From contig JANXLU010000053.1 in assembly GCA_025354985.1 (NCBI GenBank), forward strand, positions 1 through 64,000: 64,000 nucleotides of DNA. The letters run 5' to 3'. Origin of the DNA: Chloroflexota bacterium (GTDB lineage: Bacteria > Chloroflexota > Anaerolineae > J036 > Brachytrichaceae). The notes under the pieces were generated by a model. That model was not told the origin of the DNA, searched no databases, and saw only the letters and a program-made list of their open reading frames with translations. Positions 1 through 64,000 of this stretch are shown one piece after another (position 1 is the first letter of the stretch; the number at the start of each line of letters is the position of its first letter). The translations under genes were made by a program, and so were the position numbers.

Positions 1-2
1 AC

Positions 3-90
3 GTATGGAGCGCGGGCACCTTGCCCGCTCTTTGAGCACCGCACAAGTATGGAGCGCGGGCACCTTGCCCGCTCTTTGAGCAACGCACGC
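3..90. repeat. 44-bp direct tandem repeat, two copies, each with a hairpin
   Basis: Two adjacent copies (3-46 and 47-90) differ at only a few bases near their ends. Each copy contains a GC-rich inverted repeat (GCGGGCA / TGCCCGC, loop CCT) able to form a hairpin. The array may continue upstream of the window. It has no coding potential I can recognise and resembles a dispersed extragenic palindromic element. Two copies without spacers rule out CRISPR. Confidence 0.85.
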
Positions 91-192
91 ATTACTTTGC
101 ATTCCAACATCAAATTACAACAGTGCGATATTCAAAGAAATCAGCTGCCGCCGAAAACCAAGCTGGGAACCCGCGCACGATAAGCTCATCGC

Positions 193-221
193 TGGACATT
201 TGTTCTATCTTGCGGCATAAT
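193..221 (+). promoter_or_regulatory. Promoter of radA, near-leaderless
   Basis: TGGACA (193-198), a 17-nt spacer and CATAAT (216-221) each match the sigma-70 consensus at five of six bases. The -10 box ends 10 nt before the radA ATG at 232, so transcription should begin within a few bases of the start codon. Confidence 0.65.
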
Positions 222-231
222 CCCAGCACTC

Positions 232-1619
232 ATGCCCAAGCTCTCACCCGGCCCAAAACTCAAGACCCAATACACCTGCACCAACTGCGGCACTTCGCAG
301 GCCCGCTGGGCCGGCCGCTGCCCGGGCTGCGGCGAATGGAATACGTTTATCGAGGATATCGTCGACACCTCTGAAGCCAAGTTGGGCGGCACCCGCCGAC
401 CCTCTGCGCTCTCAAACCCGCCCCAAAAGCTCAGCGAAATAAAGGCCGATGAGATTCAGCGTTATCCCCTTCGCATCGGTGAGTTCGCACGCGTGCTCGG
501 TGGCGGCATCGTCCCCGGGTCACTCGTGCTGTCGGCGGCGATCCCGGCATCGGCAAAAGCACCCTGCTGATGCAGGCCGCGGTCGTAACCGCAAAGGAAG
601 TCGGCACCACCATCTACGTGTCGGGAGAGGAGAGCGCCCACCAGCTCAAGATGCGTGCCGAACGCCTTGGCGTTGGTGACTCGGAGTTGTATCTCGCCAC
701 CGACACCAATCTGGATGCCGCGATTCATCACATCGAGGCCATGCAACCGAAGCTGGCCATCATCGATTCCATCCAGACCATGTATGTAGACACGTTAAAC
801 TCCAGCGCGGGCACGGTCACCCAGGTGCGCGAGTGCGCTCAGCGGCTGCAAGCCATGGCCAAATCCAGCAACATCGCATGCTTTATCGTGGGCCACGTGA
901 CCAAGGAAGGCACCATTGCCGGTCCAAAGGTGCTCGAACACATCGTTGACACCGTGTTGCAAATGGAGGGTGATCGCTTTCACACCTTTCGCTTGCTGCG
1001 TTCTATCAAAAACCGCTTTGGCGCCACCAGTGAGGTCGGCGTGTTCGAGATGTCTGGTGGTGGCATGACCGAGGTCACCAATCCCAGCGAGGCCTTCCTG
1101 GCCGAGCGACTGATCAACTCGCCCGGCTCGGCAATCGCCGTGACCATGGAGGGCACCCGTCCCCTGCTAATCGAGGTCCAAGCACTGACCACGACCACTC
1201 AAAATCCCAATCCCCGTCGCACCGCAAACGGCTTCGATTACAACCGTTTGTTCATCCTGCTGGCCGTGCTGAGCAAGCGCGTGGGCATCCGACTCCATGA
1301 TCAGGATGTCTTCGTCAACGTTGTGGGTGGCATGACCATCGATGAGCCCGCAGCCGACCTCAGCGTGGCCGTGGCCATCGCCAGCGCCGCCAAGGGCGTC
1401 CCCGTGCCGCCTGATCTGGCCATCATCGGCGAAATCGGTCTGAGTGGCGAGCTGCGTCAGGTCGGTCAGCTCAATGCCCGGCTGAATGAAGCTGCCAAGC
1501 TCGGCTTTAAGCGGTGCGTGCTCCCCAAAACCGTCCGCGCAATCGAGAACCCACCTGCCGGTCTCAAACTGCTCGCCGCCCGTTCCATCGGCGAAGCCCT
1601 TGACCTTTCGCTTGGCTAA
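232..1619 (+). pseudogene. radA: DNA repair protein RadA, frameshifted at about 531
   Basis: RadA is a RecA-like ATPase that processes recombination intermediates and promotes branch migration. The first frame (232-570) encodes the N-terminal C4 zinc finger (Cys16, Cys19, Cys30, Cys33) and stops early. The rest lies in another frame to 1619. At 529-533 the sequence reads ctgtc where ctggtc is expected; restoring one G joins the frames and rebuilds the Walker A motif GGDPGIGKST. The second frame has the RadA KNRFG motif and the Lon-protease-like C-terminal domain. The repaired protein would be about 461 residues, the normal family length. The promoter and start are intact. Nothing else looks decayed, so a sequencing or assembly error is as likely as a real mutation. 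An internal ATG at 570 lies just after Walker A, so a product from it would lack the nucleotide-binding loop. Confidence 0.9.
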
Positions 1620-1621
1620 AC

Positions 1622-1957
1622 CAGGACGCCCCACCCACGCATATTTTCGATGACGATGTTGCCGGGCAATTGCGGCCCGCGCATAGGCGGGTGGCGGCCC
1701 TGCCGCGTCCCGAGATGGAGGCTGCGGCTCTCACGTTGCTACGGTACATTTAGTAGTGGAATAAACAAGCTAAAGTAGCCGAACTCACGGTTCGCCTGCT
1801 GTGCCGCAAGCTCGGCACCCTGCCAACCTCACTGCAACGACAGATACAGACACTTGACGTGAACCGTCTGAACGCGCTGGGTGAGGCTTTGTTTGACTTC
1901 ACCTCAACAGACGATTTGGGCGCATGGCTGAATCGTCAAAAGTCACAGTCGCTTTAA
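1622..1957 (+). pseudogene. Remnant of a Rpn/PD-(D/E)XK-type protein with DUF4351 C-terminus
   Basis: This 449-bp stretch without an intact gene (1620-2068) holds a decayed reading frame. In one frame, 1622-1750 reads as a plausible protein segment ending in ALTLLRYI, followed by two adjacent TAG stops (1751-1756). The same frame then continues to a TAA at 1955 with a pattern typical of DUF4351: LLCRKLGTLP, then LNALGEALFDF and LGAWLNRQ. DUF4351 is commonly the C-terminal domain of transposase-like Rpn nucleases. No start codon or catalytic core is left, so it should make no product. Confidence 0.6.
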
Positions 1958-2068
1958 CAACCTTGCCAGTCTGACCAGCTCGTCCGATCCGACATCGCCT
2001 AAACAAAATCCCGTTCAATCTTGTTAATCCTGTCAATTACCTTTACCACTTGGTCTATGATCACCACC

Positions 2069-2641
2069 ATGTTGGACTTTACTGATGTTCGCTCAAACAA
2101 AATAACGATGGATCAGCTCGTTGCAGGCATGACCAAATGGGACCTGCACCGCCATACCGATGACATGATCAACGCGATGTGTGAGGCGGTTCAGGATGCC
2201 ACCGACGCCGATGTTGTGTTTCAACCTGTCGATCCCGAGGCCCGGGACACCTTTGCTGCGCGGGCAGCCGATACCGAGCTGGCCTGGACGCTTGGCCACG
2301 TCGTCGTGCATGCAAACGCCAGCAGTGAGGAATCCGCCGCGCTCGCCCTTGAGCTCGCCCGCGGCATCCCGGTTGAAAAACGCAGCCGCTTTGAAACACC
2401 GTGGAAGACGGTGAAAACAATCCAGCAGTGCCGCGTGGCGCTCGAAGACAGCCGCAAGATGCGCCATGCCATGCTCGAGGCCTGGCCTGCAATTCCAAAC
2501 ACCGAAAACCGCTATGTTTACGTCGCCGCATTCGGCCCGTTAAATTGCTACACCCGTTTTATTCTTGGTCTGCGCCATGAAGACGCTCATTTGCCCCAGG
2601 TTCGAGAAATCATCCACCAGGCGCATGCCGCGCGCAAATAG
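2069..2641 (+). CDS. DinB-family protein
   Basis: A 190-residue protein of the DinB/YfiT-like four-helix-bundle superfamily, whose members are metal-binding and often thiol-dependent transferases or of unknown activity. Histidines in the expected metal positions are seen at His77 and His81 (GHVVVH) and at His170 and His174 (RHEDAH). The substrate cannot be told from sequence. I chose the ATG at 2069 over the upstream in-frame start because TATGAT at 2056-2061 ends exactly 7 nt before it, which fits a leaderless transcript, and because the residues upstream of it look non-coding. The next gene follows after 29 bp and could be co-transcribed. Confidence 0.8.
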   Translation: MLDFTDVRSNKITMDQLVAGMTKWDLHRHTDDMINAMCEAVQDATDADVVFQPVDPEARDTFAARAADTELAWTLGHVVVHANASSEESAALALELARGIPVEKRSRFETPWKTVKTIQQCRVALEDSRKMRHAMLEAWPAIPNTENRYVYVAAFGPLNCYTRFILGLRHEDAHLPQVREIIHQAHAARK

Positions 2642-2670
2642 CAGTCCCTTGACCAGTCAACAGCTCCAGC

Positions 2671-3480
2671 ATGAAAACATATCTATGTGCCACCTGCGGG
2701 GTGCAATACCCGCCTTCAGTTCAACCGCCTGCGCATTGCCCCATCTGTGAGGATGAAAGGCAATACCTTCCGGTAACCGGCCAGCGCTGGTTGGACTATG
2801 CCGAGTGCGCCCAATCCCAGCGATCCGTATATCTTGAAGAGGAACCGGGACTCCTCGCGATTTCCCTTGAGCCCGGCATTGGCATCAGGCAGCGCACCGC
2901 ACTCATCCATACTCCTAATGGCAACGTGTTGTGGGAATGCATCCCGGTGATTCATGACGAAACCGTCCAGCGCATCAACGCGCTCGGGGGCATCCAGGCA
3001 ATTTCGCTGTCGCACCCGCACTTCCAGTCGGCAATCGCGGAATGGAGCGCAACCTTTAACAACGCGCCCATATATATACATGAATCTGATCGTCAATGGA
3101 TTCAACGCGACACCGGGCATGTGCGCTATTGGTCCGGTGAGCGCCAATCGCTTATGGATGGACTGACCCTGGTCAATTGCGGGGGCCATTTTGACGGCTC
3201 CTCCGTGCTTCACTGGCGCGATGGCGCAGCCGGTGCCGGTGCGCTGTTCACCGGCGACACCATTACCGTGGTCGAGGATCGCCGCTGGGTAAGTTTTATG
3301 CGCAGCTATCCCAATCTGATTCCACTGCCTCCCGGCAAGATCCGTCAGATTGTCGGCCGCGTAAGCGACTTGACATTTGACCGGCTGTATTCAAGTTGGA
3401 CGGGCGCAGTGGTTAGGAGCGATGCTCACGCAGCAGTAACCCGTTCAGCCGAGCGCTACATTCGCGCGATTTCGGACTGA
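2671..3480 (+). CDS. MBL-fold-like protein with N-terminal zinc ribbon
   Basis: A 269-residue protein. Residues 1-30 form a rubredoxin-like CxxC...CxxC ribbon (Cys6, Cys9, Cys23, Cys26). The rest follows the metallo-beta-lactamase fold: strands before SHPHF, then GGHFDGS and FTGDT. The usual HxHxDH motif is reduced to HPHF, so part of the di-metal site is missing, while the later His and Asp ligands remain. It may be a single-metal hydrolase or a redox/binding protein. It lies 29 bp after the DinB-like gene and 24 bp before the aldo/keto reductase, so the three may form an operon. Confidence 0.7.
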   Translation: MKTYLCATCGVQYPPSVQPPAHCPICEDERQYLPVTGQRWLDYAECAQSQRSVYLEEEPGLLAISLEPGIGIRQRTALIHTPNGNVLWECIPVIHDETVQRINALGGIQAISLSHPHFQSAIAEWSATFNNAPIYIHESDRQWIQRDTGHVRYWSGERQSLMDGLTLVNCGGHFDGSSVLHWRDGAAGAGALFTGDTITVVEDRRWVSFMRSYPNLIPLPPGKIRQIVGRVSDLTFDRLYSSWTGAVVRSDAHAAVTRSAERYIRAISD

Positions 3481-3504
3481 TCATACTTGGCGAGGAAAAA
3501 TACC

Positions 3505-4485
3505 ATGAATTATCGACATGTTGGCACTTCAGGGCTTCAAGTATCAGAAATTGGCTTGGGATCATGGCAGACGTATGGCAATGCCGTTGAGCTGTCGCAG
3601 GCCGAGGCCTGCATCACGCGCGCCTATGAGCGCGGAATAAATTTCTTTGACACCGCCGATGCGTATGCCCGTGGTGAGGCAGAGAAGGTCATGGGTAGGA
3701 TACTGTCCAAGTTCAAGCGTGACACCTACGTTTTGTCGACCAAGATTTTCTTTCCGATGGGGCCAGGTCCCAACAACCGCGGTCTTTCGCGCAAACACTT
3801 GGTTGAGGGGTGTGACGCCGCGCTAAAGCGGTTGGGAACCGATTACATTGATTTGTATCAGTGCCATCGATTTGACCCAGGCACACCCGTGGAAGAGACT
3901 ATGCGCGCTCTTAATGATCTGGCTCAACAGGGGAAAATACTCTACTATGGCGTGTCTGAATGGACTGGTGCCCAAATCTCAGATGCTGTCAACACCGTAG
4001 CGGCCCATAATTTTCAACCGTTGACGGTCAATCAACCCCAGTACAGCATGCTGGCCAGGGGTATTGAACGTGATGTCATTCCAGTCAGCGAAAAGGCGGG
4101 CATCGGCCAGGTGGTTTTCTCTCCGCTAGCCCAGGGTGTGCTTACTGGAAAATATAAGCCCGGCCAGCCGCCTCCCGAGGGTAGCCGGGCAGCCGATCCC
4201 AAGCAGAACCAGTTCCTGAAGACGGGCGTCTTGGATGCGCATGTTCATGATCGCATCACCGCAGACGATCAGCTTCTGCACCGTGTTCAAAATCTTGTTC
4301 CTATTGCTGCCGAGCTTGGCCTGAGCATGTCGCAATTGGCGCTGGCGTGGTGCTTGCGACAGCCAAATGTATCCAGCGTGATCATTGGCGCATCGCAACC
4401 GGCTCAGATCGATGACAATGCGGCGGCCTCGGGGATTGTTTTGTCCGAGACCACGCTTGCCAGAATCGATCTGGTTTTGAGCTAG
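3505..4485 (+). CDS. Aldo/keto reductase
   Basis: A 326-residue NAD(P)H-dependent carbonyl reductase of the potassium-channel-beta/YghZ-like AKR group. The catalytic tetrad is visible as Asp49, Tyr54, Lys80 and His121. The motif MGPGPNNRGLSR is typical of this group. The start at 3505 is chosen because GAGGA lies 8 nt upstream; the alternative TTG at 3487 precedes that site. It faces a paralogous reductase at 4920-5921 with the same motifs ([12 protein letters not shown]), with a truncated ABC gene between them. The substrate is unknown. Confidence 0.85.
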   Translation: MNYRHVGTSGLQVSEIGLGSWQTYGNAVELSQAEACITRAYERGINFFDTADAYARGEAEKVMGRILSKFKRDTYVLSTKIFFPMGPGPNNRGLSRKHLVEGCDAALKRLGTDYIDLYQCHRFDPGTPVEETMRALNDLAQQGKILYYGVSEWTGAQISDAVNTVAAHNFQPLTVNQPQYSMLARGIERDVIPVSEKAGIGQVVFSPLAQGVLTGKYKPGQPPPEGSRAADPKQNQFLKTGVLDAHVHDRITADDQLLHRVQNLVPIAAELGLSMSQLALAWCLRQPNVSSVIIGASQPAQIDDNAAASGIVLSETTLARIDLVLS

Positions 4486-4709
4486 CCGATACGGTCAACT
4501 TCCTTCCTGTCCGGAGACCAGGGCACGATTGCTCTCCCGCGGTCGTCGGGTCCATTTAAGCGAAACCCAATCAGCTCTGCAGCTGGTTGGCGCCGAACGC
4601 CGCCAAAATCCCGCGTTTGGAAAAATGACAAACGTAATAGCGAGGTGTCAACTTGATGACGTCCTTAACTTGATGTTCGAGTTGTTTTCATCACAATCAG
4701 CATCACATC

Positions 4710-4916
4710 GTGTTTAAGAAAAAGACTACGCCATCGCCACAACCTGCAGGACAGGATTCCCATCACCTGATGATTCTGAAGGATGTTAAGCAGGCCTATA
4801 AAACGGAGGCCGGTGACTTTTTTGCGCTCAAGGGCGTAGATTTGAAAATTGACAAGGGTGAATTTGTCGGTGTCGTCGGGAAAAGCGGGAGCGGAAAGAG
4901 CACCCTGATCAACATG
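4710..4916 (+). pseudogene. Truncated ABC transporter ATPase (MacB/LolD-like N-terminus)
   Basis: From a GTG at 4710, about 69 codons match the start of a MacB/LolD-type ABC ATPase: [11 protein letters not shown], then [20 protein letters not shown] with an intact Walker A. Homology stops abruptly after the Asn-Met at about 4916; the next bases are the 3' end of the opposite-strand reductase, whose stop codon is at 4920-4922. Signature motif, Walker B and the cognate permease are all missing, so this is a deletion or recombination remnant. The frame continues by chance into antisense sequence to 5351. The preceding 224 bp (4486-4709) show no gene, only a repeated AACTTGATG. Confidence 0.8.
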
Positions 4917-4919
4917 TCG

Positions 4920-5921
4920 TTAGACAATCTTCCACCGCATCCAGGGTGCGGAATTGAAGAAACTTGCCACGACCGATCCTGGTGGCACCAGAGCGTCACA
5001 GCGCGCGCTCAATTCTTCGGGAAAGGCCAGGTCCAATACCGGGATCATGGCTTGCATTTGTGCCAATGTGCGCGGGCCGATCAAGGGTGCGGTGATGCCG
5101 GGTTGGTTCAACACCCACAGCACCGCCAACTGTGCCGGATCAAACCCGGCATCGCGTGCAATTGCTGCAAACTGGTTACCAACCTCGACTCCGCGTTGGG
5201 TCACCCGTTCGGCATAAACGCCTCCACGCAGGGCGATTCGGGAGTCGGCAGGCGGCGCATCAGCGCTGGAATAGCGCCCGGCCAGCATGCCCATGGCAAG
5301 CGGAGACCAGGTGATCAGGGCTATCTCGTGCCTGATGCATGCTGGCACTAACTCACTCTCTATCCTGCGATCCAGCAGGTTATACGGTGACTGTTCGCTG
5401 ATAACCTGTACTAGACGATGTTGTTGACTCGTCAACAATGATTCCACCAAGTGCCAAGCGGGTTCCGTGCTGGTGCCGATATACCGCACCTTACCCTGGC
5501 CCACCAGATCGTCAAGTGCACGCAGGGTTTCATCTAATCCCACACGCATATCCGGGCGGTGGGTTTGATACAGATCGATGCAATCCAAACCCAGTCTGGA
5601 AAGCGATGCCTCGCACGCGCTCATTATGTGCATGCGTGACAGTCCGCGTTCATTCATGCCCGGTCCGGTTGGATAGAACACCTTCGTGGCGATCAGCATC
5701 TCGTCGCCGGTCTTTCGGGCTTTGAGCCATCGGCCTATGATGCGCTCAGCCTCGCCCTTGGCATAGCTGTTGCTTGTGTCGATCAGATTAATACCGGCTT
5801 CCCGTGCCGCATCCAGGATTTCAAAGCATTCTGCTTCGGGTGTGGGGTTGGCAAAATTGTCGGTTCCCAGGATCAGCGGTGCAATCTGCAAACCGGTGCG
5901 ACCAAACTTAACCGTGCGCAT
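4920..5921 (-). CDS. Aldo/keto reductase
   Basis: A 333-residue NAD(P)H-dependent reductase with catalytic Asp48, Tyr53, Lys80 and His121. It is a paralogue of the reductase at 3505-4485 in inverted orientation. Its start codon overlaps the stop of the upstream SDR gene by one base (TAATG), so the two are translationally coupled. Together with the SDR this suggests an operon for oxidation and reduction of a polyol or sugar. The C-terminus appears complete although it abuts the breakpoint of the ABC remnant. Confidence 0.85.
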
Positions 5922-6676
5922 TATTGTGCGCTATACCCCGCATCGACGTAGTGCATGGCGCCTGTGATGTAGCTCGCATGATCACTGCATAGGAAGAGCA
6001 CCATGCGACCTATTTCGTGCGGCTGGGCCAGACGACCCATGGGCACCACCCGCGCGCCCATCTCGGCCGCTTGTTCATCCGTCAGTGGCACGCTGCGACC
6101 AGCGCTGCGCAACATTGGCGTGTCAACCTCTCCCGGGCACACTCCGTTTACCCGCACTCCATCGCGCGCATGTTCTATTGCAAAGGTGCGGGTGATCTGA
6201 TGCACGGCCCCCTTGCTGGCAGCGTAGGCCAACGCGCCCTTTCCACTGAGCTCACCCCAGATGCTGCCGAAATTGACAATGGCACCCGCTCCTTGGTGTT
6301 TCATATGCCGTATCGCCGCCCGGCACATATAGAACACACCACTCACGTTTACGTTCAGCGTGCGCATCCAGTCTTCGTCGGTGGTGTCCAGCCCGGTTGC
6401 GCGGATGATGATGCCCGCAGCATTGACCAGGCAGTCAAGGCTGCCATGTGTGTCGACCACGTGCGCCACTACCGAGTTGCAAAAGGCGGAATCGCCAACA
6501 TCGCCGGCAATCGCCGTTGCACCCAGTCGACTTGCGGTTGCCCGCGCCAATTCGGCATTACGATCGGCAATAAATACGCGGGCACCAGACTCGACGAACA
6601 ACTGAGCGGTGGCCGCGCCCATTCCGCTGGCGCCGCCGGTAATCAAGACGGATTTGCTATTAAACCTTAGTTCCAT
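5921..6676 (-). CDS. SDR family oxidoreductase
   Basis: A 251-residue classical short-chain dehydrogenase with the Rossmann motif TGGASGMG (13-20), NAAG (85-88), and the catalytic Asn110, Ser138, Tyr151 and Lys155. Family members oxidise or reduce alcohols with NAD(P). It lies 12 bp downstream of the amidohydrolase gene and overlaps the next reductase by one base, so the three genes 7744 to 4920 look like one transcript. Confidence 0.85.
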
Positions 6677-6688
6677 GTCAAATAGATT

Positions 6689-7744
6689 TTAGGTGGCTTT
6701 GAACGATTCAAACCCGCCAAGCACCGAAGTAATGTTTTGACCCAATTGCGCAATGGCATAGCCACCTTCCATCACAAATAGCGTGGATAAGTTAAGCTCC
6801 GCCAGACTGCGTCCAATCAGGGTGTAAGCCTCGTTAGTGAGAGCAAAGTCGCCCAGCGGATCACCCTCAAACGTATCAACGCCCAGCGATACGACCAGCC
6901 AGTTTGGACGATAGTCGCTGATCCGATCACAGGCTTGATCCAGAATTGTCAGATACGCGTGGTCATTGATTCTTGCGGGCAGCGGAATATTGATGGTCGC
7001 GCCGACTCCTTCGCCCTCGCCCACTTCTGCCGCGCCACCACTGAAGTATGGATACTGTCTATCCGGATCGGCATGGATAGACACGAACAAAACATCGCTG
7101 CGGCGATAGAAAATGTCCTGGGTTCCGTTGCCGTGGTGGAAGTCCACATCCAAAATCACAGCCCGCACCGGACCGGATGGTTCAGCCGTAGAGTGATCAA
7201 TAAGCCACTGCGCTGCGATGGCGGCATTGTTTAGAAAGCAATATCCACCGCATAAGTCTGCGTGCGCATGGTGCCCGGGCGGTCGACACAGCGCGAACGC
7301 CGATCGTGAGCCTTGTGAAAGCGCTTCCGCCGCGCAAATCGCTACTTGGGCCGAATCATAAGCGGCTTGGAACGTGCCATCCGTGATGACTGTTGTTGCG
7401 TCCAATGCATAGTATCCAAGCGCAGCCTTGGGGTGGTTTGGGCGCCTTTTGAGCTGTCGTACCGCAAACGTGTCTGCGACCGCACCCGAGGTACTCCCAC
7501 CCGCCGCGAGCCATGCCGGGTAGGCGCTCTTAAACCAGTCCAAATAGGCCGAATCATGTATAGCTCGGATTGGTTCCCAACCGTGATCCGTCGGCAACCG
7601 AATTTCATGTCCGCCTGCTTCCCGAAGAGCTGTCAGGACTATGTTCGCCCGCGTCGGCGACTCCTGATATGGGATCAGCGCTCCTTCAAAAAACTCGTGC
7701 ACCGGCGCGTGCAACTGATGGGTGGATGAATGGTAAATGATCAC
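6689..7744 (-). CDS. Histone deacetylase-family / acetylpolyamine amidohydrolase-like protein
   Basis: A 351-residue zinc amidohydrolase of the arginase/deacetylase fold. Visible motifs are RPPGHHAHA (catalytic His158-His159), LDVDFHHGNGTQ (metal Asp and His) and SLGVDTFEGDP. Bacterial members deacetylate acetylpolyamines or other small acetylamides. I chose the GTG at 7744, which gives MIIYHSSTHQLHAP, the usual family start, and which lies 7 nt after a TATAGT box. The ATG at 7768 would overlap the divergent glycosylase gene and lies upstream of this promoter. First gene of an operon with the SDR and reductase. Confidence 0.85.
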   Translation of the reverse strand: MIIYHSSTHQLHAPVHEFFEGALIPYQESPTRANIVLTALREAGGHEIRLPTDHGWEPIRAIHDSAYLDWFKSAYPAWLAAGGSTSGAVADTFAVRQLKRRPNHPKAALGYYALDATTVITDGTFQAAYDSAQVAICAAEALSQGSRSAFALCRPPGHHAHADLCGGYCFLNNAAIAAQWLIDHSTAEPSGPVRAVILDVDFHHGNGTQDIFYRRSDVLFVSIHADPDRQYPYFSGGAAEVGEGEGVGATINIPLPARINDHAYLTILDQACDRISDYRPNWLVVSLGVDTFEGDPLGDFALTNEAYTLIGRSLAELNLSTLFVMEGGYAIAQLGQNITSVLGGFESFKAT

Positions 7745-7751
7745 GCGCCTC

Positions 7752-7759
7752 ACTATAAT
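7752..7759. promoter_or_regulatory. Overlapping divergent -10 boxes, both leaderless
   Basis: The octamer ACTATAAT reads TATAAT on the plus strand (7754-7759) and TATAGT on the minus strand (7757 to 7752). Each ends exactly 7 nt before a start codon: ATG at 7767 (plus) and GTG at 7744 (minus). Only 22 bp separate the start codons. I see no good -35 match on either side; each would lie in the opposite coding region. Confidence 0.7.
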
Positions 7760-7766
7760 CATTTTC

Positions 7767-8354
7767 ATGGCTGACTTGACTGAATTGGGCTCAGAGGTAA
7801 CCGCTTGCCAGCGCTGTGGATTATGTAAAACCCGATTGCACGCCGTTCCAGGCGATGGGCCGGTCAGCGCCAGGCTGATGTTTATCGGCGAAGCACCCGG
7901 AAAGCAGGAGGATCAGCAGGGTCGACCCTTTATCGGGGCAAGTGGCAAGTTCCTCACCCACCTGATCGCTCGCGCCGGGTTTCAGCGTGAACAAGCCTAT
8001 ATTACGAACGTGGTCAAATGTCGACCACCAGATAATCGCGATCCGCGACCCGAAGAAATCGTCGCGTGTGCATCATTCCTGGATCGGCAAATCGCGCTCA
8101 TAAATCCAGCTGTGATCGTAACGGTTGGGCGGATCAGCATGGCGCGGTATTTTCCCAATGAGAAAATTTCGGCTATCCATGGTCAGGCCCGGCAGATTAA
8201 CGGGCGGCTCGTGGTTGCGATGTATCACCCAGCGGCCGCGCTGCATCAGCCCGCATTACGGACCACGTTGCAAACCGACTTTGACGCCTTGCGGCTGTTG
8301 CTAGACAAGCAGTTTGGGGTGGATCAGGGCGCAACACAACGCGCGTCACCCTGA
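7767..8354 (+). CDS. Family 4 uracil-DNA glycosylase
   Basis: A 195-residue iron-sulfur uracil-DNA glycosylase that removes uracil produced by cytosine deamination. The four [4Fe-4S] ligands are Cys14, Cys17, Cys85 and Cys101. The catalytic segment GEAPGKQED and the later MYHPAAALHQ loop are intact. The ATG at 7767 is preferred to upstream in-frame codons because TATAAT ends 7 nt before it and the protein then begins as family members do. The gene ends 36 bp before the convergent PIG-L gene. Confidence 0.9.
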   Translation: MADLTELGSEVTACQRCGLCKTRLHAVPGDGPVSARLMFIGEAPGKQEDQQGRPFIGASGKFLTHLIARAGFQREQAYITNVVKCRPPDNRDPRPEEIVACASFLDRQIALINPAVIVTVGRISMARYFPNEKISAIHGQARQINGRLVVAMYHPAAALHQPALRTTLQTDFDALRLLLDKQFGVDQGATQRASP

Positions 8355-8390
8355 TCCTTATTATCGCAACATCATCGCAACCCGTTTCGT

Positions 8391-9152
8391 TTAGAAACTC
8401 TGCGCATCCGCAGGTTTCACGACGGCGGCTTCGCGCTTTTCCAGGAACATGATGCGGAAGGTTTCGGCGGGTGCCAGACCTTTGCCAGCGTGCCAGGCCC
8501 AGCCTTCGATTTCATTGACCGTGTCATCGCCAACCTGGCTTTTGTGACAGCGCAACGCGTCCTTCTTCTGCTGCAATGTTTCCGTGATATCCACCCAAGT
8601 GGTGGCCAGGCTCTCTTCCCACGCGCTCACCCAGACCTCGCGCACCTTATGGGCTTCGCCGAGTTCCGGATACATGAGCGGCATCGAAGCAACCGGTGCA
8701 ATGGCATCCATTGTTGCCCAGCCCACGGCGCGATGATCCGGATGATTGATGTACTCGGTGCCTATAAACAGCCGGGTGGGATCCATCGCAATAACAACTT
8801 CAGGTTTGTGTTTCCTGATCAAACGAACGTAATCCTTGCGCAGCTCCAGTGTTGGCATGACTTCGCCATCGTGATAACGCAAAAACTCGACAATTTCGAC
8901 ACCACAGAGCTTGGCTGCCGCGAGTGACTCCTCCTCACGATGCGCGCCGATGGTCTCACGCGTAAAGGCCGGATCATGCGTCCCGCCATTACCACTGGTC
9001 GTGAGCACATAGACACCAACCGAACCATGTTTGGTCCACTTGGCCACCGTTCCGGCCACCCCAAATTCGTTGTCATCCGGGTGCGCTGAAATGACCATAA
9101 AACGCTTGGGAATAAATTCAGTTTTCTGGTTGGGTTTGTTGTCGTCTGCCAT
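8391..9152 (-). CDS. PIG-L/LmbE family deacetylase
   Basis: A 253-residue zinc-dependent N-deacetylase. The motif SAHPDDNEF carries the metal ligands His24 and Asp27, and a second HPDHRAVG supplies the other histidine. Family members deacetylate GlcNAc-containing or mycothiol-like small molecules; here the substrate is unknown. TACAAT ends 7 nt before the ATG, implying a leaderless message. Divergent from the phosphoesterase gene. Confidence 0.85.
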   Translation of the reverse strand: MADDNKPNQKTEFIPKRFMVISAHPDDNEFGVAGTVAKWTKHGSVGVYVLTTSGNGGTHDPAFTRETIGAHREEESLAAAKLCGVEIVEFLRYHDGEVMPTLELRKDYVRLIRKHKPEVVIAMDPTRLFIGTEYINHPDHRAVGWATMDAIAPVASMPLMYPELGEAHKVREVWVSAWEESLATTWVDITETLQQKKDALRCHKSQVGDDTVNEIEGWAWHAGKGLAPAETFRIMFLEKREAAVVKPADAQSF

Positions 9153-9159
9153 GCGCGCA

Positions 9160-9189
9160 ATTGTAGACGTGACCGATTAACCATACAAT
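9160..9189. promoter_or_regulatory. Interlocked divergent promoters
   Basis: The minus-strand -10 TACAAT (9165 to 9160) lies 7 nt before the ATG at 9152; the plus-strand -10 TACAAT (9184-9189) lies 9 nt before the ATG at 9199. With 17-nt spacers, each -35 (TTGTAT minus, TTGTAG plus) falls on the other promoter's -10, so polymerase should be able to occupy only one side at a time. Confidence 0.6.
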
Positions 9190-9198
9190 TCGCGGCTT

Positions 9199-10017
9199 AT
9201 GCGAATTGCGATTCTGGGCGATATTCACGGCAACCTTCATGCGTTTGAAGCGGCACTTGCCCACGCCAAGGCGCAATCGCCGGATCACCTTGTCCTACTT
9301 GGTGATTATGTCAATGGTTGTCCGGATTCGGTGCCGTGCTGGCACCTAGCACGATCGCTCGGCGCGTGCATGGTGCGCGGCAACCACGAGCGGTATGTCT
9401 CCGAGTTTGGCACGGATCGTGCCGATCCACAATGGGTGTCGCAACAATGGCTGCCGCTACAGTGGACGGTGTCTCAGTTTTCCGCTGCTGACAAGGCAGA
9501 GATGCGCACGCTTGCTTTTACGACCGTGCCTGCCGGTTGTTCCGATGTTCTGTTTATGCATGGCTCACCAGTGAGCGATGTTGGCAACATTGGTCTATAT
9601 GACCGCGAGCAGTCGGTTGTGGATTTCATGGATGGTCACACTGCCCGCCTTTTCGTCCGTGGTCACACTCACCTGGCCATGCAGCGCCAACATTTGGATC
9701 AACTTATTGTTACAAATGGTTCGGTCGGTCTGCCCCTATCGGGTCACACGCATGCGGAATACGCCGTTGCAGATTTGATTGCGGGCCGCTGGACGGTGCG
9801 TCACATTCACGTGTCGTACGATCATTCCGCCGCGCTCCGCCGCTTTCATGACACGGGCTGGATGCGCGAAACAGGTGTCATGGGGCGGATGTATTTTCTG
9901 GAGGCAAAACTCGCGGGTTCCTTTATTGCGCCATTTTTGCGCTTACATCGACATCTGTCAACGACACGGGGATTTAATCTTGAGCAGAGTTTTGAGGTAT
10001 TTTGGCGGGATTGGTAA
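9199..10017 (+). CDS. Metallophosphoesterase
   Basis: A 272-residue calcineurin-like phosphoesterase of the YfcE/MJ0936-like group. The di-metal motifs are intact: GDIHGN (Asp8, His10), GDYVNG (Asp36), RGNHE and GHTH. Such proteins cleave phosphodiesters, including cyclic nucleotides. The message should be leaderless (TACAAT ends 9 nt before the ATG). Its 3' end overlaps the convergent gene by 44 bp, so the two transcripts would be antisense to each other at their ends. Confidence 0.85.
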   Translation: MRIAILGDIHGNLHAFEAALAHAKAQSPDHLVLLGDYVNGCPDSVPCWHLARSLGACMVRGNHERYVSEFGTDRADPQWVSQQWLPLQWTVSQFSAADKAEMRTLAFTTVPAGCSDVLFMHGSPVSDVGNIGLYDREQSVVDFMDGHTARLFVRGHTHLAMQRQHLDQLIVTNGSVGLPLSGHTHAEYAVADLIAGRWTVRHIHVSYDHSAALRRFHDTGWMRETGVMGRMYFLEAKLAGSFIAPFLRLHRHLSTTRGFNLEQSFEVFWRDW

Positions 10018-11032
10018 GGCTGGCGGAAAGCTCAACAAGATTGGCGGTTGCAAGCGCACGCGTGCCGTCCTCGATTTCGTGGATCATGCGCACGAGCTTG
10101 TGCAGCGCGGGTGTTTCGACGCGATGGCGTGCCGCCCGATCCAGGATTGGCAGGAACTGGGCATCCACCTCGGTTTTGCGCTTTCGAATTGCGAGATCGC
10201 GCCACACGCCACTATGGGTCTGAGTATCACGCCGCCGCATTTCCACCAGATTGGCAATAAAAGGTTCAATCCGTTCCTTCCGGCCACTCATCACAGCATC
10301 CGGGTCATATCCATCAAACCCCAATGGCTGCACACCTTCCGCCTGTGCCACGCGCATCACTTCGTGGGCAAGCGCCACCAGAACGGGGTAATGGTTGGCA
10401 ATGCCATCTGCCATGGTTTCATTTGTTAAGGCGGTACCAAATAGCATGGCACCATAGCCCATTTTTCCCCATAGATAGCCCCAGATGTTGTCGGTCATGC
10501 GAACCTGTCTTCGATCCTGTCCGGCTACGCTCCAAGCGCTTAGATCGTGCTGGAGCGCCATCAACCTTGGCGTAATGTGCCCATCCAACTCACCGATGTA
10601 GAAGGCTCCTGGACCACCAAGCAGGATCTTGCCGGGTTCACGATATGTTGCGGAAAAGTTGATAAAACAGCCAATCGTGCGTCTTCTTCCTATAACCTCT
10701 GCAATCCAGTGTTCATTTAACCCATTCTGTGCGCTCATGACGAATCCGTCCGGTGCAAGATTTGGCGCGATCATCCGAATGGCGGCTTGCGTTGCAGGAG
10801 ATTTCACTGCCAAAATCACGCGGTGAAGATCACTGGGTAGTTTGTCGGGCGTTACGGCGTGCGCGCCCGTAGTAAATGACTCATCGTAGGTTGTGAGGTC
10901 TATTCCGTGGGCGTTGATGGCTTCAACGTGATCCAGCGCTGTATCCACAAATAGCACCTGATGTCCCGCCCGGGATAAATACGCTCCAACCGTTCCACCA
11001 ATGGCGCCTGCACCGACAATTGTGTACTCCAT
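9974..11032 (-). CDS. Ketopantoate reductase-like (PanE/ApbA family) dehydrogenase
   Basis: A 352-residue NAD(P)-dependent dehydrogenase. The N-terminal Rossmann motif GAGAIGG (7-13) and the region AVKSPATQAA follow the 2-dehydropantoate 2-reductase family; the C-terminal helical domain is also present. It may act in pantothenate synthesis, but many family members have other substrates and no pan genes lie nearby. I chose ATG 11032 (MEYTIVGAGAIGG) rather than 11062 because it gives the usual family N-terminus. It follows murJ by 58 bp. Confidence 0.75.
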   Translation of the reverse strand: MEYTIVGAGAIGGTVGAYLSRAGHQVLFVDTALDHVEAINAHGIDLTTYDESFTTGAHAVTPDKLPSDLHRVILAVKSPATQAAIRMIAPNLAPDGFVMSAQNGLNEHWIAEVIGRRRTIGCFINFSATYREPGKILLGGPGAFYIGELDGHITPRLMALQHDLSAWSVAGQDRRQVRMTDNIWGYLWGKMGYGAMLFGTALTNETMADGIANHYPVLVALAHEVMRVAQAEGVQPLGFDGYDPDAVMSGRKERIEPFIANLVEMRRRDTQTHSGVWRDLAIRKRKTEVDAQFLPILDRAARHRVETPALHKLVRMIHEIEDGTRALATANLVELSASLTNPAKIPQNSAQD

Positions 11033-11090
11033 ACGCCTATTGAAGCACAAGACGAAGCACACGACCGCGCTGGCAGCAAGCGAACCCGGG

Positions 11091-12674
11091 TCAGAATCCG
11101 ATCAGTCGCGCGCGTAGTTTGGTGATTGAAAGCTCTGGAACCCGCAATAGATTGGCCGCGATTACATATAGCAAGGCGCCCATCACGGCGGCGCCGACCG
11201 CAACACCTATATGCGCTACGCGCCCGACGTCTCCCAGGCGCGACTGGAGAAAGATCATGGCCTGCCAAACCCCAATCCCCATGATGCTCGCTGCAAAAAT
11301 GACTTTACTCAGTAGCGTCGTAAGGCCGTTGCCTCGCAAGCTACCTACGCTGCGTGACAGAAAGGTACCCATTAAGATCATATCCACACCAGTCTTTAAT
11401 GAATCCGACAAAATCAGGTCAAACAGCGTAAATGTGCGCAGACTGCTGGCATCAAGTGCCGTCAATGAACCTACAAGGATAAGGTAAAGGACGGTACTAA
11501 CCAAGCCGATTAGAGTTGGCGTTCTGGTGTTGTGCCGTGCATAAAAACCAAAGATAAGCAACCGGTCTATGGCCGAGAAGAACAAATTGGGAACTGCAGC
11601 GCGCAACGCAAGGGCCGTATACGCCGTTGATTCCGGCGTAAACTCTCCATGTTCATAGAGCACGCCGACCACCGGAAGCGCCAGAATAAATAGTCCAATC
11701 GTTGCGGGCACAATAAGGACGGATACAAGACGCAAACCTCGCGCCAGCGTAGCGGAGAATTCGTCGCTCCTTGTTGTAGACAGGGTGGGCAGAATGGCTG
11801 CGCCAACAGCGCTGGCCACCATCCCAAGCGGAAACTGGATGACGTTTGCCGCATACCGCATCGTTACCGGTCCTTGCTCACTGATTCGGCTGGCCAGCGC
11901 AAAACTAATCAATGCTGCAATCTGGGCAAGGGCCAATCCACCCGCAACAGGAGCATACAGTTTGAGGATGTGTGCGATCCCTGGATGGCGCCAGTTAAGT
12001 GAGACTCGTATTGGTATGCCCCGCAACCCTGGTAGTTGCAAAATCACTTGTGCGATGCTCCCCATCAACAGACCGATCGCTAGCGAGTTGATTCCCAGCT
12101 GTCGACCAAGCAGCACCATCATTCCAATCATGACCAGGTTGTAAGTCGTGGCCGTAAAGGCTGTAAGGTTAAATCTGCGCCGCGCTTGCAATACTGCGGT
12201 CAATATCCCGCTAAAGTTGAGAAACAATATTGCGGGAATCGTGATGCGCAGCAAACGGGCGGTTTCGTCAACCAGTTCCGTCCGGCCTCCACTTAGGAGC
12301 GCCGCAAGTGGCTCGGCAAACAGCCAAAGCACAGCGATGATCAGGCTTATGGCGCCAAACACCAGTCCGATCAGCGCCCCAAGCAATTGGCCAAATGCTT
12401 CCAATGCGGGTTTGTTTTGCTGCGCCCCCAGTGGCCCGCTAAATGTAGGCACCAATGAGCTGCTCAGCATACCGCCGACGAGCAGATCGTTAAAGAGTGT
12501 TGGCGGGGTGCTGGCGAGCTCGAAAGCGCTCGCATGCCCGCCATTGCCAAAGAAATAGCTTTTGACGCTGTCGCGTCCAATGCCAACAAGGCGGCTGGTG
12601 AGGCTGCCCAGCGATGTAATCGTTGCCGCCCGCGCAATGGATTGCGGCGAGTCGGCCGGTTCGAACAGGGGCAA
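11091..12674 (-). CDS. murJ: Lipid II flippase MurJ
   Basis: A 527-residue polytopic membrane protein of the MurJ/MviN family, which moves the peptidoglycan precursor lipid II across the cytoplasmic membrane. The N-terminal pattern (SLGSLTSRLVGIGRD, then the LVGGMLSSSLVPTF loop) is characteristic, and about 14 hydrophobic segments follow. The only standard in-frame start after the upstream stop is a TTG at 12674; no Shine-Dalgarno is visible, so translation probably depends on coupling to the lipoprotein gene 17 bp upstream. Confidence 0.9.
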   Translation of the reverse strand: MPLFEPADSPQSIARAATITSLGSLTSRLVGIGRDSVKSYFFGNGGHASAFELASTPPTLFNDLLVGGMLSSSLVPTFSGPLGAQQNKPALEAFGQLLGALIGLVFGAISLIIAVLWLFAEPLAALLSGGRTELVDETARLLRITIPAILFLNFSGILTAVLQARRRFNLTAFTATTYNLVMIGMMVLLGRQLGINSLAIGLLMGSIAQVILQLPGLRGIPIRVSLNWRHPGIAHILKLYAPVAGGLALAQIAALISFALASRISEQGPVTMRYAANVIQFPLGMVASAVGAAILPTLSTTRSDEFSATLARGLRLVSVLIVPATIGLFILALPVVGVLYEHGEFTPESTAYTALALRAAVPNLFFSAIDRLLIFGFYARHNTRTPTLIGLVSTVLYLILVGSLTALDASSLRTFTLFDLILSDSLKTGVDMILMGTFLSRSVGSLRGNGLTTLLSKVIFAASIMGIGVWQAMIFLQSRLGDVGRVAHIGVAVGAAVMGALLYVIAANLLRVPELSITKLRARLIGF

Positions 12675-12691
12675 AGGCGCGATGGCGGCGT

Positions 12692-13936
12692 TTAGGTCGT
12701 TTTAAAGCAATCCACAATGACGGCGCGTGGAATGGTTGTTTGACTGCCGTCTGCTTTGGTGACGTAAATCGTGAAAAGGTAGAAGCCGCGCTTGTCGATC
12801 GTAAATGGTTGCTGGCCGCTGGGTAGCTGAAGCGGAAGGCGCTTGCCAACCGCACCCTGCAGTGATACGGATCCGATATCACCCACCGGGCAAGGGCCAT
12901 ACGTACCGCCACCTGCCGAGGTGGTAATCTCCAGTTCCGCACTTCGCGCTCCGTTGATTTCATATACAAGCGCCGTATTTTTGCTTTCGTTAAACCCAAG
13001 GGGCACGTCGCCGATATTGTCTCGGGGAGCAAATCGCATGTTTTGACTGTAGGGTAATAATGCCGCTGGCGCAACCGCGGGCGTTGCCGTTGCTGCTGCG
13101 GCTGCTCCAACCGGCGGGGCTGTTGGTAGACCCTTAAGGCCACCCGAATTGACGGTTTGCGGTGGCTTTGAGGCGTCTGCAGCCGGTGCCGCCGTGGCAG
13201 GTGCATCCGCCGCGGTTTTGGCGGGCTGTACCACCTTGAGCTTGCTGGCATCGCCATCAAACTTTACCAAGTCGGCAAATACCCAACCGTCCTTGCCGCT
13301 GAAATCTATGTTAAACCACGTGCCATCCTGATTCTTGCCTTTGACCGTAGCTTTTTCATTTTGCTTAAGCTGGCCCAATTCCGCGTTGCTGGTCGCCGGG
13401 CCCGATCGCACCCGCGCGAACTCATTTGTAACAGTAAGCTGACCGGGAGCATCCGTGGGTTTGGCGGCAGGCCCGGCAGTTGGGGCGGCGGTTGGCGCAG
13501 CAACTGCCGGGACCGTTGCCGCGACTGTTGGTTGCTGTGACACCACCGTAGCCACCGCTACGGGAGCCTTGGCCGTCACAATGACCGATGCATTGGCCAG
13601 CACTTCATTGGCCGCATTGATCCCCTTAACTTGCAGCACATGCGTATTCACAAGATCAGGAGTCCACGGTACGTTAATGGCGAACTCGTTTGGCGCTGTG
13701 CTCTGGGGCAAGGTGGCATATTTCACGCCATCGACGTAAATGTCCACCTGCTTTACTCCGACACCCGTTACCTTGCCAATGATTGAAGTCGATTGCCCAA
13801 CGATTAAAGCAGTGTCAGCCGTTGGGGCGGTAATGACCGCGGCAGGAGGGGGTGCAGCTTGACCGCATGCGCTTATCGTTATCGCGCTTGCACACAACGC
13901 AGCGACGAAAGACCGTGTATTTATCAACTTCTTCAT
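12692..13936 (-). CDS. Lipoprotein with Ig-like and bacterial SH3 domains
   Basis: A 414-residue secreted lipoprotein. The start at 13936 gives a typical signal (MKKLINTRSF) with lipobox ITISAC. After it come an Ig-like domain (about residues 33-130), an Ala/Pro/Thr linker, an SH3b domain with RVRSGP and GWVFADLV, a second low-complexity linker and a C-terminal beta-rich domain that I do not recognise. It probably binds cell-wall or surface glycans. Its place just upstream of murJ supports an envelope role. TAGAAT lies 13 nt before the start. Confidence 0.75.
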   Translation of the reverse strand: MKKLINTRSFVAALCASAITISACGQAAPPPAAVITAPTADTALIVGQSTSIIGKVTGVGVKQVDIYVDGVKYATLPQSTAPNEFAINVPWTPDLVNTHVLQVKGINAANEVLANASVIVTAKAPVAVATVVSQQPTVAATVPAVAAPTAAPTAGPAAKPTDAPGQLTVTNEFARVRSGPATSNAELGQLKQNEKATVKGKNQDGTWFNIDFSGKDGWVFADLVKFDGDASKLKVVQPAKTAADAPATAAPAADASKPPQTVNSGGLKGLPTAPPVGAAAAATATPAVAPAALLPYSQNMRFAPRDNIGDVPLGFNESKNTALVYEINGARSAELEITTSAGGGTYGPCPVGDIGSVSLQGAVGKRLPLQLPSGQQPFTIDKRGFYLFTIYVTKADGSQTTIPRAVIVDCFKTT

Positions 13937-14069
13937 AATGGGCAGAACGATTCTACATCTTGCACCCCTATTTGGATCAATTCGCCGATTTCGCGACAGC
14001 ACCGGTCGTTCTCGCTGGTGGAAACGCGCCAGCAAGATGTGATCACGCCACAGGTGAATTGTCGCTTTC

Positions 14070-14465
14070 CTAAATCGCGGAAAAATCGCTCTTCCCAGTC
14101 AACACTTTCTCGATGACACTGCGCAGCCCCTGGAGCTGAACGGGTCGCGAAACAAATGCAGTCATACCACTTTGCTCCGCCAGAGCGATATCAGCCGGAT
14201 CATTACTCGCGGTAAACCCTATGATCGGAATTCCGATATTTTCCTGACGTAATGTGCGCACCGCCTCGAAGCCAGTGATTCCCGGCATGTGGCAGTCCAT
14301 GAGGACCAATGAAAAGCTTGCGTGTTTGGCTCGCAATAACGAGATCGCCGATGGTCCGTCAACCACGGTTTCACTTTCGAAACCCATTTTCTTGAGTTGA
14401 AGCTGGCTCAGCTTGCGGTTTGCGGCGTTATCATCAACCACAAGTATGGGTTTCTCTTCTGACAT
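14070..14465 (-). CDS. Single-domain response regulator (receiver)
   Basis: A 131-residue CheY-like receiver domain with Asp11/Asp12 and the phosphoacceptor Asp57 (LVLMDCHMPG), and Thr85 in the GFTAS switch. The normally invariant Lys near the C-terminus is Arg107 (SRPV), which may alter phosphorylation or switching. There is no output domain and no adjacent kinase, so it likely works with a distant hybrid kinase. I chose MSEEKPI (14465) over the upstream in-frame codons because it gives the normal family start. Confidence 0.85.
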   Translation of the reverse strand: MSEEKPILVVDDNAANRKLSQLQLKKMGFESETVVDGPSAISLLRAKHASFSLVLMDCHMPGITGFEAVRTLRQENIGIPIIGFTASNDPADIALAEQSGMTAFVSRPVQLQGLRSVIEKVLTGKSDFSAI

Positions 14466-14557
14466 AGATGGGATCAATAGTGTAACCCGCACACCGCCAT
14501 ACGTGCATCGACCTAAGTGAACGCTGGTGCTACGTCGTTGTATGTATCAGTAAAAAA

Positions 14558-16246
14558 TCAACCACATAAGGCCCCACTGCTGGCCGGTCCCACCAGCTTT
14601 GCGTATTTCGCTAGTGCACCTGTTGTATACATGGGTGCCGGGCGTATCCACTGAGCCATTCGCGCCTGTATCTCGGTATCACTCAATGCGACACTCAATT
14701 CTCCTTCCATCGCATCAGTTGCATCCAAGGTTATGATGTCCCCGTCCTTGAGAATGGCTATCGGCCCACCAACCCAGGCTTCTGGCCCGACATGACCAAC
14801 GGACAGACCACGCGTGGCGCCTGAAAACCGGCCGTCTGTAATCAAAGCTACGTCATAACCCAGACCTTGACCCATAATTGCCGCCGTCGTGCTGAGCATT
14901 TCTCGCATTCCGGGACCACCCTGTGGCCCTTCATATCGAATCACCACCACATCACCTTTAACGATCTCGCGCCGTGCCACGGCTGCGGCTGCGGCCTCCT
15001 CACCATCAAACACCCGTGCTGGCCCGGTATGTTTTCGGTTTGCAATACCGGCCACCTTTACAACACTTCCGTCCGGAGCCAGGTTGCCGCGAAGGATGAC
15101 CATGCCGCCGGTTGGGCTCAACGCCTTTGTTACCGGGTAGATGACGTCCTGCCCGGGCAAATCAGCGGCAGACTTGGCGTCTTTCAGGTTTTCGCGCAGC
15201 GTTTTCCCGGTAACCGTCATCACGTCGCCGTGTAACAACCCGGCATCAAGCAATGTTTTCATGATCACGGGCACACCACCAATTTTGTGCAAGTCTTCCA
15301 TGACATATTTGCCACCAGGAGTCATGTCCACGATGTGGGGTGTACGCCCGTTTATCCGGATAAAGTCGTCAAACGTTATTTTGAGCCCGGCTTCGTGCGC
15401 CATTGCCGGAATGTGTAACGCAATATTGGTGCTCCCGCCCATGCTGAAGGCAACTGTCATTGCGTTTTCAAAGGCTTCTATTGTGAGAATGTCGCGCGCC
15501 ATAATCCCGCGCGCCACGAGGTGCATCAGGGCCTTGCCACTTTCGTAGCCGATGGCAAAGCGCGATTCTTCCACTGCAGGTGGGGAGGCATTCCCGGGCA
15601 GAGCAATACCCAGCGCCTCACTTACCGAGGCCATTGTGTTGGCGGTGAACAACCCACCGCAGGATCCGATCCCAGGGCAAGCCGCGCATTCAAGCTCATA
15701 CAAGTCAGCATCCGTTATCTTGTTTGCCTCACGCTGACCAACCGCTTCATATACGTTTTGAATCGTGACGTCCTTGCCGCGGAAATTACCCGGTTTGATG
15801 GTCCCTCCATAGACAAATATGCTTGGTAGATTCAAGCGGGCCATTGCCATGATGGTGCCGGGCAAGCTTTTGTCGCATCCGGCCAATCCCAGAATTGCAT
15901 CGTAGCAATGAGCGCGCATGACCAGTTCAAATGAATCCGCAATGATTTCGCGACTGACAAGCGACGTTTTCATGCCCTGATGACCCATGCCAATGCCATC
16001 GCTTACCGAGATCGCCGTAAACTCTCGTGGAGTGCCACCGGCTTCTCGCACACCGCGCTTTGCGGCTTCAGCAAGATCATGAAGAACCATGTTGCATGGT
16101 GTTACTTCATTCCAGGTATTGGCTACGCCGATCAACGGTTGGGCCAATTCCTTGTCTCCCAACCCCATTGCGCGCATAAATGCTCGGTGTGGTGCGCGAG
16201 CGACGCCTTCAAGTTCCTTGCTGCGAATTTTTCCAGGATGTGTCAT
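14558..16246 (-). CDS. ilvD: Dihydroxy-acid dehydratase
   Basis: A 562-residue iron-sulfur dehydratase of branched-chain amino acid and pantothenate synthesis (2,3-dihydroxy-3-methylbutanoate to 2-oxo-3-methylbutanoate). Seen are LAGCDKSLPG, ACPGIGSCGGLFTANTM (cluster cysteines) and DGRFSGATRGLSVGH. The ATG at 16246 is supported by AGAGGA a few bases upstream and by the family N-terminus (KIRSKELEG). The much longer open frame upstream overlaps the divergent gene and is not coding. No other ilv genes are nearby. Confidence 0.95.
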   Translation of the reverse strand: MTHPGKIRSKELEGVARAPHRAFMRAMGLGDKELAQPLIGVANTWNEVTPCNMVLHDLAEAAKRGVREAGGTPREFTAISVSDGIGMGHQGMKTSLVSREIIADSFELVMRAHCYDAILGLAGCDKSLPGTIMAMARLNLPSIFVYGGTIKPGNFRGKDVTIQNVYEAVGQREANKITDADLYELECAACPGIGSCGGLFTANTMASVSEALGIALPGNASPPAVEESRFAIGYESGKALMHLVARGIMARDILTIEAFENAMTVAFSMGGSTNIALHIPAMAHEAGLKITFDDFIRINGRTPHIVDMTPGGKYVMEDLHKIGGVPVIMKTLLDAGLLHGDVMTVTGKTLRENLKDAKSAADLPGQDVIYPVTKALSPTGGMVILRGNLAPDGSVVKVAGIANRKHTGPARVFDGEEAAAAAVARREIVKGDVVVIRYEGPQGGPGMREMLSTTAAIMGQGLGYDVALITDGRFSGATRGLSVGHVGPEAWVGGPIAILKDGDIITLDATDAMEGELSVALSDTEIQARMAQWIRPAPMYTTGALAKYAKLVGPASSGALCG

Positions 16247-16250
16247 GGTT

Positions 16251-16302
16251 TCCTCTTGCGGGATTATATGCAGGACTGCGCAAAGCGTTGAAGCAGTACC
16301 AT
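16251..16302. promoter_or_regulatory. Divergent promoters of ilvD and methyltransferase gene
   Basis: On the minus strand TATAAT (16268 to 16263) is followed by a 16-nt leader holding AGAGGA (16256 to 16251), a normal leadered start for ilvD. On the plus strand TACCAT (16297-16302) ends 8 nt before the ATG at 16311. The two sides thus seem to use different initiation modes. Confidence 0.5.
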
Positions 16303-16310
16303 TGGCACAC

Positions 16311-17009
16311 ATGCCGTTTTTGACCATTGCGGTTGCGCTACTTCTGGTTGCCTTGATTGGTTTACTCGTATATTGGCAAGTGTTTGTGGCAGAAGGCGCA
16401 TATTTGGGGCAGGGTGTCGTCACCATTTTATATGACTTGTTTGCATCGCGCTATGACGGTGTAAAGCAGTTTGACGCCGACCACGATGCACTGATGCTGG
16501 CGCTCCCAATATTGCAATATCTAAATGGCCAATTGCGAACAACCGGCGACGTTCTGGATGTGGCAACTGGAACGGGGCGATTGCCGGTCGCATTGTTTGC
16601 CCAGGTTGTCTTTAAGGGTTCGGTTATTGCGACGGATCTTTCTGAAAGGATGCTCGCGGTTGCCCGCAAGAATCTCAGCGATGTGCCGGCCAGCCGGCTG
16701 GCCATTAGAGTCATGGATGCTCAGCGACTGCGGTTTCCAGATTGTCGGTTTGACGTCGTGACTTGTTTGGAGGCCCTGGAGTTTATGCCAAAGTTTCATA
16801 TGGCCATCATGGAGATGATCCGGGTTTTGAGACCTGGCGGTCTATTGATGCTCACCAACCGGGTTGGCGAGGACGCTTGGAAATTACCCGGCCGAACTCA
16901 AACCACTGAAAAGCTTGTTGCGCTACTCACGGAAATGGGGCTCGCGTCGGTTGAGCACGAGCATTGGATGACGGATTATGACCTGGTAATCGCGCGGAAG
17001 ACGGTTTGA
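16311..17009 (+). CDS. Membrane-anchored class I SAM methyltransferase
   Basis: A 232-residue protein with one N-terminal membrane segment (about residues 3-24) followed by a Rossmann methyltransferase domain. Motif I is DVATGTGRLP, with the acidic residue after ATDLS and a post-motif CLEALEFM. It resembles Methyltransf_11/UbiE-like enzymes; the acceptor is unknown. ATG 16311 is chosen because it precedes the membrane anchor and is 8 nt from TACCAT. Its stop at 17009 lies 14 bp before the regulator gene. Confidence 0.8.
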   Translation: MPFLTIAVALLLVALIGLLVYWQVFVAEGAYLGQGVVTILYDLFASRYDGVKQFDADHDALMLALPILQYLNGQLRTTGDVLDVATGTGRLPVALFAQVVFKGSVIATDLSERMLAVARKNLSDVPASRLAIRVMDAQRLRFPDCRFDVVTCLEALEFMPKFHMAIMEMIRVLRPGGLLMLTNRVGEDAWKLPGRTQTTEKLVALLTEMGLASVEHEHWMTDYDLVIARKTV

Positions 17010-17023
17010 TGCACAATACGGTC

Positions 17024-17602
17024 ATGGCCGCGATTAAACCCTCCATAACCAAGTCGGCATCACCAGCGCCCGTCATGGCACGATCTGCGCCGGCAGGTGC
17101 ATCGTCCAACCTCAACCCGTCTGGTCACTCATCCCGCGGAAGCCAGACGCGTGTGCATGAAATGGATGGTACCGATGTCGAAATCCTAAAACTTTTGCAA
17201 GACAATGCCCGGCTGACATTCTCGGAAATTGGACGGCGAGTACACCTGAGCCAGCCGGCTGTCGCCGAACGCGTGCGCATGCTTGAAGAAAGCGGTACGA
17301 TCCAGGGATATCACGCCCGTGTGGATGCCACCCGTCTGGGCTATCCAATTCTCGCCATCATTCACATTGGTTCGGCCACGCTACTGGAGTCCCAGCAGGT
17401 TATGGATGTACTTAGGCGGTTTGACGAGGTAATCGAAATTCACTCAATCACCGGACGCGATGGATTTATTATCAAAGTGATCACGCCCAGCATCGTGAGA
17501 TTAAACGAAATTATTCGCAATATTGCCGAGGCCAGTCCGCCGACCACGAGTATTGTGCTTCAAAGCCACCTATGGCGACGCACCATTGGCCCAGTGTCGT
17601 GA
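17024..17602 (+). CDS. Lrp/AsnC family transcriptional regulator
   Basis: An Lrp-type regulator: winged HTH (LTFSEIGRRVHLSQPAVAERV) and a C-terminal RAM ligand domain (IHSITGRDGFIIKV). Such proteins sense amino acids and form dimers or octamers. With ATG 17024 there is a 46-residue Ser/Ala/Pro-rich extension before MDGTDVEIL, the normal family start at 17162. CACAAT ends 6 nt before 17024, which favours the long form, but the shorter start cannot be excluded. Its nearness to ilvD is suggestive only. Confidence 0.85.
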   Translation: MAAIKPSITKSASPAPVMARSAPAGASSNLNPSGHSSRGSQTRVHEMDGTDVEILKLLQDNARLTFSEIGRRVHLSQPAVAERVRMLEESGTIQGYHARVDATRLGYPILAIIHIGSATLLESQQVMDVLRRFDEVIEIHSITGRDGFIIKVITPSIVRLNEIIRNIAEASPPTTSIVLQSHLWRRTIGPVS

Positions 17603-17652
17603 CCGTTTGATCGCGTGTGTTTGATGCTGCTTCCCTGGCGGAACGGTGACCG

Positions 17653-18459
17653 CTAAGGGAAGGTGATCGTATTGGAACGAACACCATCGCGGGTTTCTAC
17701 AACGACAGCGCCAACTTGCTCGCCCAGCTCGACGAAGCCCGCAAAGGTGACGTCCCGAGGCTGGCCCGCTGGAATATCAGGAAATACCTGCCCTCCGGCA
17801 TAGCCATAAAAGCATACATACGCTTCGCTCCCACCTTTTTTAACCATAAATGCATACCAATCTCGTGCGCCAATTGAGTTCGGTGTGTTGTTTTGTATTC
17901 GAAGCGACACGTTGAACTTGCTTACTTGTCGACTGTCATCGGTGCTGCAACCTGCTCCGTGCTTATCCATGCCGGCTGGTCGGCCCCAACTTTCATATCC
18001 GCTTTTTTGCACCATTATATAAATATTCCCCTTGGCGGATGCGGGCTGCGGCGCGCTCGTGGGTGGTGGAAGCGGTGTGTTTGTGGGCAACGCCGTCAGG
18101 CGAATCGGTGTACTGGTTGGTACCGGTGCCGGAGTATTCGTGGGGACGGGCGTTGGCGTAAAAGTTGGTGGAACCAGCGTGGGAGATGGAGGCACGGGTG
18201 TCAAAGTCGGTGGAACTGGCGTGCTGGACGGCACAGATGTAGCGGTCGGTGCGTTGGATGTTGCTTCAATACTCTGGGCAACCGCCGTTGCGGTTCCGCT
18301 CAGCGACGCGACGGTGGCGTTGGCTTGCCGCAACGCCGGACCATTAAGATCCGGCGCCGGAGTGGCCGGCTGGGTGCAGGCCGCCAAGATGAGCATGACG
18401 ACGATTGTGCCTTGCACTCGAAACCGGGTGGATTGTGCCAGAATAGAAGAGGTGAACAC
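17653..18459 (-). CDS. Lipoprotein with Pro/Thr-rich linker, unknown C-terminal domain
   Basis: A 268-residue protein with an N-terminal hydrophobic segment and lipobox LILAAC. About 90 residues of Pro/Thr/Val repeats follow (for example TPVPPTLTPVPPSPT), a linker typical of surface lipoproteins. A C-terminal domain of about 125 residues has no motif I recognise; it looks like an all-beta binding domain. The GTG start at 18459 lies 7 nt after TACACT, implying a leaderless message separate from the upstream M67 operon. Confidence 0.7.
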   Translation of the reverse strand: MFTSSILAQSTRFRVQGTIVVMLILAACTQPATPAPDLNGPALRQANATVASLSGTATAVAQSIEATSNAPTATSVPSSTPVPPTLTPVPPSPTLVPPTFTPTPVPTNTPAPVPTSTPIRLTALPTNTPLPPPTSAPQPASAKGNIYIMVQKSGYESWGRPAGMDKHGAGCSTDDSRQVSKFNVSLRIQNNTPNSIGARDWYAFMVKKGGSEAYVCFYGYAGGQVFPDIPAGQPRDVTFAGFVELGEQVGAVVVETRDGVRSNTITFP

Positions 18460-18501
18460 GGCACAAAGTGTATCGCAACAAAGGGGGCTTAGTGATCATG
18501 G

Positions 18502-18969
18502 TCACGCGACCAGAAGTATTGATTCTGACTCAAATGCCGTGCCGTTTGCCATGAGGCGCCAGGACATCGTATCGGCGGCAGCACCCCGCTGCACGCTGAC
18601 AATCATGTAACTCAGTCCCAACCAGGCAGTGCGCAGGTCCTCCCGTGAAGGGGTGGCCGGGTGATCCGGGTGCGAGTGGAAAATCCCGATGATGTCAAGA
18701 TTTTCCGCGTGGGCTGCCCGGTCAATTCGCACATAGTCATCCGGGCTGATTAAATATCTGTTGCTGACCGAACCTGGCACATGACTTTCAAACGCGGATA
18801 ACTGATCCGCCACGTTGGCCGTGGCTTCGATTCGTATAACGACTTGCATCGTTGATCCGCCCACGCTTTGATGCCACGCGCCCAGCAATAGTCCGCATGC
18901 TTCGTTTGGGTATGCAGCTGTCACATGCGCGTGAACTTGATCGAGCAGCACCTTAGGAATTGTCAGCAT
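18502..18969 (-). CDS. M67 family (JAMM/MPN) metallopeptidase
   Basis: A 155-residue JAB1/MPN zinc hydrolase. The JAMM motif is complete: Glu in NEACGLLLG, then HSHPDHPATPSREDL with both His and the Asp. Bacterial members cleave C-terminal extensions from ubiquitin-like or sulfur-carrier proteins, but no such partner lies here. It overlaps the end of the upstream membrane protein gene by 17 bp and is the last gene of the operon. Confidence 0.85.
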   Translation of the reverse strand: MLTIPKVLLDQVHAHVTAAYPNEACGLLLGAWHQSVGGSTMQVVIRIEATANVADQLSAFESHVPGSVSNRYLISPDDYVRIDRAAHAENLDIIGIFHSHPDHPATPSREDLRTAWLGLSYMIVSVQRGAAADTMSWRLMANGTAFESESILLVA

Positions 18970-19681
18970 GGGGTTCCCATTTGTTTAACAAATCCCAAAT
19001 GTCACTCTCCAATTTTGACTTTCCTTCCTCGCCTGGAAGAACTCTGTATATCGCCCGATAGGTTAGCCAGAAGCCCAATCCAAACGCAAGCAGACTGCCA
19101 AGGATGAATGGAACGCGTGTATAGGTATGCGCCTGCGCAACCTGCAGGTTGAACGCCTCCGAACCAAAGGAGCCAACGACGACGGTGCTTACAACTTGGA
19201 AATTGATGACTGCTTCAAGAACGCTAAACATAATCACAATGATCGAAGCGGTTATCAGGGATGTACGCACGGTGGGCTGACGCATCAACTCGGATACCTT
19301 GTAGCGTTTTTGCTCGGTATTCGCCTGGAAAACCTGCGCCATAAAAAACTGCATCAGGGGTTTCCCAATGACAATGGATACTAGAAACACGACAATCGTA
19401 ATAAAATTGGATGCGCAGTCCTTTATGGCGAAAAGAACGCCGTCCACAAACCAAAATGCCAACGCGCCGCGCACAATGGCGCCAAGTGCCGCATATGTCG
19501 TGATCACATTAAAGCGCCGGCTGATAGCGAGCGTATCCACGAGGATGTATACGACCGGGATAAGCGCGGCAATGACATACGTCAGTGTTGAACCCAGCCG
19601 ACCGCTCAGATTGTTCAGCACAAGGATCGGAATAACCGCGCCCATCAAAATATCAAGCAACAGTTTTCCGGTTTGCTTCAT
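18953..19681 (-). CDS. Polytopic membrane protein, VC0807-like
   Basis: A 242-residue protein with six or so hydrophobic segments, resembling the VC0807/intracellular-septation-like family of unknown function (N-terminal LLLDILMGAVIPILV). It starts 5 bp after the SHOCT-like gene and overlaps the M67 gene, so it belongs to the DUF2089 operon. It would give that operon a membrane component. Confidence 0.65.
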   Translation of the reverse strand: MKQTGKLLLDILMGAVIPILVLNNLSGRLGSTLTYVIAALIPVVYILVDTLAISRRFNVITTYAALGAIVRGALAFWFVDGVLFAIKDCASNFITIVVFLVSIVIGKPLMQFFMAQVFQANTEQKRYKVSELMRQPTVRTSLITASIIVIMFSVLEAVINFQVVSTVVVGSFGSEAFNLQVAQAHTYTRVPFILGSLLAFGLGFWLTYRAIYRVLPGEEGKSKLESDIWDLLNKWEPHADNS

Positions 19682-19686
19682 GGGCT

Positions 19687-20076
19687 CTATTCAATCATGA
19701 TTTCAACATGCTCGCCCCCGTCTTCATCGCGGACGTCGATGATCGGTCCGGGTGTATTTGATCGGATCATGGTCATAAGATCCTGCGGAGCCATGTCACC
19801 AATGTCCACCCCAAACCGCGCACCGATCTTGAGTGCGGTGTCGACGAGGCTCACCGGTAGGCGGATATTGACGTTCGCGCGCCCAGTCGATAAATCGGTC
19901 ACGCGTATCCGCACGTGACGGGCCTGACCCGCGCCGTTTAATTTGGCGGCGACCGCCCCATCGTCTTTTGCATCGATCCTGCCAAGCGCAGTCAAAAGTC
20001 GCGTGCCTTCTTCGGCAGTGATGCGGGCATCGTGCACCATCTTTAATATGCGGATTCGTTCTTCAGAAGTCGCCAT
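19687..20076 (-). CDS. SHOCT-like domain protein
   Basis: A 129-residue soluble protein. Residues 5-32 form a two-helix module (RIRILKMVHDARITAEEGT) of the SHOCT-like type; the rest is a small alpha/beta domain (VRIRVTDLSTGRANVNIRLP) found with YvlB-like proteins. The same module ends the two upstream operon genes. Function unknown; probably an oligomerisation partner of those proteins. Confidence 0.7.
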   Translation of the reverse strand: MATSEERIRILKMVHDARITAEEGTRLLTALGRIDAKDDGAVAAKLNGAGQARHVRIRVTDLSTGRANVNIRLPVSLVDTALKIGARFGVDIGDMAPQDLMTMIRSNTPGPIIDVRDEDGGEHVEIMIE

Positions 20077-20094
20077 AATTTTTGTTTTGTAACA

Positions 20095-20481
20095 TTAATC
20101 GGAGTCGTGCTTTGCCAGGGTGGCTGGATGCGATTTGGAGCCGATTTCGATCACATTTCCGTCAGGGTCCAGCAAACGCACACCTGTTTGTCCCCGTGAT
20201 TGTCGTCGCGGGGCGCCGGGTCTAAGACCAGCCGCTATTAGTTGGTTATAGGTAGCCCCCACATCCGTGGAATCAAATTCCAGGACAACGCGCATCGGAG
20301 TGTTCATTTCCACCAGATTGAGAATGCCATCTCCTATCTTGAGCCGGGCGAATTGACCTTGCGCATCGCCGTCCACGGTAGCTCCAGGTAAGGCAGAATA
20401 GAATTTAATCGACGCGACAATGTCGCGAACATGTAACAACACACCTTCATGCGACAAGCTTATGTCCTGGGTTTGAACCAT
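20095..20481 (-). CDS. VOC family (glyoxalase-fold) protein
   Basis: A 128-residue vicinal-oxygen-chelate protein with the typical pattern HVRDIVASIKFY, then a C-terminal LLDPDGNVIEI. Family members bind metal and act in glyoxal detoxification, antibiotic resistance or ring cleavage; the substrate here is unknown. It lies 2 bp after the DUF4097-like gene and 18 bp before the SHOCT-like gene, inside the DUF2089 operon. Confidence 0.8.
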   Translation of the reverse strand: MVQTQDISLSHEGVLLHVRDIVASIKFYSALPGATVDGDAQGQFARLKIGDGILNLVEMNTPMRVVLEFDSTDVGATYNQLIAAGLRPGAPRRQSRGQTGVRLLDPDGNVIEIGSKSHPATLAKHDSD

Positions 20482-20483
20482 GA

Positions 20484-21578
20484 CTATTGTTCCAATGAAC
20501 GCAACAATTGATCGGCTTGCTCGACCGTGATTTTCTTCTCTTCAACCATCTTAAGAATCATCAGACGCTCCTGGTCCCGCACTGGTTCGGCAGGGGCTCG
20601 CTCTACGCGGGCGCCACGTGGTTCCGATGTCTGCTCCTGTTTTGGCGTAGCAGTTACTGTCTGACCTTGACGTTGTGCTTGGGTAACATTTGGATCTTGG
20701 CGATCCGTCCCCCAACTGGTGGCCCATTTTGCGCCTTGATGAATGGCTCGCTCGGCGTTTCGTTGAGCGCGTTCCACCTCTCTTCTGGCCCGTTCCGCCG
20801 CCCGCTCTGTATGGCGCTCTGCCCGTTCTCGAACCTTATTAAATCGGTGTTCAAACTTAACGCGCAGTTTTTCGGATAGATCGCGGGCCATACCATCCAG
20901 GTTTTCAGCTTTAATCCACCCGTCCATGTGGGAGAGGACGTTGCCAAAATCAAAGGCAAACGGCCGGTAGGCACCTTCGGAATTTTCATGTCCAGGTGCG
21001 CCATTTACATATATCTCGCCTCCAGCCGTGACCGTTAGCAATCCTCCCCCGGAACCAATCGCGAATTCACGCACACCGCTTGAGCTCATAAGCCGCAGTG
21101 AAAGATTGCTCCGATTGGTCACATCGATGTGAATATCACCACCTGCCGATAAATTTATTGGTTCGTTCTGCTCTGACAATTTAACGTTTGCGTCGCCACC
21201 AGCGGCAAAATTTCGTTCACCTGCCACGAGCAGGCAGGCGCGCGCAGACAGATCGCCTCCGACGTTTGCGCCGGCCAATGCACTCACATCTCGGGCAGAC
21301 AAGTCGCCACCCACGGTAGCTTCCAATTTGGCAACGTTCTCAACGCGCAAGTCGCCGCCAACGGCCGCCTTCACGATGGAACCATACGGAACAAATAAGG
21401 TGCATTCTGAATGCAGGCGAACAAGGATTGCACCATCCGGTTCCGGATTCATCTCTGTCTGATCATTGTCACAGCTTGCGTGCAACTGGGACCGATCCCA
21501 ACCGATGAGACTCAGTTCGGCATCTGCTTCAATCCGAACACGAGGGGTCGCCGAGGTTTCAAATGTTTTTGTAGGCAT
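20484..21578 (-). CDS. DUF4097-like beta-helix protein with SHOCT-like C-terminus
   Basis: A 364-residue protein. The N-terminal half repeats short strands (AAVGGDLRVENVAKLEATVGGDLS is one repeat region, about residues 60-130), as in DUF4097/YvlB-like right-handed solenoids. A central Arg/Glu-rich helix (about 235-285, ERAERHTERAAERARREVE) should form a coiled coil. The last 27 residues form the same ILKMVEEKKITVEQADQLL module found in the neighbouring proteins. No signal peptide. Second gene of the operon, 73 bp after DUF2089. Confidence 0.7.
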   Translation of the reverse strand: MPTKTFETSATPRVRIEADAELSLIGWDRSQLHASCDNDQTEMNPEPDGAILVRLHSECTLFVPYGSIVKAAVGGDLRVENVAKLEATVGGDLSARDVSALAGANVGGDLSARACLLVAGERNFAAGGDANVKLSEQNEPINLSAGGDIHIDVTNRSNLSLRLMSSSGVREFAIGSGGGLLTVTAGGEIYVNGAPGHENSEGAYRPFAFDFGNVLSHMDGWIKAENLDGMARDLSEKLRVKFEHRFNKVRERAERHTERAAERARREVERAQRNAERAIHQGAKWATSWGTDRQDPNVTQAQRQGQTVTATPKQEQTSEPRGARVERAPAEPVRDQERLMILKMVEEKKITVEQADQLLRSLEQ

Positions 21579-21651
21579 GATTTTGTTTATGCGTTGTAAT
21601 GATTACTTTCAGGAAGTTTGTACCGATGCGCGATCCAGCGGACAGTTATGT

Positions 21652-22053
21652 TTAGTCGCCGCGCAACAGTCGCATTGCTGCATCCGCGGTTAGTTTGCCT
21701 GAATCCAGGTCATCCAGTATTTGTCGGCGGGTTATTTCTGAAACTGGTTTCCCGCCTGATGACTCTTCCTTTGTTGGTTCAAACCCAAGCGTCTTAATGA
21801 CCTCTTGCAGTCTGTTGCGGATGGTGGGATAGCTGACTCCCAACTCTGGCTCCATTCGATTTATCTTTCCTTCACACTTTATAAAGACCTTGACAAATTC
21901 GAGTTGTTCGGTCGACAGTACAGCAAATGGATGGGCATCAGCTTGTGTAAACTCGCCTGCAATGGTTGTTCCACACGTGTCGCAGGTAAATTTTGTAACA
22001 GTCAATGTGTGCGCGGCCTTACAAATTGGACATTCGGACGGCATTTTGTTCAT
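21652..22053 (-). CDS. DUF2089 family protein, probable regulator
   Basis: A 133-residue DUF2089 protein: an N-terminal zinc ribbon (CPIC and CDTC pairs), a helix-turn-helix-like centre (GVSYPTIRNRLQEVI) and a C-terminal SHOCT-like module (RRQILDDLDSGKLTADAAM). The domain layout suggests a DNA-binding regulator that contacts its operon partners through the C-terminal helices. It leads a minus-strand operon and faces the Gly-rich protein gene across a 272-bp AT-rich region with a strong inverted repeat. Confidence 0.8.
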   Translation of the reverse strand: MNKMPSECPICKAAHTLTVTKFTCDTCGTTIAGEFTQADAHPFAVLSTEQLEFVKVFIKCEGKINRMEPELGVSYPTIRNRLQEVIKTLGFEPTKEESSGGKPVSEITRRQILDDLDSGKLTADAAMRLLRGD

Positions 22054-22128
22054 AGTTGCTTATTGATGGTTGGCCCTATTATTAGCGGCTTGATCTAGTT
22101 CAATTAAAAGATTCAAATAATTGATATA

Positions 22129-22155
22129 TTCAATATACTATTTAGTATTATTGAA
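22129..22155. promoter_or_regulatory. AT-rich inverted repeat, candidate operator
   Basis: Twelve-base arms (TTCAATATACTA at 22129-22140 and TAGTA plus TATTGAA at 22143-22155, one extra T) flank a two-base loop. Further TTCAA/TTGA half-sites lie at 22112-22124. The region between the DUF2089 gene and the Gly-rich gene holds no ORF, so autoregulation by the HTH protein is a reasonable guess. Confidence 0.5.
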
Positions 22156-22242
22156 AAGTCAATAGGCAAATTTTACTTTCTGCCCTTCGGTGCAACAAAT
22201 ATCATGGAAATGTGTAACTGAATTGCCGCATAAAAGTTTTGG

Positions 22243-22271
22243 ATCGACTCTATAATCGACTCTATAATCGA
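22243..22271 (+). promoter_or_regulatory. 12-bp tandem repeat giving two -10 boxes
   Basis: ATCGACTCTATA is repeated twice and followed by ATCGA, creating TATAAT at 22251-22256 and again at 22263-22268. Both precede the Gly-rich protein gene by 70 and 58 nt, a leadered start with AGGAG at 22311-22315. Confidence 0.6.
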
Positions 22272-22325
22272 TTAAAAGCTATTGTTGGAGAAATAGCACT
22301 TAAACAAAAACAGGAGCGGTGAAAC

Positions 22326-23102
22326 ATGTCTAACACATTGTCAATGTCTGATATCTTGGGAGCTGCCATGGGAATGCAGGGTGGCCAGGCTCAGCAGAGT
22401 AATCCCATGGGAGATATTCTGGGCAGCATCATGGGCGGCTTGGGTGGCGGTTCGTCCATGGGCGGTGGCGTGCAACAGCAGCAATCTGGTGGTGGCATGG
22501 GCGTGCTGGGTGACATCCTTGGCGGCGTGCTGGGTGGTGGCATGGGCGGTGGCATGCAACAACAGGCGGGCGGTGGCATGCAACAACAGGCAGGCGGTGG
22601 CTTGGGTAACATTCTTGGCTCTGTAATCGGCGGCGGAGCCAGTGGTGCGATGGGAGGCAGTTCGGCCGCGGGCGGCATTTTGAATGCGATGGGTGGTCCA
22701 AACAGCTCCATTATTCATTCAATCTCGGACAAAACAGGCTTGCCTCCCATGGTCATTTATATGGCGGTAACGTTTATCATTGGCAAATTGATGAGCGATG
22801 CGCAGCATCCGGCGCGCCAGCAGGTGCCCATGCCTCAGCAACAAATGCCCAGTCATCAGCAGCAGACTGGGCAGCAGATGCCACAGGAATCCATGCCTCA
22901 GCAGTCCATGCCTCCTCAGGCTGGTACCAATCTGGACGATGTCCTGGCCCGCATGCAAAATGGTAAGCCGATTGATTCGGGGTACATCCATAGCAGCGGT
23001 ATGGCCAGCCAATTGGGCTCACAAATTGGGGTCAGTCCGGCACAAGCAAGCGATGTGCTCAGCCAAATTTTGAGTGCCATGGGTGGCATGACCAGGCATT
23101 AA
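22326..23102 (+). CDS. Gly/Met/Gln-rich protein with DUF937-like C-terminus
   Basis: A 258-residue low-complexity protein. Residues 1-125 are Gly, Met and Gln rich (GGGMQQQAGGGMQQQAGGG, an exact repeat). One hydrophobic segment follows (MVIYMAVTFIIGKLM, about 140-155), then a Gln/Met/Pro-rich stretch and a C-terminal helix pair (MASQLGSQIGVSPAQASDVL) like that of DUF937/YidB proteins. Composition suggests a self-associating protein. The gene has a leader with AGGAG 10 nt before the ATG, and a hairpin terminator. Confidence 0.75.
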   Translation: MSNTLSMSDILGAAMGMQGGQAQQSNPMGDILGSIMGGLGGGSSMGGGVQQQQSGGGMGVLGDILGGVLGGGMGGGMQQQAGGGMQQQAGGGLGNILGSVIGGGASGAMGGSSAAGGILNAMGGPNSSIIHSISDKTGLPPMVIYMAVTFIIGKLMSDAQHPARQQVPMPQQQMPSHQQQTGQQMPQESMPQQSMPPQAGTNLDDVLARMQNGKPIDSGYIHSSGMASQLGSQIGVSPAQASDVLSQILSAMGGMTRH

Positions 23103-23126
23103 TTCCTCCAAAACACCAATCACAAC

Positions 23127-23162
23127 AAGAGATGGCTGGCGCCGCGGCGTCAACCATCTCTT
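23127..23162 (+). terminator. Hairpin after the Gly-rich gene
   Basis: Seventeen-base arms (23127-23143 and 23146-23162) pair with one mismatch and one G-T pair around a two-base loop. It lies 25 bp after the stop and just before the next promoter. It is followed by TTCGCGTTT, not a pure T run, so termination strength is uncertain. Confidence 0.6.
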
Positions 23163-23183
23163 CGCGTTTATGATGGGCAACTT

Positions 23184-23558
23184 ATGAATCCGATTGTGTT
23201 GCACACCGGTATCTCAAACATGGTCGTGTTGTTCAACGCTGTGCTAGGTGGCTGGGGACTGCTTAAGTATTTTCGAAATCAGGGTGTCGACTCCAGCTAC
23301 TGGGGTGGGTTATCACTCAGCCCGATTTTAGGGTTGGTACAACTGGCAATCGGCATCTGGATGTTAACCCTGGGATTGGGGAGTAACGTCCGGTTCGTTC
23401 ATTACTTATATGGCGCGCTCGTCGTCATAAGCGTACCGGCGACGTTTGCATTTACAAATGGCCGGGATGATCGGCCAATGGCGCTCATATATGGCGCGAT
23501 GTGTTTGATCATTGCCGGGTTTGGGTTACGTGGCATCACCACGGCTCCGTTGCACTAA
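23184..23558 (+). CDS. Small four-helix membrane protein
   Basis: A 124-residue protein with four predicted membrane helices (about 10-30, 42-62, 70-85 and 97-115). The His at 7 and His74 could suggest a heme-binding or cytochrome-b561-like fold, but I cannot support that further. TATGAT ends 9 nt before the ATG. It lies 14 bp upstream of the DNA methyltransferase and is probably co-transcribed with it. Confidence 0.65.
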   Translation: MNPIVLHTGISNMVVLFNAVLGGWGLLKYFRNQGVDSSYWGGLSLSPILGLVQLAIGIWMLTLGLGSNVRFVHYLYGALVVISVPATFAFTNGRDDRPMALIYGAMCLIIAGFGLRGITTAPLH

Positions 23559-23572
23559 TTGACGCCAAACGC

Positions 23573-24391
23573 ATGACGGTTACGCACGCTGATTGCTTGA
23601 CGGGGTTGGCGGGCTTGCCCGAGGCATGTGCACAACTGGTTTACCTGGATCCACCGTTTAATACTGGTAAAAAGCGAAGCTACAACGATACATTTGGCTC
23701 TATTGGGAGGTATCTTGAATACATGCGCCCGCGTCTTTCGTTGATGCATCGGGCGCTCGGTCCCAGGGGATCACTGTTTTTTCACTGCGACTGGCGGGTT
23801 AGCCATGCAATCAAGTTATTGTTAGACGAAATATTTGATGTGCAGATTGGTGCGGGTTCTCGCAGTTTGCGGCGGGGTGGCGCGTTCGTCAACGAAATCA
23901 TCTGGCACTACGGCTTGGGTGCCGCGCGGGGCAAGCGGACGCTTATGAGCAAACACGATGTTATTTTTTGGTATGCCAAGACCGGTGACTACGTATTTAA
24001 CATCCAGCGTGGCGAACCAACCTCGGCGATGCTGAAGAAATATTGCCACATCGATGAGACTGGTCGGCGGTATATGATGAGTTATGGGAAGCGCTATGCG
24101 TTGAAAGGGGGCAAAGCGCTTGATGATGTGTGGGACGTCCCCGCCATCAGCCCCACCAGTCGTGAACGGGTGGGTTATGAAACTCAGAAGCCACTGGCGT
24201 TGCTGAACCGCATCATATCCCTGGCCAGCAATGCAGGCGACCTGGTGATTGACCCATTTTGCGGGAGTGGCACCACGCTGGTTGCCGCCCAGTTATTGGG
24301 ACGCCGTTGGCAGGGATTTGACATATCCGCTGACGCTGTTGCAACCGCCAGCAACCGGTTGGCCGTGCTGGCAGACAGTGGAGCCAGCTAG
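23573..24391 (+). CDS. DNA adenine/cytosine-N4 methyltransferase, no partner nuclease
   Basis: A 272-residue beta-class site-specific DNA methyltransferase (N6_N4_Mtase). The catalytic motif is YLDPPFNTGKK near the N-terminus, and the SAM motif IDPFCGSGTTLVA is near the C-terminus. No restriction endonuclease or specificity subunit lies nearby, so it appears solitary, with a possible role in regulation or repair marking. The ATG at 23573 is preferred because the longer frame overlaps the upstream gene. Confidence 0.85.
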   Translation: MTVTHADCLTGLAGLPEACAQLVYLDPPFNTGKKRSYNDTFGSIGRYLEYMRPRLSLMHRALGPRGSLFFHCDWRVSHAIKLLLDEIFDVQIGAGSRSLRRGGAFVNEIIWHYGLGAARGKRTLMSKHDVIFWYAKTGDYVFNIQRGEPTSAMLKKYCHIDETGRRYMMSYGKRYALKGGKALDDVWDVPAISPTSRERVGYETQKPLALLNRIISLASNAGDLVIDPFCGSGTTLVAAQLLGRRWQGFDISADAVATASNRLAVLADSGAS

Positions 24392-24396
24392 GTTCT

Positions 24397-26211
24397 TTAC
24401 ATCCGCTCAGGCGTGCTCATTCCCATCAACGCCAACACTTTGGCAAGCGTGAGCCGCGCGGCACGCGCCAGTTTAAGTCTGGAGCCTGCAACATCCGGGG
24501 GAGAATCCTTGATGCGACACTCGTCATAAAATTTGCTGAAGGCTTGCGCCAATTCCCGGGCATACGTGGTGTAGTGGTGTGGTTGCAGCAGGCCGGCCAC
24601 CGTTTCAACAATTTCTGGCAGTTCCAAAAGCTTGCGCACGAGCGCAAACTCACTGGTCATTCGCACGGCAACGGGGGCAGACATATTGACCGGCCATGCT
24701 TCTTCCTGCACGCGTCGTTCAATCGAACAAATACGTGCGTGACCATATTGCACATAGTAAACGGGATTGGTATCCGACTGCTCCTTGAGAAGATCAAGAT
24801 CGAACGCAAACTTTGTATCCACGCTTCGCGACAGCATGATGTAGCGAAAGGCATCCACGCCGATGTCACCCAGTACATCGTCAATCCAAATCGCATTGCC
24901 TATGCGTTTGCCCATGCGCACTTCCTGCCCGCCACGGAGCAGGGTGATAAACCGATAAATGATGATCCGCACCGCCCCATCCGGCAGCCCGAGCGCGCGC
25001 GCGCCGGCCAGTACGCGGTCAACGTCCGCCTGGTGGTCTTCGCCCCATACATAGACGGCCGGATTAAATCCCCGAACTTGGACTTTGTTCCAGGCATACG
25101 GGAGGTCGCTGCAGAAATATGTGGCGCGCTCTTCGGGATTGGGAATGACCGCCGCAGATCGCATGATTACGACTTGTATCGGCGGCTTTTTACCCTTTTC
25201 GGCCGGCTCTTGAAGGTCGTCGCGCTCAACCAATCCTTCGGCGGCCCCAGGCTCAATCAACCTTTGCTCGGCCGATGCCGCCGCGGAATAGTCCTCGCTG
25301 GTTCGTTTGCGCGCCTGGCCGGAGCGAATGGGACTGCCGTCTTCACTAAACCATTGCGCGCCATCATGCTCGACAATCAGCCCTTTCGCACGCAAGAGTT
25401 CTACAGCTGCGGCCGCTTGTCCGGTTTCATACAAGCTCTTTTCGCTAAAGAAATTATCATAGCGAATATTTAGCCTTGCAAGCGTGGCTTTGATGTGGGT
25501 CATGACACCGGCAATTCCGAGCAGCCCGAGCTCACGCACTGCCTGCTCGCGCGGCATGGCAAGGTAGACATCACCCTTGGATTTTGCCAATTCGGATGCC
25601 ACCTCGATGACGTCGTCACCCTGGTAGCCTTTTTCTGGCATGGGTTCATACCGACCCAGCGCCTGGGCATAGCGCGCAAAAATGCTGGCACCAAATACGC
25701 GCACCTGTGAGCCGGCATCATTGATATACCACTCGCGGTGCAATTCGTACCCACACGCTTCGAGTGTATTGGCCAGGGTATCACCCACGACCACATTGCG
25801 ACCACTGCCGATCGTTGCATACCCGGTTGGGTTTGCGCTGCCGTGTTCCACCTGTGCTTTTTTGCCCAAACCGCTTTTTGTTTTGCCCCATTCACTTGGC
25901 TCCGCCAGAATCTTCTCGACCTGCGCGCCAAGGTAGGATGCGCTGAGACTGAAATTTACATATCCATTGATCGCTTCGGCGGTGTAATCCGGGTTTTCAG
26001 CCAGGTATTTAACAATTATGCCTGCTATCTTGGCGGGTGGCATTCGGGTTGTCCGCGCCAATTGCATGGCGATGCTGGTCGCATAATCGACGCCTTGAAC
26101 GCGACCGCGGGCCAGCTGGATTGGGGGAATCTCGACGGCGGGGATTTCGGAAGACCGTTGGGCATTGGCAAGAGCCTGCGCCAGGTCTGCGGTGATGTAA
26201 TCGCGAATCAT
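24397..26211 (-). CDS. argS: Arginyl-tRNA synthetase with altered HIGH and KMSK motifs
   Basis: A 604-residue class I synthetase that charges tRNA-Arg. Family hallmarks are NPTG (127-130), YINDAG (162-167), the anticodon-binding domain with YVQYGHARICSI, and a C-terminal ALMGMSTPERM. The HIGH signature is TIGS (133-136) and the KMSK loop is RMGK (432-435). A charged insertion of about 50 residues lies at 296-345. Whether these are clade traits or a sign of specialisation cannot be told here. Its 3' end is 5 bp from the convergent methyltransferase gene; it follows the SH3 protein gene by 3 bp. Confidence 0.9.
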   Translation of the reverse strand: MIRDYITADLAQALANAQRSSEIPAVEIPPIQLARGRVQGVDYATSIAMQLARTTRMPPAKIAGIIVKYLAENPDYTAEAINGYVNFSLSASYLGAQVEKILAEPSEWGKTKSGLGKKAQVEHGSANPTGYATIGSGRNVVVGDTLANTLEACGYELHREWYINDAGSQVRVFGASIFARYAQALGRYEPMPEKGYQGDDVIEVASELAKSKGDVYLAMPREQAVRELGLLGIAGVMTHIKATLARLNIRYDNFFSEKSLYETGQAAAAVELLRAKGLIVEHDGAQWFSEDGSPIRSGQARKRTSEDYSAAASAEQRLIEPGAAEGLVERDDLQEPAEKGKKPPIQVVIMRSAAVIPNPEERATYFCSDLPYAWNKVQVRGFNPAVYVWGEDHQADVDRVLAGARALGLPDGAVRIIIYRFITLLRGGQEVRMGKRIGNAIWIDDVLGDIGVDAFRYIMLSRSVDTKFAFDLDLLKEQSDTNPVYYVQYGHARICSIERRVQEEAWPVNMSAPVAVRMTSEFALVRKLLELPEIVETVAGLLQPHHYTTYARELAQAFSKFYDECRIKDSPPDVAGSRLKLARAARLTLAKVLALMGMSTPERM

Positions 26212-26214
26212 GAT

Positions 26215-26826
26215 TTACGGTTTGGGCGCGCCATCCAGATTTGGTTCTATGGTCCACACACTTGACCCATCGGTGTACTTAAGTCGCCACCACGTGTAGC
26301 CTTCCGCCGTGACCGGGCCCTCTTGAACGGGTAGTACTATCGGTGTGCTGATGGTGGCAATCAAATCGCCCGATGGACTGGTTGTTTTGCGTAATCTGGC
26401 CGACGCAGCAACTCTGGCGTAGCCTCCTACCGTCAGCGGCACTACCGGTACTGCGCCCGGCTTGGGTGTTTGGGTGGGCGGAGATGTCGGTGGCACGTCG
26501 GTTGGCGCAAGATATCGCGTGGCGGTTGGCCGAACGACATCAGTAGGAACCTGTGTGGCGATGGAGCGGGTTGGGGTAACCCGCAAGGCTGCAATCAATT
26601 CATTGGCTGCAGGTAAATTTCTTTGCAGGGCGCTGTATGCAAATGAACAGGAAAGCAGTATTGCGGCCAAAGCGACCAGGGCCGGTATCCAAACGGGTGA
26701 CCGCTGCGCGATTGGATCGTGTGATTCACGGGGAAGACGCGTAAATGGCTTGAGATCCTCCTCCCAGTGAATTTTGTCTTCATCCACCCCGCGCTTATCA
26801 CCCACGGGCTGCTTTTGAATTGACAT
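26215..26826 (-). CDS. Single-pass membrane protein with SH3-like domain
   Basis: A 203-residue protein: a charged cytoplasmic N-terminus (1-45), one membrane helix (about 46-66, VWIPALVALAAILL), a Pro/Thr-rich linker and a C-terminal SH3-like domain (about 130-195, ARLRKTTSPSGD and YTWWRLKYTDG). It should expose the SH3 domain outside the membrane, perhaps to bind the cell wall. TATAAT ends 8 nt before the ATG. First gene of an operon with argS. Confidence 0.75.
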   Translation of the reverse strand: MSIQKQPVGDKRGVDEDKIHWEEDLKPFTRLPRESHDPIAQRSPVWIPALVALAAILLSCSFAYSALQRNLPAANELIAALRVTPTRSIATQVPTDVVRPTATRYLAPTDVPPTSPPTQTPKPGAVPVVPLTVGGYARVAASARLRKTTSPSGDLIATISTPIVLPVQEGPVTAEGYTWWRLKYTDGSSVWTIEPNLDGAPKP

Positions 26827-26834
26827 GTGTTGGG

Positions 26835-26842
26835 ATTATACT
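26835..26842. promoter_or_regulatory. Overlapping divergent -10 boxes
   Basis: ATTATACT reads TATAAT on the minus strand (26840 to 26835), 8 nt before the ATG at 26826, and TATACT on the plus strand (26837-26842), 14 nt before the ATG at 26857. The boxes share four bases. The start codons are 30 bp apart. Confidence 0.65.
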
Positions 26843-26856
26843 TTTCGCCCCCCAAT

Positions 26857-27363
26857 ATGAAATACATCACGACCGTTGAAGGCAAGGATTTCACCATTGA
26901 AGTAAACCGCGAAGGCGAGGTTGTGGTGAATGGTGAACCGCGGGAGCTGGATGCTCGAACGATCGACAACAATGGCCTTTATTCGCTTTTGATCAATCAT
27001 CAGAGCACCGAGGCGTTGGTTGAGCTGGACGAGGCCAGTGGAGAATATCGCGTATTGATTGACGGTGCGCTCTATCACATCAGTGTAACGGATGAACGTG
27101 CCAAACGCTTGGCTGAGGCGGCTGGTCAGGCATTTGGCGCGGGAAGTGGTGAATACAACATGAAGTCACCCATGCCGGGCTTAATCGTTGCCATCCCGGT
27201 AAAAGAGGGAGATTCGGTGACAAAAGGCCAGGTCATCGTGGTATTGGAAAGCATGAAGATGGAGAATGAACTAAAGTCGCCAAGGGATGGGATCGTGCAA
27301 AGCATAAAGATTCAGTCCAAGCAGGCCGTTGAGCAGGGGCAACTGTTGGTTGTGATTTCTTGA
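26857..27363 (+). CDS. Biotin carboxyl carrier-type protein
   Basis: A 168-residue biotinyl-domain protein. The biotin attachment motif ESMKMENE is near the C-terminus, with PMPGLIVAI before it. The N-terminal half (KYITTVEGKDFTIEV) resembles the region before the biotinyl domain in acyl-CoA carboxylase or oxaloacetate decarboxylase alpha chains. It should carry CO2 for a carboxylase whose other subunits are not in this window. The ATG at 26857 is chosen on family length. Its stop overlaps recJ. Confidence 0.85.
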   Translation: MKYITTVEGKDFTIEVNREGEVVVNGEPRELDARTIDNNGLYSLLINHQSTEALVELDEASGEYRVLIDGALYHISVTDERAKRLAEAAGQAFGAGSGEYNMKSPMPGLIVAIPVKEGDSVTKGQVIVVLESMKMENELKSPRDGIVQSIKIQSKQAVEQGQLLVVIS

Positions 27364-29639
27364 GCGTCATCAGCCCACCCCGGGAATTCTCGGCGGCGAT
27401 TGGTGTCCATCCGGTCGTTGCACGCGTGCTGTGGCAGCGCGGTTTTCAAACGATTGAATCCGCTCGGGGATTTTTGGACCCCGATTACTACGTGCCTGCG
27501 GAGTCTTCGGAATTACAGGATATGGATAAGGCTGTGGCCCGCCTTCGGCTGGCACGGCAAAGCGGCGAACTCATCAGAATTTGGGGTGACTTCGACGTTG
27601 ACGGGCAAACTTCAACCAGCGTGCTTTTGCTTGGTTTATGCGCCGCACAAACCAGGGTCGGGTTCACCATTCCAAATCGCGCGACTCACAGCCACGGTCT
27701 TAACGAAGAGGGAATCCGCCGAGCGCATGCCGAAGGCGTCACACTTTTGCTTACATGTGATTGCGGCGTCACTGACTTTGAGCAAGTGGCGCTTGCTCAA
27801 TCGCTGGGCCTGGACGTGATTATTACGGATCATCATGATTTGGGAGATCACCTTCCAGATACATGTGCGGTCATAAATCCAAAACGGCTCCCAGTTCATC
27901 ACCCATTGCGAACCTTGCCCGGGGTCGGGGTAGCCTACAAGTTGGTTCAGGCGCTTCTCCCAGATCAATTGGAGTTTCACAAATCGTTGACGGACTTGGT
28001 TGCGCTGGGAATCGTGGCTGATTTGGCGGATCAGGTGGCCGACACACGTTTCCTGCTGCAACTTGGTCTCGATCAACTGCGCACCAAACCAAGACCCGGT
28101 GTATTGGCCCTGCTTCAAAATGCTGGTGTTGCCCCGGGCAAGCTGGATGCTGAAACCATTGGGTTTCAACTTGGACCACGCCTAAATGCAGCCGGCCGGC
28201 TGGATACGGCGCACGTTTCCGTTGAATTGTTGACCACACGAGACGCCATGGAAGCCGCGCCGCTTGCCGCAACGATCGAGTCCCTTAATCAGCAACGCAA
28301 AACATTGCAGAAGTCCATTGAGGATGAAGCCTTGCGTATGCTGGCGGAAGACCCATCCCTGGTTGATGGGCCCATCGTGGTCCTGAACGCACCGCACTGG
28401 CAGCAAAGTGTGCTTGGGATTGTTGCGGCTACGATCGTAAATGTCACAAACAAACCCGCAATTGTGCTGACCTCGCCGGAAAATGAACTGGTGCGGGGTT
28501 CTGCTCGAAGCGTGCACGGCGTCGATATTCATGGCTTGATCATGACCCAGGGACACTTGCTGGCCCATAGTGGTGGACATCCAATGGCGGCCGGGCTTGC
28601 CTTGAAGCGCGAATACCTGACCGCGTTTCGCGAGGGAATACAACGCGCAGCATTGGTGCCCGTTCCCTCAGTGAGCCGATCGCCGGCTTCTGCAGATTCT
28701 GAAGTGATGGAAGCGTTGGAAGATGCGACCGAGATACCTTTCGTCATCCAGCCTCAAGATGCGACGGTTGAGCTGTGCGACGCGCTTGATCGACTTGCCC
28801 CATTTGGTCGCGGGAATCCCAGACCTTTGTTGGGTGTGACGGACCTTAGGGTTGTACGAATTGAGAAATTCGGGGTTGGGAGGAGGCATGTCACATTTCA
28901 CCTTCGCGATCGTGCCGGCACTCAGCTTCGTGCAATCATGTGGCGTGGAGTCATGCCTCAAACCATCGTGCCAGAAGCAAGCGTGGATTTGATTTTTACG
29001 CTTCGGAAAAACGAGTTTAAGGGTCGTAGTGAAGCGCAGGTCGAGGTGGTCAGCATCGGCCTGCATCACAATAAGGATTCGGCTGATCAAAGCTCGGTTT
29101 CCGATCCCAAACCGTTTGCGACAGCACGCTTTGAAGTGATTGATTTGCGGAATCATCCGGATCGTGACGGCGAGATTGCACGGATTGTCAGTCCGCCAAA
29201 TAATCACATGATCGGTCGCTTGGGTAACTGGCTGGATCTTTCACCGGTGCCATCCTTGCTGGTAACAGACGCCCCACCAAGCGGGGAGGAATGGCGATTG
29301 GCATTGGCCGCAGCTCGCCCTCAAACGGTCGTGCTCGCGCCGGTCGCCACCGGCGAGACGACAGATTACCAAAAGTCGTTTTTGATCGCGCTTGAAGGTA
29401 TGGTGAAGGTGGCCAGGCGGCGTGGAGACGCGGTGGATGACCTGCAGATTCAGCGGCGCATGGCAGCCCGCGTAAACCATCGCCTCATTACAATTCAGGC
29501 GGGTCTGGCCATGCTGCAGTCGTTACCGTCGGTCGATTCGGAAGCTGCAACAAGGCTTGAGCAGTTGCTCGTCGAAACACGGGCCTATCGCAGCTATTTT
29601 CGATCGGCCCCTGCCACCGCGCTCACCCGCGTTGTCTGA
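27360..29639 (+). CDS. recJ: Single-stranded-DNA exonuclease RecJ
   Basis: A 759-residue 5'-3' exonuclease of DNA repair. Seen are DFDVDGQT (78-85), DCGVTDFE, DHHD (157-160) and, at about 404, GGHPMAAG of the DHHA1 domain, then an OB domain. About 170 C-terminal residues beyond the OB domain match nothing I recognise; they lack clear motifs. The TTG start overlaps the stop of the biotin protein gene by three bases (TTGA), so translation is probably coupled. Confidence 0.9.
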   Translation: MSVISPPREFSAAIGVHPVVARVLWQRGFQTIESARGFLDPDYYVPAESSELQDMDKAVARLRLARQSGELIRIWGDFDVDGQTSTSVLLLGLCAAQTRVGFTIPNRATHSHGLNEEGIRRAHAEGVTLLLTCDCGVTDFEQVALAQSLGLDVIITDHHDLGDHLPDTCAVINPKRLPVHHPLRTLPGVGVAYKLVQALLPDQLEFHKSLTDLVALGIVADLADQVADTRFLLQLGLDQLRTKPRPGVLALLQNAGVAPGKLDAETIGFQLGPRLNAAGRLDTAHVSVELLTTRDAMEAAPLAATIESLNQQRKTLQKSIEDEALRMLAEDPSLVDGPIVVLNAPHWQQSVLGIVAATIVNVTNKPAIVLTSPENELVRGSARSVHGVDIHGLIMTQGHLLAHSGGHPMAAGLALKREYLTAFREGIQRAALVPVPSVSRSPASADSEVMEALEDATEIPFVIQPQDATVELCDALDRLAPFGRGNPRPLLGVTDLRVVRIEKFGVGRRHVTFHLRDRAGTQLRAIMWRGVMPQTIVPEASVDLIFTLRKNEFKGRSEAQVEVVSIGLHHNKDSADQSSVSDPKPFATARFEVIDLRNHPDRDGEIARIVSPPNNHMIGRLGNWLDLSPVPSLLVTDAPPSGEEWRLALAAARPQTVVLAPVATGETTDYQKSFLIALEGMVKVARRRGDAVDDLQIQRRMAARVNHRLITIQAGLAMLQSLPSVDSEAATRLEQLLVETRAYRSYFRSAPATALTRVV

Positions 29640-29644
29640 GACGA

Positions 29645-30424
29645 TCAACGTGCCGCGCGAATTCCATATTTGCCCCGTTGCGCCTGGTTGCGCACCCGCC
29701 AAAGCTCGGAGAGCACCTTAAATGTGTCGATCCCGGGTCGAACCGTACTACCTGGTTGGTGAAACCAATAAATGGGCACTTCATCCACCTTGTAGCCAAG
29801 CTGTCTGGCAATATACAGAATCTCAAAATCAAAGCCAAAACCGTCAATGGTGCGCAGTGCAAATATTTTCTTTGCTGCTGTTCTTTCAAACGACTTATAT
29901 CCGCATTGCGTATCCTCAAATGGCAGATTCAATACTAGCTTTGTCAACCACGAGGCCACCCGGCCTTGCGCATGGCGGGATGCCGGTTCATTAAACCGCT
30001 TGGATCCGGGCGCCTCGCGCGAGGCAATGGCAACCGAATAGTCTGACCGAATTGGCGGAAGGAATTTGGGCAGTTCGGTGAATGGCATAGCCTGGTCGGC
30101 ATCGCAAAACATAAGGTAGTGACCGCGACCTGCCAACATACCGGTGTGAACGGCCGCCCCCTTTCCCTGCCGGGTCTCTGTAATCACCTGCGCATAAGCG
30201 TGAGTGGTTGCAAACTCGCGCGCAACCCTGGCCGTTGCGTCTCGACTATTGTTGTCCACGACAAGCAATTCCACCTGTTCAATCGGCAAAATACCGGGGT
30301 TTCCACGCAAATAGTCGTCGAAACTCTCAAGTGTTGCCGGTAATCTGGCCTCTTCGTTGTAACAGGGAATGATTATGCTGATCAGTGGACGTTGAGCGTC
30401 ATCCTCAGCCAGTGGCAAAGACAT
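29645..30424 (-). CDS. Family 2 glycosyltransferase (dolichyl-phosphate glucosyltransferase-like)
   Basis: A 259-residue GT-A fold glycosyltransferase: SIIIPCYNEEARLP at the N-terminus, VVDNNSRD, and the metal-binding FCDADQAMP. The C-terminal pattern (FGFDFEILYIARQLG) matches DPG synthases that make lipid-phosphate sugars. No membrane segment, so it acts at the inner membrane face. TATAAT ends 8 nt before the ATG, divergent from the cytochrome gene. Confidence 0.85.
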   Translation of the reverse strand: MSLPLAEDDAQRPLISIIIPCYNEEARLPATLESFDDYLRGNPGILPIEQVELLVVDNNSRDATARVAREFATTHAYAQVITETRQGKGAAVHTGMLAGRGHYLMFCDADQAMPFTELPKFLPPIRSDYSVAIASREAPGSKRFNEPASRHAQGRVASWLTKLVLNLPFEDTQCGYKSFERTAAKKIFALRTIDGFGFDFEILYIARQLGYKVDEVPIYWFHQPGSTVRPGIDTFKVLSELWRVRNQAQRGKYGIRAAR

Positions 30425-30432
30425 CTCGAACG

Positions 30433-30450
30433 ATTATAAGCAATTACAAT
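30433..30450. promoter_or_regulatory. Divergent promoters of glycosyltransferase and cytochrome genes
   Basis: Minus-strand TATAAT (30438 to 30433) ends 8 nt before ATG 30424. Plus-strand TACAAT (30445-30450) ends 6 nt before GTG 30457. The two start codons are 32 bp apart. The GTG is the codon that gives a good lipoprotein signal. Confidence 0.55.
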
Positions 30451-30456
30451 GGTTGG

Positions 30457-32214
30457 GTGCGAGGCCGCAGACTGGCAGGGATGACCTGTGTACTAATGGT
30501 CATATTTACATCGTGTTCTTTGGTCACGCGTCAGCGACCGGATCAGGACTTGAGCGTACCTGCTTCTCTGCCAGCCATACCAAGGGATGACCAGCAGCCC
30601 CCAGCAACCCTAAATGGCCGGCACGGAGCACAAATCTATGAGCAAAAGTGCGCAGCCTGCCATGGCACAAGCGGTGCCGGGGATGGGCCTTCGTCAGCGG
30701 CCATTCGTGCACAAGGCAAACAGGTTGCAAATCTGATAGACCCTGTCACTTCGCGTGAAGCCAAGCCGGTGGATTGGCTTCGCGTCATCGCGACCGGCAG
30801 GATCTCAAACCTTATGCCTCCCTTTTCCGGCTCGCTCACGTCCCAAGATCGTTGGGATGTGCTTACGTATATTTGGTCTTTGCAGACCAATGTGAAAACG
30901 GTCGAAGCGACTGCACCCTTGTTTCAGAGCACATGCGCGGGGTGCCATGCCAAGCCCGGGCTATTAATGAGCGGCGCCGCACCTGGCAAATATTCATTGT
31001 CAGAACTGGCGGGTGCACTTTATCGAAGTCCAAGTCATCAAGGTGTGGTGTCCATAACCATGATGAGCGACCTGCAGCGGCTGCAAATGTCGGAGTATGT
31101 TCGTAGCAGCACGTTTGATAGTGTCCCGGCCGCCACGCTTCGCGAAACCACGCAAATTGGTGATGGTCGGCTGACTTATCAACTACAGAACCTAAACCGT
31201 CCCAATATTACAGTTGTCGGTGGTTCCGTCACGTTGCACGGTTATGACCGCACTACGGAAGTATATAGTCGAACAGTGCCAATTACCACAACTGGCGCGG
31301 TAGCCTTTGAAGGCGTGCCGCGTCGCGCAGATGTGTTTTACGAACCCGAAGTCATATACTCTGGCGGGCGCTTTTATGGTGCGGCTATACAGTTAACCAA
31401 CACGGTTGCAGCCACATTACCGCTGCAGGTATTTGACGTGACGTCTGACCCGGCCGTAGTTTCAATCAGCGAATGGCACACCTTTGTCCAGGGATTTGCG
31501 GAGGGGACCATGTCGATATCAGAGATCATGGTGTTTGACAATGCAAGTGACAAGGCATTTTCAGATTCTTCGGGCCGAAGTCTAAAATTCGCGCTTCCCG
31601 CCGACGCCACAAATTTGCAGTTTGAAGGTCCAGGATTGGGTTCTCGATTTATTCGGGAAGGCGAAACGTTCTTCGATCTGGACGCACTATTACCCGGCGC
31701 CCATGCGTCTCAAATATCCGTCAGTTATACGATTCCTTACCGAAAAGCGCGATCAATGTCGCGAACAATCAGCTATCCATACAAGAGTTGGGACGTGATC
31801 GTTCCCGAGGGCGAGGTTCAGGTTTCCGGTTTGCCTGATCGGGGCATACAAACGCTGCCCAATGGAGGGGCAGTGCATTTGTACGTGCAGCAGACCCCCG
31901 GGCCGCCAGGCACGGTGCGGTATGAGATTAGTGGTCAGCCGCGGCAAAAAACCGCCGCAGGTAGTGATCGAACCTCACTACTGATTTCCATGGCCGCACT
32001 CGCGGGTGGATTGTTGGTTGCAGCTAGTCTCGTGTTGTATGCCAGAAATGAGCGCACCGGTTCTGCGAGTCAGCCAACATCACAGGTGGTTTTGGTGCAA
32101 CAGGCCGCCAATTTGGACGATGCATTTGCGCGGGGCGACGTCAGCGAATCCTATTACCGCCAGTCTCGTGAGATGCTATTGAGACAGCTTCGAGAGGGTT
32201 GGCGTGACGTGTGA
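30457..32214 (+). CDS. Membrane-bound di-heme c-type cytochrome lipoprotein
   Basis: A 585-residue exported protein. The GTG at 30457 gives a short positive N-terminus (RGRR) and lipobox FTSC. Two heme c sites follow: CAACH, with a likely Met ligand in NLMPPF, and CAGCH. A long beta-rich region of unknown role follows, then one membrane helix near the C-terminus and a SHOCT-like tail (DDAFARGDVSESYYRQSRE). It probably passes electrons at the outer face of the membrane. The next gene, a CcmA-like ATPase, overlaps it by 11 bp. Confidence 0.8.
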   Translation: MRGRRLAGMTCVLMVIFTSCSLVTRQRPDQDLSVPASLPAIPRDDQQPPATLNGRHGAQIYEQKCAACHGTSGAGDGPSSAAIRAQGKQVANLIDPVTSREAKPVDWLRVIATGRISNLMPPFSGSLTSQDRWDVLTYIWSLQTNVKTVEATAPLFQSTCAGCHAKPGLLMSGAAPGKYSLSELAGALYRSPSHQGVVSITMMSDLQRLQMSEYVRSSTFDSVPAATLRETTQIGDGRLTYQLQNLNRPNITVVGGSVTLHGYDRTTEVYSRTVPITTTGAVAFEGVPRRADVFYEPEVIYSGGRFYGAAIQLTNTVAATLPLQVFDVTSDPAVVSISEWHTFVQGFAEGTMSISEIMVFDNASDKAFSDSSGRSLKFALPADATNLQFEGPGLGSRFIREGETFFDLDALLPGAHASQISVSYTIPYRKARSMSRTISYPYKSWDVIVPEGEVQVSGLPDRGIQTLPNGGAVHLYVQQTPGPPGTVRYEISGQPRQKTAAGSDRTSLLISMAALAGGLLVAASLVLYARNERTGSASQPTSQVVLVQQAANLDDAFARGDVSESYYRQSREMLLRQLREGWRDV

Positions 32215-32932
32215 CGTATCTCCTCAACCCGGGTTTGAAATTGTCTCGGAGAGCGTGCCAATAGACTCCGGGCGCGAATTGCTCAAGGCTGCTGACGTGG
32301 CCGTCAATTACGGTCTCCGACCGGTATTGCGTGGTCTTGACGTCACCATGTTCGCCGGAGACTTTATCGCCTTGCTTGGCCCCAACGGCGCCGGCAAAAC
32401 GACGCTGTTGCGCGTGCTCGCCACGCTATTGCGGCCCGCTCGTGGCACGCTGAAATTTGGGGTTATTGATGCACTTGCCCAACCGGAGCGCGCCCGAAAA
32501 AAAATCGGAGTCGTGTCGCACGCATCGATGTTGTATGGTGACCTGACTGCGCGAGAATACTTGTTGTTTCACGCGCAACTGCATGGGCAGGCCGGCCATA
32601 TTGCCAGCCGGCTGGTGGCAACATGGTTGATGCGGGTGGGCCTTGTTCGGAGGGCCGACGATCGAATTCGCAGGTTTTCCCGGGGCATGCAGCAGCGACT
32701 GACGCTTGCGCGCGCCCTTCTTCACGGTCCACAGTTGCTCCTTCTGGATGAACCATATACTGGGTTGGATGCGGCCTCTGCCGATACCTTGAATTCAATT
32801 TTGGTGGAATTTACATCGTCTGGCGGTGCCCTGATAATGAGTACGCATGAGATTGAGCGCGGAATGTCCGGTGTCAACCGGGTGCTTACGCTGGTGGATG
32901 GGAATTTGGCGGAAGGACAGCGCGCGGAATAA
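32204..32932 (+). CDS. ABC ATPase, CcmA (heme exporter)-like
   Basis: A 242-residue ABC ATPase with Walker A GPNGAGKTT, signature FSRGMQQRL and Walker B LLLLDEPYTGLD. Closest in style to CcmA of the heme export/cytochrome c maturation system, which fits the di-heme cytochrome just upstream. CcmB, CcmC and other maturation genes do not follow; a serine hydrolase does. Either the partners lie elsewhere or this ATPase serves another permease. GTG start at 32204. Confidence 0.75.
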   Translation: MTCDVSPQPGFEIVSESVPIDSGRELLKAADVAVNYGLRPVLRGLDVTMFAGDFIALLGPNGAGKTTLLRVLATLLRPARGTLKFGVIDALAQPERARKKIGVVSHASMLYGDLTAREYLLFHAQLHGQAGHIASRLVATWLMRVGLVRRADDRIRRFSRGMQQRLTLARALLHGPQLLLLDEPYTGLDAASADTLNSILVEFTSSGGALIMSTHEIERGMSGVNRVLTLVDGNLAEGQRAE

Positions 32933-32938
32933 ATTCAA

Positions 32939-33934
32939 ATGTCACCAATAGGCACGCAATCCCTGAACTTATCGGACTTTACTTCGTCTGGCATGCCGGG
33001 TATTAGCATCCTCGTGGTCAAACAGGGTCAGAGCCTTCTTGAACTAAATCATGGTTTGGCGGATGTTCGCGCAGGAATTTCGTGCACGGCACAAACCAAC
33101 TATCGATTGGCCTCTGTCACCAAACAATTTACAGCCACGTTGATTTTGATGGCTAATGAGCGCAATTTGCTTCGATTGGATCAATCAATCCGCGATGCGC
33201 TGCCTGAGCTGCCAAACCTCTGCGATGACGTTACGGTGCATCATCTGCTAAACCACACCCACGGTTTAAGCGATTACGAATCGCTTATTCCCGAAAATCA
33301 GCGGACGGCCCTGGCTGACGCCGATGTGTTGCGCATGCTTATGTCAAACGGCGCTTCCTACTTCGTGCCAGGGGCCAAATTCCGCTATAGCAACACAGGC
33401 TACGCCTTGTTGGCGCTAATAGCAGAGCGTGTGTTTTCCTTTAACTTCCCAGAGGCATTGCGATTGTTTCTCTTTGAACCCTTGCAGATGAAGGCGACGC
33501 TGGCTTACGTATCAGGGGGACCCGAAATCACGAATCGGGCGTATGGCTACACGGTTGACGACGATGAGGTATTACGAACCGACCAAAGCATGACAAGCAC
33601 AGTGCTCGGAGATGGTGGTATCTACTCAAACACACAGGATCTTGCAAAGTGGGATGCCGCACTGTATCCAGGCCGGCTGCTGCAGCCTGACACATGTGCG
33701 CTTGCCTTTTCACCATCGACAATTACCACGAGACCAGAAATAGGATATGGATACGGTTGGTTTGTGCAACAGATTCATGGCGAAAAAGTTTTGTTTCATA
33801 CGGGTGAAACCACGGGATTTAGAAACGCGTATTTTCGCTGTCCGTCACGGCACTTGAGTGTAATCGTGCTGACAAATCGCTACAGCGAAGAGGCACCAAG
33901 AGTTGCGCGGCAACTGATGGAGGACTTTTGGTAA
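32939..33934 (+). CDS. Serine hydrolase of the class C beta-lactamase family
   Basis: A 331-residue protein of the beta-lactamase/DD-peptidase (Pfam Beta-lactamase) family: SVTK (Ser-x-x-Lys), YSN (Tyr-x-Asn) and HTG. There is no signal peptide, so it is probably cytoplasmic and an esterase or peptidase rather than a resistance enzyme. It starts 6 bp after the ATPase gene and overlaps the next gene by 7 bp. Confidence 0.85.
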   Translation: MSPIGTQSLNLSDFTSSGMPGISILVVKQGQSLLELNHGLADVRAGISCTAQTNYRLASVTKQFTATLILMANERNLLRLDQSIRDALPELPNLCDDVTVHHLLNHTHGLSDYESLIPENQRTALADADVLRMLMSNGASYFVPGAKFRYSNTGYALLALIAERVFSFNFPEALRLFLFEPLQMKATLAYVSGGPEITNRAYGYTVDDDEVLRTDQSMTSTVLGDGGIYSNTQDLAKWDAALYPGRLLQPDTCALAFSPSTITTRPEIGYGYGWFVQQIHGEKVLFHTGETTGFRNAYFRCPSRHLSVIVLTNRYSEEAPRVARQLMEDFW

Positions 33935-34812
33935 AAGATACCAGACCACTTCGCATTGGGATAGTGGGAAGCGGAAGCATGGCCCACACCCATATCCGCT
34001 CCTGGTCACAGACGCCGGCGCAGGTTGTCGGTGTTTGTTCACGAACTATGAGCAGTGCGGTGGAGTTTGCAGGGGAATACGGGATTCAACCGCACCAGCA
34101 GTTGGCTGACCTGTTGCTCGGGGTCGACGTATTGGATATTTGCACCCCGACCGATCAACACTATGAACAGGCGCTTGCGGCGTTTAATGCAGGCAAGCAT
34201 GTGGTCTGTGAAAAGCCTTTGGCGCGCACGGTGGATGAGGCCACGCGCATGATTGATGCGGCTGGCAGTGCGGGTTGTCAGTTGCACGTGGCTCACGTGC
34301 TCCGGTGGTTCGAGCCATATGCCGAGGCTCATTCCGCGGTATCAAATAACAGACTTGGCGTCCTGCGTCATGTGAACTTGATGCGGCGAGGTCCGCACCC
34401 TCCGCCATCCAAGCCGTGGTTTTCTGACCTCTCACGCTCAGGCGGTGTCATGCTTGACCTGCTTATCCATGATCTGGACTATGCCAGGTGGATGGCAGGC
34501 GAGGTGGATAACATGACGGCCACGTTCTCGGCGGGCACCGCGACCATCATCATGCGCCACCTCTCCGGTGTAGTCACCCATATACGAGGGGACTGGCTTG
34601 CCGAGGTCTTTGAAACGTCGGCTGAGCTAATTGGCAGTGCAGGCTCGATTGTCTTTAGCTCGCGAGACCGCAAATCTGGTCCCGACCCCTACGTATTGCA
34701 AGCCCGGGAAATTTACGACGGGCTGGCAAACGGCGCACCCGTGCGCGTCACGGCGCGTGATGGTCTCGAGGCACTGCGCCTAGCATTGCACGCAATCGAC
34801 CTGGTGCAATAA
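33928..34812 (+). CDS. Gfo/Idh/MocA family oxidoreductase
   Basis: A 294-residue NAD(P)-dependent dehydrogenase. The Rossmann motif is GIVGSGSMAHTH, followed by the family CEKPLARTVDEA (catalytic Lys). It probably acts on a sugar or inositol-like compound. The TTG at 33928 is the likely start: GGAGG lies 4 nt upstream. Last gene of the cluster starting at 30457; a strong hairpin follows. Confidence 0.8.
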   Translation: MVKDTRPLRIGIVGSGSMAHTHIRSWSQTPAQVVGVCSRTMSSAVEFAGEYGIQPHQQLADLLLGVDVLDICTPTDQHYEQALAAFNAGKHVVCEKPLARTVDEATRMIDAAGSAGCQLHVAHVLRWFEPYAEAHSAVSNNRLGVLRHVNLMRRGPHPPPSKPWFSDLSRSGGVMLDLLIHDLDYARWMAGEVDNMTATFSAGTATIIMRHLSGVVTHIRGDWLAEVFETSAELIGSAGSIVFSSRDRKSGPDPYVLQAREIYDGLANGAPVRVTARDGLEALRLALHAIDLVQ

Positions 34813-34853
34813 AAAACCGGGGCGAATTGCATAGCAATTCGCCCCGGTTTTTT
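34811..34853. terminator. Bidirectional rho-independent terminator
   Basis: Twenty-base perfect arms (34811-34830 and 34834-34853) with a three-base loop, A6 on one side and T6 on the other, sit between the convergent oxidoreductase and ftsH genes. Confidence 0.95.
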
Positions 34854-34870
34854 GTTTAAGTCAATCCAGT

Positions 34871-36781
34871 CTAGGCAGGCATGGGTGCCGGTGTCGCGCC
34901 CGGCGCCGCAGCATCATCGGTGCCATCCGTGATCGCCTTCATCGGAGCCCTTGGATTAAATGGCTTGTCGCCTCCGTCAAAGAACTTTCGGAACGAATCA
35001 GCGTCAAGCGTTTCGATTTCCATCAACTTTTCAGCAACCGCATCCAATGTTGTTCGATACTGGGTCAGCGTGTCCTTGGTGCGCTGATAGGCGGTCAACA
35101 CCAACTTCTGGACCTCGCGATCGATCTCCATTGCAACCGATTCGCTATAGTCGCGTTGTTCACCCAGATCGCGCCCAAGAAAGACCATTTCCTGTTTCTG
35201 ACCGTAAACCATCGGCGCCATTTTTTCACTCATACCATATCGCGTGATCATGTCGCGGGCTATTTCAGTGACGCGTTGCAAATCGCTGCTTGCGCCGGTG
35301 GTTATTTCACCCAACGCCAGTTCCTCAGCGACGCGGCCACCCAGGGCATAGCTCAGGTCATCCACGAATTTGCTTCGGCTCACATAATGATGATCCTCCA
35401 CCGGCAGGCTCAACGTATAGCCACCAGCCATGCCGCGCGGAATTATGGTGACTTTTTGGATCGGGTCGCAGTTAGGCATCAAATGGCCCACGATTGCGTG
35501 CCCGGCTTCATGATACGCGGTCAGGCGACGCTCACTGGGAGTAATGATGCGGCTCTTTCGTTCCGGTCCCATCATCACGCGTTCAACGCTCTCCAGCAGT
35601 TCATCGTTGGTGACCAGTTTTTTATTACGGCGTGCTGCAAGAATGGCCGCTTCATTTACAAGATTTTCAATGTCAGCGCCAACGAATCCGGGCGTGGCGC
35701 GCGCAAGTTTTCCAAGATCTACCTCGGGCGCCAGTGGCTTGCCACGCGTGTGCACCTTGAGAATTGCCTCGCGACCCCTGACGTCCGGTCGATCCAAGAC
35801 GACCCGGCGGTCGAAACGCCCCGGGCGCATCAATGCGCTGTCCAGCACATCCGGCCGGTTGGTTGCCGCAATTACGATTACGTTTGTGTCGGTTCCAAAA
35901 CCATCCATTTCAACCAGAATCTGGTTTAACGTTTGCTCACGCTCGTCGTGGCCACCACCCAGACCGGTCCCTCGGCTGCGGCCCACCGCATCGATTTCAT
36001 CGACAAAAATGATGCATGGCGAGTGTTTCTTTGCTTCGCCAAACAGGTCGCGCACCCGGCTGGCACCCACACCCACGAACATTTCAACAAATTCGCTGCC
36101 GCTGATGCTAAAGAACGGCACGCCGGCTTCGCCACTTACAGCCTTTGCCAGAAGCGTTTTTCCGGTGCCTGGTGAGCCGATCAGGAGCACGCCCTTGGGG
36201 ATGCGGGCGCCCAACTGAATAAACTTTTCCGGCTGCTTCAAAAACTCCACCACTTCCTGAAGTTCCTGCTTTGCTTCGTCCGCGCCCGCCACATCGCCAA
36301 AGGTCACGGTTGGATTTTCACCGTTAAACATACGTGCCTTGCTGCGGCCAAATTGCATCGCGTTGCCATTGGCATTTTGGGCGTTTCGGAACATCATAAA
36401 CATAAAACCCAAAAACAGCAGGATCGAGAGTGGCGACAGTATGCTTAGAAACAACTCCAGCCAGTTTGTCCCATTAAATACCTCGATCTTGACGGCATCC
36501 CGCTGTTCTGGTGTCACGCCATATTGCGTAAGTTGCTCAATGAGGCTTGACGAGGCCTCCTTGCGCGATTCCTGAACCGGGCGAGACTTGTCCCGATATT
36601 GCACTTTGACCGTATCACCGTCAACGACGAGTTTGTCAACCTCGTTGTTTTTTACCTTTTTGGCAACCTCGGAGATTTGCAAATCGGTCTGTTGACGCGC
36701 ATTGCCCTGTACGTAGGTGACCGAAGCAATCGCAACCGCAATCACAATCGCGACCACGAACCATCGTTGAAATCGTTGCAT
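34871..36781 (-). CDS. ftsH: ATP-dependent zinc metalloprotease FtsH
   Basis: A 636-residue membrane AAA+ protease that degrades misfolded membrane and regulatory proteins. Two N-terminal membrane helices (about 8-28 and 100-125), Walker A GSPGTGKT, Walker [12 protein letters not shown] and the zinc site HEAGH are all seen. A Pro/Ala-rich tail ends the protein. I chose ATG 36781 because AGGA lies 6 nt upstream. It has a leader; CATAAT lies about 60 nt upstream. Confidence 0.95.
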
Positions 36782-36903
36782 ATTCATTCCTGCTAGTTTG
36801 GATTCTTGGTATTGGTTATTTGTTAGCAAACGCCGCCAATATTATGAGCCGGTGATTGCAATTTGCTGAAGACGATCAAAAGCTGTGAATTTCGTTGAAC
36901 CGT

Positions 36904-38394
36904 TTAATAGGCGTTTTCGTCGGGGCGCACCAAGGTCTGCCAAATGGTTCGTAAGATGATCTGGATGTCCAGCCAAACCGACCAATTTTCAATGTACCAC
37001 AAGTCATATTTTGTGCGTTCCTCAATCGAAGTGTCGCCTCGCAACCCGTTCACTTGCGCCCAGCCGGTCAATCCGGCCTTTTCCCTGTGGCGCTCCATAT
37101 ACCTCGGGATGAGTTTGCGAAACTCTTCCACATAAACCGGTCGTTCTGGCCGCGGTCCCACCAGGCTCATATTCCCCAGCAGCACATTTATTAATTGGGG
37201 CAATTCGTCGATATTCGTTCGCCGAATCAATCGTCCGATACGCGTTACACGTGTGTCGCCCTTGGTCGTCCATCCGGGTCCATTTCGCTCGGCATCCTGG
37301 CGCATGCTGCGAAATTTGAATACATTGAAGCGACTCCCATCCAGACCCATTCGTTCCTGCACCAGGAACACTGTTCCGCGCGAATCCAGCTTGATAAGTA
37401 GCGCCACCAACAGCATAAACGGAGAAAGCAAAATCATGCCAATTCCACTTCCGGCGATGTCCACCGCACGTTTGAGCGTCAACTTCCAGCCACGCAGGCT
37501 TACGTCGCGTACATTCAGTAGTGGCAGGCCGCCCAATTCACTGATGCTCATCTGACCGGCCATGATTTGGAAAACGTCTGGAAACACCTTGATGCTGATG
37601 CTGTTGCGGTCACACCGTGCAATGATCCCCAGCATGTCCTCATCGGTGGCCTCGGGAACCGCAACAATCACCTCATCCACTTCATGGCTGGTGATGAGCC
37701 GACTCATGTCATCCAGACCATTCAATACTTTGAGGTCTTGGATGACAGGCGCGGCTGGTTGTCCAGTTTCCGACGCCCGGTAAGGCACGATTCCAACAAC
37801 ATCGTATCCAAGCCGCGAATTTTGCGTCAATCGCTGATAAACCGCCAACACTGGTTCTCCGCTGCCAACCAAAACGACACGGGTGCGCCCATAACCCACC
37901 GATTGCAAAATCCGCTGGCCCCGTGCCTGAGCACCCCTGAGAATGGTGATCGCCAGTATTGACAGTACCCAGGCATAAATGATCATCCCGCGCGAATAGT
38001 CAAAGGTCAACCCCTTGAACAAGAATGCGGCGGCAGCCACACCGATCAGAGTTCCGATTGAAACGCCCGAGAAAATCCGATTGAGCTCGTCTGATCCAAC
38101 CCGTGTGCGCTTGCGGTGATACATGCGACCCAAAAAAAACGCCACCACAATGGCGACTACCTGCAACGCCACCAGCGGCACAAAGTCTGCAAATCTGTTT
38201 AGCCCCTGGGCCGGTTCGGGCAGTGGAATGATGCGACGCAGCCTGTGCGCGACATAGAAGGCCACCACCACGCCGGTCGCATCCGCCAGAAACAGCGAAA
38301 GCGTGACGATCGCGGAATAGTGCCGTTGCATTAAGGGCAAATTCGCCTTGCTCTCGTGACTTATCGCGGTATGGGCCACCACATCTTTCAACAT
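36904..38394 (-). CDS. Polyprenyl-phosphate sugar-1-phosphate transferase (WbaP/CpsE-like)
   Basis: A 496-residue membrane enzyme that starts exopolysaccharide or O-antigen repeat units by moving a sugar phosphate onto undecaprenyl phosphate. The N-terminal half has five membrane helices and a CoA-binding-like domain (VVLVGSGEPV). The C-terminal catalytic domain begins with the helix after GWKLTLKRAVD and has KFRSM and the conserved DELPQLINVLLGNMSLVGPRP. No other polysaccharide genes are adjacent. TATAAT lies 17 nt before the start. Confidence 0.9.
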   Translation of the reverse strand: MLKDVVAHTAISHESKANLPLMQRHYSAIVTLSLFLADATGVVVAFYVAHRLRRIIPLPEPAQGLNRFADFVPLVALQVVAIVVAFFLGRMYHRKRTRVGSDELNRIFSGVSIGTLIGVAAAAFLFKGLTFDYSRGMIIYAWVLSILAITILRGAQARGQRILQSVGYGRTRVVLVGSGEPVLAVYQRLTQNSRLGYDVVGIVPYRASETGQPAAPVIQDLKVLNGLDDMSRLITSHEVDEVIVAVPEATDEDMLGIIARCDRNSISIKVFPDVFQIMAGQMSISELGGLPLLNVRDVSLRGWKLTLKRAVDIAGSGIGMILLSPFMLLVALLIKLDSRGTVFLVQERMGLDGSRFNVFKFRSMRQDAERNGPGWTTKGDTRVTRIGRLIRRTNIDELPQLINVLLGNMSLVGPRPERPVYVEEFRKLIPRYMERHREKAGLTGWAQVNGLRGDTSIEERTKYDLWYIENWSVWLDIQIILRTIWQTLVRPDENAY

Positions 38395-38474
38395 ATGAGG
38401 TTGAAGAAGGAATTATAGGACGCACGTTGGAACACAAATGATTGCCGGCGTCCGATTCGTGTATCGTGCACCCC

Positions 38475-39377
38475 GTGTCATCACTACCCGCCACCTTGCC
38501 GCCCAACCTGCTGCGCATCGGTGACTTTTCTCAGCTCGCCCAGCTGACCGTTCCCGCGTTGCGACACTATGACGAAGTGGGTCTGCTCAAGCCCGCCTAT
38601 GTGGACAAGTTCACCGACTATCGCTATTACTCACTGGATCAGTTGACTGCGGTCAATCGGATTCTCGCCCTCCGGGACTTGGGTTTGTCACTTGATCAAA
38701 TTCGGCGTATATTGCACGAGCCACTGACAGCCGAGCAATTTCAGGCCATGTTAAGTGCCCGGCGGGCCGAACTGGCACGGCAAATATCTCAGGAGGAGCA
38801 ACGTCTAAAACGAGTGGACGCGCGTTTGAAACATCTGACGGGGGAGCTGGTGTCGTCTGCTTACGAAGTGGTACTCAAGCCGGTCGAGGCCATCACAATT
38901 GCTGCAACACGCGAATGGGTGCCGCATGTCAGCCAAATGGCTGAGCACCGCAGTTCCGCGTTGGCCAGGCTTTATGGCTGGTTGGAAACCAACGGTATCA
39001 GCCAAACCCAAGTGTCTTTGGAGGCCATGCACTATCACAGCGACGGCTACATGGATACCGAAATTGACATGGAGGCCGCCGTAGTGCTTACAAAGGCCCA
39101 GGTGCGGCAGTTGCGTGGATCGAAAGATCAGGTTCAGGTCACGGTTCGTGACCTGCCGGCCGAGCCAACCATGGCCAGTACCATTCATAATGGATTACTC
39201 TGGGAAATTCCCGAAGGCATTGTCGCGTTGTTTGCATGGATTGCCCGCAACGGCTTTCAGTCTTCCGGGAGTATTCGGGAGTTGCACCACTTTGGCAGGG
39301 AGTACCCTGTTTATCGCGACGAAAGCCAATTTCAGCCCCGCGTTTTAGAGCTTCAGATTCCCGTAACCAAGATTTGA
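38475..39377 (+). CDS. MerR family regulator with GyrI-like effector domain
   Basis: A 300-residue regulator: MerR HTH (LLRIGDFSQLAQLTVPALRHYDE), a coiled-coil dimerisation helix (about 80-115), and a C-terminal GyrI/BmrR-like ligand domain. Such proteins usually switch on drug efflux genes by remodelling promoters. The GTG at 38475 is 7 nt after TATCGT, so leaderless; the longer frame upstream passes the -10 box. The divergent neighbour is the sugar transferase. Confidence 0.8.
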   Translation: MSSLPATLPPNLLRIGDFSQLAQLTVPALRHYDEVGLLKPAYVDKFTDYRYYSLDQLTAVNRILALRDLGLSLDQIRRILHEPLTAEQFQAMLSARRAELARQISQEEQRLKRVDARLKHLTGELVSSAYEVVLKPVEAITIAATREWVPHVSQMAEHRSSALARLYGWLETNGISQTQVSLEAMHYHSDGYMDTEIDMEAAVVLTKAQVRQLRGSKDQVQVTVRDLPAEPTMASTIHNGLLWEIPEGIVALFAWIARNGFQSSGSIRELHHFGREYPVYRDESQFQPRVLELQIPVTKI

Positions 39378-39394
39378 GATGCTTACGCTCTTAG

Positions 39395-39654
39395 TGCGAC
39401 CACTTCATCCAGACACCTGAACCGGATCGACACACTTTTCACGAATTGGTTTGGGAATTGGCTTGGATAGCGAAAGGTGAAGGCTGGCATGAGGTTGACT
39501 TTAAGCGGCATGTCGTGCGGCCAAACACTTTGCCCTACGGAACGGCTCGGTAAAACCCTCAATTGCAGATGAATTGGCCACCTGGCCGGGAAAGCTGTCC
39601 AAGTGGTTGGTTCGCGAACGACACGCTTATCTCATGATGGTGCGAGCGGAATAA
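39395..39654 (+). pseudogene. Decayed coding remnant, frameshifted
   Basis: The 292 bp between the MerR and UspA genes hold two joined open segments. One (39395-39553, after a TAG at 39392) reads with good codon usage: FHELVWELAWIAKGEGWHE. A +1 shift near 39547 links to a second that ends at a TAA (39652-39654): ELATWPGKLSKWLVRERHAY. No start codon remains. I do not recognise the family. Confidence 0.45.
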
Positions 39655-39669
39655 CTTTCGCGAATCATC

Positions 39670-40113
39670 ATGTTTAAGAAAATACTCGTTCCCCTCGATC
39701 AATCCGTCATGGCCGAAGCCGCGTTGCCGCTGGCACGCGGTCTCGCCGAACAGTTTGGATGTGAGGTCGTGCTGTTCCACGCGATCGTTCCGGTCAGCAT
39801 GCAATACTACAGTCCCGAGGCGATGCCGTATCTGGCCGAGGCCGAGCACGCGAAGCGCGTCGAGTCCAACACCTATCTGCAACGCGTCGTAAGTTCACTT
39901 CTTGACCGCGGCGTCAAGGCCCATGTCGTCTTAACCGAAGAAAAGTCTGCCGCGAATTCAATACTGGATTTCGTAGAGCGGAATGCTGTTGATCTTATTG
40001 TAATGTCGACTCACGGGCGCAGCGGTATTGGTCGTTGGCTGATGGGCAGCGTCACGGACAAGGTAATTCATGGCGCAAGAGTTCCCTTGATGCTGGTCCG
40101 CCCGGAAGAATAG
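39670..40113 (+). CDS. Universal stress protein (UspA family)
   Basis: A 147-residue UspA protein with an ATP-binding pattern: KKILVPLDQS at the N-terminus and STHGRSGIGRWLMGSV near the C-terminus (G-2x-G-9x-G type). It works in stress survival, possibly by nucleotide sensing. First gene of a same-strand run with the PRC-barrel and CBS proteins. Confidence 0.9.
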   Translation: MFKKILVPLDQSVMAEAALPLARGLAEQFGCEVVLFHAIVPVSMQYYSPEAMPYLAEAEHAKRVESNTYLQRVVSSLLDRGVKAHVVLTEEKSAANSILDFVERNAVDLIVMSTHGRSGIGRWLMGSVTDKVIHGARVPLMLVRPEE

Positions 40114-40153
40114 ACAAGCGCCGCTGAATACCATATGTAATTAGGAGGTAATC

Positions 40154-40843
40154 ATGCATTTCAAACAAGGGGCGTCAGTATTTGAGAAAAATCGCATACA
40201 GGTGGGTCACGTGGAGCGCGTGGTGTTTGATCCAAAAACGCGCGAGGTTGATGGAGTTGTCGTTCGTAAGGGAATTCTGTTTACCGATGACAAAGTGGTG
40301 CCAATAGGCTTGGTCGATCAAGCCGCCGAGGGTCGTGTCGATTTGAGTATCTCGGAAGAGGATGTGGGCCGCTTGCCAAAGTTCGAATCCGTGGAGTACG
40401 TGACCTTTGAAGTAAATAATCAGGGTGAGAATCTTGAAACCGTTCCCGGTGAACCGCACCACGGTGGATTGAGTTCCGCACCTCCATATTTTTACTATCC
40501 AGGTGTTGGCGCCCAACCTTGGGCCACTGCGAGGTGGTCTGGCCGGGGTTCTGAGGCTCACTATGTTGAGAACATTCCCGAAGGAGATATCGCCCTGATG
40601 AAGGGGGCCTTGGTTGTTTCAAACGACAAGGTGAATGTGGGCCGCCTGCTGGAGTTGATCTCGCATGAAAAGGAGAACAGGGTTTCCCACTTCGTGCTCG
40701 CACGCGGGCTGATCAATAGGGATTGTGTGGCAATTCCGTCGGGCTGGATCAAATCGTTGGACGAGGACACAATTCTGCTTGCAGTAAATGCTGACATCGT
40801 CGACGCCCTCCCCACGTTACCAGACCTGGTGGTCGCAAACTAA
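40154..40843 (+). CDS. Double PRC-barrel protein
   Basis: A 229-residue protein with two PRC-barrel-like domains (about 1-80 and 140-215): GHVERVVFDPKTREVDGVVV and VGRLLELISHEKENRVSHF. PRC barrels occur in photosystem, RNA-processing and stress proteins; no enzymatic site is known. The start is well supported by TAGGAGG ending 5 nt before the ATG, the strongest Shine-Dalgarno in the window. It sits between UspA and CBS genes. Confidence 0.8.
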   Translation: MHFKQGASVFEKNRIQVGHVERVVFDPKTREVDGVVVRKGILFTDDKVVPIGLVDQAAEGRVDLSISEEDVGRLPKFESVEYVTFEVNNQGENLETVPGEPHHGGLSSAPPYFYYPGVGAQPWATARWSGRGSEAHYVENIPEGDIALMKGALVVSNDKVNVGRLLELISHEKENRVSHFVLARGLINRDCVAIPSGWIKSLDEDTILLAVNADIVDALPTLPDLVVAN

Positions 40844-40868
40844 TTGTGTCTGGAAAGGACTAACCGAC

Positions 40869-41294
40869 ATGACAAGCGCAAAAATAAAGCCGGCGGAGAC
40901 CAAGAAAACACTAAACTGGATGAATTCCAGCCCGATAACCGTTTCACCCACCACGTCTGTAAGCACCGCCTTTCAGTTGATGAGTGCTCGTCATATCCGT
41001 CGGCTTCCCGTGATGGAAGGCGGTCGGTTGGTAGGCATTCTTACACTTGGAGATGTTCGTAGCAAGGCAGCAGATACCGACAGTGACGAAGCACGCCGTA
41101 TTCCGGTGGCGGCGGCAATGACGGGGGACCCGGTTTCCATTACACCCGGCACCTCGCTCCTCGAAGCTGCTCGCATCATGATTGACCGAAAGATTAGTGG
41201 GTTGTCTGTGGTGTCGGAACCGGACAAGCGTCTGGTAGGCATTATCACCGAGTCGGATATCTTTCGCGCGTTTGTTGCGGACGAAACTGCCTGA
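40869..41294 (+). CDS. CBS domain pair protein
   Basis: A 141-residue protein made of two CBS domains, which bind adenosine nucleotides. The repeated pattern is ITVSPTTSVSTAFQLM...RLPVMEGGRLVGILTLGD. It probably works as an energy sensor. ATG 40869 is chosen because GGAAAGG lies upstream and the upstream frame overlaps the previous gene. The next gene encodes a similar pair. Confidence 0.85.
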   Translation: MTSAKIKPAETKKTLNWMNSSPITVSPTTSVSTAFQLMSARHIRRLPVMEGGRLVGILTLGDVRSKAADTDSDEARRIPVAAAMTGDPVSITPGTSLLEAARIMIDRKISGLSVVSEPDKRLVGIITESDIFRAFVADETA

Positions 41295-41318
41295 TGCATT
41301 CAATTACCTGATCTCAAG

Positions 41319-41771
41319 ATGACTGACTATTTTGTGTTGGAGTGGATGACTCCCAACCCAATCACGATCTCACCGCGAACCACGCTCTCGGAAGCAAATC
41401 GCATTATGAAGGATCACCGGGTGCGTCGTCTACCAGTGGTGGACGAGGGGAGGTTGGTGGGAATCATCACCACGGGAGATCTCCGCGAAGCTGCTCCTTC
41501 CATGGCAACTTCGCTCAGTGTTTTTGAGCTGACCTACCTCTTGGATAAGGTTTCGGTCGACAAAATCATGAGGCGCAATGTGATCACAGTCTCGCCCAAG
41601 ACATCAGTCCGGGACGCTGCCGAGATCATGTTGCAAAACAAAATCAGCGGCCTGCCCGTCGTAGATATGAAAAGGGTGGTCGGAATCATCACGGAGTCCG
41701 ATCTGTTTCGTATGATGGTACGAGACTTGACTAGTGAAGCCGGTAAGGCCCCGACCACTCAGAATGGTTGA
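41319..41771 (+). CDS. CBS domain pair protein
   Basis: A 150-residue second CBS pair, a paralogue of the preceding gene (HRVRRLPVVDEGRLVGIITTGD, then SGLPVVDMKRVVGIITESD). It follows after 24 bp and ends 5 bp before the convergent response regulator gene. Tandem CBS proteins of this kind often form heteromers. Confidence 0.85.
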   Translation: MTDYFVLEWMTPNPITISPRTTLSEANRIMKDHRVRRLPVVDEGRLVGIITTGDLREAAPSMATSLSVFELTYLLDKVSVDKIMRRNVITVSPKTSVRDAAEIMLQNKISGLPVVDMKRVVGIITESDLFRMMVRDLTSEAGKAPTTQNG

Positions 41772-41776
41772 TGCGG

Positions 41777-42424
41777 TTAAGATTTTTTTATGAAAAGGTT
41801 GTGTTTAACGGCTAAGGCGACTGCCTCGATCCGATTGGAGACTGCAAGTTTCGATAGAAGTGTACTGACGTGAAATTTGATCGTCGAGACACTAAGGAAC
41901 AACCGGTCCGAAATTTCCGTATTGTTGAAACCCTCGACCATTAGGGATAGCACTTCCCGTTCTCGAACCGTGAGATCCGCTCCCACCACCGGTTCGGGGT
42001 TCAGAAGATGCATCATGGAGTCAGCGGCCTCGGGGGACAGAGTTCTTTTTCCATTGTGCGCCGCACGTATGGCTCGTGCCAAATCTTCCGCGGTGGCATT
42101 TTTGAGCAAATAGCCGATCGCTCCGGCCGCCATTGCGCGTTGCACCAATTCGTCCGAGTCAAAACTGGTCAATGCAACAATCTGTGCATTTGCGTGACGT
42201 GCTCGAATTTTGGAGATGGCGTTTGCGCCATCCATCCGCGGCATCACCATATCCATCAAGACAACATCTGGCAGGGCGTGCTCATATAGCAGAACGCCCA
42301 TCTCACCGTCCTCGGCCTCGCCGGCCAATTCCATATCGTCGTAGGCTGCAAGTAAGGCGATCAGCCCCTTTCGCACCATCACATGATCGTCAACTATCAA
42401 TACTCTGATGGGCGCTTGTGTCAT
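41777..42424 (-). CDS. NarL/LuxR-type response regulator
   Basis: A 215-residue regulator: receiver domain with LIVDDHVMVRKG, phosphoacceptor in VLMDMVMPRMDG and a LuxR HTH (LTVREREVLSLMVEGFNNTEI). Partner of the upstream kinase, overlapping it by 4 bp (ATGA). It faces the CBS gene tail-to-tail, and probably controls the nearby stress genes, by analogy with DevR-like systems; that is inference. Confidence 0.9.
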   Translation of the reverse strand: MTQAPIRVLIVDDHVMVRKGLIALLAAYDDMELAGEAEDGEMGVLLYEHALPDVVLMDMVMPRMDGANAISKIRARHANAQIVALTSFDSDELVQRAMAAGAIGYLLKNATAEDLARAIRAAHNGKRTLSPEAADSMMHLLNPEPVVGADLTVREREVLSLMVEGFNNTEISDRLFLSVSTIKFHVSTLLSKLAVSNRIEAVALAVKHNLFIKKS

Positions 42425-43443
42425 GATTCACTCCAATCTACCAGTACATCAGTGCCCTGGTTGGCAACGCTTTCAATTTGCAATTTTGCTCCAACTTCAG
42501 TAGCGCGCTCGTGCATAATGCGCAGACCAAGATGGGTGGCGCCAATACCGTTGTATTCAAATCCGCGGCCATTGTCGTGAATCAGCATTCTTGCGCTGCG
42601 CGGCAGTAAGCTGAGCTGAATATTGGCGGACCGGGCCTTACTGTGTTTGGAGACGTTGTGCAAGGCTTCCTGGGCAATCCGGTAAAACGAAACATGGACT
42701 TTACCCGGCAGCTGTTTGCGCTCATCGGCTTCAACAGTTACATCGATGCCGGATCGGCTGTGGGTGGCTTCGGCAAGCTGCCCGAGCAAATCGCTCAGAT
42801 GCGCATCCATGATTGCGGTCGGTCGCAACTCCAACAATAATGCGCGCATTTCTGCAAGAGCACTCCGGGTCAATTGTTTTATGTCTTGAATTTGAGTGAG
42901 GGCCTGTTGCGGATCCGTTTTCCATACTAGTGGAAGCACCTCGGCCATCAGATTTGCTGAAAATAGCGACTGGGTGACGGCATCATGCAGATCGCGCGCA
43001 AGGCGACTGCGCTCGGCTGCGACCGCATTGAGTATGGATAGCGTCCGTGCTTCATTTTCAAGTTGACGCTGATCTGTCACATCGCGCAATATCACCGCAA
43101 ACACCGGTCCGTCAGCGTGGCTCAACTTTGAGATCCCGGCTGCTGCGGGAAACTCAGTATTATTTTTTCGCAACCCAAATATCGACCGTCTGTCGCCCAT
43201 CGCACGCGCATGATCGTCGCTTGCGGCAAACGTTCTTATGTGGTCGCCGTGGAGGCTTGCAAATCGCATTGGTAGAAGAACGGTCAGCGGTTTACCGGTT
43301 ATCTCGGTTGACGAGTATCCAAAGATCCTTTCGGCGCCGCGATTAAACCGGATGATGGTTTGATTCGCGTCCACAATGATGATCGCGTCGGACGTCACGT
43401 CAAACAACTGCGTCATCAGGATGGCCGACATTGAGTCATTCAT
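42421..43443 (-). CDS. PAS-domain sensor histidine kinase (NarX/DevS type)
   Basis: A 340-residue cytoplasmic kinase: one PAS domain (about 8-115, FDVTSDAIIIVDANQTIIRF), then a HisKA_3 domain with phospho-His in LARDLHDAVTQSL, and a HATPase domain (IAQEALHNVSKHS, DNGRGF). No membrane helix, so it senses an internal signal through the PAS domain, perhaps redox or a ligand. ATG 43443 is preferred: TATCGT ends 9 nt before it. Confidence 0.85.
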   Translation of the reverse strand: MNDSMSAILMTQLFDVTSDAIIIVDANQTIIRFNRGAERIFGYSSTEITGKPLTVLLPMRFASLHGDHIRTFAASDDHARAMGDRRSIFGLRKNNTEFPAAAGISKLSHADGPVFAVILRDVTDQRQLENEARTLSILNAVAAERSRLARDLHDAVTQSLFSANLMAEVLPLVWKTDPQQALTQIQDIKQLTRSALAEMRALLLELRPTAIMDAHLSDLLGQLAEATHSRSGIDVTVEADERKQLPGKVHVSFYRIAQEALHNVSKHSKARSANIQLSLLPRSARMLIHDNGRGFEYNGIGATHLGLRIMHERATEVGAKLQIESVANQGTDVLVDWSES

Positions 43444-43641
43444 GACCTTACAACGATAGCACACGTGACCATATATGCTGAAGAACCACTGGTCAGCCGG
43501 CCAGGTTCCGGATAGACCTTCGGTCGTGGCTGCGTCGCCAATTTTGATCTAGTCTGAATTCAGCATGCGATCACGTGATCGGGTGCAAGATCTTATTTAG
43601 GCATCTGCGCCATTTCTGGAGCAGAGCAGGAGGACAAAACC

Positions 43642-44235
43642 ATGACACAGATAAAAGTTCCTATTTCGCACGGCCACATCGTTCAGGAGCCGGCATTCGC
43701 CCGATTCTTATTTTCCGACAAGCGTGCGGCTTGGCTCTGGCTGGTCGTTCGCGTTTGGCTTGGTGTTCAGTGGGTGGAAGCCTCGTTGCATAAGATTGGC
43801 AATCCCGCCTGGGTGGACGGAGGAACGGCATTAAAGGGATTCTGGGAAGGGGCTGTAAAACTGTCCCCGACCGGAACCTCAAGTGTTGCCTTTGACTGGT
43901 ACCGCGCCTTCCTGAATTTTCTACTCGCAAATGGCAGCTACATCTGGTTTGGCAAGGTCGTAGCGTATGGGGAATTGCTGCTTGGCGTGGCACTGATTGT
44001 GGGCGCATTTGTCGGAGTTGCGGCATTCTTCGGCGCCTTTATGAACTGGAATTTCATCATGGCGGGAACCGCCAGCAGCAACGGTCTGCTGCTCGTATTG
44101 GCAGTGCTGTTGGTCCTGGCTTGGAAGGTGGCAGGTTATGTGGGTGCGGATTTCTATCTGCTTCGCTGGATCGGCGTGCCTTGGAAGACCGATGAGGTGA
44201 CCACAGTCAAGACCAAGCAGCAACTAGCACAATAG
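43642..44235 (+). CDS. DoxX family membrane protein
   Basis: A 197-residue protein with four membrane helices and the DoxX pattern (RFLFSDKRAAWLWLVVRVWLG...GWVEASLHK). DoxD-like members are subunits of thiosulfate:quinone oxidoreductase or act in redox stress. AGGAGG ends 8 nt before the ATG. A hairpin terminator follows, so it is a single gene. Confidence 0.85.
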   Translation: MTQIKVPISHGHIVQEPAFARFLFSDKRAAWLWLVVRVWLGVQWVEASLHKIGNPAWVDGGTALKGFWEGAVKLSPTGTSSVAFDWYRAFLNFLLANGSYIWFGKVVAYGELLLGVALIVGAFVGVAAFFGAFMNWNFIMAGTASSNGLLLVLAVLLVLAWKVAGYVGADFYLLRWIGVPWKTDEVTTVKTKQQLAQ

Positions 44236-44254
44236 ATTTCTGTGCTCAAAACTC

Positions 44255-44280
44255 GGGCGCACCCTTCACGTGCGCCCTTT
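44255..44280 (+). terminator. Rho-independent terminator of the DoxX gene
   Basis: GGGCGCAC (44255-44262) pairs perfectly with GTGCGCCC (44270-44277) around a seven-base loop and is followed by TTTATTT. Confidence 0.85.
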
Positions 44281-44310
44281 ATTTATCCGGCAACTTAACC
44301 AAGTAAAATC

Positions 44311-45384
44311 ATGACTCCAAGAAATAATACATCGCGTCGATCGTTTGTGAGATCAGCTGGCCTTCTAGGCCTTGGTGGCGCGGTAACCGGCCTTGCGGCC
44401 TGTCGAGCCGAGCCAGCTCCGGCCGCCATAGTGGTTCCTGTTCAGCCTGCAAATTCTCCGTCCTCCATGTCTGACATGACTAATACCGTGGCGGCTGCGC
44501 CCGCAGCTCAAACAGCTGACGATATGGATGCAATGCACGAGGCCGGCGTCAAGAAGTTTCTGGCCAATATCGGCAAGAATCCAGGCTTTTGGGGGACAAG
44601 CTTGCCCTTTACAACCGAGTCTGGAACGAAAGTGTTCAACCTGACGGCATCCGAGGTTAAGTGGCAGGTGAATGAAGGAAATGTAGCGGACGCAGTAGCT
44701 TACAACGGTATGGTCCCCGGACCCATGATTCGGGTGACCGAAGGTGACAATGTCCGAATCAACGTCACAAATAAGCTAAAGGAGAGTCATGCAGTACATT
44801 GGCACGGCCTCAAAATCGTGAATGCAATGGATGGTGTGCCATTCCTCACGCAACCGCCCATTAAGCCGGGCGCAACGTTTACCTACGAGTTTAAGGTGAA
44901 CAACTCCGGTTCGCATATGTATCATTCCCATCACAACAGTGCTCAACAAACATCCCGGGGATTGTTGGGAGCGTTTATCGTCGACCCCAAGGACAAAAAG
45001 AGTGAACCCGCGTTCGACTCCGACTATGTGCTGGTGCTCAATGACGTGTTGGGTGGCTTTACGCTGAATGGCAGGGGTTTCCCGGAAACACAACCAATTC
45101 TTGCGAAACTGAATGAGCGTATCCGGATTCGCTATATGAACGAGGGAAATGTCATCCACCCGATGCATCTTCATGGTCTTGAACAACAAGTAATTGCGCG
45201 CGACGGCTGGCCGTTGCCCCAACCTTTCTATTGCGACACGATTACGGTTGCACCAGGTGAGCGCTGGGATGTCATTGTGACAGCTCACACCGCGGGTGCC
45301 TGGGCCTTTCACTGTCACATTCTCACGCACGCCGAAGCTCCCATGGGCATGTTCGGAATGGTCACAGCCGTGGTCGTGACCTAG
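44311..45384 (+). CDS. Two-domain multicopper oxidase, Tat-exported
   Basis: A 357-residue exported oxidase. The N-terminus has a Tat motif (SRRSFVRSAG) and a possible lipobox (LAAC), then an Ala-rich linker. Domain 1 has HWHG and HSHHN, domain 2 has HPMHLHG and HCHILTHAEAPMGMF. The type 1 copper ligands (Cys-His-Met) are only in domain 2, the small-laccase arrangement. It probably oxidises metal ions, phenols or nitrite-like substrates at the cell surface. The cupredoxin gene 69 bp downstream is a likely partner. Confidence 0.85.
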   Translation: MTPRNNTSRRSFVRSAGLLGLGGAVTGLAACRAEPAPAAIVVPVQPANSPSSMSDMTNTVAAAPAAQTADDMDAMHEAGVKKFLANIGKNPGFWGTSLPFTTESGTKVFNLTASEVKWQVNEGNVADAVAYNGMVPGPMIRVTEGDNVRINVTNKLKESHAVHWHGLKIVNAMDGVPFLTQPPIKPGATFTYEFKVNNSGSHMYHSHHNSAQQTSRGLLGAFIVDPKDKKSEPAFDSDYVLVLNDVLGGFTLNGRGFPETQPILAKLNERIRIRYMNEGNVIHPMHLHGLEQQVIARDGWPLPQPFYCDTITVAPGERWDVIVTAHTAGAWAFHCHILTHAEAPMGMFGMVTAVVVT

Positions 45385-45453
45385 ATCCTTTGGGTGAATC
45401 GAACGCCCCATTATCTTCCTGATCTTACTGAGAATCTAATTTACAAAAACAAC

Positions 45454-45918
45454 ATGAACAATTTTTTCAAATCCGTGCTGCTGGCCGCGCTGTTGACGGC
45501 CTGTGCCGGTGCTCCCGCCGCAACACCATCGCCAATTCCCAAACCAACTGTTCCGCCGATTACGCTTGAGCTCGGCTCAAAGGGCGAGGAAATGTCCTTT
45601 ATGAATAATCACTTTGAAGTTCCCGCGGGTGCACAGGTCACCTTGAAACTCATAAACAACTCCATGTCGCTCATGCATAACTGGGTATTGGTGAAACCTG
45701 GTCAGGCGGATGTCGTCGCAACCGATGGTGCCGCGGCCGGGGAGGCCAATGATTATTTGGTGAAAGGCGATAAGCGTATCATTGCAGCCACGCGAATGGC
45801 CAAGGCCAAAGAGACCGTGGAAGTTACTTTTCCGGCTCCGCCACCCGGTACCTATCCATTCCTGTGCACGTTTCCGGGTCACGCGGCAATGATGCATGGA
45901 GAACTGGTGGTTAAATAA
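45454..45918 (+). CDS. Cupredoxin (plastocyanin/azurin-like) lipoprotein
   Basis: A 154-residue lipoprotein with lipobox LLTAC and a short Pro-rich linker. The type 1 copper ligands are visible as His in SLMHNW and CTFPGHAAMMHG (Cys, His, Met). It should shuttle electrons to or from the multicopper oxidase encoded just upstream. ATG 45454 is chosen because the signal peptide then starts correctly; the earlier in-frame start lies in the intergenic region. Confidence 0.9.
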   Translation: MNNFFKSVLLAALLTACAGAPAATPSPIPKPTVPPITLELGSKGEEMSFMNNHFEVPAGAQVTLKLINNSMSLMHNWVLVKPGQADVVATDGAAAGEANDYLVKGDKRIIAATRMAKAKETVEVTFPAPPPGTYPFLCTFPGHAAMMHGELVVK

Positions 45919-46019
45919 TTTGGCCGACCTTTTATTCGCACCTTGTATCTAGTAATAGTTGGTGGCTGGCAACGGCAAAGGTTTCATCCTTCCTAACTAA
46001 TCACGTCATAATAGTGCAA

Positions 46020-46067
46020 ATGTCACCGACACAACGCGCACTGGATGACCGGGATTGCCGGCCATGA
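46020..46067 (+). CDS. 15-codon leaderless leader ORF
   Basis: ATG 46020 lies 7 nt after CATAAT (46007-46012), so the transcript should start at this codon. The frame runs for 15 codons and ends in TGA (46065-46067), which touches the ATG of the next ORF in the same frame (TGAATG). It is either a leader peptide coupled to the next gene or the 5' end of a single gene split by a stop. Confidence 0.4.
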   Translation: MSPTQRALDDRDCRP

Positions 46068-46394
46068 ATGGATCAACTGGATCGCCTGGGCTGGGCGATC
46101 CAGGCCACGGTTGTGGTCAATGAGGTGTGGATTGGGCTTCGCGTCAACGATGCGGATCTTTGGCCACACCTCTTGGAGCGCCTACCACCGGGTGCACAAA
46201 TAGTCACTGCTGATACCGCGTTTGTCGATATCATGCTTAGCGCCGTGCATGGCGGCGAGAAGTCGCCACGGCGACGACCCTTTCACTTTGGCTATCTTAA
46301 CTTCAAACGAGTGAGCAGAAGCACGAATCCGATCATGATGCTGGACGAGTTGGGCGCCGCGCTCCAAAATCGCCTGTCCGTGCCTGGTTATTAA
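46068..46394 (+). CDS. Small protein of unknown function
   Basis: A 108-residue protein with no motif I can name. It has mixed alpha/beta composition (QATVVVNEVWIGLRV, then a helical C-terminus) and a basic stretch (SPRRRPFHF). Codon usage looks coding. It has no Shine-Dalgarno and starts immediately after the stop of a 15-codon ORF with its own leaderless promoter. It ends 12 bp before the convergent MFS gene. Confidence 0.5.
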   Translation: MDQLDRLGWAIQATVVVNEVWIGLRVNDADLWPHLLERLPPGAQIVTADTAFVDIMLSAVHGGEKSPRRRPFHFGYLNFKRVSRSTNPIMMLDELGAALQNRLSVPGY

Positions 46395-46406
46395 GGAACA
46401 GCACCC

Positions 46407-47660
46407 TTACGCAGTGGCAGCCACATGGATGGATTTGGCGGGAAACCGATGCACCTGAGCCATGGCCAGTAATGAGCCGGCAAAGACGACACATGAAAAC
46501 ATGAAGAGCCAGGTCAGACCAACGGCATCCGCCAGAAACCCAATGAAACCACCAATGATGACGCTGATGCCCAGCAACGTATGGGTGAATCCATAATACA
46601 GCGATCGGTTTTCGGTCGGCGTTACATCCATCATCAGCGGCCCAAAACTCACGGCAAGGGCGGACGTGAGAAGCCCGCTTAGCGCATACGCCGCGTATAA
46701 CTGCAGCTCGGGCATAAACCGGGTGGCAACCAATACGGCGCCGTCCAAAGCCATCACGATGCCACAGGTGATTGCAAACAGGAAAATGACCTTGTGCCCG
46801 CGTGAATCGCCGATCTTTCCAAAAATCCAGTTGCCAATAAGTCCGGCGACCAGGGATACCGATACAAAGCTGCCCAATTGACCGCCGCTCACATTCAGCT
46901 CGCGACGTGCATAGACGGCAAAAAATGGAGCACAGGCATAGCCCAGGCTGATCAACGACCTGCTGATCAGAAACCAGCGGTAGTCATGCGACGTCTTGAC
47001 CAGTTCCAGTGCGCGTTTCGCCTGGTCTCGAAGATTGGATGGCGCGGGTGGCACGTCTGGATCGTCCTGCACCATGCCCATCAGCGCATAACCAATAACA
47101 TACATAAATGCGGCGACGGCAAACACCGCACCGTAGTTTTGTGGAAACCCAAGACCCAGCCCGCCGTTGAGAATGTAGGCAATCACTCCGCCACCTGCGA
47201 TCCCCAGTATGGAGGCCAGACCATTTCGCCATGCAAATAGCGAGCCCCGCCGACCCGGCGGAATAGTCTTCGCAGTGATAACCGTCCACGGCAATCCGGC
47301 AATACCCGCGCCAATACTGATCGGCACCATGCAGATGGCAAAGGCAAGCAAAAGGGGTAGGCCCTTGAGCGTAAAAGCACATGCAATCAACGCGAGCCAG
47401 CTAAAAATCCGCCACAGGTTGGTTGCGCGATACAAATCCGCCTTGCGAGGCGTGCGTTCCACCCATCCGCTGACGAAAAATTGGGGCAGCCACCATCCGG
47501 CCTCGCGCATGGGTGCAATAAACGATATCAGCACGTTGCTGTCCGTCAACAGTGATAGAAACGCACTCATGACCACGCGCGTGTCAACCAAGGCCTCGGC
47601 CAGACCAACAAACGCCCCACTGATCGCATTTAGCCAAAACGAGCGAGCCGAAGCCTTCAT
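46407..47660 (-). CDS. MFS transporter
   Basis: A 417-residue major facilitator with 12 predicted helices. The loop 2-3 motif is weak, but PPGRRGSLFAWRNG after helix 4 and GKIGDSRGHKVIFL in the second half follow MFS pattern. The substrate is unknown. TCTAAT ends 7 nt before the ATG, so leaderless. Confidence 0.8.
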   Translation of the reverse strand: MKASARSFWLNAISGAFVGLAEALVDTRVVMSAFLSLLTDSNVLISFIAPMREAGWWLPQFFVSGWVERTPRKADLYRATNLWRIFSWLALIACAFTLKGLPLLLAFAICMVPISIGAGIAGLPWTVITAKTIPPGRRGSLFAWRNGLASILGIAGGGVIAYILNGGLGLGFPQNYGAVFAVAAFMYVIGYALMGMVQDDPDVPPAPSNLRDQAKRALELVKTSHDYRWFLISRSLISLGYACAPFFAVYARRELNVSGGQLGSFVSVSLVAGLIGNWIFGKIGDSRGHKVIFLFAITCGIVMALDGAVLVATRFMPELQLYAAYALSGLLTSALAVSFGPLMMDVTPTENRSLYYGFTHTLLGISVIIGGFIGFLADAVGLTWLFMFSCVVFAGSLLAMAQVHRFPAKSIHVAATA

Positions 47661-47762
47661 GGCGTCAATTAGACATCAACCTGATTGACATGTTGAATGA
47701 TCCGGTGCACAATAGGGCGCGGCCAACGGTTGCAATCAATCAACAGCCGCCATCTGTCGACC

Positions 47763-48749
47763 ATGAATCACCCATCAAAAATTCGATCTGTCGCACTTGG
47801 ACAAACCAAGCTTACCGTCACCAATTTTGGCCTAGGCTCGGCCCAGTTTGGTTGGTTGTTCGCACCAGTAAGCCATGCACAAGCCACGGCCACGTTCAAT
47901 CGGGCATGTGAGCTCGGCATAAGATTTTTTGATACATCGCCCTTGTACGGCCGCGGGATTGCCGAGGCCAGGTTGGGAAGGGTGCTACCCGGTCTGCCCC
48001 GGGATTCATTCACGCTAAGCAGCAAGGTTGGCTATGCCATTGAACCGGATGACGCGGTGCCGGATGGGGAATCAACCGCAAACCCGGAGCCTCGCGGTCA
48101 TGATTTCTCCTATGATTTTGCCATGCGCAGTCTGGAGGGCACGCTGCGTCGGACCGGTTTGAGCCGGGTGGACATTTTGCTCATTCACGATCCTGACGAT
48201 CACATGGAGGCATGCCTGCAAGGCACCTATAAGGCCCTGTATCGTCTGCGAGAACAAGGTGTGATCGGTGCGATTGGTGCCGGAATGAACGACGCCGGCA
48301 AACTGGCTTGGCTGGCAAAACATGCTCAGTTCGATTGTTTCTTGATGGCTGGTCGTTACACCTTGATCGACCAAACCGCGCATGATGAATTACTGCCAAT
48401 TGCGAAGGCTCAAGGCATCGCAATCTATGTGGGTGGGCCGTTTAACAGCGGCCTGTTGGCGGATCCCTTTGCCCCAAATCCAAAATTCAACTATGACACT
48501 GCTGGCCGCGAATGGGTGGACAAGGCCCAGCGCGTTGCGACTGTCTGCACGCGCCACGGTGTGGATATTAAGGCTGCCGCCCTACAGTTCCCCCTTGGCC
48601 ACCCTTCGGTTGTCTCTGTGGTCAGCGGTCCCCGGAGCGTGGCTGAGCTGGAGCAAAATGTCGAGGCGTTCAACGCGCCGATCCCCGCGGAATTATGGGA
48701 CGAGCTAAGGCACGAGGGACTGCTGCCTGATACAGTGCCAACGCCGTAA
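47763..48749 (+). CDS. Aldo/keto reductase (D-threo-aldose dehydrogenase-like)
   Basis: A 328-residue AKR resembling L-fucose/D-threo-aldose 1-dehydrogenases: FFDTSPLYGRGIAEARLG with catalytic Asp and Tyr, SSKVG with Lys and DILLIHDPDDH with His. It may oxidise a free sugar to its lactone. The ATG at 47763 gives the family N-terminus. The stop codon lies in the loop of a long inverted repeat. Confidence 0.8.
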   Translation: MNHPSKIRSVALGQTKLTVTNFGLGSAQFGWLFAPVSHAQATATFNRACELGIRFFDTSPLYGRGIAEARLGRVLPGLPRDSFTLSSKVGYAIEPDDAVPDGESTANPEPRGHDFSYDFAMRSLEGTLRRTGLSRVDILLIHDPDDHMEACLQGTYKALYRLREQGVIGAIGAGMNDAGKLAWLAKHAQFDCFLMAGRYTLIDQTAHDELLPIAKAQGIAIYVGGPFNSGLLADPFAPNPKFNYDTAGREWVDKAQRVATVCTRHGVDIKAAALQFPLGHPSVVSVVSGPRSVAELEQNVEAFNAPIPAELWDELRHEGLLPDTVPTP

Positions 48750-48773
48750 TACGCGGGCACTGTGTCAGGCAGC
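48722..48773. terminator. Long inverted repeat enclosing the reductase stop codon
   Basis: Eighteen-base arms (48722-48739 and 48756-48773) pair with one mismatch or wobble; the 16-base loop holds the TAA at 48747-48749. It lies between two convergent genes and probably ends transcription both ways. No T run follows, so a rho-type or processing role is possible. Confidence 0.6.
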
Positions 48774-48778
48774 CGGCT

Positions 48779-49522
48779 TTAACTCGATGACTTCGTGGGA
48801 ATAAACTCAGCAATGCGGTGCGCGATTTTGCTGACGGTCATGGAGTGGAGCCAAATGCGCCCCGGCCCCTTGAGCGAAGCCAAAAACAAACCTTCTCCAC
48901 CAAGCAGGATATTCTTGACACCTTTCACCATCTGCACGTCAAAGGTTACCGAGGCATCAAACATTGCCACGTGTCCGGGTTCCACCTGCATCACCTGACC
49001 GGGTTGCAGGTGATACTCCACTGCATCGCCGTCCAATTCGGCAAAAACGATTCCCGGACCGGTGAGTTTTTGCAGGATAAAACCCTCCCCCCCAAACAAC
49101 CCGCTCCCAAGCTTGCGTGAGAAAAATACGTCCAATGCCACGCTTTTTTCAGCGCATGTAAACGCATGCTTGTGCATGATCACGCTCTGACCGGCCTCCA
49201 GGTCGATGGGCAGCATCTTGCCGGGGAAATCCGCACTAAACGCCACCTGTCCGGGACCGCCTGTCGCGGTGAAATCCAGCAGGAATGCCGTTGCGCCCGA
49301 TAGTGCGCGCTTAAACATGCCGCCAAGCCCGCCACCGGTGTTGGCGTTCATGCTAACCGTCGCCGTCATCCAGCTCATTCCGCCGGCGTCTGAGTAGACG
49401 ACCTGATTGGGTTGCAGGTTAATTGCCACGGTCTGTTGCACCGTGCCCATGATGTGATAGGAAAGCCCACTCTTGGACTGGCCGCTTACTTCTGGAAGGT
49501 TTGGGAGGTCGGGAATACTCAT
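48779..49522 (-). CDS. AIM24/TIGR00266 family protein
   Basis: A 247-residue beta-rich protein of the AIM24 family, of unknown function in bacteria and linked to membrane organisation in mitochondria. Seen are the Gly-rich DAGGMSWM and a second GPGQVAFSADFPG. ATG 49522 is chosen on family length. Its message has a 57-nt leader with a strong stem-loop and no Shine-Dalgarno. Confidence 0.85.
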   Translation of the reverse strand: MSIPDLPNLPEVSGQSKSGLSYHIMGTVQQTVAINLQPNQVVYSDAGGMSWMTATVSMNANTGGGLGGMFKRALSGATAFLLDFTATGGPGQVAFSADFPGKMLPIDLEAGQSVIMHKHAFTCAEKSVALDVFFSRKLGSGLFGGEGFILQKLTGPGIVFAELDGDAVEYHLQPGQVMQVEPGHVAMFDASVTFDVQMVKGVKNILLGGEGLFLASLKGPGRIWLHSMTVSKIAHRIAEFIPTKSSS

Positions 49523-49534
49523 TATTGTTTTTTT

Positions 49535-49591
49535 CAAAGCCACTCGGGATGGTGCCCGGGTGGCTTTGAACCACTTGATTCTGGCACTATA
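49535..49591 (-). promoter_or_regulatory. AIM24 promoter and stem-loop leader
   Basis: TATAGT (49591 to 49586) precedes a 57-nt leader. The leader contains a hairpin of 9 plus 4 base pairs with one U-G pair (49535-49548 with 49555-49568, six-base loop), starting about 10 nt after the predicted transcription start and followed by A7 rather than T. It is therefore more likely an RNA switch or stabiliser than a terminator. Confidence 0.55.
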
Positions 49592-49597
49592 ACAGTC

Positions 49598-50533
49598 TCA
49601 ATTGCGTCTGGAGTTGAGCGTCCCGTTAAGGGTTGGTGCGGTTTGTAAATTGTTCGCGACGTTAGTCTGCTTTTGGATTAGCTCGGCAATGCTCGCCGGG
49701 ATATTGATGTTGAGATTGGTCGCGTTCGGTGCGTAGAAGCGTGCCAGCTCAACGACCATTTGCATCAAACGCGGGTCGGCAGTGATTTCCTTTTGCAGAC
49801 CGATGGCCGCCATTCCCTGCATTTGGCGGGTAGTCACTTCCAGTTGCTCGTGCGTGATTTGATGCATCAGTCTCGCTGTGGTGTGATCCAGTTCCAAGTG
49901 CGCCTGATGCATTCCCACCAACACCTTCATGCCCCAGATTTGCTCTATGAATTTGCGGATGCTGCGCGCCAACTGGCTTCCAAGGTCCTCATGGAAGCCA
50001 GACCGGCAGATTGCAGCCAGTGTGCATCTTCGGCCAAGTTCGCGGAGCCATTGCTTGACCCGATCTCGAAGAATCATGCCAATTTGGACCTCGTCAAACC
50101 TTGCAAGTTCGGACGCTAAGCTGATAGGGGCGTTGCGGGGGTCAATCCAGATAATTATGTCTGCAGCCAAACCAATCGGGAGCTGCTCCTGCTCTAGCCT
50201 GTCCTCAGTGTATGGCACGCTAATCGTCCGTGCCCGAAGCGACCAGGTTGGGCCCACTTGTTCGTGCTGCGGATTGATCGCATGATCCATGCCCGGTGCG
50301 AGCCAGCGCAAGAACTTCCACGCCAGATCAAAAACCGGAACTGTGGTCAGCGCCTCAACCAAAACCGGCTGCCGATACCAGCCAACTGGTGAGCATTCAC
50401 TCAATACCCGCCTCACCCGGCGCTCCCATTGGTTGGGCGTCTTCCCCGGTTCGGGTTGAGTAACCGTCGCCTTTGGAGGCGAGAACGCGTATGTGGCGGT
50501 TGAAGACCGCTGCGATCTATGCGCTTGCGTCAT
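49598..50533 (-). CDS. SPFH/Band 7-like protein
   Basis: A 311-residue protein. Residues 72-180 follow the prohibitin/stomatin pattern (SLRARTISVPYTEDR, then a strand-rich IGLAADIIIWIDPRNA and helices). The N-terminus has no membrane anchor. Similarity is by eye and weak, so the call is tentative. AGGGAG ends 6 nt before the ATG. The next gene on the strand is AIM24, whose proteins also often sit with SPFH proteins. The divergent partner is the 882-residue protein. Confidence 0.5.
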   Translation of the reverse strand: MTQAHRSQRSSTATYAFSPPKATVTQPEPGKTPNQWERRVRRVLSECSPVGWYRQPVLVEALTTVPVFDLAWKFLRWLAPGMDHAINPQHEQVGPTWSLRARTISVPYTEDRLEQEQLPIGLAADIIIWIDPRNAPISLASELARFDEVQIGMILRDRVKQWLRELGRRCTLAAICRSGFHEDLGSQLARSIRKFIEQIWGMKVLVGMHQAHLELDHTTARLMHQITHEQLEVTTRQMQGMAAIGLQKEITADPRLMQMVVELARFYAPNATNLNINIPASIAELIQKQTNVANNLQTAPTLNGTLNSRRN

Positions 50534-50674
50534 GGCTTTCTCCCTTTGGGATTGTTACCACTCCCAGGGCCCGACGCGCTTCCTCCCGTTCCGCTATTTA
50601 CGCTGGAACCGGGCCTGAATCAGGCCTTGAAAGGTGATTACTAATCCGATAGACATACGACCGCACTGATCGTA

Positions 50675-50733
50675 ACAAGCTTGTGTTAAGACGTCAAATT
50701 TGTGCTTAAATCCCATTTGTGGACAAATTTGTC
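50675..50733. promoter_or_regulatory. Three spaced palindromes, candidate operators
   Basis: ACAAGCTTGT (50675-50684), TCAAATTTGT (50694-50703) and GACAAATTTGTC (50722-50733) are palindromic or nearly so and share an ACAAxxTTGT core. Centres are 19 and 29 bp apart. They lie in the 250-bp non-coding region between the divergent SPFH-like and 882-residue protein genes. Confidence 0.5.
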
Positions 50734-50783
50734 ACAAGTTCGTTGCGGATTTCGCAACTTGCAGCAACCGTCCTTAAACAAGG

Positions 50784-53432
50784 ATGAATTCGAAAGCAGC
50801 GATTGGACCACGTCGACCCGAAAGTGACGTCGCACTGCTCAGGCGGCAATATGCTCGTATTCGGTTGCTGGCTCAAGATGCCTACCCGACCGAGCAACGC
50901 CGCGGGCCAATGTTGCAGGCGGCGCTAAAAATCATCAGGCAGTTGGACGTCATGCCGCATCTGTTGCTTGTTGACGTTACGTCCGCATTCCACGATTATC
51001 GACGCAAGGGCTGGCTCACCGTGCCCACCAAGGAGTCCGTCCGCCCGGACTACTCAAGCGAATTGTTGACACAATTTGTACTTATCGTGTGGCTGAGCAA
51101 ATCGCATTTGGTTCACCACCATAATCGAAATGATTGGGTGATGCACCATGTTGCGCTTGCTACATCCGCGCACAGTGATGCCGGTCTGTCAAACGCGGCA
51201 ATCCATACGCCAACCCCCCGCGTCGCGCGTGAGCGGGATTGGGTTGTGAATCGCATCTATCAGCGGCTGGCCATGGCGTTAATCGGCTGGGCGTTTGGCG
51301 AAACCAGCCGACCCGACAAAGCTGCCGTGATGTTTTGCGTCCAAACCAATGGAGAGGAATCCAAAGAGGCCAAAGACTTACTAATTGAAAATGTCACCGA
51401 CATGCGGCAAATATCCCGGTTGCTTGAACGGTGTGATCACATAAAAACGCTGCAGCTCGCTCGCCCGGATGGCGACTACGAGACGGTGCCGGACTATGCC
51501 GAAGTGTTGGGTGCAGGCTATACCCATTGGTATGTCTTGAAAACGCAATCTCGCTCGCGGCTCCTAGTCGGCGTGCTTGCATGCGATGCATCCCAGTCAA
51601 AGGCACTGGGTCAGCCCGATCCAAACAAACTGGACGAGGTGTATGAACACGGGGCCCGCAGGGAACGCATCGCAGCATTGTTGCGGTTGGCGTCACCCAG
51701 GGGGGATTCAACTCAGGATGAGGACCAGCACGAATCCACCTCGCTTGACATTCTCGTGAGCATGGTCCGACGGGCATCACGATTGATAAGTACGGTTGCA
51801 CTGCTGGTGCCCGACACCACAATGTCGCCACCGACACAGCTCCGCGTGCTTGCCCAAAGCAGCGAACCCTTTGTAAAACTGTTTGATCCCAGTACGCGGG
51901 TTGCCTTGGGACATTCGGTCAGCGGTTTTGTATATGAGAATCAACAACCTCTGGTTATCCGGCAGACGCTAAGCATGGTGGCCGACGTGCGCATTGCCCT
52001 GCAGCACGTGGAGCACACCCAGGCCTGTGCGGGTTATCCATGCAAGTGCGGCGACAAGACCTATGGTGTCCTATATACCGCGGTGAGTGAGCACAGTCTG
52101 GAGGTGGATCGACCCTTTGATCAATCCAAGGTCTATCAGCCGCATACGCTGTCACTACTGCACATTGCCAGCATGATTGCCGGCGAAATTTTGGCCGAAC
52201 GCGAAGCGCGGGAGCACACCGTGCGCGCCATGGCGCGTCAAATTACCCATGTGCGCATTCAAGCCGGCGAGCGCCGTGTTGCGGAAGATTTGCTGCTGGA
52301 ATGGGTCAAACCACTTTTTGCCAGAAAACCATCCGTTCGTTCATCAGGCTCGTATTACGTGTTGCTGATCAATGTGGATGTGCCCCTCGAACGCGGTGAG
52401 CGGTTCTCGGATGCCGACTCTTACAACACATGGTTTGTCAGCGAGGTCCAACAGTGGATTCGCAACATGGCGCGCGCAAAATCGCGTGAGCAGGTGGTCA
52501 TGTGCTATTGGAATAAGCGGGGCACGGAGATAGCCCTGCTGCCCAAAACACCCGATGCCCTGCCGTATGATGACGCGCGTCGCATCATGGATGACCTTAC
52601 GAAGATAGCCAATCGCTTTCCCGCCGACTGGGATAAGCCGGATGAGGTAACTTCCGAATTCAAGGCGGGTTCCAGACCCAATGTCCGCTGTTGGGTAAAG
52701 CGGATCGAATTGGACCAAAATCTTGCAGCTGAGGCCATAAGCGTGGTGCCCGGAATGAGCCAGGAGGACAAACTTTCCGAATGCGTGGCTTCACTGATGG
52801 ATCAACTGCAGTTGGGCATGAATCAGATCGCAAGTTTGTGTGAGGGGCACCTTGCGGAAAACCAAAGCCGTTTTGGTGATGCTGCCAGCCACTATCGCGC
52901 GGCCTGGACCGCGTGTCAATCCGCCCGTCGCTTGGATTCATATGTCTTGCGTCACTATGCCCGATCCCTGTTATTCAACAAGGAATACGATCTTGCTGCC
53001 CAACATTTTGAACAATTGGGACGCTTGGATCCCTCGGCGCCCGCCATCGAGTGGCAGGCGATATGCCTGCTGTTGCAGGGAAAGTTGAGCGAGGCGCGCA
53101 AACTGCGCTCGCTATTTAAGGAGCCAAACAGCGCCCAGGTTCCAATATCACTACATGACTACCTGGCCAGCGATGGCGATTTGGATGCTGCCATGAAGGC
53201 GCTGTTAACTGCGACACCGCTGCATGGCCCGGACGCTGATTTGCAGGCGGCGCTTTGGAGAATTGACATGTGTCTGCTGGCCTATATTTCGGCGCGTGAT
53301 GAATCAATCAGGCTTCGTTGTCTCAAACGCTTCACCGATGAAACGTTGGATGCATTTAGACGTTGGCCGCGCAGTCACGTGGTGCAGCGAAAGTTGGTTC
53401 AGAGCAGCCTGTTGCAGCGTGAGGTTGTCTGA
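50784..53432 (+). CDS. 882-residue GAF / GGDEF-like / TPR protein, unknown function
   Basis: A large soluble protein. The N-terminal 300 residues match nothing I recognise but contain a conserved-looking WLSKSHLVHHHNRNDWV. Residues 318-476 resemble a GAF sensor domain, with a CxC near 425 (YPCKCGDK). Residues 523-610 have the strand/helix spacing of a GGDEF or nucleotide-cyclase fold, without the GGDEF motif. Residues 677-780 are TPR-like repeats (HYRAAW, HFEQL). It appears to be a signalling or scaffold protein. No membrane helix or catalytic motif is visible. Start at 50784 is the first ATG; no strong ribosome site. Confidence 0.65.
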   Translation: MNSKAAIGPRRPESDVALLRRQYARIRLLAQDAYPTEQRRGPMLQAALKIIRQLDVMPHLLLVDVTSAFHDYRRKGWLTVPTKESVRPDYSSELLTQFVLIVWLSKSHLVHHHNRNDWVMHHVALATSAHSDAGLSNAAIHTPTPRVARERDWVVNRIYQRLAMALIGWAFGETSRPDKAAVMFCVQTNGEESKEAKDLLIENVTDMRQISRLLERCDHIKTLQLARPDGDYETVPDYAEVLGAGYTHWYVLKTQSRSRLLVGVLACDASQSKALGQPDPNKLDEVYEHGARRERIAALLRLASPRGDSTQDEDQHESTSLDILVSMVRRASRLISTVALLVPDTTMSPPTQLRVLAQSSEPFVKLFDPSTRVALGHSVSGFVYENQQPLVIRQTLSMVADVRIALQHVEHTQACAGYPCKCGDKTYGVLYTAVSEHSLEVDRPFDQSKVYQPHTLSLLHIASMIAGEILAEREAREHTVRAMARQITHVRIQAGERRVAEDLLLEWVKPLFARKPSVRSSGSYYVLLINVDVPLERGERFSDADSYNTWFVSEVQQWIRNMARAKSREQVVMCYWNKRGTEIALLPKTPDALPYDDARRIMDDLTKIANRFPADWDKPDEVTSEFKAGSRPNVRCWVKRIELDQNLAAEAISVVPGMSQEDKLSECVASLMDQLQLGMNQIASLCEGHLAENQSRFGDAASHYRAAWTACQSARRLDSYVLRHYARSLLFNKEYDLAAQHFEQLGRLDPSAPAIEWQAICLLLQGKLSEARKLRSLFKEPNSAQVPISLHDYLASDGDLDAAMKALLTATPLHGPDADLQAALWRIDMCLLAYISARDESIRLRCLKRFTDETLDAFRRWPRSHVVQRKLVQSSLLQREVV

Positions 53433-53670
53433 CTACAACATAACCCGACCGTCAATAATGGTCGTGGAGGAGTCACCAATCCAAATTTCGCCGTCTTTGT
53501 CCTTGGAACCATGCAGCCGTCCGGCCCGTCCCAACACAGGTTCCTGCGAGGCAACATATTGTTCCGTGGCTGCACCGGCGCCAATGAGCCATTGCGCAAC
53601 CCCGGCGTTAAAACTGCCGGTTACCGGATCTTCCACTGCCCCATCGGTGTAGGCAAACACTCGGATCAAG
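53433..53670 (-). pseudogene. C-terminal fragment of a PhzF-family protein
   Basis: About 78 codons on the minus strand match the C-terminus of PhzF-like isomerases: VFAYTDGAVEDPVTGSFNAG, a hallmark segment, then GRAGRL and IWIGD. The N-terminal two thirds are missing; homology begins where the MFS coding sequence ends (53666). The fragment has no start codon of its own and no promoter is visible. It is a deletion remnant. Confidence 0.8.
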
Positions 53671-54904
53671 CGCCGCCTACGGTATTGAGCTGCGGCCCCA
53701 GCCAGCGTCCAAGTATGATTGCGCAAAGTCCGGCGAATACCAGCGTCCCAAGCATAATCAGGACGAGTATCGGTGCGGCGCCAGCACTCACAAAGAGACC
53801 GGCCAGCAAAGGTACCACGATTGAGCAGAGTGAGGTCGTCATGGAAAGCATGCCGTTATAACGTCCGACCCAACCCTTGGGGGCCAGATCCATGACAAGC
53901 GGCGGCAACGTGGGTGACATGATCGTTTCAGCCACCCCGCCCAAGCCAAGCGTGCCCACAATCAAAACACCTGCAAGAACCAACGTGGGCTGTGCACCCG
54001 CGACCAAAACCAGTCCAAATGCACAGGCCAGGATGCCAAACATAAGGGCAACCACGCCACCGCGCTTGCGTCCTTTGAGCAGGCCAAAAACCGGCAGCTG
54101 GAGGATCACAATCGCCAATGTGTTCAGCCCAAGCCCAAGTCCCAGCACGCGCGGAGGCAGACCAAGTTGGTTTGCGTAAAGCGGGACAATAAAGTTGAGC
54201 TGCATAACGTTAAACCAGAATAGGAAGCTGACAAGGCACAGCAAAGCAAAACGCCGGTCGCGTAATGCGTTCATCATGCTTTGTTTGCCGTGTGCATCAC
54301 CGTCACCTGCAGCGGTTTCCTGCCCGGCGCGGAACATCACGTCCAGCTTTGGCGTTAGGATTAGGAACGGCAGAAGCGAAAGAATAAACACGGCCTGAAC
54401 AGCATACAGCGCGACAAATGTCCACGGTTGTGCCACATCCACAAAAAAACCGGCTGCGACTCCGCCAAGACCGATTCCAAGATTCAGTCCGGCATAATTC
54501 AAGGAAAATATTCTCGAGCGCTGATCGGGGGGCACCAGCGTGCCAATCAGCGCACCAAAGGCTGTAAACCTCATTGCGCTCGATAATGCGATCAGTGCCA
54601 GCACCACCCCTGCCGCAAATACCGAGTTGAATACCCCGAACAACGCCGCGCCAATCCCCCACGTGATGGTCGTAAGCAGCAACGTCCGCCGGGGTCCAAA
54701 TTTGTCCACCAACCATCCCGCTAGTGGTGAACCGATCAGCCCAAGCCCGGCACTGGTTGCCACCAAAAAACTGGCCAAAACCAGGTCAATCCCCCGCACC
54801 TTGCTTAGATAAATCAGCGGATATTGCAGACCCAGACCCAAACCGACAAATGACAACGTATTTGCAAATAAATACACGCTTGCGAGACGCGGCAACACCA
54901 TCAT
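53666..54904 (-). CDS. MFS transporter
   Basis: A 412-residue major facilitator with 12 predicted helices. The motif GWLVDKFGPRRTLL is the usual loop 2-3 sequence (GxxxDRxGxRR). The substrate is unknown. Its last codons overlap the start of the PhzF fragment, so its C-terminus may have been changed by the same deletion; the family length is still normal. TTATCG/TATCGA lies about 6 nt before the ATG. Confidence 0.8.
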   Translation of the reverse strand: MMVLPRLASVYLFANTLSFVGLGLGLQYPLIYLSKVRGIDLVLASFLVATSAGLGLIGSPLAGWLVDKFGPRRTLLLTTITWGIGAALFGVFNSVFAAGVVLALIALSSAMRFTAFGALIGTLVPPDQRSRIFSLNYAGLNLGIGLGGVAAGFFVDVAQPWTFVALYAVQAVFILSLLPFLILTPKLDVMFRAGQETAAGDGDAHGKQSMMNALRDRRFALLCLVSFLFWFNVMQLNFIVPLYANQLGLPPRVLGLGLGLNTLAIVILQLPVFGLLKGRKRGGVVALMFGILACAFGLVLVAGAQPTLVLAGVLIVGTLGLGGVAETIMSPTLPPLVMDLAPKGWVGRYNGMLSMTTSLCSIVVPLLAGLFVSAGAAPILVLIMLGTLVFAGLCAIILGRWLGPQLNTVGGA

Positions 54905-54995
54905 GCCACCTCGATAACCTTCCGGCTGGGCATGATTTCAATTCCCGTAACATCGCCGGTTCGAATTTTCGTGATTGAGCACATAATAATCAAAC

Positions 54996-55031
54996 AAAAA
55001 GCCCGGTGAACCATGGTTCACCGGGCTTTTT
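54996..55031 (-). terminator. Terminator of the tRNA gene
   Basis: A perfect 36-base palindrome (A5, GCCCGGTGAACC and its complement, T5) lies 8 bp after the 3' end of the tRNA. It can act in both directions. Confidence 0.95.
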
Positions 55032-55038
55032 GTATCTA

Positions 55039-55110
<72 letters not shown>

Positions 55111-55213
55111 CTAAGACCATGATTATACCCCAACCCGACCAGCACCCCCCATGTCAGATTGATGCCCGCCGTAAATTCCCCACCCTCGACAGATGTACCC
55201 GTTTTCCGTGACG

Positions 55214-55252
55214 TTGCCCTATAATATTCCGATGCAGGCAGGTACAGGGCAA
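55214..55252 (+). promoter_or_regulatory. Promoter and inverted repeat of the ABC importer operon
   Basis: TATAAT at 55220-55225 is flanked by TTGCCCT (55214-55220) and AGGGCAA (55246-55252). The repeat spans the expected transcription start, so a repressor bound there would block initiation. A leader of about 105 nt follows and ends with AAGAGGAG before the ATG at 55335; I see no known riboswitch in it. Confidence 0.5.
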
Positions 55253-55334
55253 ATATCCCCAGTGGCGACCCTCGTTGTTCGTCCGCCCATTTATGTACTC
55301 GATGCCAGCCAAATAACCACAAGAGGAGAATAAA

Positions 55335-57161
55335 ATGTCAAAAAACCGTATACCGATTTTGATGACGGTGTCAGTTGCCACATCCGTGATGTTGGCGGCT
55401 TGCGCCCCTGCCGCCCCCCCGCCCGCCGCCCCTGCGGCCACGGTAGCACCGGCCGCGCCCGCGGCAACAGCCGCGCCAGCCGCCACCGCAGTGCCTGCAG
55501 CTCCGGCCGGCAAGCGCGGCAGCGGCGGAACCCTTAAGATCCTGTATTGGCAAGCACCGACCATTTTGAACTCATATCTGGCTTCGGGCACCAAGGACTT
55601 TGATGCCGCCCGCCTGATACAAGAGCCCCTGGCTGCGGTTGATCCAGACGGCAACATTGTCCCGGTGTTGGCCACCGAAGTGCCCACGGAGGCAAACGGG
55701 GGTTTCACCAAGGACAAGATGAGCATCACTTGGAAGATCAAGCCTGGTGTTAAATGGCATGATGGCACCGATTTCACCGCGGATGATCTGAAATTTAGCT
55801 ATGACTATTGCATCGACAAGGCCACCGGGTGCGTGAACATTGGCCGCTTTACTCCCATTGACAAATTTGAAGTGATCAATCCATTGACGATCAAATTGAC
55901 CTTCAAGCAGCCAAACGCATATCCGTGGCAGGCTTTTGTCGGCTCGAACGGCTACGTTTTGCAGAAGAAGCAGTTTGCAAACTGCATTGGCGATAAGGCC
56001 AGCAAGGATGCGGATTGTCAGAAAGCCAACAACGCTCCTATTGGTACAGGCCCTTTCAAACTACGCGACTTCAAGAGTGGTGACGTGGTGACCTATGATT
56101 TCAACCCCAATTATCACGTTGCCGACAAACCCTTCTTCAAGGAAGTGATCTTTAAGGGCGGCGGTGATGCCCCCAGCGCGGCGCGTGCAGTGTTCCAGAC
56201 TGGTGATACGGATTATGGATGGAATCTGCAGGTGGAAGCCAAGATTCTGGCTGATCTTCAGACAGGCGGCAAAGGCACGTTGCGAACATCTGTCGGCCCC
56301 AATGTCGAACGCATCATGTATCAACCCACCGACATCTCACCCGAGGCCGGCGATAAGCGCGGCGAACTGGGCACGCAACACCCGTTCTTTAGCGACGTCA
56401 ATGTTCGCAAGGCCTTCAGCATTGTCATTGACAAGAAGGTGATGTCCGAGAGCCTATATGGTCCGGCCGGCGACCCAACGTGCGAGTTGATTACATGGGC
56501 CCCCTATATAAGCGCAGACAAACTGTTTGGCGGTCGCAATGACTGCACCAAGCCCGACTTTGATACCGCTGGCAAGCTTCTCGATGATGCCGGCTGGAAG
56601 AAGGGCGCAGATGGTATCCGCGAGAAGGGCGGCAAGAAGATGCACGTGATATTCAATACCAGCGTAAACGCGCTTCGCCAAAAGGAACAGGCTTTGATGA
56701 AGGATGCCTGGACCAAGCTCGGCGTGGATGTTGAGCTCAAGGCGACTGATGCCGGCGTCTACTTTGGTGCGGGCCCAAGCAGCAATGACAATATTGCCAA
56801 GTTCTTTGTCGATATTCAGATGTATACCAATGGCGCCGGCGTGCCGGATGCCACGGTGTATATGTGTGGGTTCGCAAGTGAGTTTGTGGCTCAAAAGGCC
56901 AACAGCTGGGGTGGCGAAAACAACCTGCGTTATCAGAGCAAGGATTACGATGCCTTGTGCAGTGCAATGAAGGCAGAGCAGGATCCGGCCAAGGCTAAGG
57001 ATCTTGCCCTGAAAATGAATGACCTTCTTGTTGCCAAGGACTACGCCATTGCGCCGCTGATCGCGCGCAAAAACGTGTCAGGTATGGCCAAGGATCTCAA
57101 GGGCATCAACATGAGTGCCTGGGATTCCGAGATGTGGAACATCGCCGACTGGTCCAGATAG
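55335..57161 (+). CDS. ABC importer substrate-binding lipoprotein (family 5)
   Basis: A 608-residue SBP_bac_5 lipoprotein that binds peptides, opines or oligosaccharides outside the cell. Signal with lipobox MLAAC, then a 40-residue Ala/Pro linker (AAPPPAAPAATVAPAAPAA), then the binding domain (VKWHDGTDFTADDLKFSYDY is the family signature). Ribosome site AAGAGGAG. The linked permeases start 68 bp downstream after a stem-loop. The neighbouring sugar enzymes suggest a carbohydrate ligand. Confidence 0.9.
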   Translation: MSKNRIPILMTVSVATSVMLAACAPAAPPPAAPAATVAPAAPAATAAPAATAVPAAPAGKRGSGGTLKILYWQAPTILNSYLASGTKDFDAARLIQEPLAAVDPDGNIVPVLATEVPTEANGGFTKDKMSITWKIKPGVKWHDGTDFTADDLKFSYDYCIDKATGCVNIGRFTPIDKFEVINPLTIKLTFKQPNAYPWQAFVGSNGYVLQKKQFANCIGDKASKDADCQKANNAPIGTGPFKLRDFKSGDVVTYDFNPNYHVADKPFFKEVIFKGGGDAPSAARAVFQTGDTDYGWNLQVEAKILADLQTGGKGTLRTSVGPNVERIMYQPTDISPEAGDKRGELGTQHPFFSDVNVRKAFSIVIDKKVMSESLYGPAGDPTCELITWAPYISADKLFGGRNDCTKPDFDTAGKLLDDAGWKKGADGIREKGGKKMHVIFNTSVNALRQKEQALMKDAWTKLGVDVELKATDAGVYFGAGPSSNDNIAKFFVDIQMYTNGAGVPDATVYMCGFASEFVAQKANSWGGENNLRYQSKDYDALCSAMKAEQDPAKAKDLALKMNDLLVAKDYAIAPLIARKNVSGMAKDLKGINMSAWDSEMWNIADWSR

Positions 57162-57179
57162 TTCAATCAAACAAAATAA

Positions 57180-57222
57180 TTCAACGTTGCGTGCTCACCA
57201 TCCATGAGTACGCAACGTTGAA
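57180..57222 (+). repeat. Inverted repeat between binding-protein and permease genes
   Basis: Thirteen-base perfect arms (57180-57192 and 57210-57222) around a 17-base loop, with no T run after. In this position such hairpins usually protect the upstream message or limit transcription into the permease genes, so that binding protein exceeds permease. Confidence 0.75.
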
Positions 57223-57228
57223 CGAAAA

Positions 57229-58200
57229 ATGGCCACCTATTTTGTTCGTCGCATATTGATCGCCATACCCACGCTGGTTGCGATTAGTTTCGTAATTTTT
57301 GCACTTCTAGCGCTGGCACCGGGAGACCCCATGGCCCAATTTGCCACGAATCCAGAGGTACCGCCGGCTGTTCGCGAACAATTGCGTGCCTCGCTTGGGT
57401 TGGATCAGCCCATGCCGGTTCGGTATGTCAAGTGGCTGTTCGCCCTGGCGCAAGGTGACCTCGGTTGGTCGTTTGCGGCGCGCATGCCGGTGGTTGAATT
57501 CCTGGCCCAACGCCTGCCGCAAACGCTCGCAGTGGTCGGCGTCGCCTATCTGGTGTCCATCATTATTGCGGTGCCGGTTGGCGTGTTTACGGCTGCCCGC
57601 CCGAAATCATGGCTTAGTCACATTGTGTCGGTGGTATCGATGGCCGGCATTTCGTTACCCACGTTTCTAAGCGGCACCATCTTATTGCTCATATTCAGTG
57701 TGCTTTTGCGAGATTCGCCATTTCAGTTGCCCATGATCTACGATACACAGCTAAAGGTCAAGGATTTTGCCTCGCTGTTGCAACAATTTCGCCAAAGTCT
57801 GATGCCAATCATTGTCCTGGCCTTGTTTAACGCGGGTGCCATGACCAGATTCGTGCGATCTGCCATGTTGGAAAACTTGCCGCTGGATTATGTGCGCACC
57901 GCGCGCGCCAAAGGCCTGACCGAGGGTGTGGTGATCCTCAAACACACACTGCGCAACAGTCTGATCCCGGTGGTCACGTTGGTTGCCGTGGGTGCGCCAG
58001 CTGTGTTTGCCGGGGCGATCATTACCGAGCAAATCTTTCGCGTCAACGGCATCGGCGAGTTGTTGATCACATCCATCCAGCGCAGTGATACTCCCGTTGT
58101 CATGGCGATCGTGTTTATCTTTGCCGTGCTGGTGGTTCTAAGTTCGCTGATTGCGGACGTGTGCTACGGGCTTTTGGATCCCCGCATTAAACTCAGCTAA
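57229..58200 (+). CDS. ABC importer permease, DppB-like
   Basis: A 323-residue permease with six helices, typical N-terminus (FVRRILIAIPTLVAISFVIF) and the coupling loop EAA motif (YVRTARAKGLTEGVVILKH). First of two permeases forming the membrane channel of the importer. The ATP-binding subunits are not in this window. It ends immediately before the next gene (TAAATG). Confidence 0.9.
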   Translation: MATYFVRRILIAIPTLVAISFVIFALLALAPGDPMAQFATNPEVPPAVREQLRASLGLDQPMPVRYVKWLFALAQGDLGWSFAARMPVVEFLAQRLPQTLAVVGVAYLVSIIIAVPVGVFTAARPKSWLSHIVSVVSMAGISLPTFLSGTILLLIFSVLLRDSPFQLPMIYDTQLKVKDFASLLQQFRQSLMPIIVLALFNAGAMTRFVRSAMLENLPLDYVRTARAKGLTEGVVILKHTLRNSLIPVVTLVAVGAPAVFAGAIITEQIFRVNGIGELLITSIQRSDTPVVMAIVFIFAVLVVLSSLIADVCYGLLDPRIKLS

Positions 58201-59139
58201 ATGGCAACAATTGCAAAACCGTTACCTGCCGCAGGGTTGCAAATTCGTACCAGCCAACCCCGGATTCGATCCAATGCTGAATTGGCAAGAAAGCGTTTTA
58301 GTAAAAATACGCTGGCCATGTTTGGCCTGATTACCGTGTTGCTACTGCTTGCCATTGTCATGATCGGGCCGTTTATTTACACGGTGTCCCCGATCAAAAC
58401 GGATCCGCTAAAGACCGGCTTGGAGCCGTTTGGACAGTATATTTTTGGCACTGATGATGTCGGTCGCGACATGCTCGCGCGTGTGCTTTTTGGCGGGCGG
58501 ATTTCGCTCGCGGTTGGTTTGGCCGCCATGCTTATTTCGATCACGGTTGGCACCGTCGTTGGAGCATTCGCCGGTTTCTTTGGCGGGGCGCTGGATTTTG
58601 GCCTCATGCGCGTCACGGATTTGTTTCAATCACTTCCGGTTGTGCCGCTACTGTTACTGGTTACGTTCCTGTTTCGCGATACTGTGCGCAAGGCGTTTGG
58701 CCCGGAGCTTGGTATATTCCTGATTATCGTTACTGTCATCGGGGCTCTAAATTGGATGACCAACGCCAGGCTGGTGCGCAGCTCATTTCTGTCTTTGAAA
58801 AACCTTGAGTTTGTCGAGGCATCGCGGGCGCTTGGTCAGAATCGCCTGCCGATCATGTTCAAGCACATCCTACCCAATGCCGTTGGCCCCATCATCGTCG
58901 CGGCCACATTAAACATTGGTCAGGCCATTTTGACCGAATCAACCGTCTCTTTTCTTGGGCTTGGCTTTCCACCCGATGTGCCCACATGGGGCAGCCTTGC
59001 AGCCCTTGGTCGCGATTGGATCGGCATAGCCTCGCACATCATCCTTATACCGGCCACCTTTATCTTCCTTACTACGTTGGCGGTCAATTTCGCCGGTGAT
59101 GGTCTGCGGGATGCGCTGGACCCGCGCTCGAAGCGCTAA
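58201..59139 (+). CDS. ABC importer permease, DppC-like
   Basis: A 312-residue permease of the OppC/DppC type, with an N-terminal helix, the loop DDVGRDMLARVLFGGRIS and the coupling EAA motif (FVEASRALGQNRLPIMFKH). The ATG touches the stop of the previous gene. It ends 1 bp before the convergent dehydratase gene. Confidence 0.9.
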   Translation: MATIAKPLPAAGLQIRTSQPRIRSNAELARKRFSKNTLAMFGLITVLLLLAIVMIGPFIYTVSPIKTDPLKTGLEPFGQYIFGTDDVGRDMLARVLFGGRISLAVGLAAMLISITVGTVVGAFAGFFGGALDFGLMRVTDLFQSLPVVPLLLLVTFLFRDTVRKAFGPELGIFLIIVTVIGALNWMTNARLVRSSFLSLKNLEFVEASRALGQNRLPIMFKHILPNAVGPIIVAATLNIGQAILTESTVSFLGLGFPPDVPTWGSLAALGRDWIGIASHIILIPATFIFLTTLAVNFAGDGLRDALDPRSKR

Positions 59140-59140
59140 A

Positions 59141-60268
59141 TTAGCTCAAGGTCACATCGGAATATTTGGCCAGTCCATCGGGATCTATCGTTATCCCAAG
59201 GCCGGGTCTGGTCGGGATTTTGAGCAAACCCTCGTCATCCAATTCAAATGGGGTGGTGACGATCTCCTCTATGTAGGGTGAGGGTGTGAGGTATTCGACC
59301 CATCGCGCCACAGGTACTGCTGCTGCCAGGGCCAGATCGGCGGCCAGCCCAACCGCCGTGTTCCAACCATGGGGCACCCAAAGCACATTGTGATCCTGAC
59401 ACATCCAGGCAATACGACGCGCCTCGCTCAGCCCGCCGCATTTGGTGCAATCCGGTTGGATAATGTCGAGCGCATTCCGCGCGATCCATGGCGCAAAGGA
59501 TTGCCTGCGGGTAAAAACCTCGCAGCTTGCAATCGGCACCGGCGAGTGTTCGCGCAGCTTGACATAACCCTCAATGTCATCCGGCGGGAGTGCCTCTTCA
59601 AACCAGGTGATGTCATAATCCTTGAGCATGCGAGCGGTTTCTATCGCCCACTTATAGCTGTGCGGCCAAAATTGTTCGCTCCCACCCGCGTCCACCATCA
59701 GTTCCACATCCGGGCCAACCGTATCTCTGGCCGTTTTCACCAGTAATTCATCCAGCTTGTTGCTCACCCGGCCAAATGGTCGCCAACCCATTTTGATGGC
59801 CTTGAACCCGCGCGCCGTAGTCGCACGCAGCGTATCGCGGAGTTTTGCCGGTTCGTCAAACAGGATCGATCCATATGGTTTGATCCGGTCACGATAAATG
59901 CCTCCCAGCAGCCTTGAAACCGGTTGATTCGTGACTTTACCGAGTATGTCCCACAAGGCGATGTCTATCCCGCTGATGGCGTGTTCCACGCTGCCACCGC
60001 GCCCTTGCCAGAAGGCCATCTGCCTCAGCCTTTCGCTCACCCGTTCCGGCTCAAGTGCGTTCTCACCAACACTCCATGGACGCAATAGCTGCAAAGCGCC
60101 TTCGACAAGCGCACCGCTAGTGAATACACTTCCGATTCCCATCACGCCTTCGTCGGTCATCACCTCGATAAGTGTGTGCAGGTTGTTGGCGGGGTCAAAG
60201 TCATGAGTCCAACCACCGTCCGGCGTTTTACCACGCAACGGGATGGCTCGTATGGTTTGTATGTTCAT
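59141..60268 (-). CDS. Enolase-superfamily dehydratase (mandelate racemase/MLE group)
   Basis: A 375-residue enzyme of the enolase superfamily. Seen are the lid domain, a Lys in GFKAIKMGW, the metal ligands in VDAGGSE, WFEEAL and PIASCE, and the C-terminal WVPHGWNT with a His. Members dehydrate acid sugars such as galactonate, rhamnonate or glucarate. The neighbouring uptake and sugar genes support this. TATGAT ends 8 nt before the ATG, sharing its bases with the divergent promoter. Confidence 0.85.
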   Translation of the reverse strand: MNIQTIRAIPLRGKTPDGGWTHDFDPANNLHTLIEVMTDEGVMGIGSVFTSGALVEGALQLLRPWSVGENALEPERVSERLRQMAFWQGRGGSVEHAISGIDIALWDILGKVTNQPVSRLLGGIYRDRIKPYGSILFDEPAKLRDTLRATTARGFKAIKMGWRPFGRVSNKLDELLVKTARDTVGPDVELMVDAGGSEQFWPHSYKWAIETARMLKDYDITWFEEALPPDDIEGYVKLREHSPVPIASCEVFTRRQSFAPWIARNALDIIQPDCTKCGGLSEARRIAWMCQDHNVLWVPHGWNTAVGLAADLALAAAVPVARWVEYLTPSPYIEEIVTTPFELDDEGLLKIPTRPGLGITIDPDGLAKYSDVTLS

Positions 60269-60275
60269 TTCTGTG

Positions 60276-60282
60276 TATCATA
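60276..60282. promoter_or_regulatory. Palindromic shared -10 element between divergent genes
   Basis: TATCATA serves both strands: TATCAT on plus (60276-60281) and TATGAT on minus (60282 to 60277). Each ends exactly 8 nt before a start codon (ATG 60290 and ATG 60268). The start codons are 21 bp apart, the closest in the window. No convincing -35 is visible on either side. Confidence 0.7.
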
Positions 60283-60289
60283 CGATGTC

Positions 60290-61057
60290 ATGAGTGCGCT
60301 TCGTTTTGCATATAGCACCATCAATTGGGGAGAATTTTGTGATCTGGCCGGATGCCTGGCAGAGATTCGAGTTACAGGCTGGACCGCAGTAGAGCTGTTC
60401 GCTCACTCGTTGGAGTGGATGGGGATGCCCAAACAGTTACATGAGGTGTTGGGTTCATTGCACCCGGCCACGCTGTTTGGTTCCGTTGAGTTGCCTGCAA
60501 GCGAGCGCCAGCGGGTCATTCACAAACACCGGATCGATTATTGCGCCGCCATTGGGGCCGACGCCTATGGATTGGTGGGCGCGGGGCGTCCGCGGCATCG
60601 TCCCCCAACGTCCAGCGAGATTCATGATCTTGCCGATTTATGCGAAGACTTGGCCACATATGGCGTTGATCACGGAGTCACGGTTGCCTATCATCCTCAC
60701 ACGCGGTGCACGGTTCAATATGCCCATGAAATTGACGAATTGCTGTCCGCTACGCGCCACCTGACGTTGTGCCTGGATGTTTCCCATGTCGCGCTGGTTG
60801 GTGAGGATCCACTGGCGCATATCACCAAGTATCGCGACAGACTGGGCTACATTCACTTAAAGGATTGGGGGCGCGGCGACTTTGTGGAGTTGGGCCGTGG
60901 CGCCCTGGGTCTGGACTTTGGTGCCTGTCTTGCTCTGTTGCAGAGGCAATCTTTTACCGGTTGGATCGTCATCGAACAAAGCACCAGCGATGTGTCGGCG
61001 GTGCACAGCGCACAGCTAAACGCGGCATATATCAAAGGTATGGGATACACGCTATGA
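60290..61057 (+). CDS. Sugar phosphate isomerase/epimerase (xylose isomerase-like)
   Basis: A 255-residue TIM barrel of the AP-endonuclease 2/xylose isomerase family. Metal-binding residues are seen in the HPH of YHPHTRC, in LDVSHVA and HLKDWG, and a final Glu in VIEQS. It probably interconverts a keto and aldo sugar or inositol-type intermediate. Its start at 60290 is 8 nt after the shared -10 box. It overlaps the next gene by 4 bp (ATGA). Confidence 0.8.
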   Translation: MSALRFAYSTINWGEFCDLAGCLAEIRVTGWTAVELFAHSLEWMGMPKQLHEVLGSLHPATLFGSVELPASERQRVIHKHRIDYCAAIGADAYGLVGAGRPRHRPPTSSEIHDLADLCEDLATYGVDHGVTVAYHPHTRCTVQYAHEIDELLSATRHLTLCLDVSHVALVGEDPLAHITKYRDRLGYIHLKDWGRGDFVELGRGALGLDFGACLALLQRQSFTGWIVIEQSTSDVSAVHSAQLNAAYIKGMGYTL

Positions 61058-62244
61058 CGTTGACGCTTGGGTTGTTCGGAGCCGGGGTCATGGGTCAGCG
61101 CCACATCAAAGGCCTGGCCAAACTTCGGAATATTGGCCAACAAGCGTTTCGTATTGTTGGCATTTGTGACTTAATCCCGGAATCCGCGAATAAAGCGGCA
61201 GATCTTGCGGAGGAATTATTGGGGAACAGACCGGTAATTTATCCCAATTTCGCGAGCATGCATCGCGAAAACAGGTTGGATGCCATCACGCTGACCACCA
61301 TGCCAAACACGCATGTGGCACTCGGTATCGAGGCCTTTTCTGCCGGTGTTCATGTGCTATGTGAGAAACCAGTTGCCACGACGGTAAAAAGCAGTTGGGA
61401 ATTGGTGCACGCCGGTCGTGCAGCAGGGCGAAAGCTTGCGATTGCCGAGAACTATCGCCGGGACCCGATGAACCGGCTTGGCAAGGCATTGTTGGATGCC
61501 GGTGTCATTGGGCATCCCTATTTGATGGTTCAGTCCTCGTCCGGCAGTGGTGAGCAGGTGATTATCACGCCCTGGCGGCATCTAAAGAAATTCTGCGGCA
61601 TTGCAGTTGACATGGGCGTGCACTACACAGACATTCTGGAGTATTACCTTGGCGCTGTCAGCTCGGTAGTGGGCCTGACTGACATCATCGATGTGGTGCG
61701 TATCGGCTCGAATGGCTCAAAACATCCGGTTGACGCCGAGGACTTGGTTGCCGGTTCCCTGCGCTTTGCCAGTGGTGCAGTGGGTCACTTTCTGCTCAAT
61801 TGCGCCGGACGTGGAGAGGGTCACTTTACCCGTGCAATTTACGGCACAGGCGGTTCGCTTATCCTGCCTCCCGACCGCAGCGGTCAACCCGTTCAATTGG
61901 TTCAGCGACGCTCGGGAGCGGACGTACGCGTCGCAAATGACGATGTGTTGTCGCTGGTGCCCCGGTTCTCGCTGGATGAGACCACGGCTGCACTATTTGG
62001 CGGACGCCGGTTGGTGAAGTACGACTTGCCGTGGGTCGATATAGATGCAAACCTGTTGGCCATTGAATATGCTGACTTTGCGAGCGCCATCAGTCAGGAC
62101 CATGAGCCCGAAGTCAATGGAGAGATGGGTCTGCGATCCCTGGCGCTGATGTATGGATTTCTCGAATCTCAACGTTCGGGGGCCATGCTATCGGCCACCG
62201 ACCTCGTGAGCGGCGCGGTGTCAAAATATCAAGACGAATTGTAG
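61054..62244 (+). CDS. Gfo/Idh/MocA family dehydrogenase
   Basis: A 396-residue NAD(P)-dependent sugar dehydrogenase: GLFGAGVMGQRHI Rossmann motif, then CEKPVATTVKSS with the catalytic Lys, and the C-terminal VDMGVHYTDILEY with a His. It fits a sugar or inositol oxidation step. Coupled by overlap to the upstream isomerase gene and 11 bp before the next. Confidence 0.85.
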   Translation: MTLTLGLFGAGVMGQRHIKGLAKLRNIGQQAFRIVGICDLIPESANKAADLAEELLGNRPVIYPNFASMHRENRLDAITLTTMPNTHVALGIEAFSAGVHVLCEKPVATTVKSSWELVHAGRAAGRKLAIAENYRRDPMNRLGKALLDAGVIGHPYLMVQSSSGSGEQVIITPWRHLKKFCGIAVDMGVHYTDILEYYLGAVSSVVGLTDIIDVVRIGSNGSKHPVDAEDLVAGSLRFASGAVGHFLLNCAGRGEGHFTRAIYGTGGSLILPPDRSGQPVQLVQRRSGADVRVANDDVLSLVPRFSLDETTAALFGGRRLVKYDLPWVDIDANLLAIEYADFASAISQDHEPEVNGEMGLRSLALMYGFLESQRSGAMLSATDLVSGAVSKYQDEL

Positions 62245-62255
62245 CAACCGGTATC

Positions 62256-63200
62256 ATGATGTTTCCCTGGCAGTCCGATTGCGAGTTTGGGGTGGTGCAT
62301 CCGCTGGCCTTTCTGGCCTGCAGAAACGGTGAAGGTCCGGTAATCGAAACATTAACGAAGATCGTTGAAGATACGACCTTTGGAGCAGTGGAGATTGCGC
62401 CCCCCCGTGATCCGGCGATACGCGCGGCCGCACGCAGCCTGTTGGCAGCTGGCAAACTAACGGTGGTGTATCTGCCCGTGCTTCCGATCCTGCTGGAAGA
62501 CCTGGCGCTGGGAAATGTTGAAACCGGCAGACGGCAGGCGGCCATGACAAGGCTGCGGGAGTTGTTGGATGAGGCCATCGCATTTGATGCGCCTCTTGCC
62601 ATGATTATGGCTCCCCGTGACGTGCCGGTGATCGAGCGGCCTGCGGCGTTGGCGAGGTTTTGCGAGGATGTGCAGTCCCTTTGTGACTATGCCGACGCAC
62701 AGTCGCGGCGCACCAGACTTCATATTACGCTTGAGAATTTCGATCGGGATGTCGAAAAAAAGCGACTGATCGGCCCTTCTGTCGAGGCGGCGAGCTTTGC
62801 CGATTCGGTTGACCGCGCCAATTTTGGCCTGACAATTGACTTGAGCCACCTTCCCATGTTGAAGGAAACGCCGGAACAGGCTCTGCGTGCCGCCGGCAAA
62901 CATCTGATCCACGCACATATCGGGAACTGCGTGATTGACCACCCCGGGAGCAAGTTATTTGGGGACTTTCATCCACGGTTTGGGCATCCGGAAGGCGTCA
63001 ATGACCTGCCGCAAGTAGTCGATTTTTTAACGCAGCTGGTCCGGGTTGACTATTTCGCCCGGGTGCGTGCACGGCTTGGAATGTCGCCCATCCTGTCTAT
63101 GGAGATTCGTCAGAGTGATGAATCCAGTGAAGTTGTGCTTGCAAATGGCAAACGTACGTTTATGCGGGCGTGGGCGGCCGCTCATCAACAAACATCATGA
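62256..63200 (+). CDS. Sugar phosphate isomerase/epimerase (TIM barrel)
   Basis: A 314-residue second xylose-isomerase-like TIM barrel with metal residues in TLENFDRD, IDLSHLP, HAHIGNC and SMEIRQ. It differs from the first in the N-terminal region and probably acts at another step. The ATG at 62256 is followed by a second at 62259. It overlaps the next gene (ATGA). Confidence 0.8.
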   Translation: MMFPWQSDCEFGVVHPLAFLACRNGEGPVIETLTKIVEDTTFGAVEIAPPRDPAIRAAARSLLAAGKLTVVYLPVLPILLEDLALGNVETGRRQAAMTRLRELLDEAIAFDAPLAMIMAPRDVPVIERPAALARFCEDVQSLCDYADAQSRRTRLHITLENFDRDVEKKRLIGPSVEAASFADSVDRANFGLTIDLSHLPMLKETPEQALRAAGKHLIHAHIGNCVIDHPGSKLFGDFHPRFGHPEGVNDLPQVVDFLTQLVRVDYFARVRARLGMSPILSMEIRQSDESSEVVLANGKRTFMRAWAAAHQQTS

Positions 63201-64000
63201 GTCAGAAAAAAATCAACATCATCGTGTGGGACTCGGTTGGCAACGTCATGTGGGGTGTTGCCAATTGGGATGAGCTCGATACCGCGCGGCGGGCACAACT
63301 CATCGAGGAACACCCGGGCGGCGAGCCTGGAGCCCGCGCAGATGCGCCATCGTGGGCGCACCTGTTCAGGGAGCATGCTGTTCAGCTTACCCATGTGCAC
63401 TCGGCGACTGAATTGGAATCAGTGATTGCAGACGCGGACTATTTAGTCACTCACAAAGTGCGTGTGCCGCCCGACGTGCTTCGCAAGGGCAAACGGTTGC
63501 GTCTGGTGCAGCACCTTGGGCTGGATGATCGCGGCATCCCCAAGGAAGTGATTCGCGCGTTGGGCATTCCCTGCGCATCCACCCCGTTGATCAATTATTT
63601 TGCTGTTGCGGAACATGCCTGGGCGCTGATTTTGAATCATCTGAAGCAGCTTCCCGGTCAGCGTGCCGGGATGATCTCTCGCGCCTATTTGCAGCGTCAG
63701 TGGGGTACGTTTCGTGGTCTGCAACTCGCCTGCGATCAAACCCTGGGTTTGTTGGGATTTGGTGAGATCGCCCGGCCAATGGCCCGGATGGCCCAGGCAT
63801 TTGGCATGCGCGTTCAGTATTGGGACATCGAGCGTTTTCAAAATCTTGAAGCTCGGTACGAAGCCGAGTATGTTGCCTGGGAGCAAGTTTTTCGCAGTTC
63901 AGACATTGTCAGTGTGCAACTTGCCTTGAATCCTCAAACTCAAGGAATCATTGGCGCTGCCGAAATTGATGCCATGAAACCTGGCGCACTGTTCGTCAAC
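63197..64000 (+). CDS. D-2-hydroxyacid dehydrogenase, 3' end outside the window
   Basis: At least 268 residues of a D-isomer-specific 2-hydroxyacid dehydrogenase. The cofactor site is LGLLGFGEIARPMARMAQAF (GxGxxx type), preceded by the segment for the substrate-binding domain. The catalytic Arg/Glu/His lie partly beyond the end. The ATG overlaps the previous stop (ATGA). It may reduce or oxidise a keto acid at the end of the pathway. Confidence 0.85.
   Translation, partial: MSQKKINIIVWDSVGNVMWGVANWDELDTARRAQLIEEHPGGEPGARADAPSWAHLFREHAVQLTHVHSATELESVIADADYLVTHKVRVPPDVLRKGKRLRLVQHLGLDDRGIPKEVIRALGIPCASTPLINYFAVAEHAWALILNHLKQLPGQRAGMISRAYLQRQWGTFRGLQLACDQTLGLLGFGEIARPMARMAQAFGMRVQYWDIERFQNLEARYEAEYVAWEQVFRSSDIVSVQLALNPQTQGIIGAAEIDAMKPGALFVN

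Follow-up and report, generated by a model that had tools for sequence, protein, structure and literature searches.

The 64,000-nt stretch of DNA analyzed here (the window) belongs to a 4.19-Mb Chloroflexota genome in 98 contigs and carries two divergent genes separated by a very short gap (Table 1). One encodes a family 4 uracil-DNA glycosylase (UDG), which scores 199.9 bits against the TIGR00758 UDG_fam4 model (cutoff, 125.3) and can thus be placed in that family. The other encodes a histone-deacetylase-fold protein (HDAC; a deacetylase/amidohydrolase), for which the match to PF00850 Hist_deacetyl (233.5 bits; cutoff, 27.9) is at the superfamily level. No functional link between the two genes is evident. 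Because the gene caller used cuts the 5′ ends of both, their starts were taken from homology. The UDG starts of family orthologues correspond to ATG 7767, with those of congeners differing by a few codons, and the HDAC N terminus read from GTG 7744 aligns with the ATG starts of family orthologues at the same residue or one codon off. The longer in-frame alternatives, ATG 7737 for UDG and ATG 7768 for HDAC, found no support from homology.

Table 1. Genes and promoter-like features at the UDG/HDAC locus and at a second divergent pair in the window
Feature	Position	Strand	Basis or comment
HDAC-fold gene (deacetylase/amidohydrolase), 351 aa, GTG start, predicted leaderless	6689..7744	-	PF00850, E 5e-69
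Intergenic region, 22 bp (7 + 8 + 7)	7745..7766		Sequence; starts assigned by homology
Shared core ACTATAAT, combined span of the two overlapping -10-like hexamers	7752..7759		Sequence; fused-pair scan with control spacings
HDAC -10-like hexamer TATAGT	7757-7752	-	7 nt 5′ of GTG 7744
UDG -10-like hexamer TATAAT	7754..7759	+	7 nt 5′ of ATG 7767
Family 4 uracil-DNA glycosylase gene, 195 aa, predicted leaderless	7767..8354	+	PF03167, E 3e-37; TIGR00758
Second fused divergent pair	60266..60292	TATCAT 60276-60281 (+), TATGAT 60282-60277 (-)	Fused-pair scan

Positions 7742 to 7769 read, in order, CAC, GCGCCTC, ACTATAAT, CATTTTC, and ATG. The two hexamers, TATAAT on the plus strand and TATAGT on the minus strand, overlap by 4 bp, with TATA at 7754 to 7757, and the start bases of the two genes lie 23 bp apart, which gives the predicted spacing of the transcription start sites. 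A preliminary description of this DNA had laid out the same geometry, including the 4-base overlap and the 7 nt between each hexamer and its start codon (ATG 7767 or GTG 7744), and it was right at every coordinate. Two features count against the HDAC side of a shared core: TATAGT is one off the consensus, and GTG is weaker as a start codon.

The UDG hexamer is widely conserved. We compared 28 genomes of the family; a search at the order level returned the same 28. A hexamer with at least 5/6 matches lies 7 to 10 nt 5′ of the UDG ATG in 18 of 22 family orthologues, across several genera, and in 14 it is an exact TATAAT. Thirteen family orthologues have the exact sequence 8 to 9 nt from the ATG, and four more have a 5/6 hexamer at 8 to 10 nt; the orthologues of genus g3 have no -10-like hexamer 7 to 10 nt 5′ of the ATG. 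The best UDG matches beyond the family are mostly from Chloroflexota, and at three UDG loci of Anaerolineae/Chloroflexi beyond it, TATAAT lies well upstream, with a leader.

The divergent UDG/HDAC arrangement is found in genus g1 only, and the genes are apart in other genera. In the congeners G003 and G002, a gap of about 160 bp holds two separate -10 sequences: GATAAT-N6-ATG precedes HDAC, and TATAAT-N9-ATG precedes UDG. Conservation of the fused core in the congeners is thereby ruled out. Both genes thus look leaderless or nearly so in genus g1, but the -10 fusion, as judged from the sequences of the relatives compared, is specific to the species of the window. The base A7752 (plus strand), which supplies the last T of the minus hexamer, is absent in 17/17 other UDG orthologues compared, so that among these orthologues it is found only in the species with an adjoining HDAC start. 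The proposal of a shared core with leaderless starts, also made in the preliminary description, thus gains comparative support that is strong for UDG (18/22) and moderate for HDAC (two congeners and the A7752 test). The gap in the congeners also contains a hairpin repeat (G003:C5:21629-21668 and G002:C337:251-301), the arm of which, GCCGATTGCACTATAT with its variants, is dispersed in both genomes (96 matches in G003 and 79 in G002 with ≤2 mismatches) and is absent from the genome of the window.

Signals of the same kind recur in this genome, for which all counts come from a 742-kb sample (about 18% of the total) containing 612 called genes. In that sample, TATAAT-like hexamers (≥5/6) are most frequent 6 to 9 nt 5′ of the starts of divergent genes (11, 7, 7, and 7, i.e., 32 among 172 divergent genes), compared with about 1 per position farther upstream, and Shine-Dalgarno-like motifs occur in just 9 to 18% of genes, depending on the class. 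Leaderless-type starts are therefore enriched, and Shine-Dalgarno motifs are scarce, in this sample. This agrees with published findings: a TATAAT-type signal marks leaderless genes of Chloroflexi (PMC3160421), and transcription in Deinococcus can be driven by a -10 motif on its own (PMC12340547). At the locus itself, no Shine-Dalgarno sequence was seen before UDG; a GAGG lies 3 nt 5′ of the HDAC GTG, which is probably too close, although it may act as a weak Shine-Dalgarno sequence. A TANNNT-like hexamer, placed as in TA-led leaderless genes, is present 7 nt from the start on both sides. The preliminary description had also claimed that each coding region holds the -35 element of the other gene, but this did not hold up: neither side has a match better than 3/6, which is also the most frequent score in shuffled sequences, no -35 hexamer lies 16 to 18 nt 5′ of either -10 as in a classical σ70 promoter, and a search of 7500 to 8050 on both strands found no σ70-type two-hexamer promoter. 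Likewise, the 64 leaderless-type starts in the genome sample gave no clear -35 signal relative to shuffles.

The fused core is real and, to judge by these comparisons, probably functional, and we consider it likely that it serves as a bidirectional promoter from which both mRNAs are leaderless. RNA polymerase with the housekeeping sigma factor would bind the 8-bp pseudosymmetric ACTATAAT in either orientation. In one orientation, transcription would start at A7767, or no more than about 2 nt from it, and yield a leaderless UDG mRNA; in the other, it would start at or near G7744 and yield a leaderless HDAC mRNA. A -35 element would apparently not be needed in this organism, as has been demonstrated experimentally for -10-adjacent leaderless genes of Deinococcus. 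As to origin, the HDAC start probably came to adjoin an older leaderless UDG promoter, and A7752 would have completed the minus hexamer; this order of events is inferred, since the promoters are separate in the congeners and the pair occurs in no outgroup.

The main alternative is that the UDG promoter alone is real, that the symmetry of TATA accounts for the minus hexamer, and that HDAC is transcribed, with a leader, from a promoter inside UDG, its start codon being possibly ATG 7768 or GTG 7744. Because TATA reads the same on both strands, one further A is nearly all that the minus hexamer requires. Of 50 exact TATAATs in this genome, 8 (16%) have by default a hexamer of ≥5/6 on the opposite strand at this offset, so that what chiefly needs explaining is where the GTG lies rather than the presence of the hexamer. 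Strong TATAAT conservation is, moreover, seen for UDG only, and the HDAC orthologues of other genera have no -10 at the matching distance and are not obviously leaderless. However, 7500 to 8050 has no two-hexamer promoter match on either strand, the congeners place GATAAT six nucleotides before the HDAC ATG, and the completing A is missing from all 17 UDG orthologues that have no neighbor start at the matching distance. The HDAC GTG, which has no good Shine-Dalgarno sequence, also agrees with the starts of its orthologues. We consider this alternative unlikely, though it deserves some weight.

A bidirectional core could also act as a regulatory switch, in which polymerase bound in one orientation represses the other gene and couples DNA repair to deacetylase expression. 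Because the -10 elements overlap, the geometry excludes simultaneous binding, and occupancy by polymerase in both orientations at once is sterically implausible. Competition at the UDG/HDAC core, as suggested in the preliminary description, is thus possible, and in Escherichia coli one direction, when strongly activated, can repress its opposite; however, five bidirectional promoters of that species had basal activities so low that competition played no part unless one direction was strongly activated (PMC12825309). The lack of an evident functional link between UDG and HDAC, the separation of the pair in congeners and in other genera, and the failure to identify a regulator site at the locus also speak against a switch, and such coupling seems improbable. 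Finally, it is very improbable that the HDAC direction alone, or neither direction, is active and that base composition happened to leave a TATA tract in the compact gap: the symmetric pattern with 6-nt spacings on both sides is not enriched over its reversed control (see below), but the UDG -10 is kept at 7 to 10 nt across several genera, and hexamers peak at 6 to 9 nt genome-wide.

The UDG/HDAC core would be a new member of an already known class, the bidirectional promoters. These are defined by divergent start sites 7 to 25 bp apart (PMC10268837), and where -10 elements are shared, spacings of 18, 10, and 23 bp are common (PMC12825309); a further trait of the class, -10 elements that overlap or have key bases in common between the strands, is likewise present here (4 bp). 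The promoters described by Warman et al. (Nat Microbiol 2021), as presented in PMC12825309 and PMC10268837, have the same divergent starts flanking a common, pseudosymmetric -10, and the predicted spacing here is also 23 bp. Unlike in that presentation, the predicted transcription starts here coincide with the start codons, the overlap is 4 bp, the discriminators are 7 nt, and no -35 is visible. A 4-bp overlap with 7-nt discriminators may differ in configuration from the 23-bp class as those two papers describe it. The TA-led leaderless genes of other studies (PMC3160421; for Deinococcus-Thermus, PMC12340547) share the -10-like hexamer near the start, with no Shine-Dalgarno sequence and usually no -35, but those studies cover single genes, whereas here two starts point outward from one core.

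Divergent promoters often lie close together (PMC3898074). In Mycobacterium tuberculosis, a different phylum, prpD (Rv1130) and the divergent regulator gene Rv1129c are adjacent and both have mapped leaderless mRNAs (PMC3898074). The EcoRV restriction-modification system also has divergent promoters with overlapping polymerase sites and coupled transcription but, unlike the transcripts predicted for UDG/HDAC, its C transcript is not leaderless and is regulated by the C protein (PMC5333194). A narrow literature search found no precedent for leaderless and bidirectional transcription from one core. If confirmed, the locus would be a near-minimal two-gene regulatory unit, in which 22 bp hold the promoter for two mRNAs with no leaders, and bidirectional promoters would extend to a lineage without transcript maps.

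Fused cores recur beyond this locus. Among 86 divergent pairs in the 742-kb sample, two are fused (≥5/6 hexamers on both strands, 6 to 9 nt from the starts), and there are none at each of four control spacings; both lie within the window. The second (Table 1) is located between genes of the MR/MLE enolase superfamily (PF13378/PF02746; minus strand) and a xylose-isomerase-like TIM barrel protein (PF01261; plus strand). Its hexamers share five bases and lie 8 nt from both ATG 60290 (+) and ATG 60268 (-); the two neighbors are not adjacent in the relatives checked. Family-wide, the symmetric pattern with 7-nt spacings on both sides (7/7) occurs at 12 sites, compared with 1 for the reversed control; only 4 or 5 of the 12 lie between two long open reading frames (ORFs), four being clear divergent gene pairs and a fifth doubtful. 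The 7/6 pattern occurs at 22 sites (10 in the control), and the 6/6 pattern shows no enrichment (6 versus 6). Some 6/6 or 7/6 sites also lie between real genes, and many sites lack a long ORF on at least one side. The symmetric arrangement thus exceeds chance expectation only in part.

A divergent pair of glycosyltransferase 2 (GT2) and Zn-ribbon genes in the sister genus g3 (L151 to L155) is, by sequence comparison, the best candidate for recurrence of a fused core. It keeps the fused core in 5/5 species, with GATTATACTTT invariant, flanks variable, and 6 to 7 nt to both starts. In most genera in which the Zn-ribbon gene does not have the glycosyltransferase neighbor, TATACT lies 6 to 10 nt 5′ of its ATG. 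Taking UDG and Zn-ribbon orthologues together, we asked where the opposite-strand hexamer is completed (A2, T6). Of the orthologues whose divergent neighbor starts at the matching distance, 6/6 have it; of those without such a neighbor, where "without" means that no partner was detected, 1/35 does. This comparison was devised after the sequences had been inspected, and the five g3 species probably represent one event, so that it amounts to about two independent cases. It supports, short of proof, selection for the second direction. A hexamer that is present only with a neighbor start at the right distance would provide a simple route for bidirectionality to evolve.

A broader reading, which we advance tentatively and rate at somewhat under an even chance, is that in this family a change of one or two bases immediately 5′ of the -10 turns -35-independent leaderless promoters bidirectional, so that divergent genes can be packed at a distance of about 22 bp without any untranslated DNA. 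If so, the two cases of the window and the five-species GT2/Zn-ribbon pair would represent a recurrent minimal two-gene promoter. We also observed a perfectly symmetric ATTATAAT core around 1501 in L178 and L180 (G002 and G003), 6 nt from a GTG on both sides; the plus-strand ORF there resembles an MXAN_6640-type putative metalloprotease, below the cutoff. In L186 and L202 (G006 and G010), again around 1501, a divergent lipoprotein-like pair has a common ATTATAAT core with diverged flanks.
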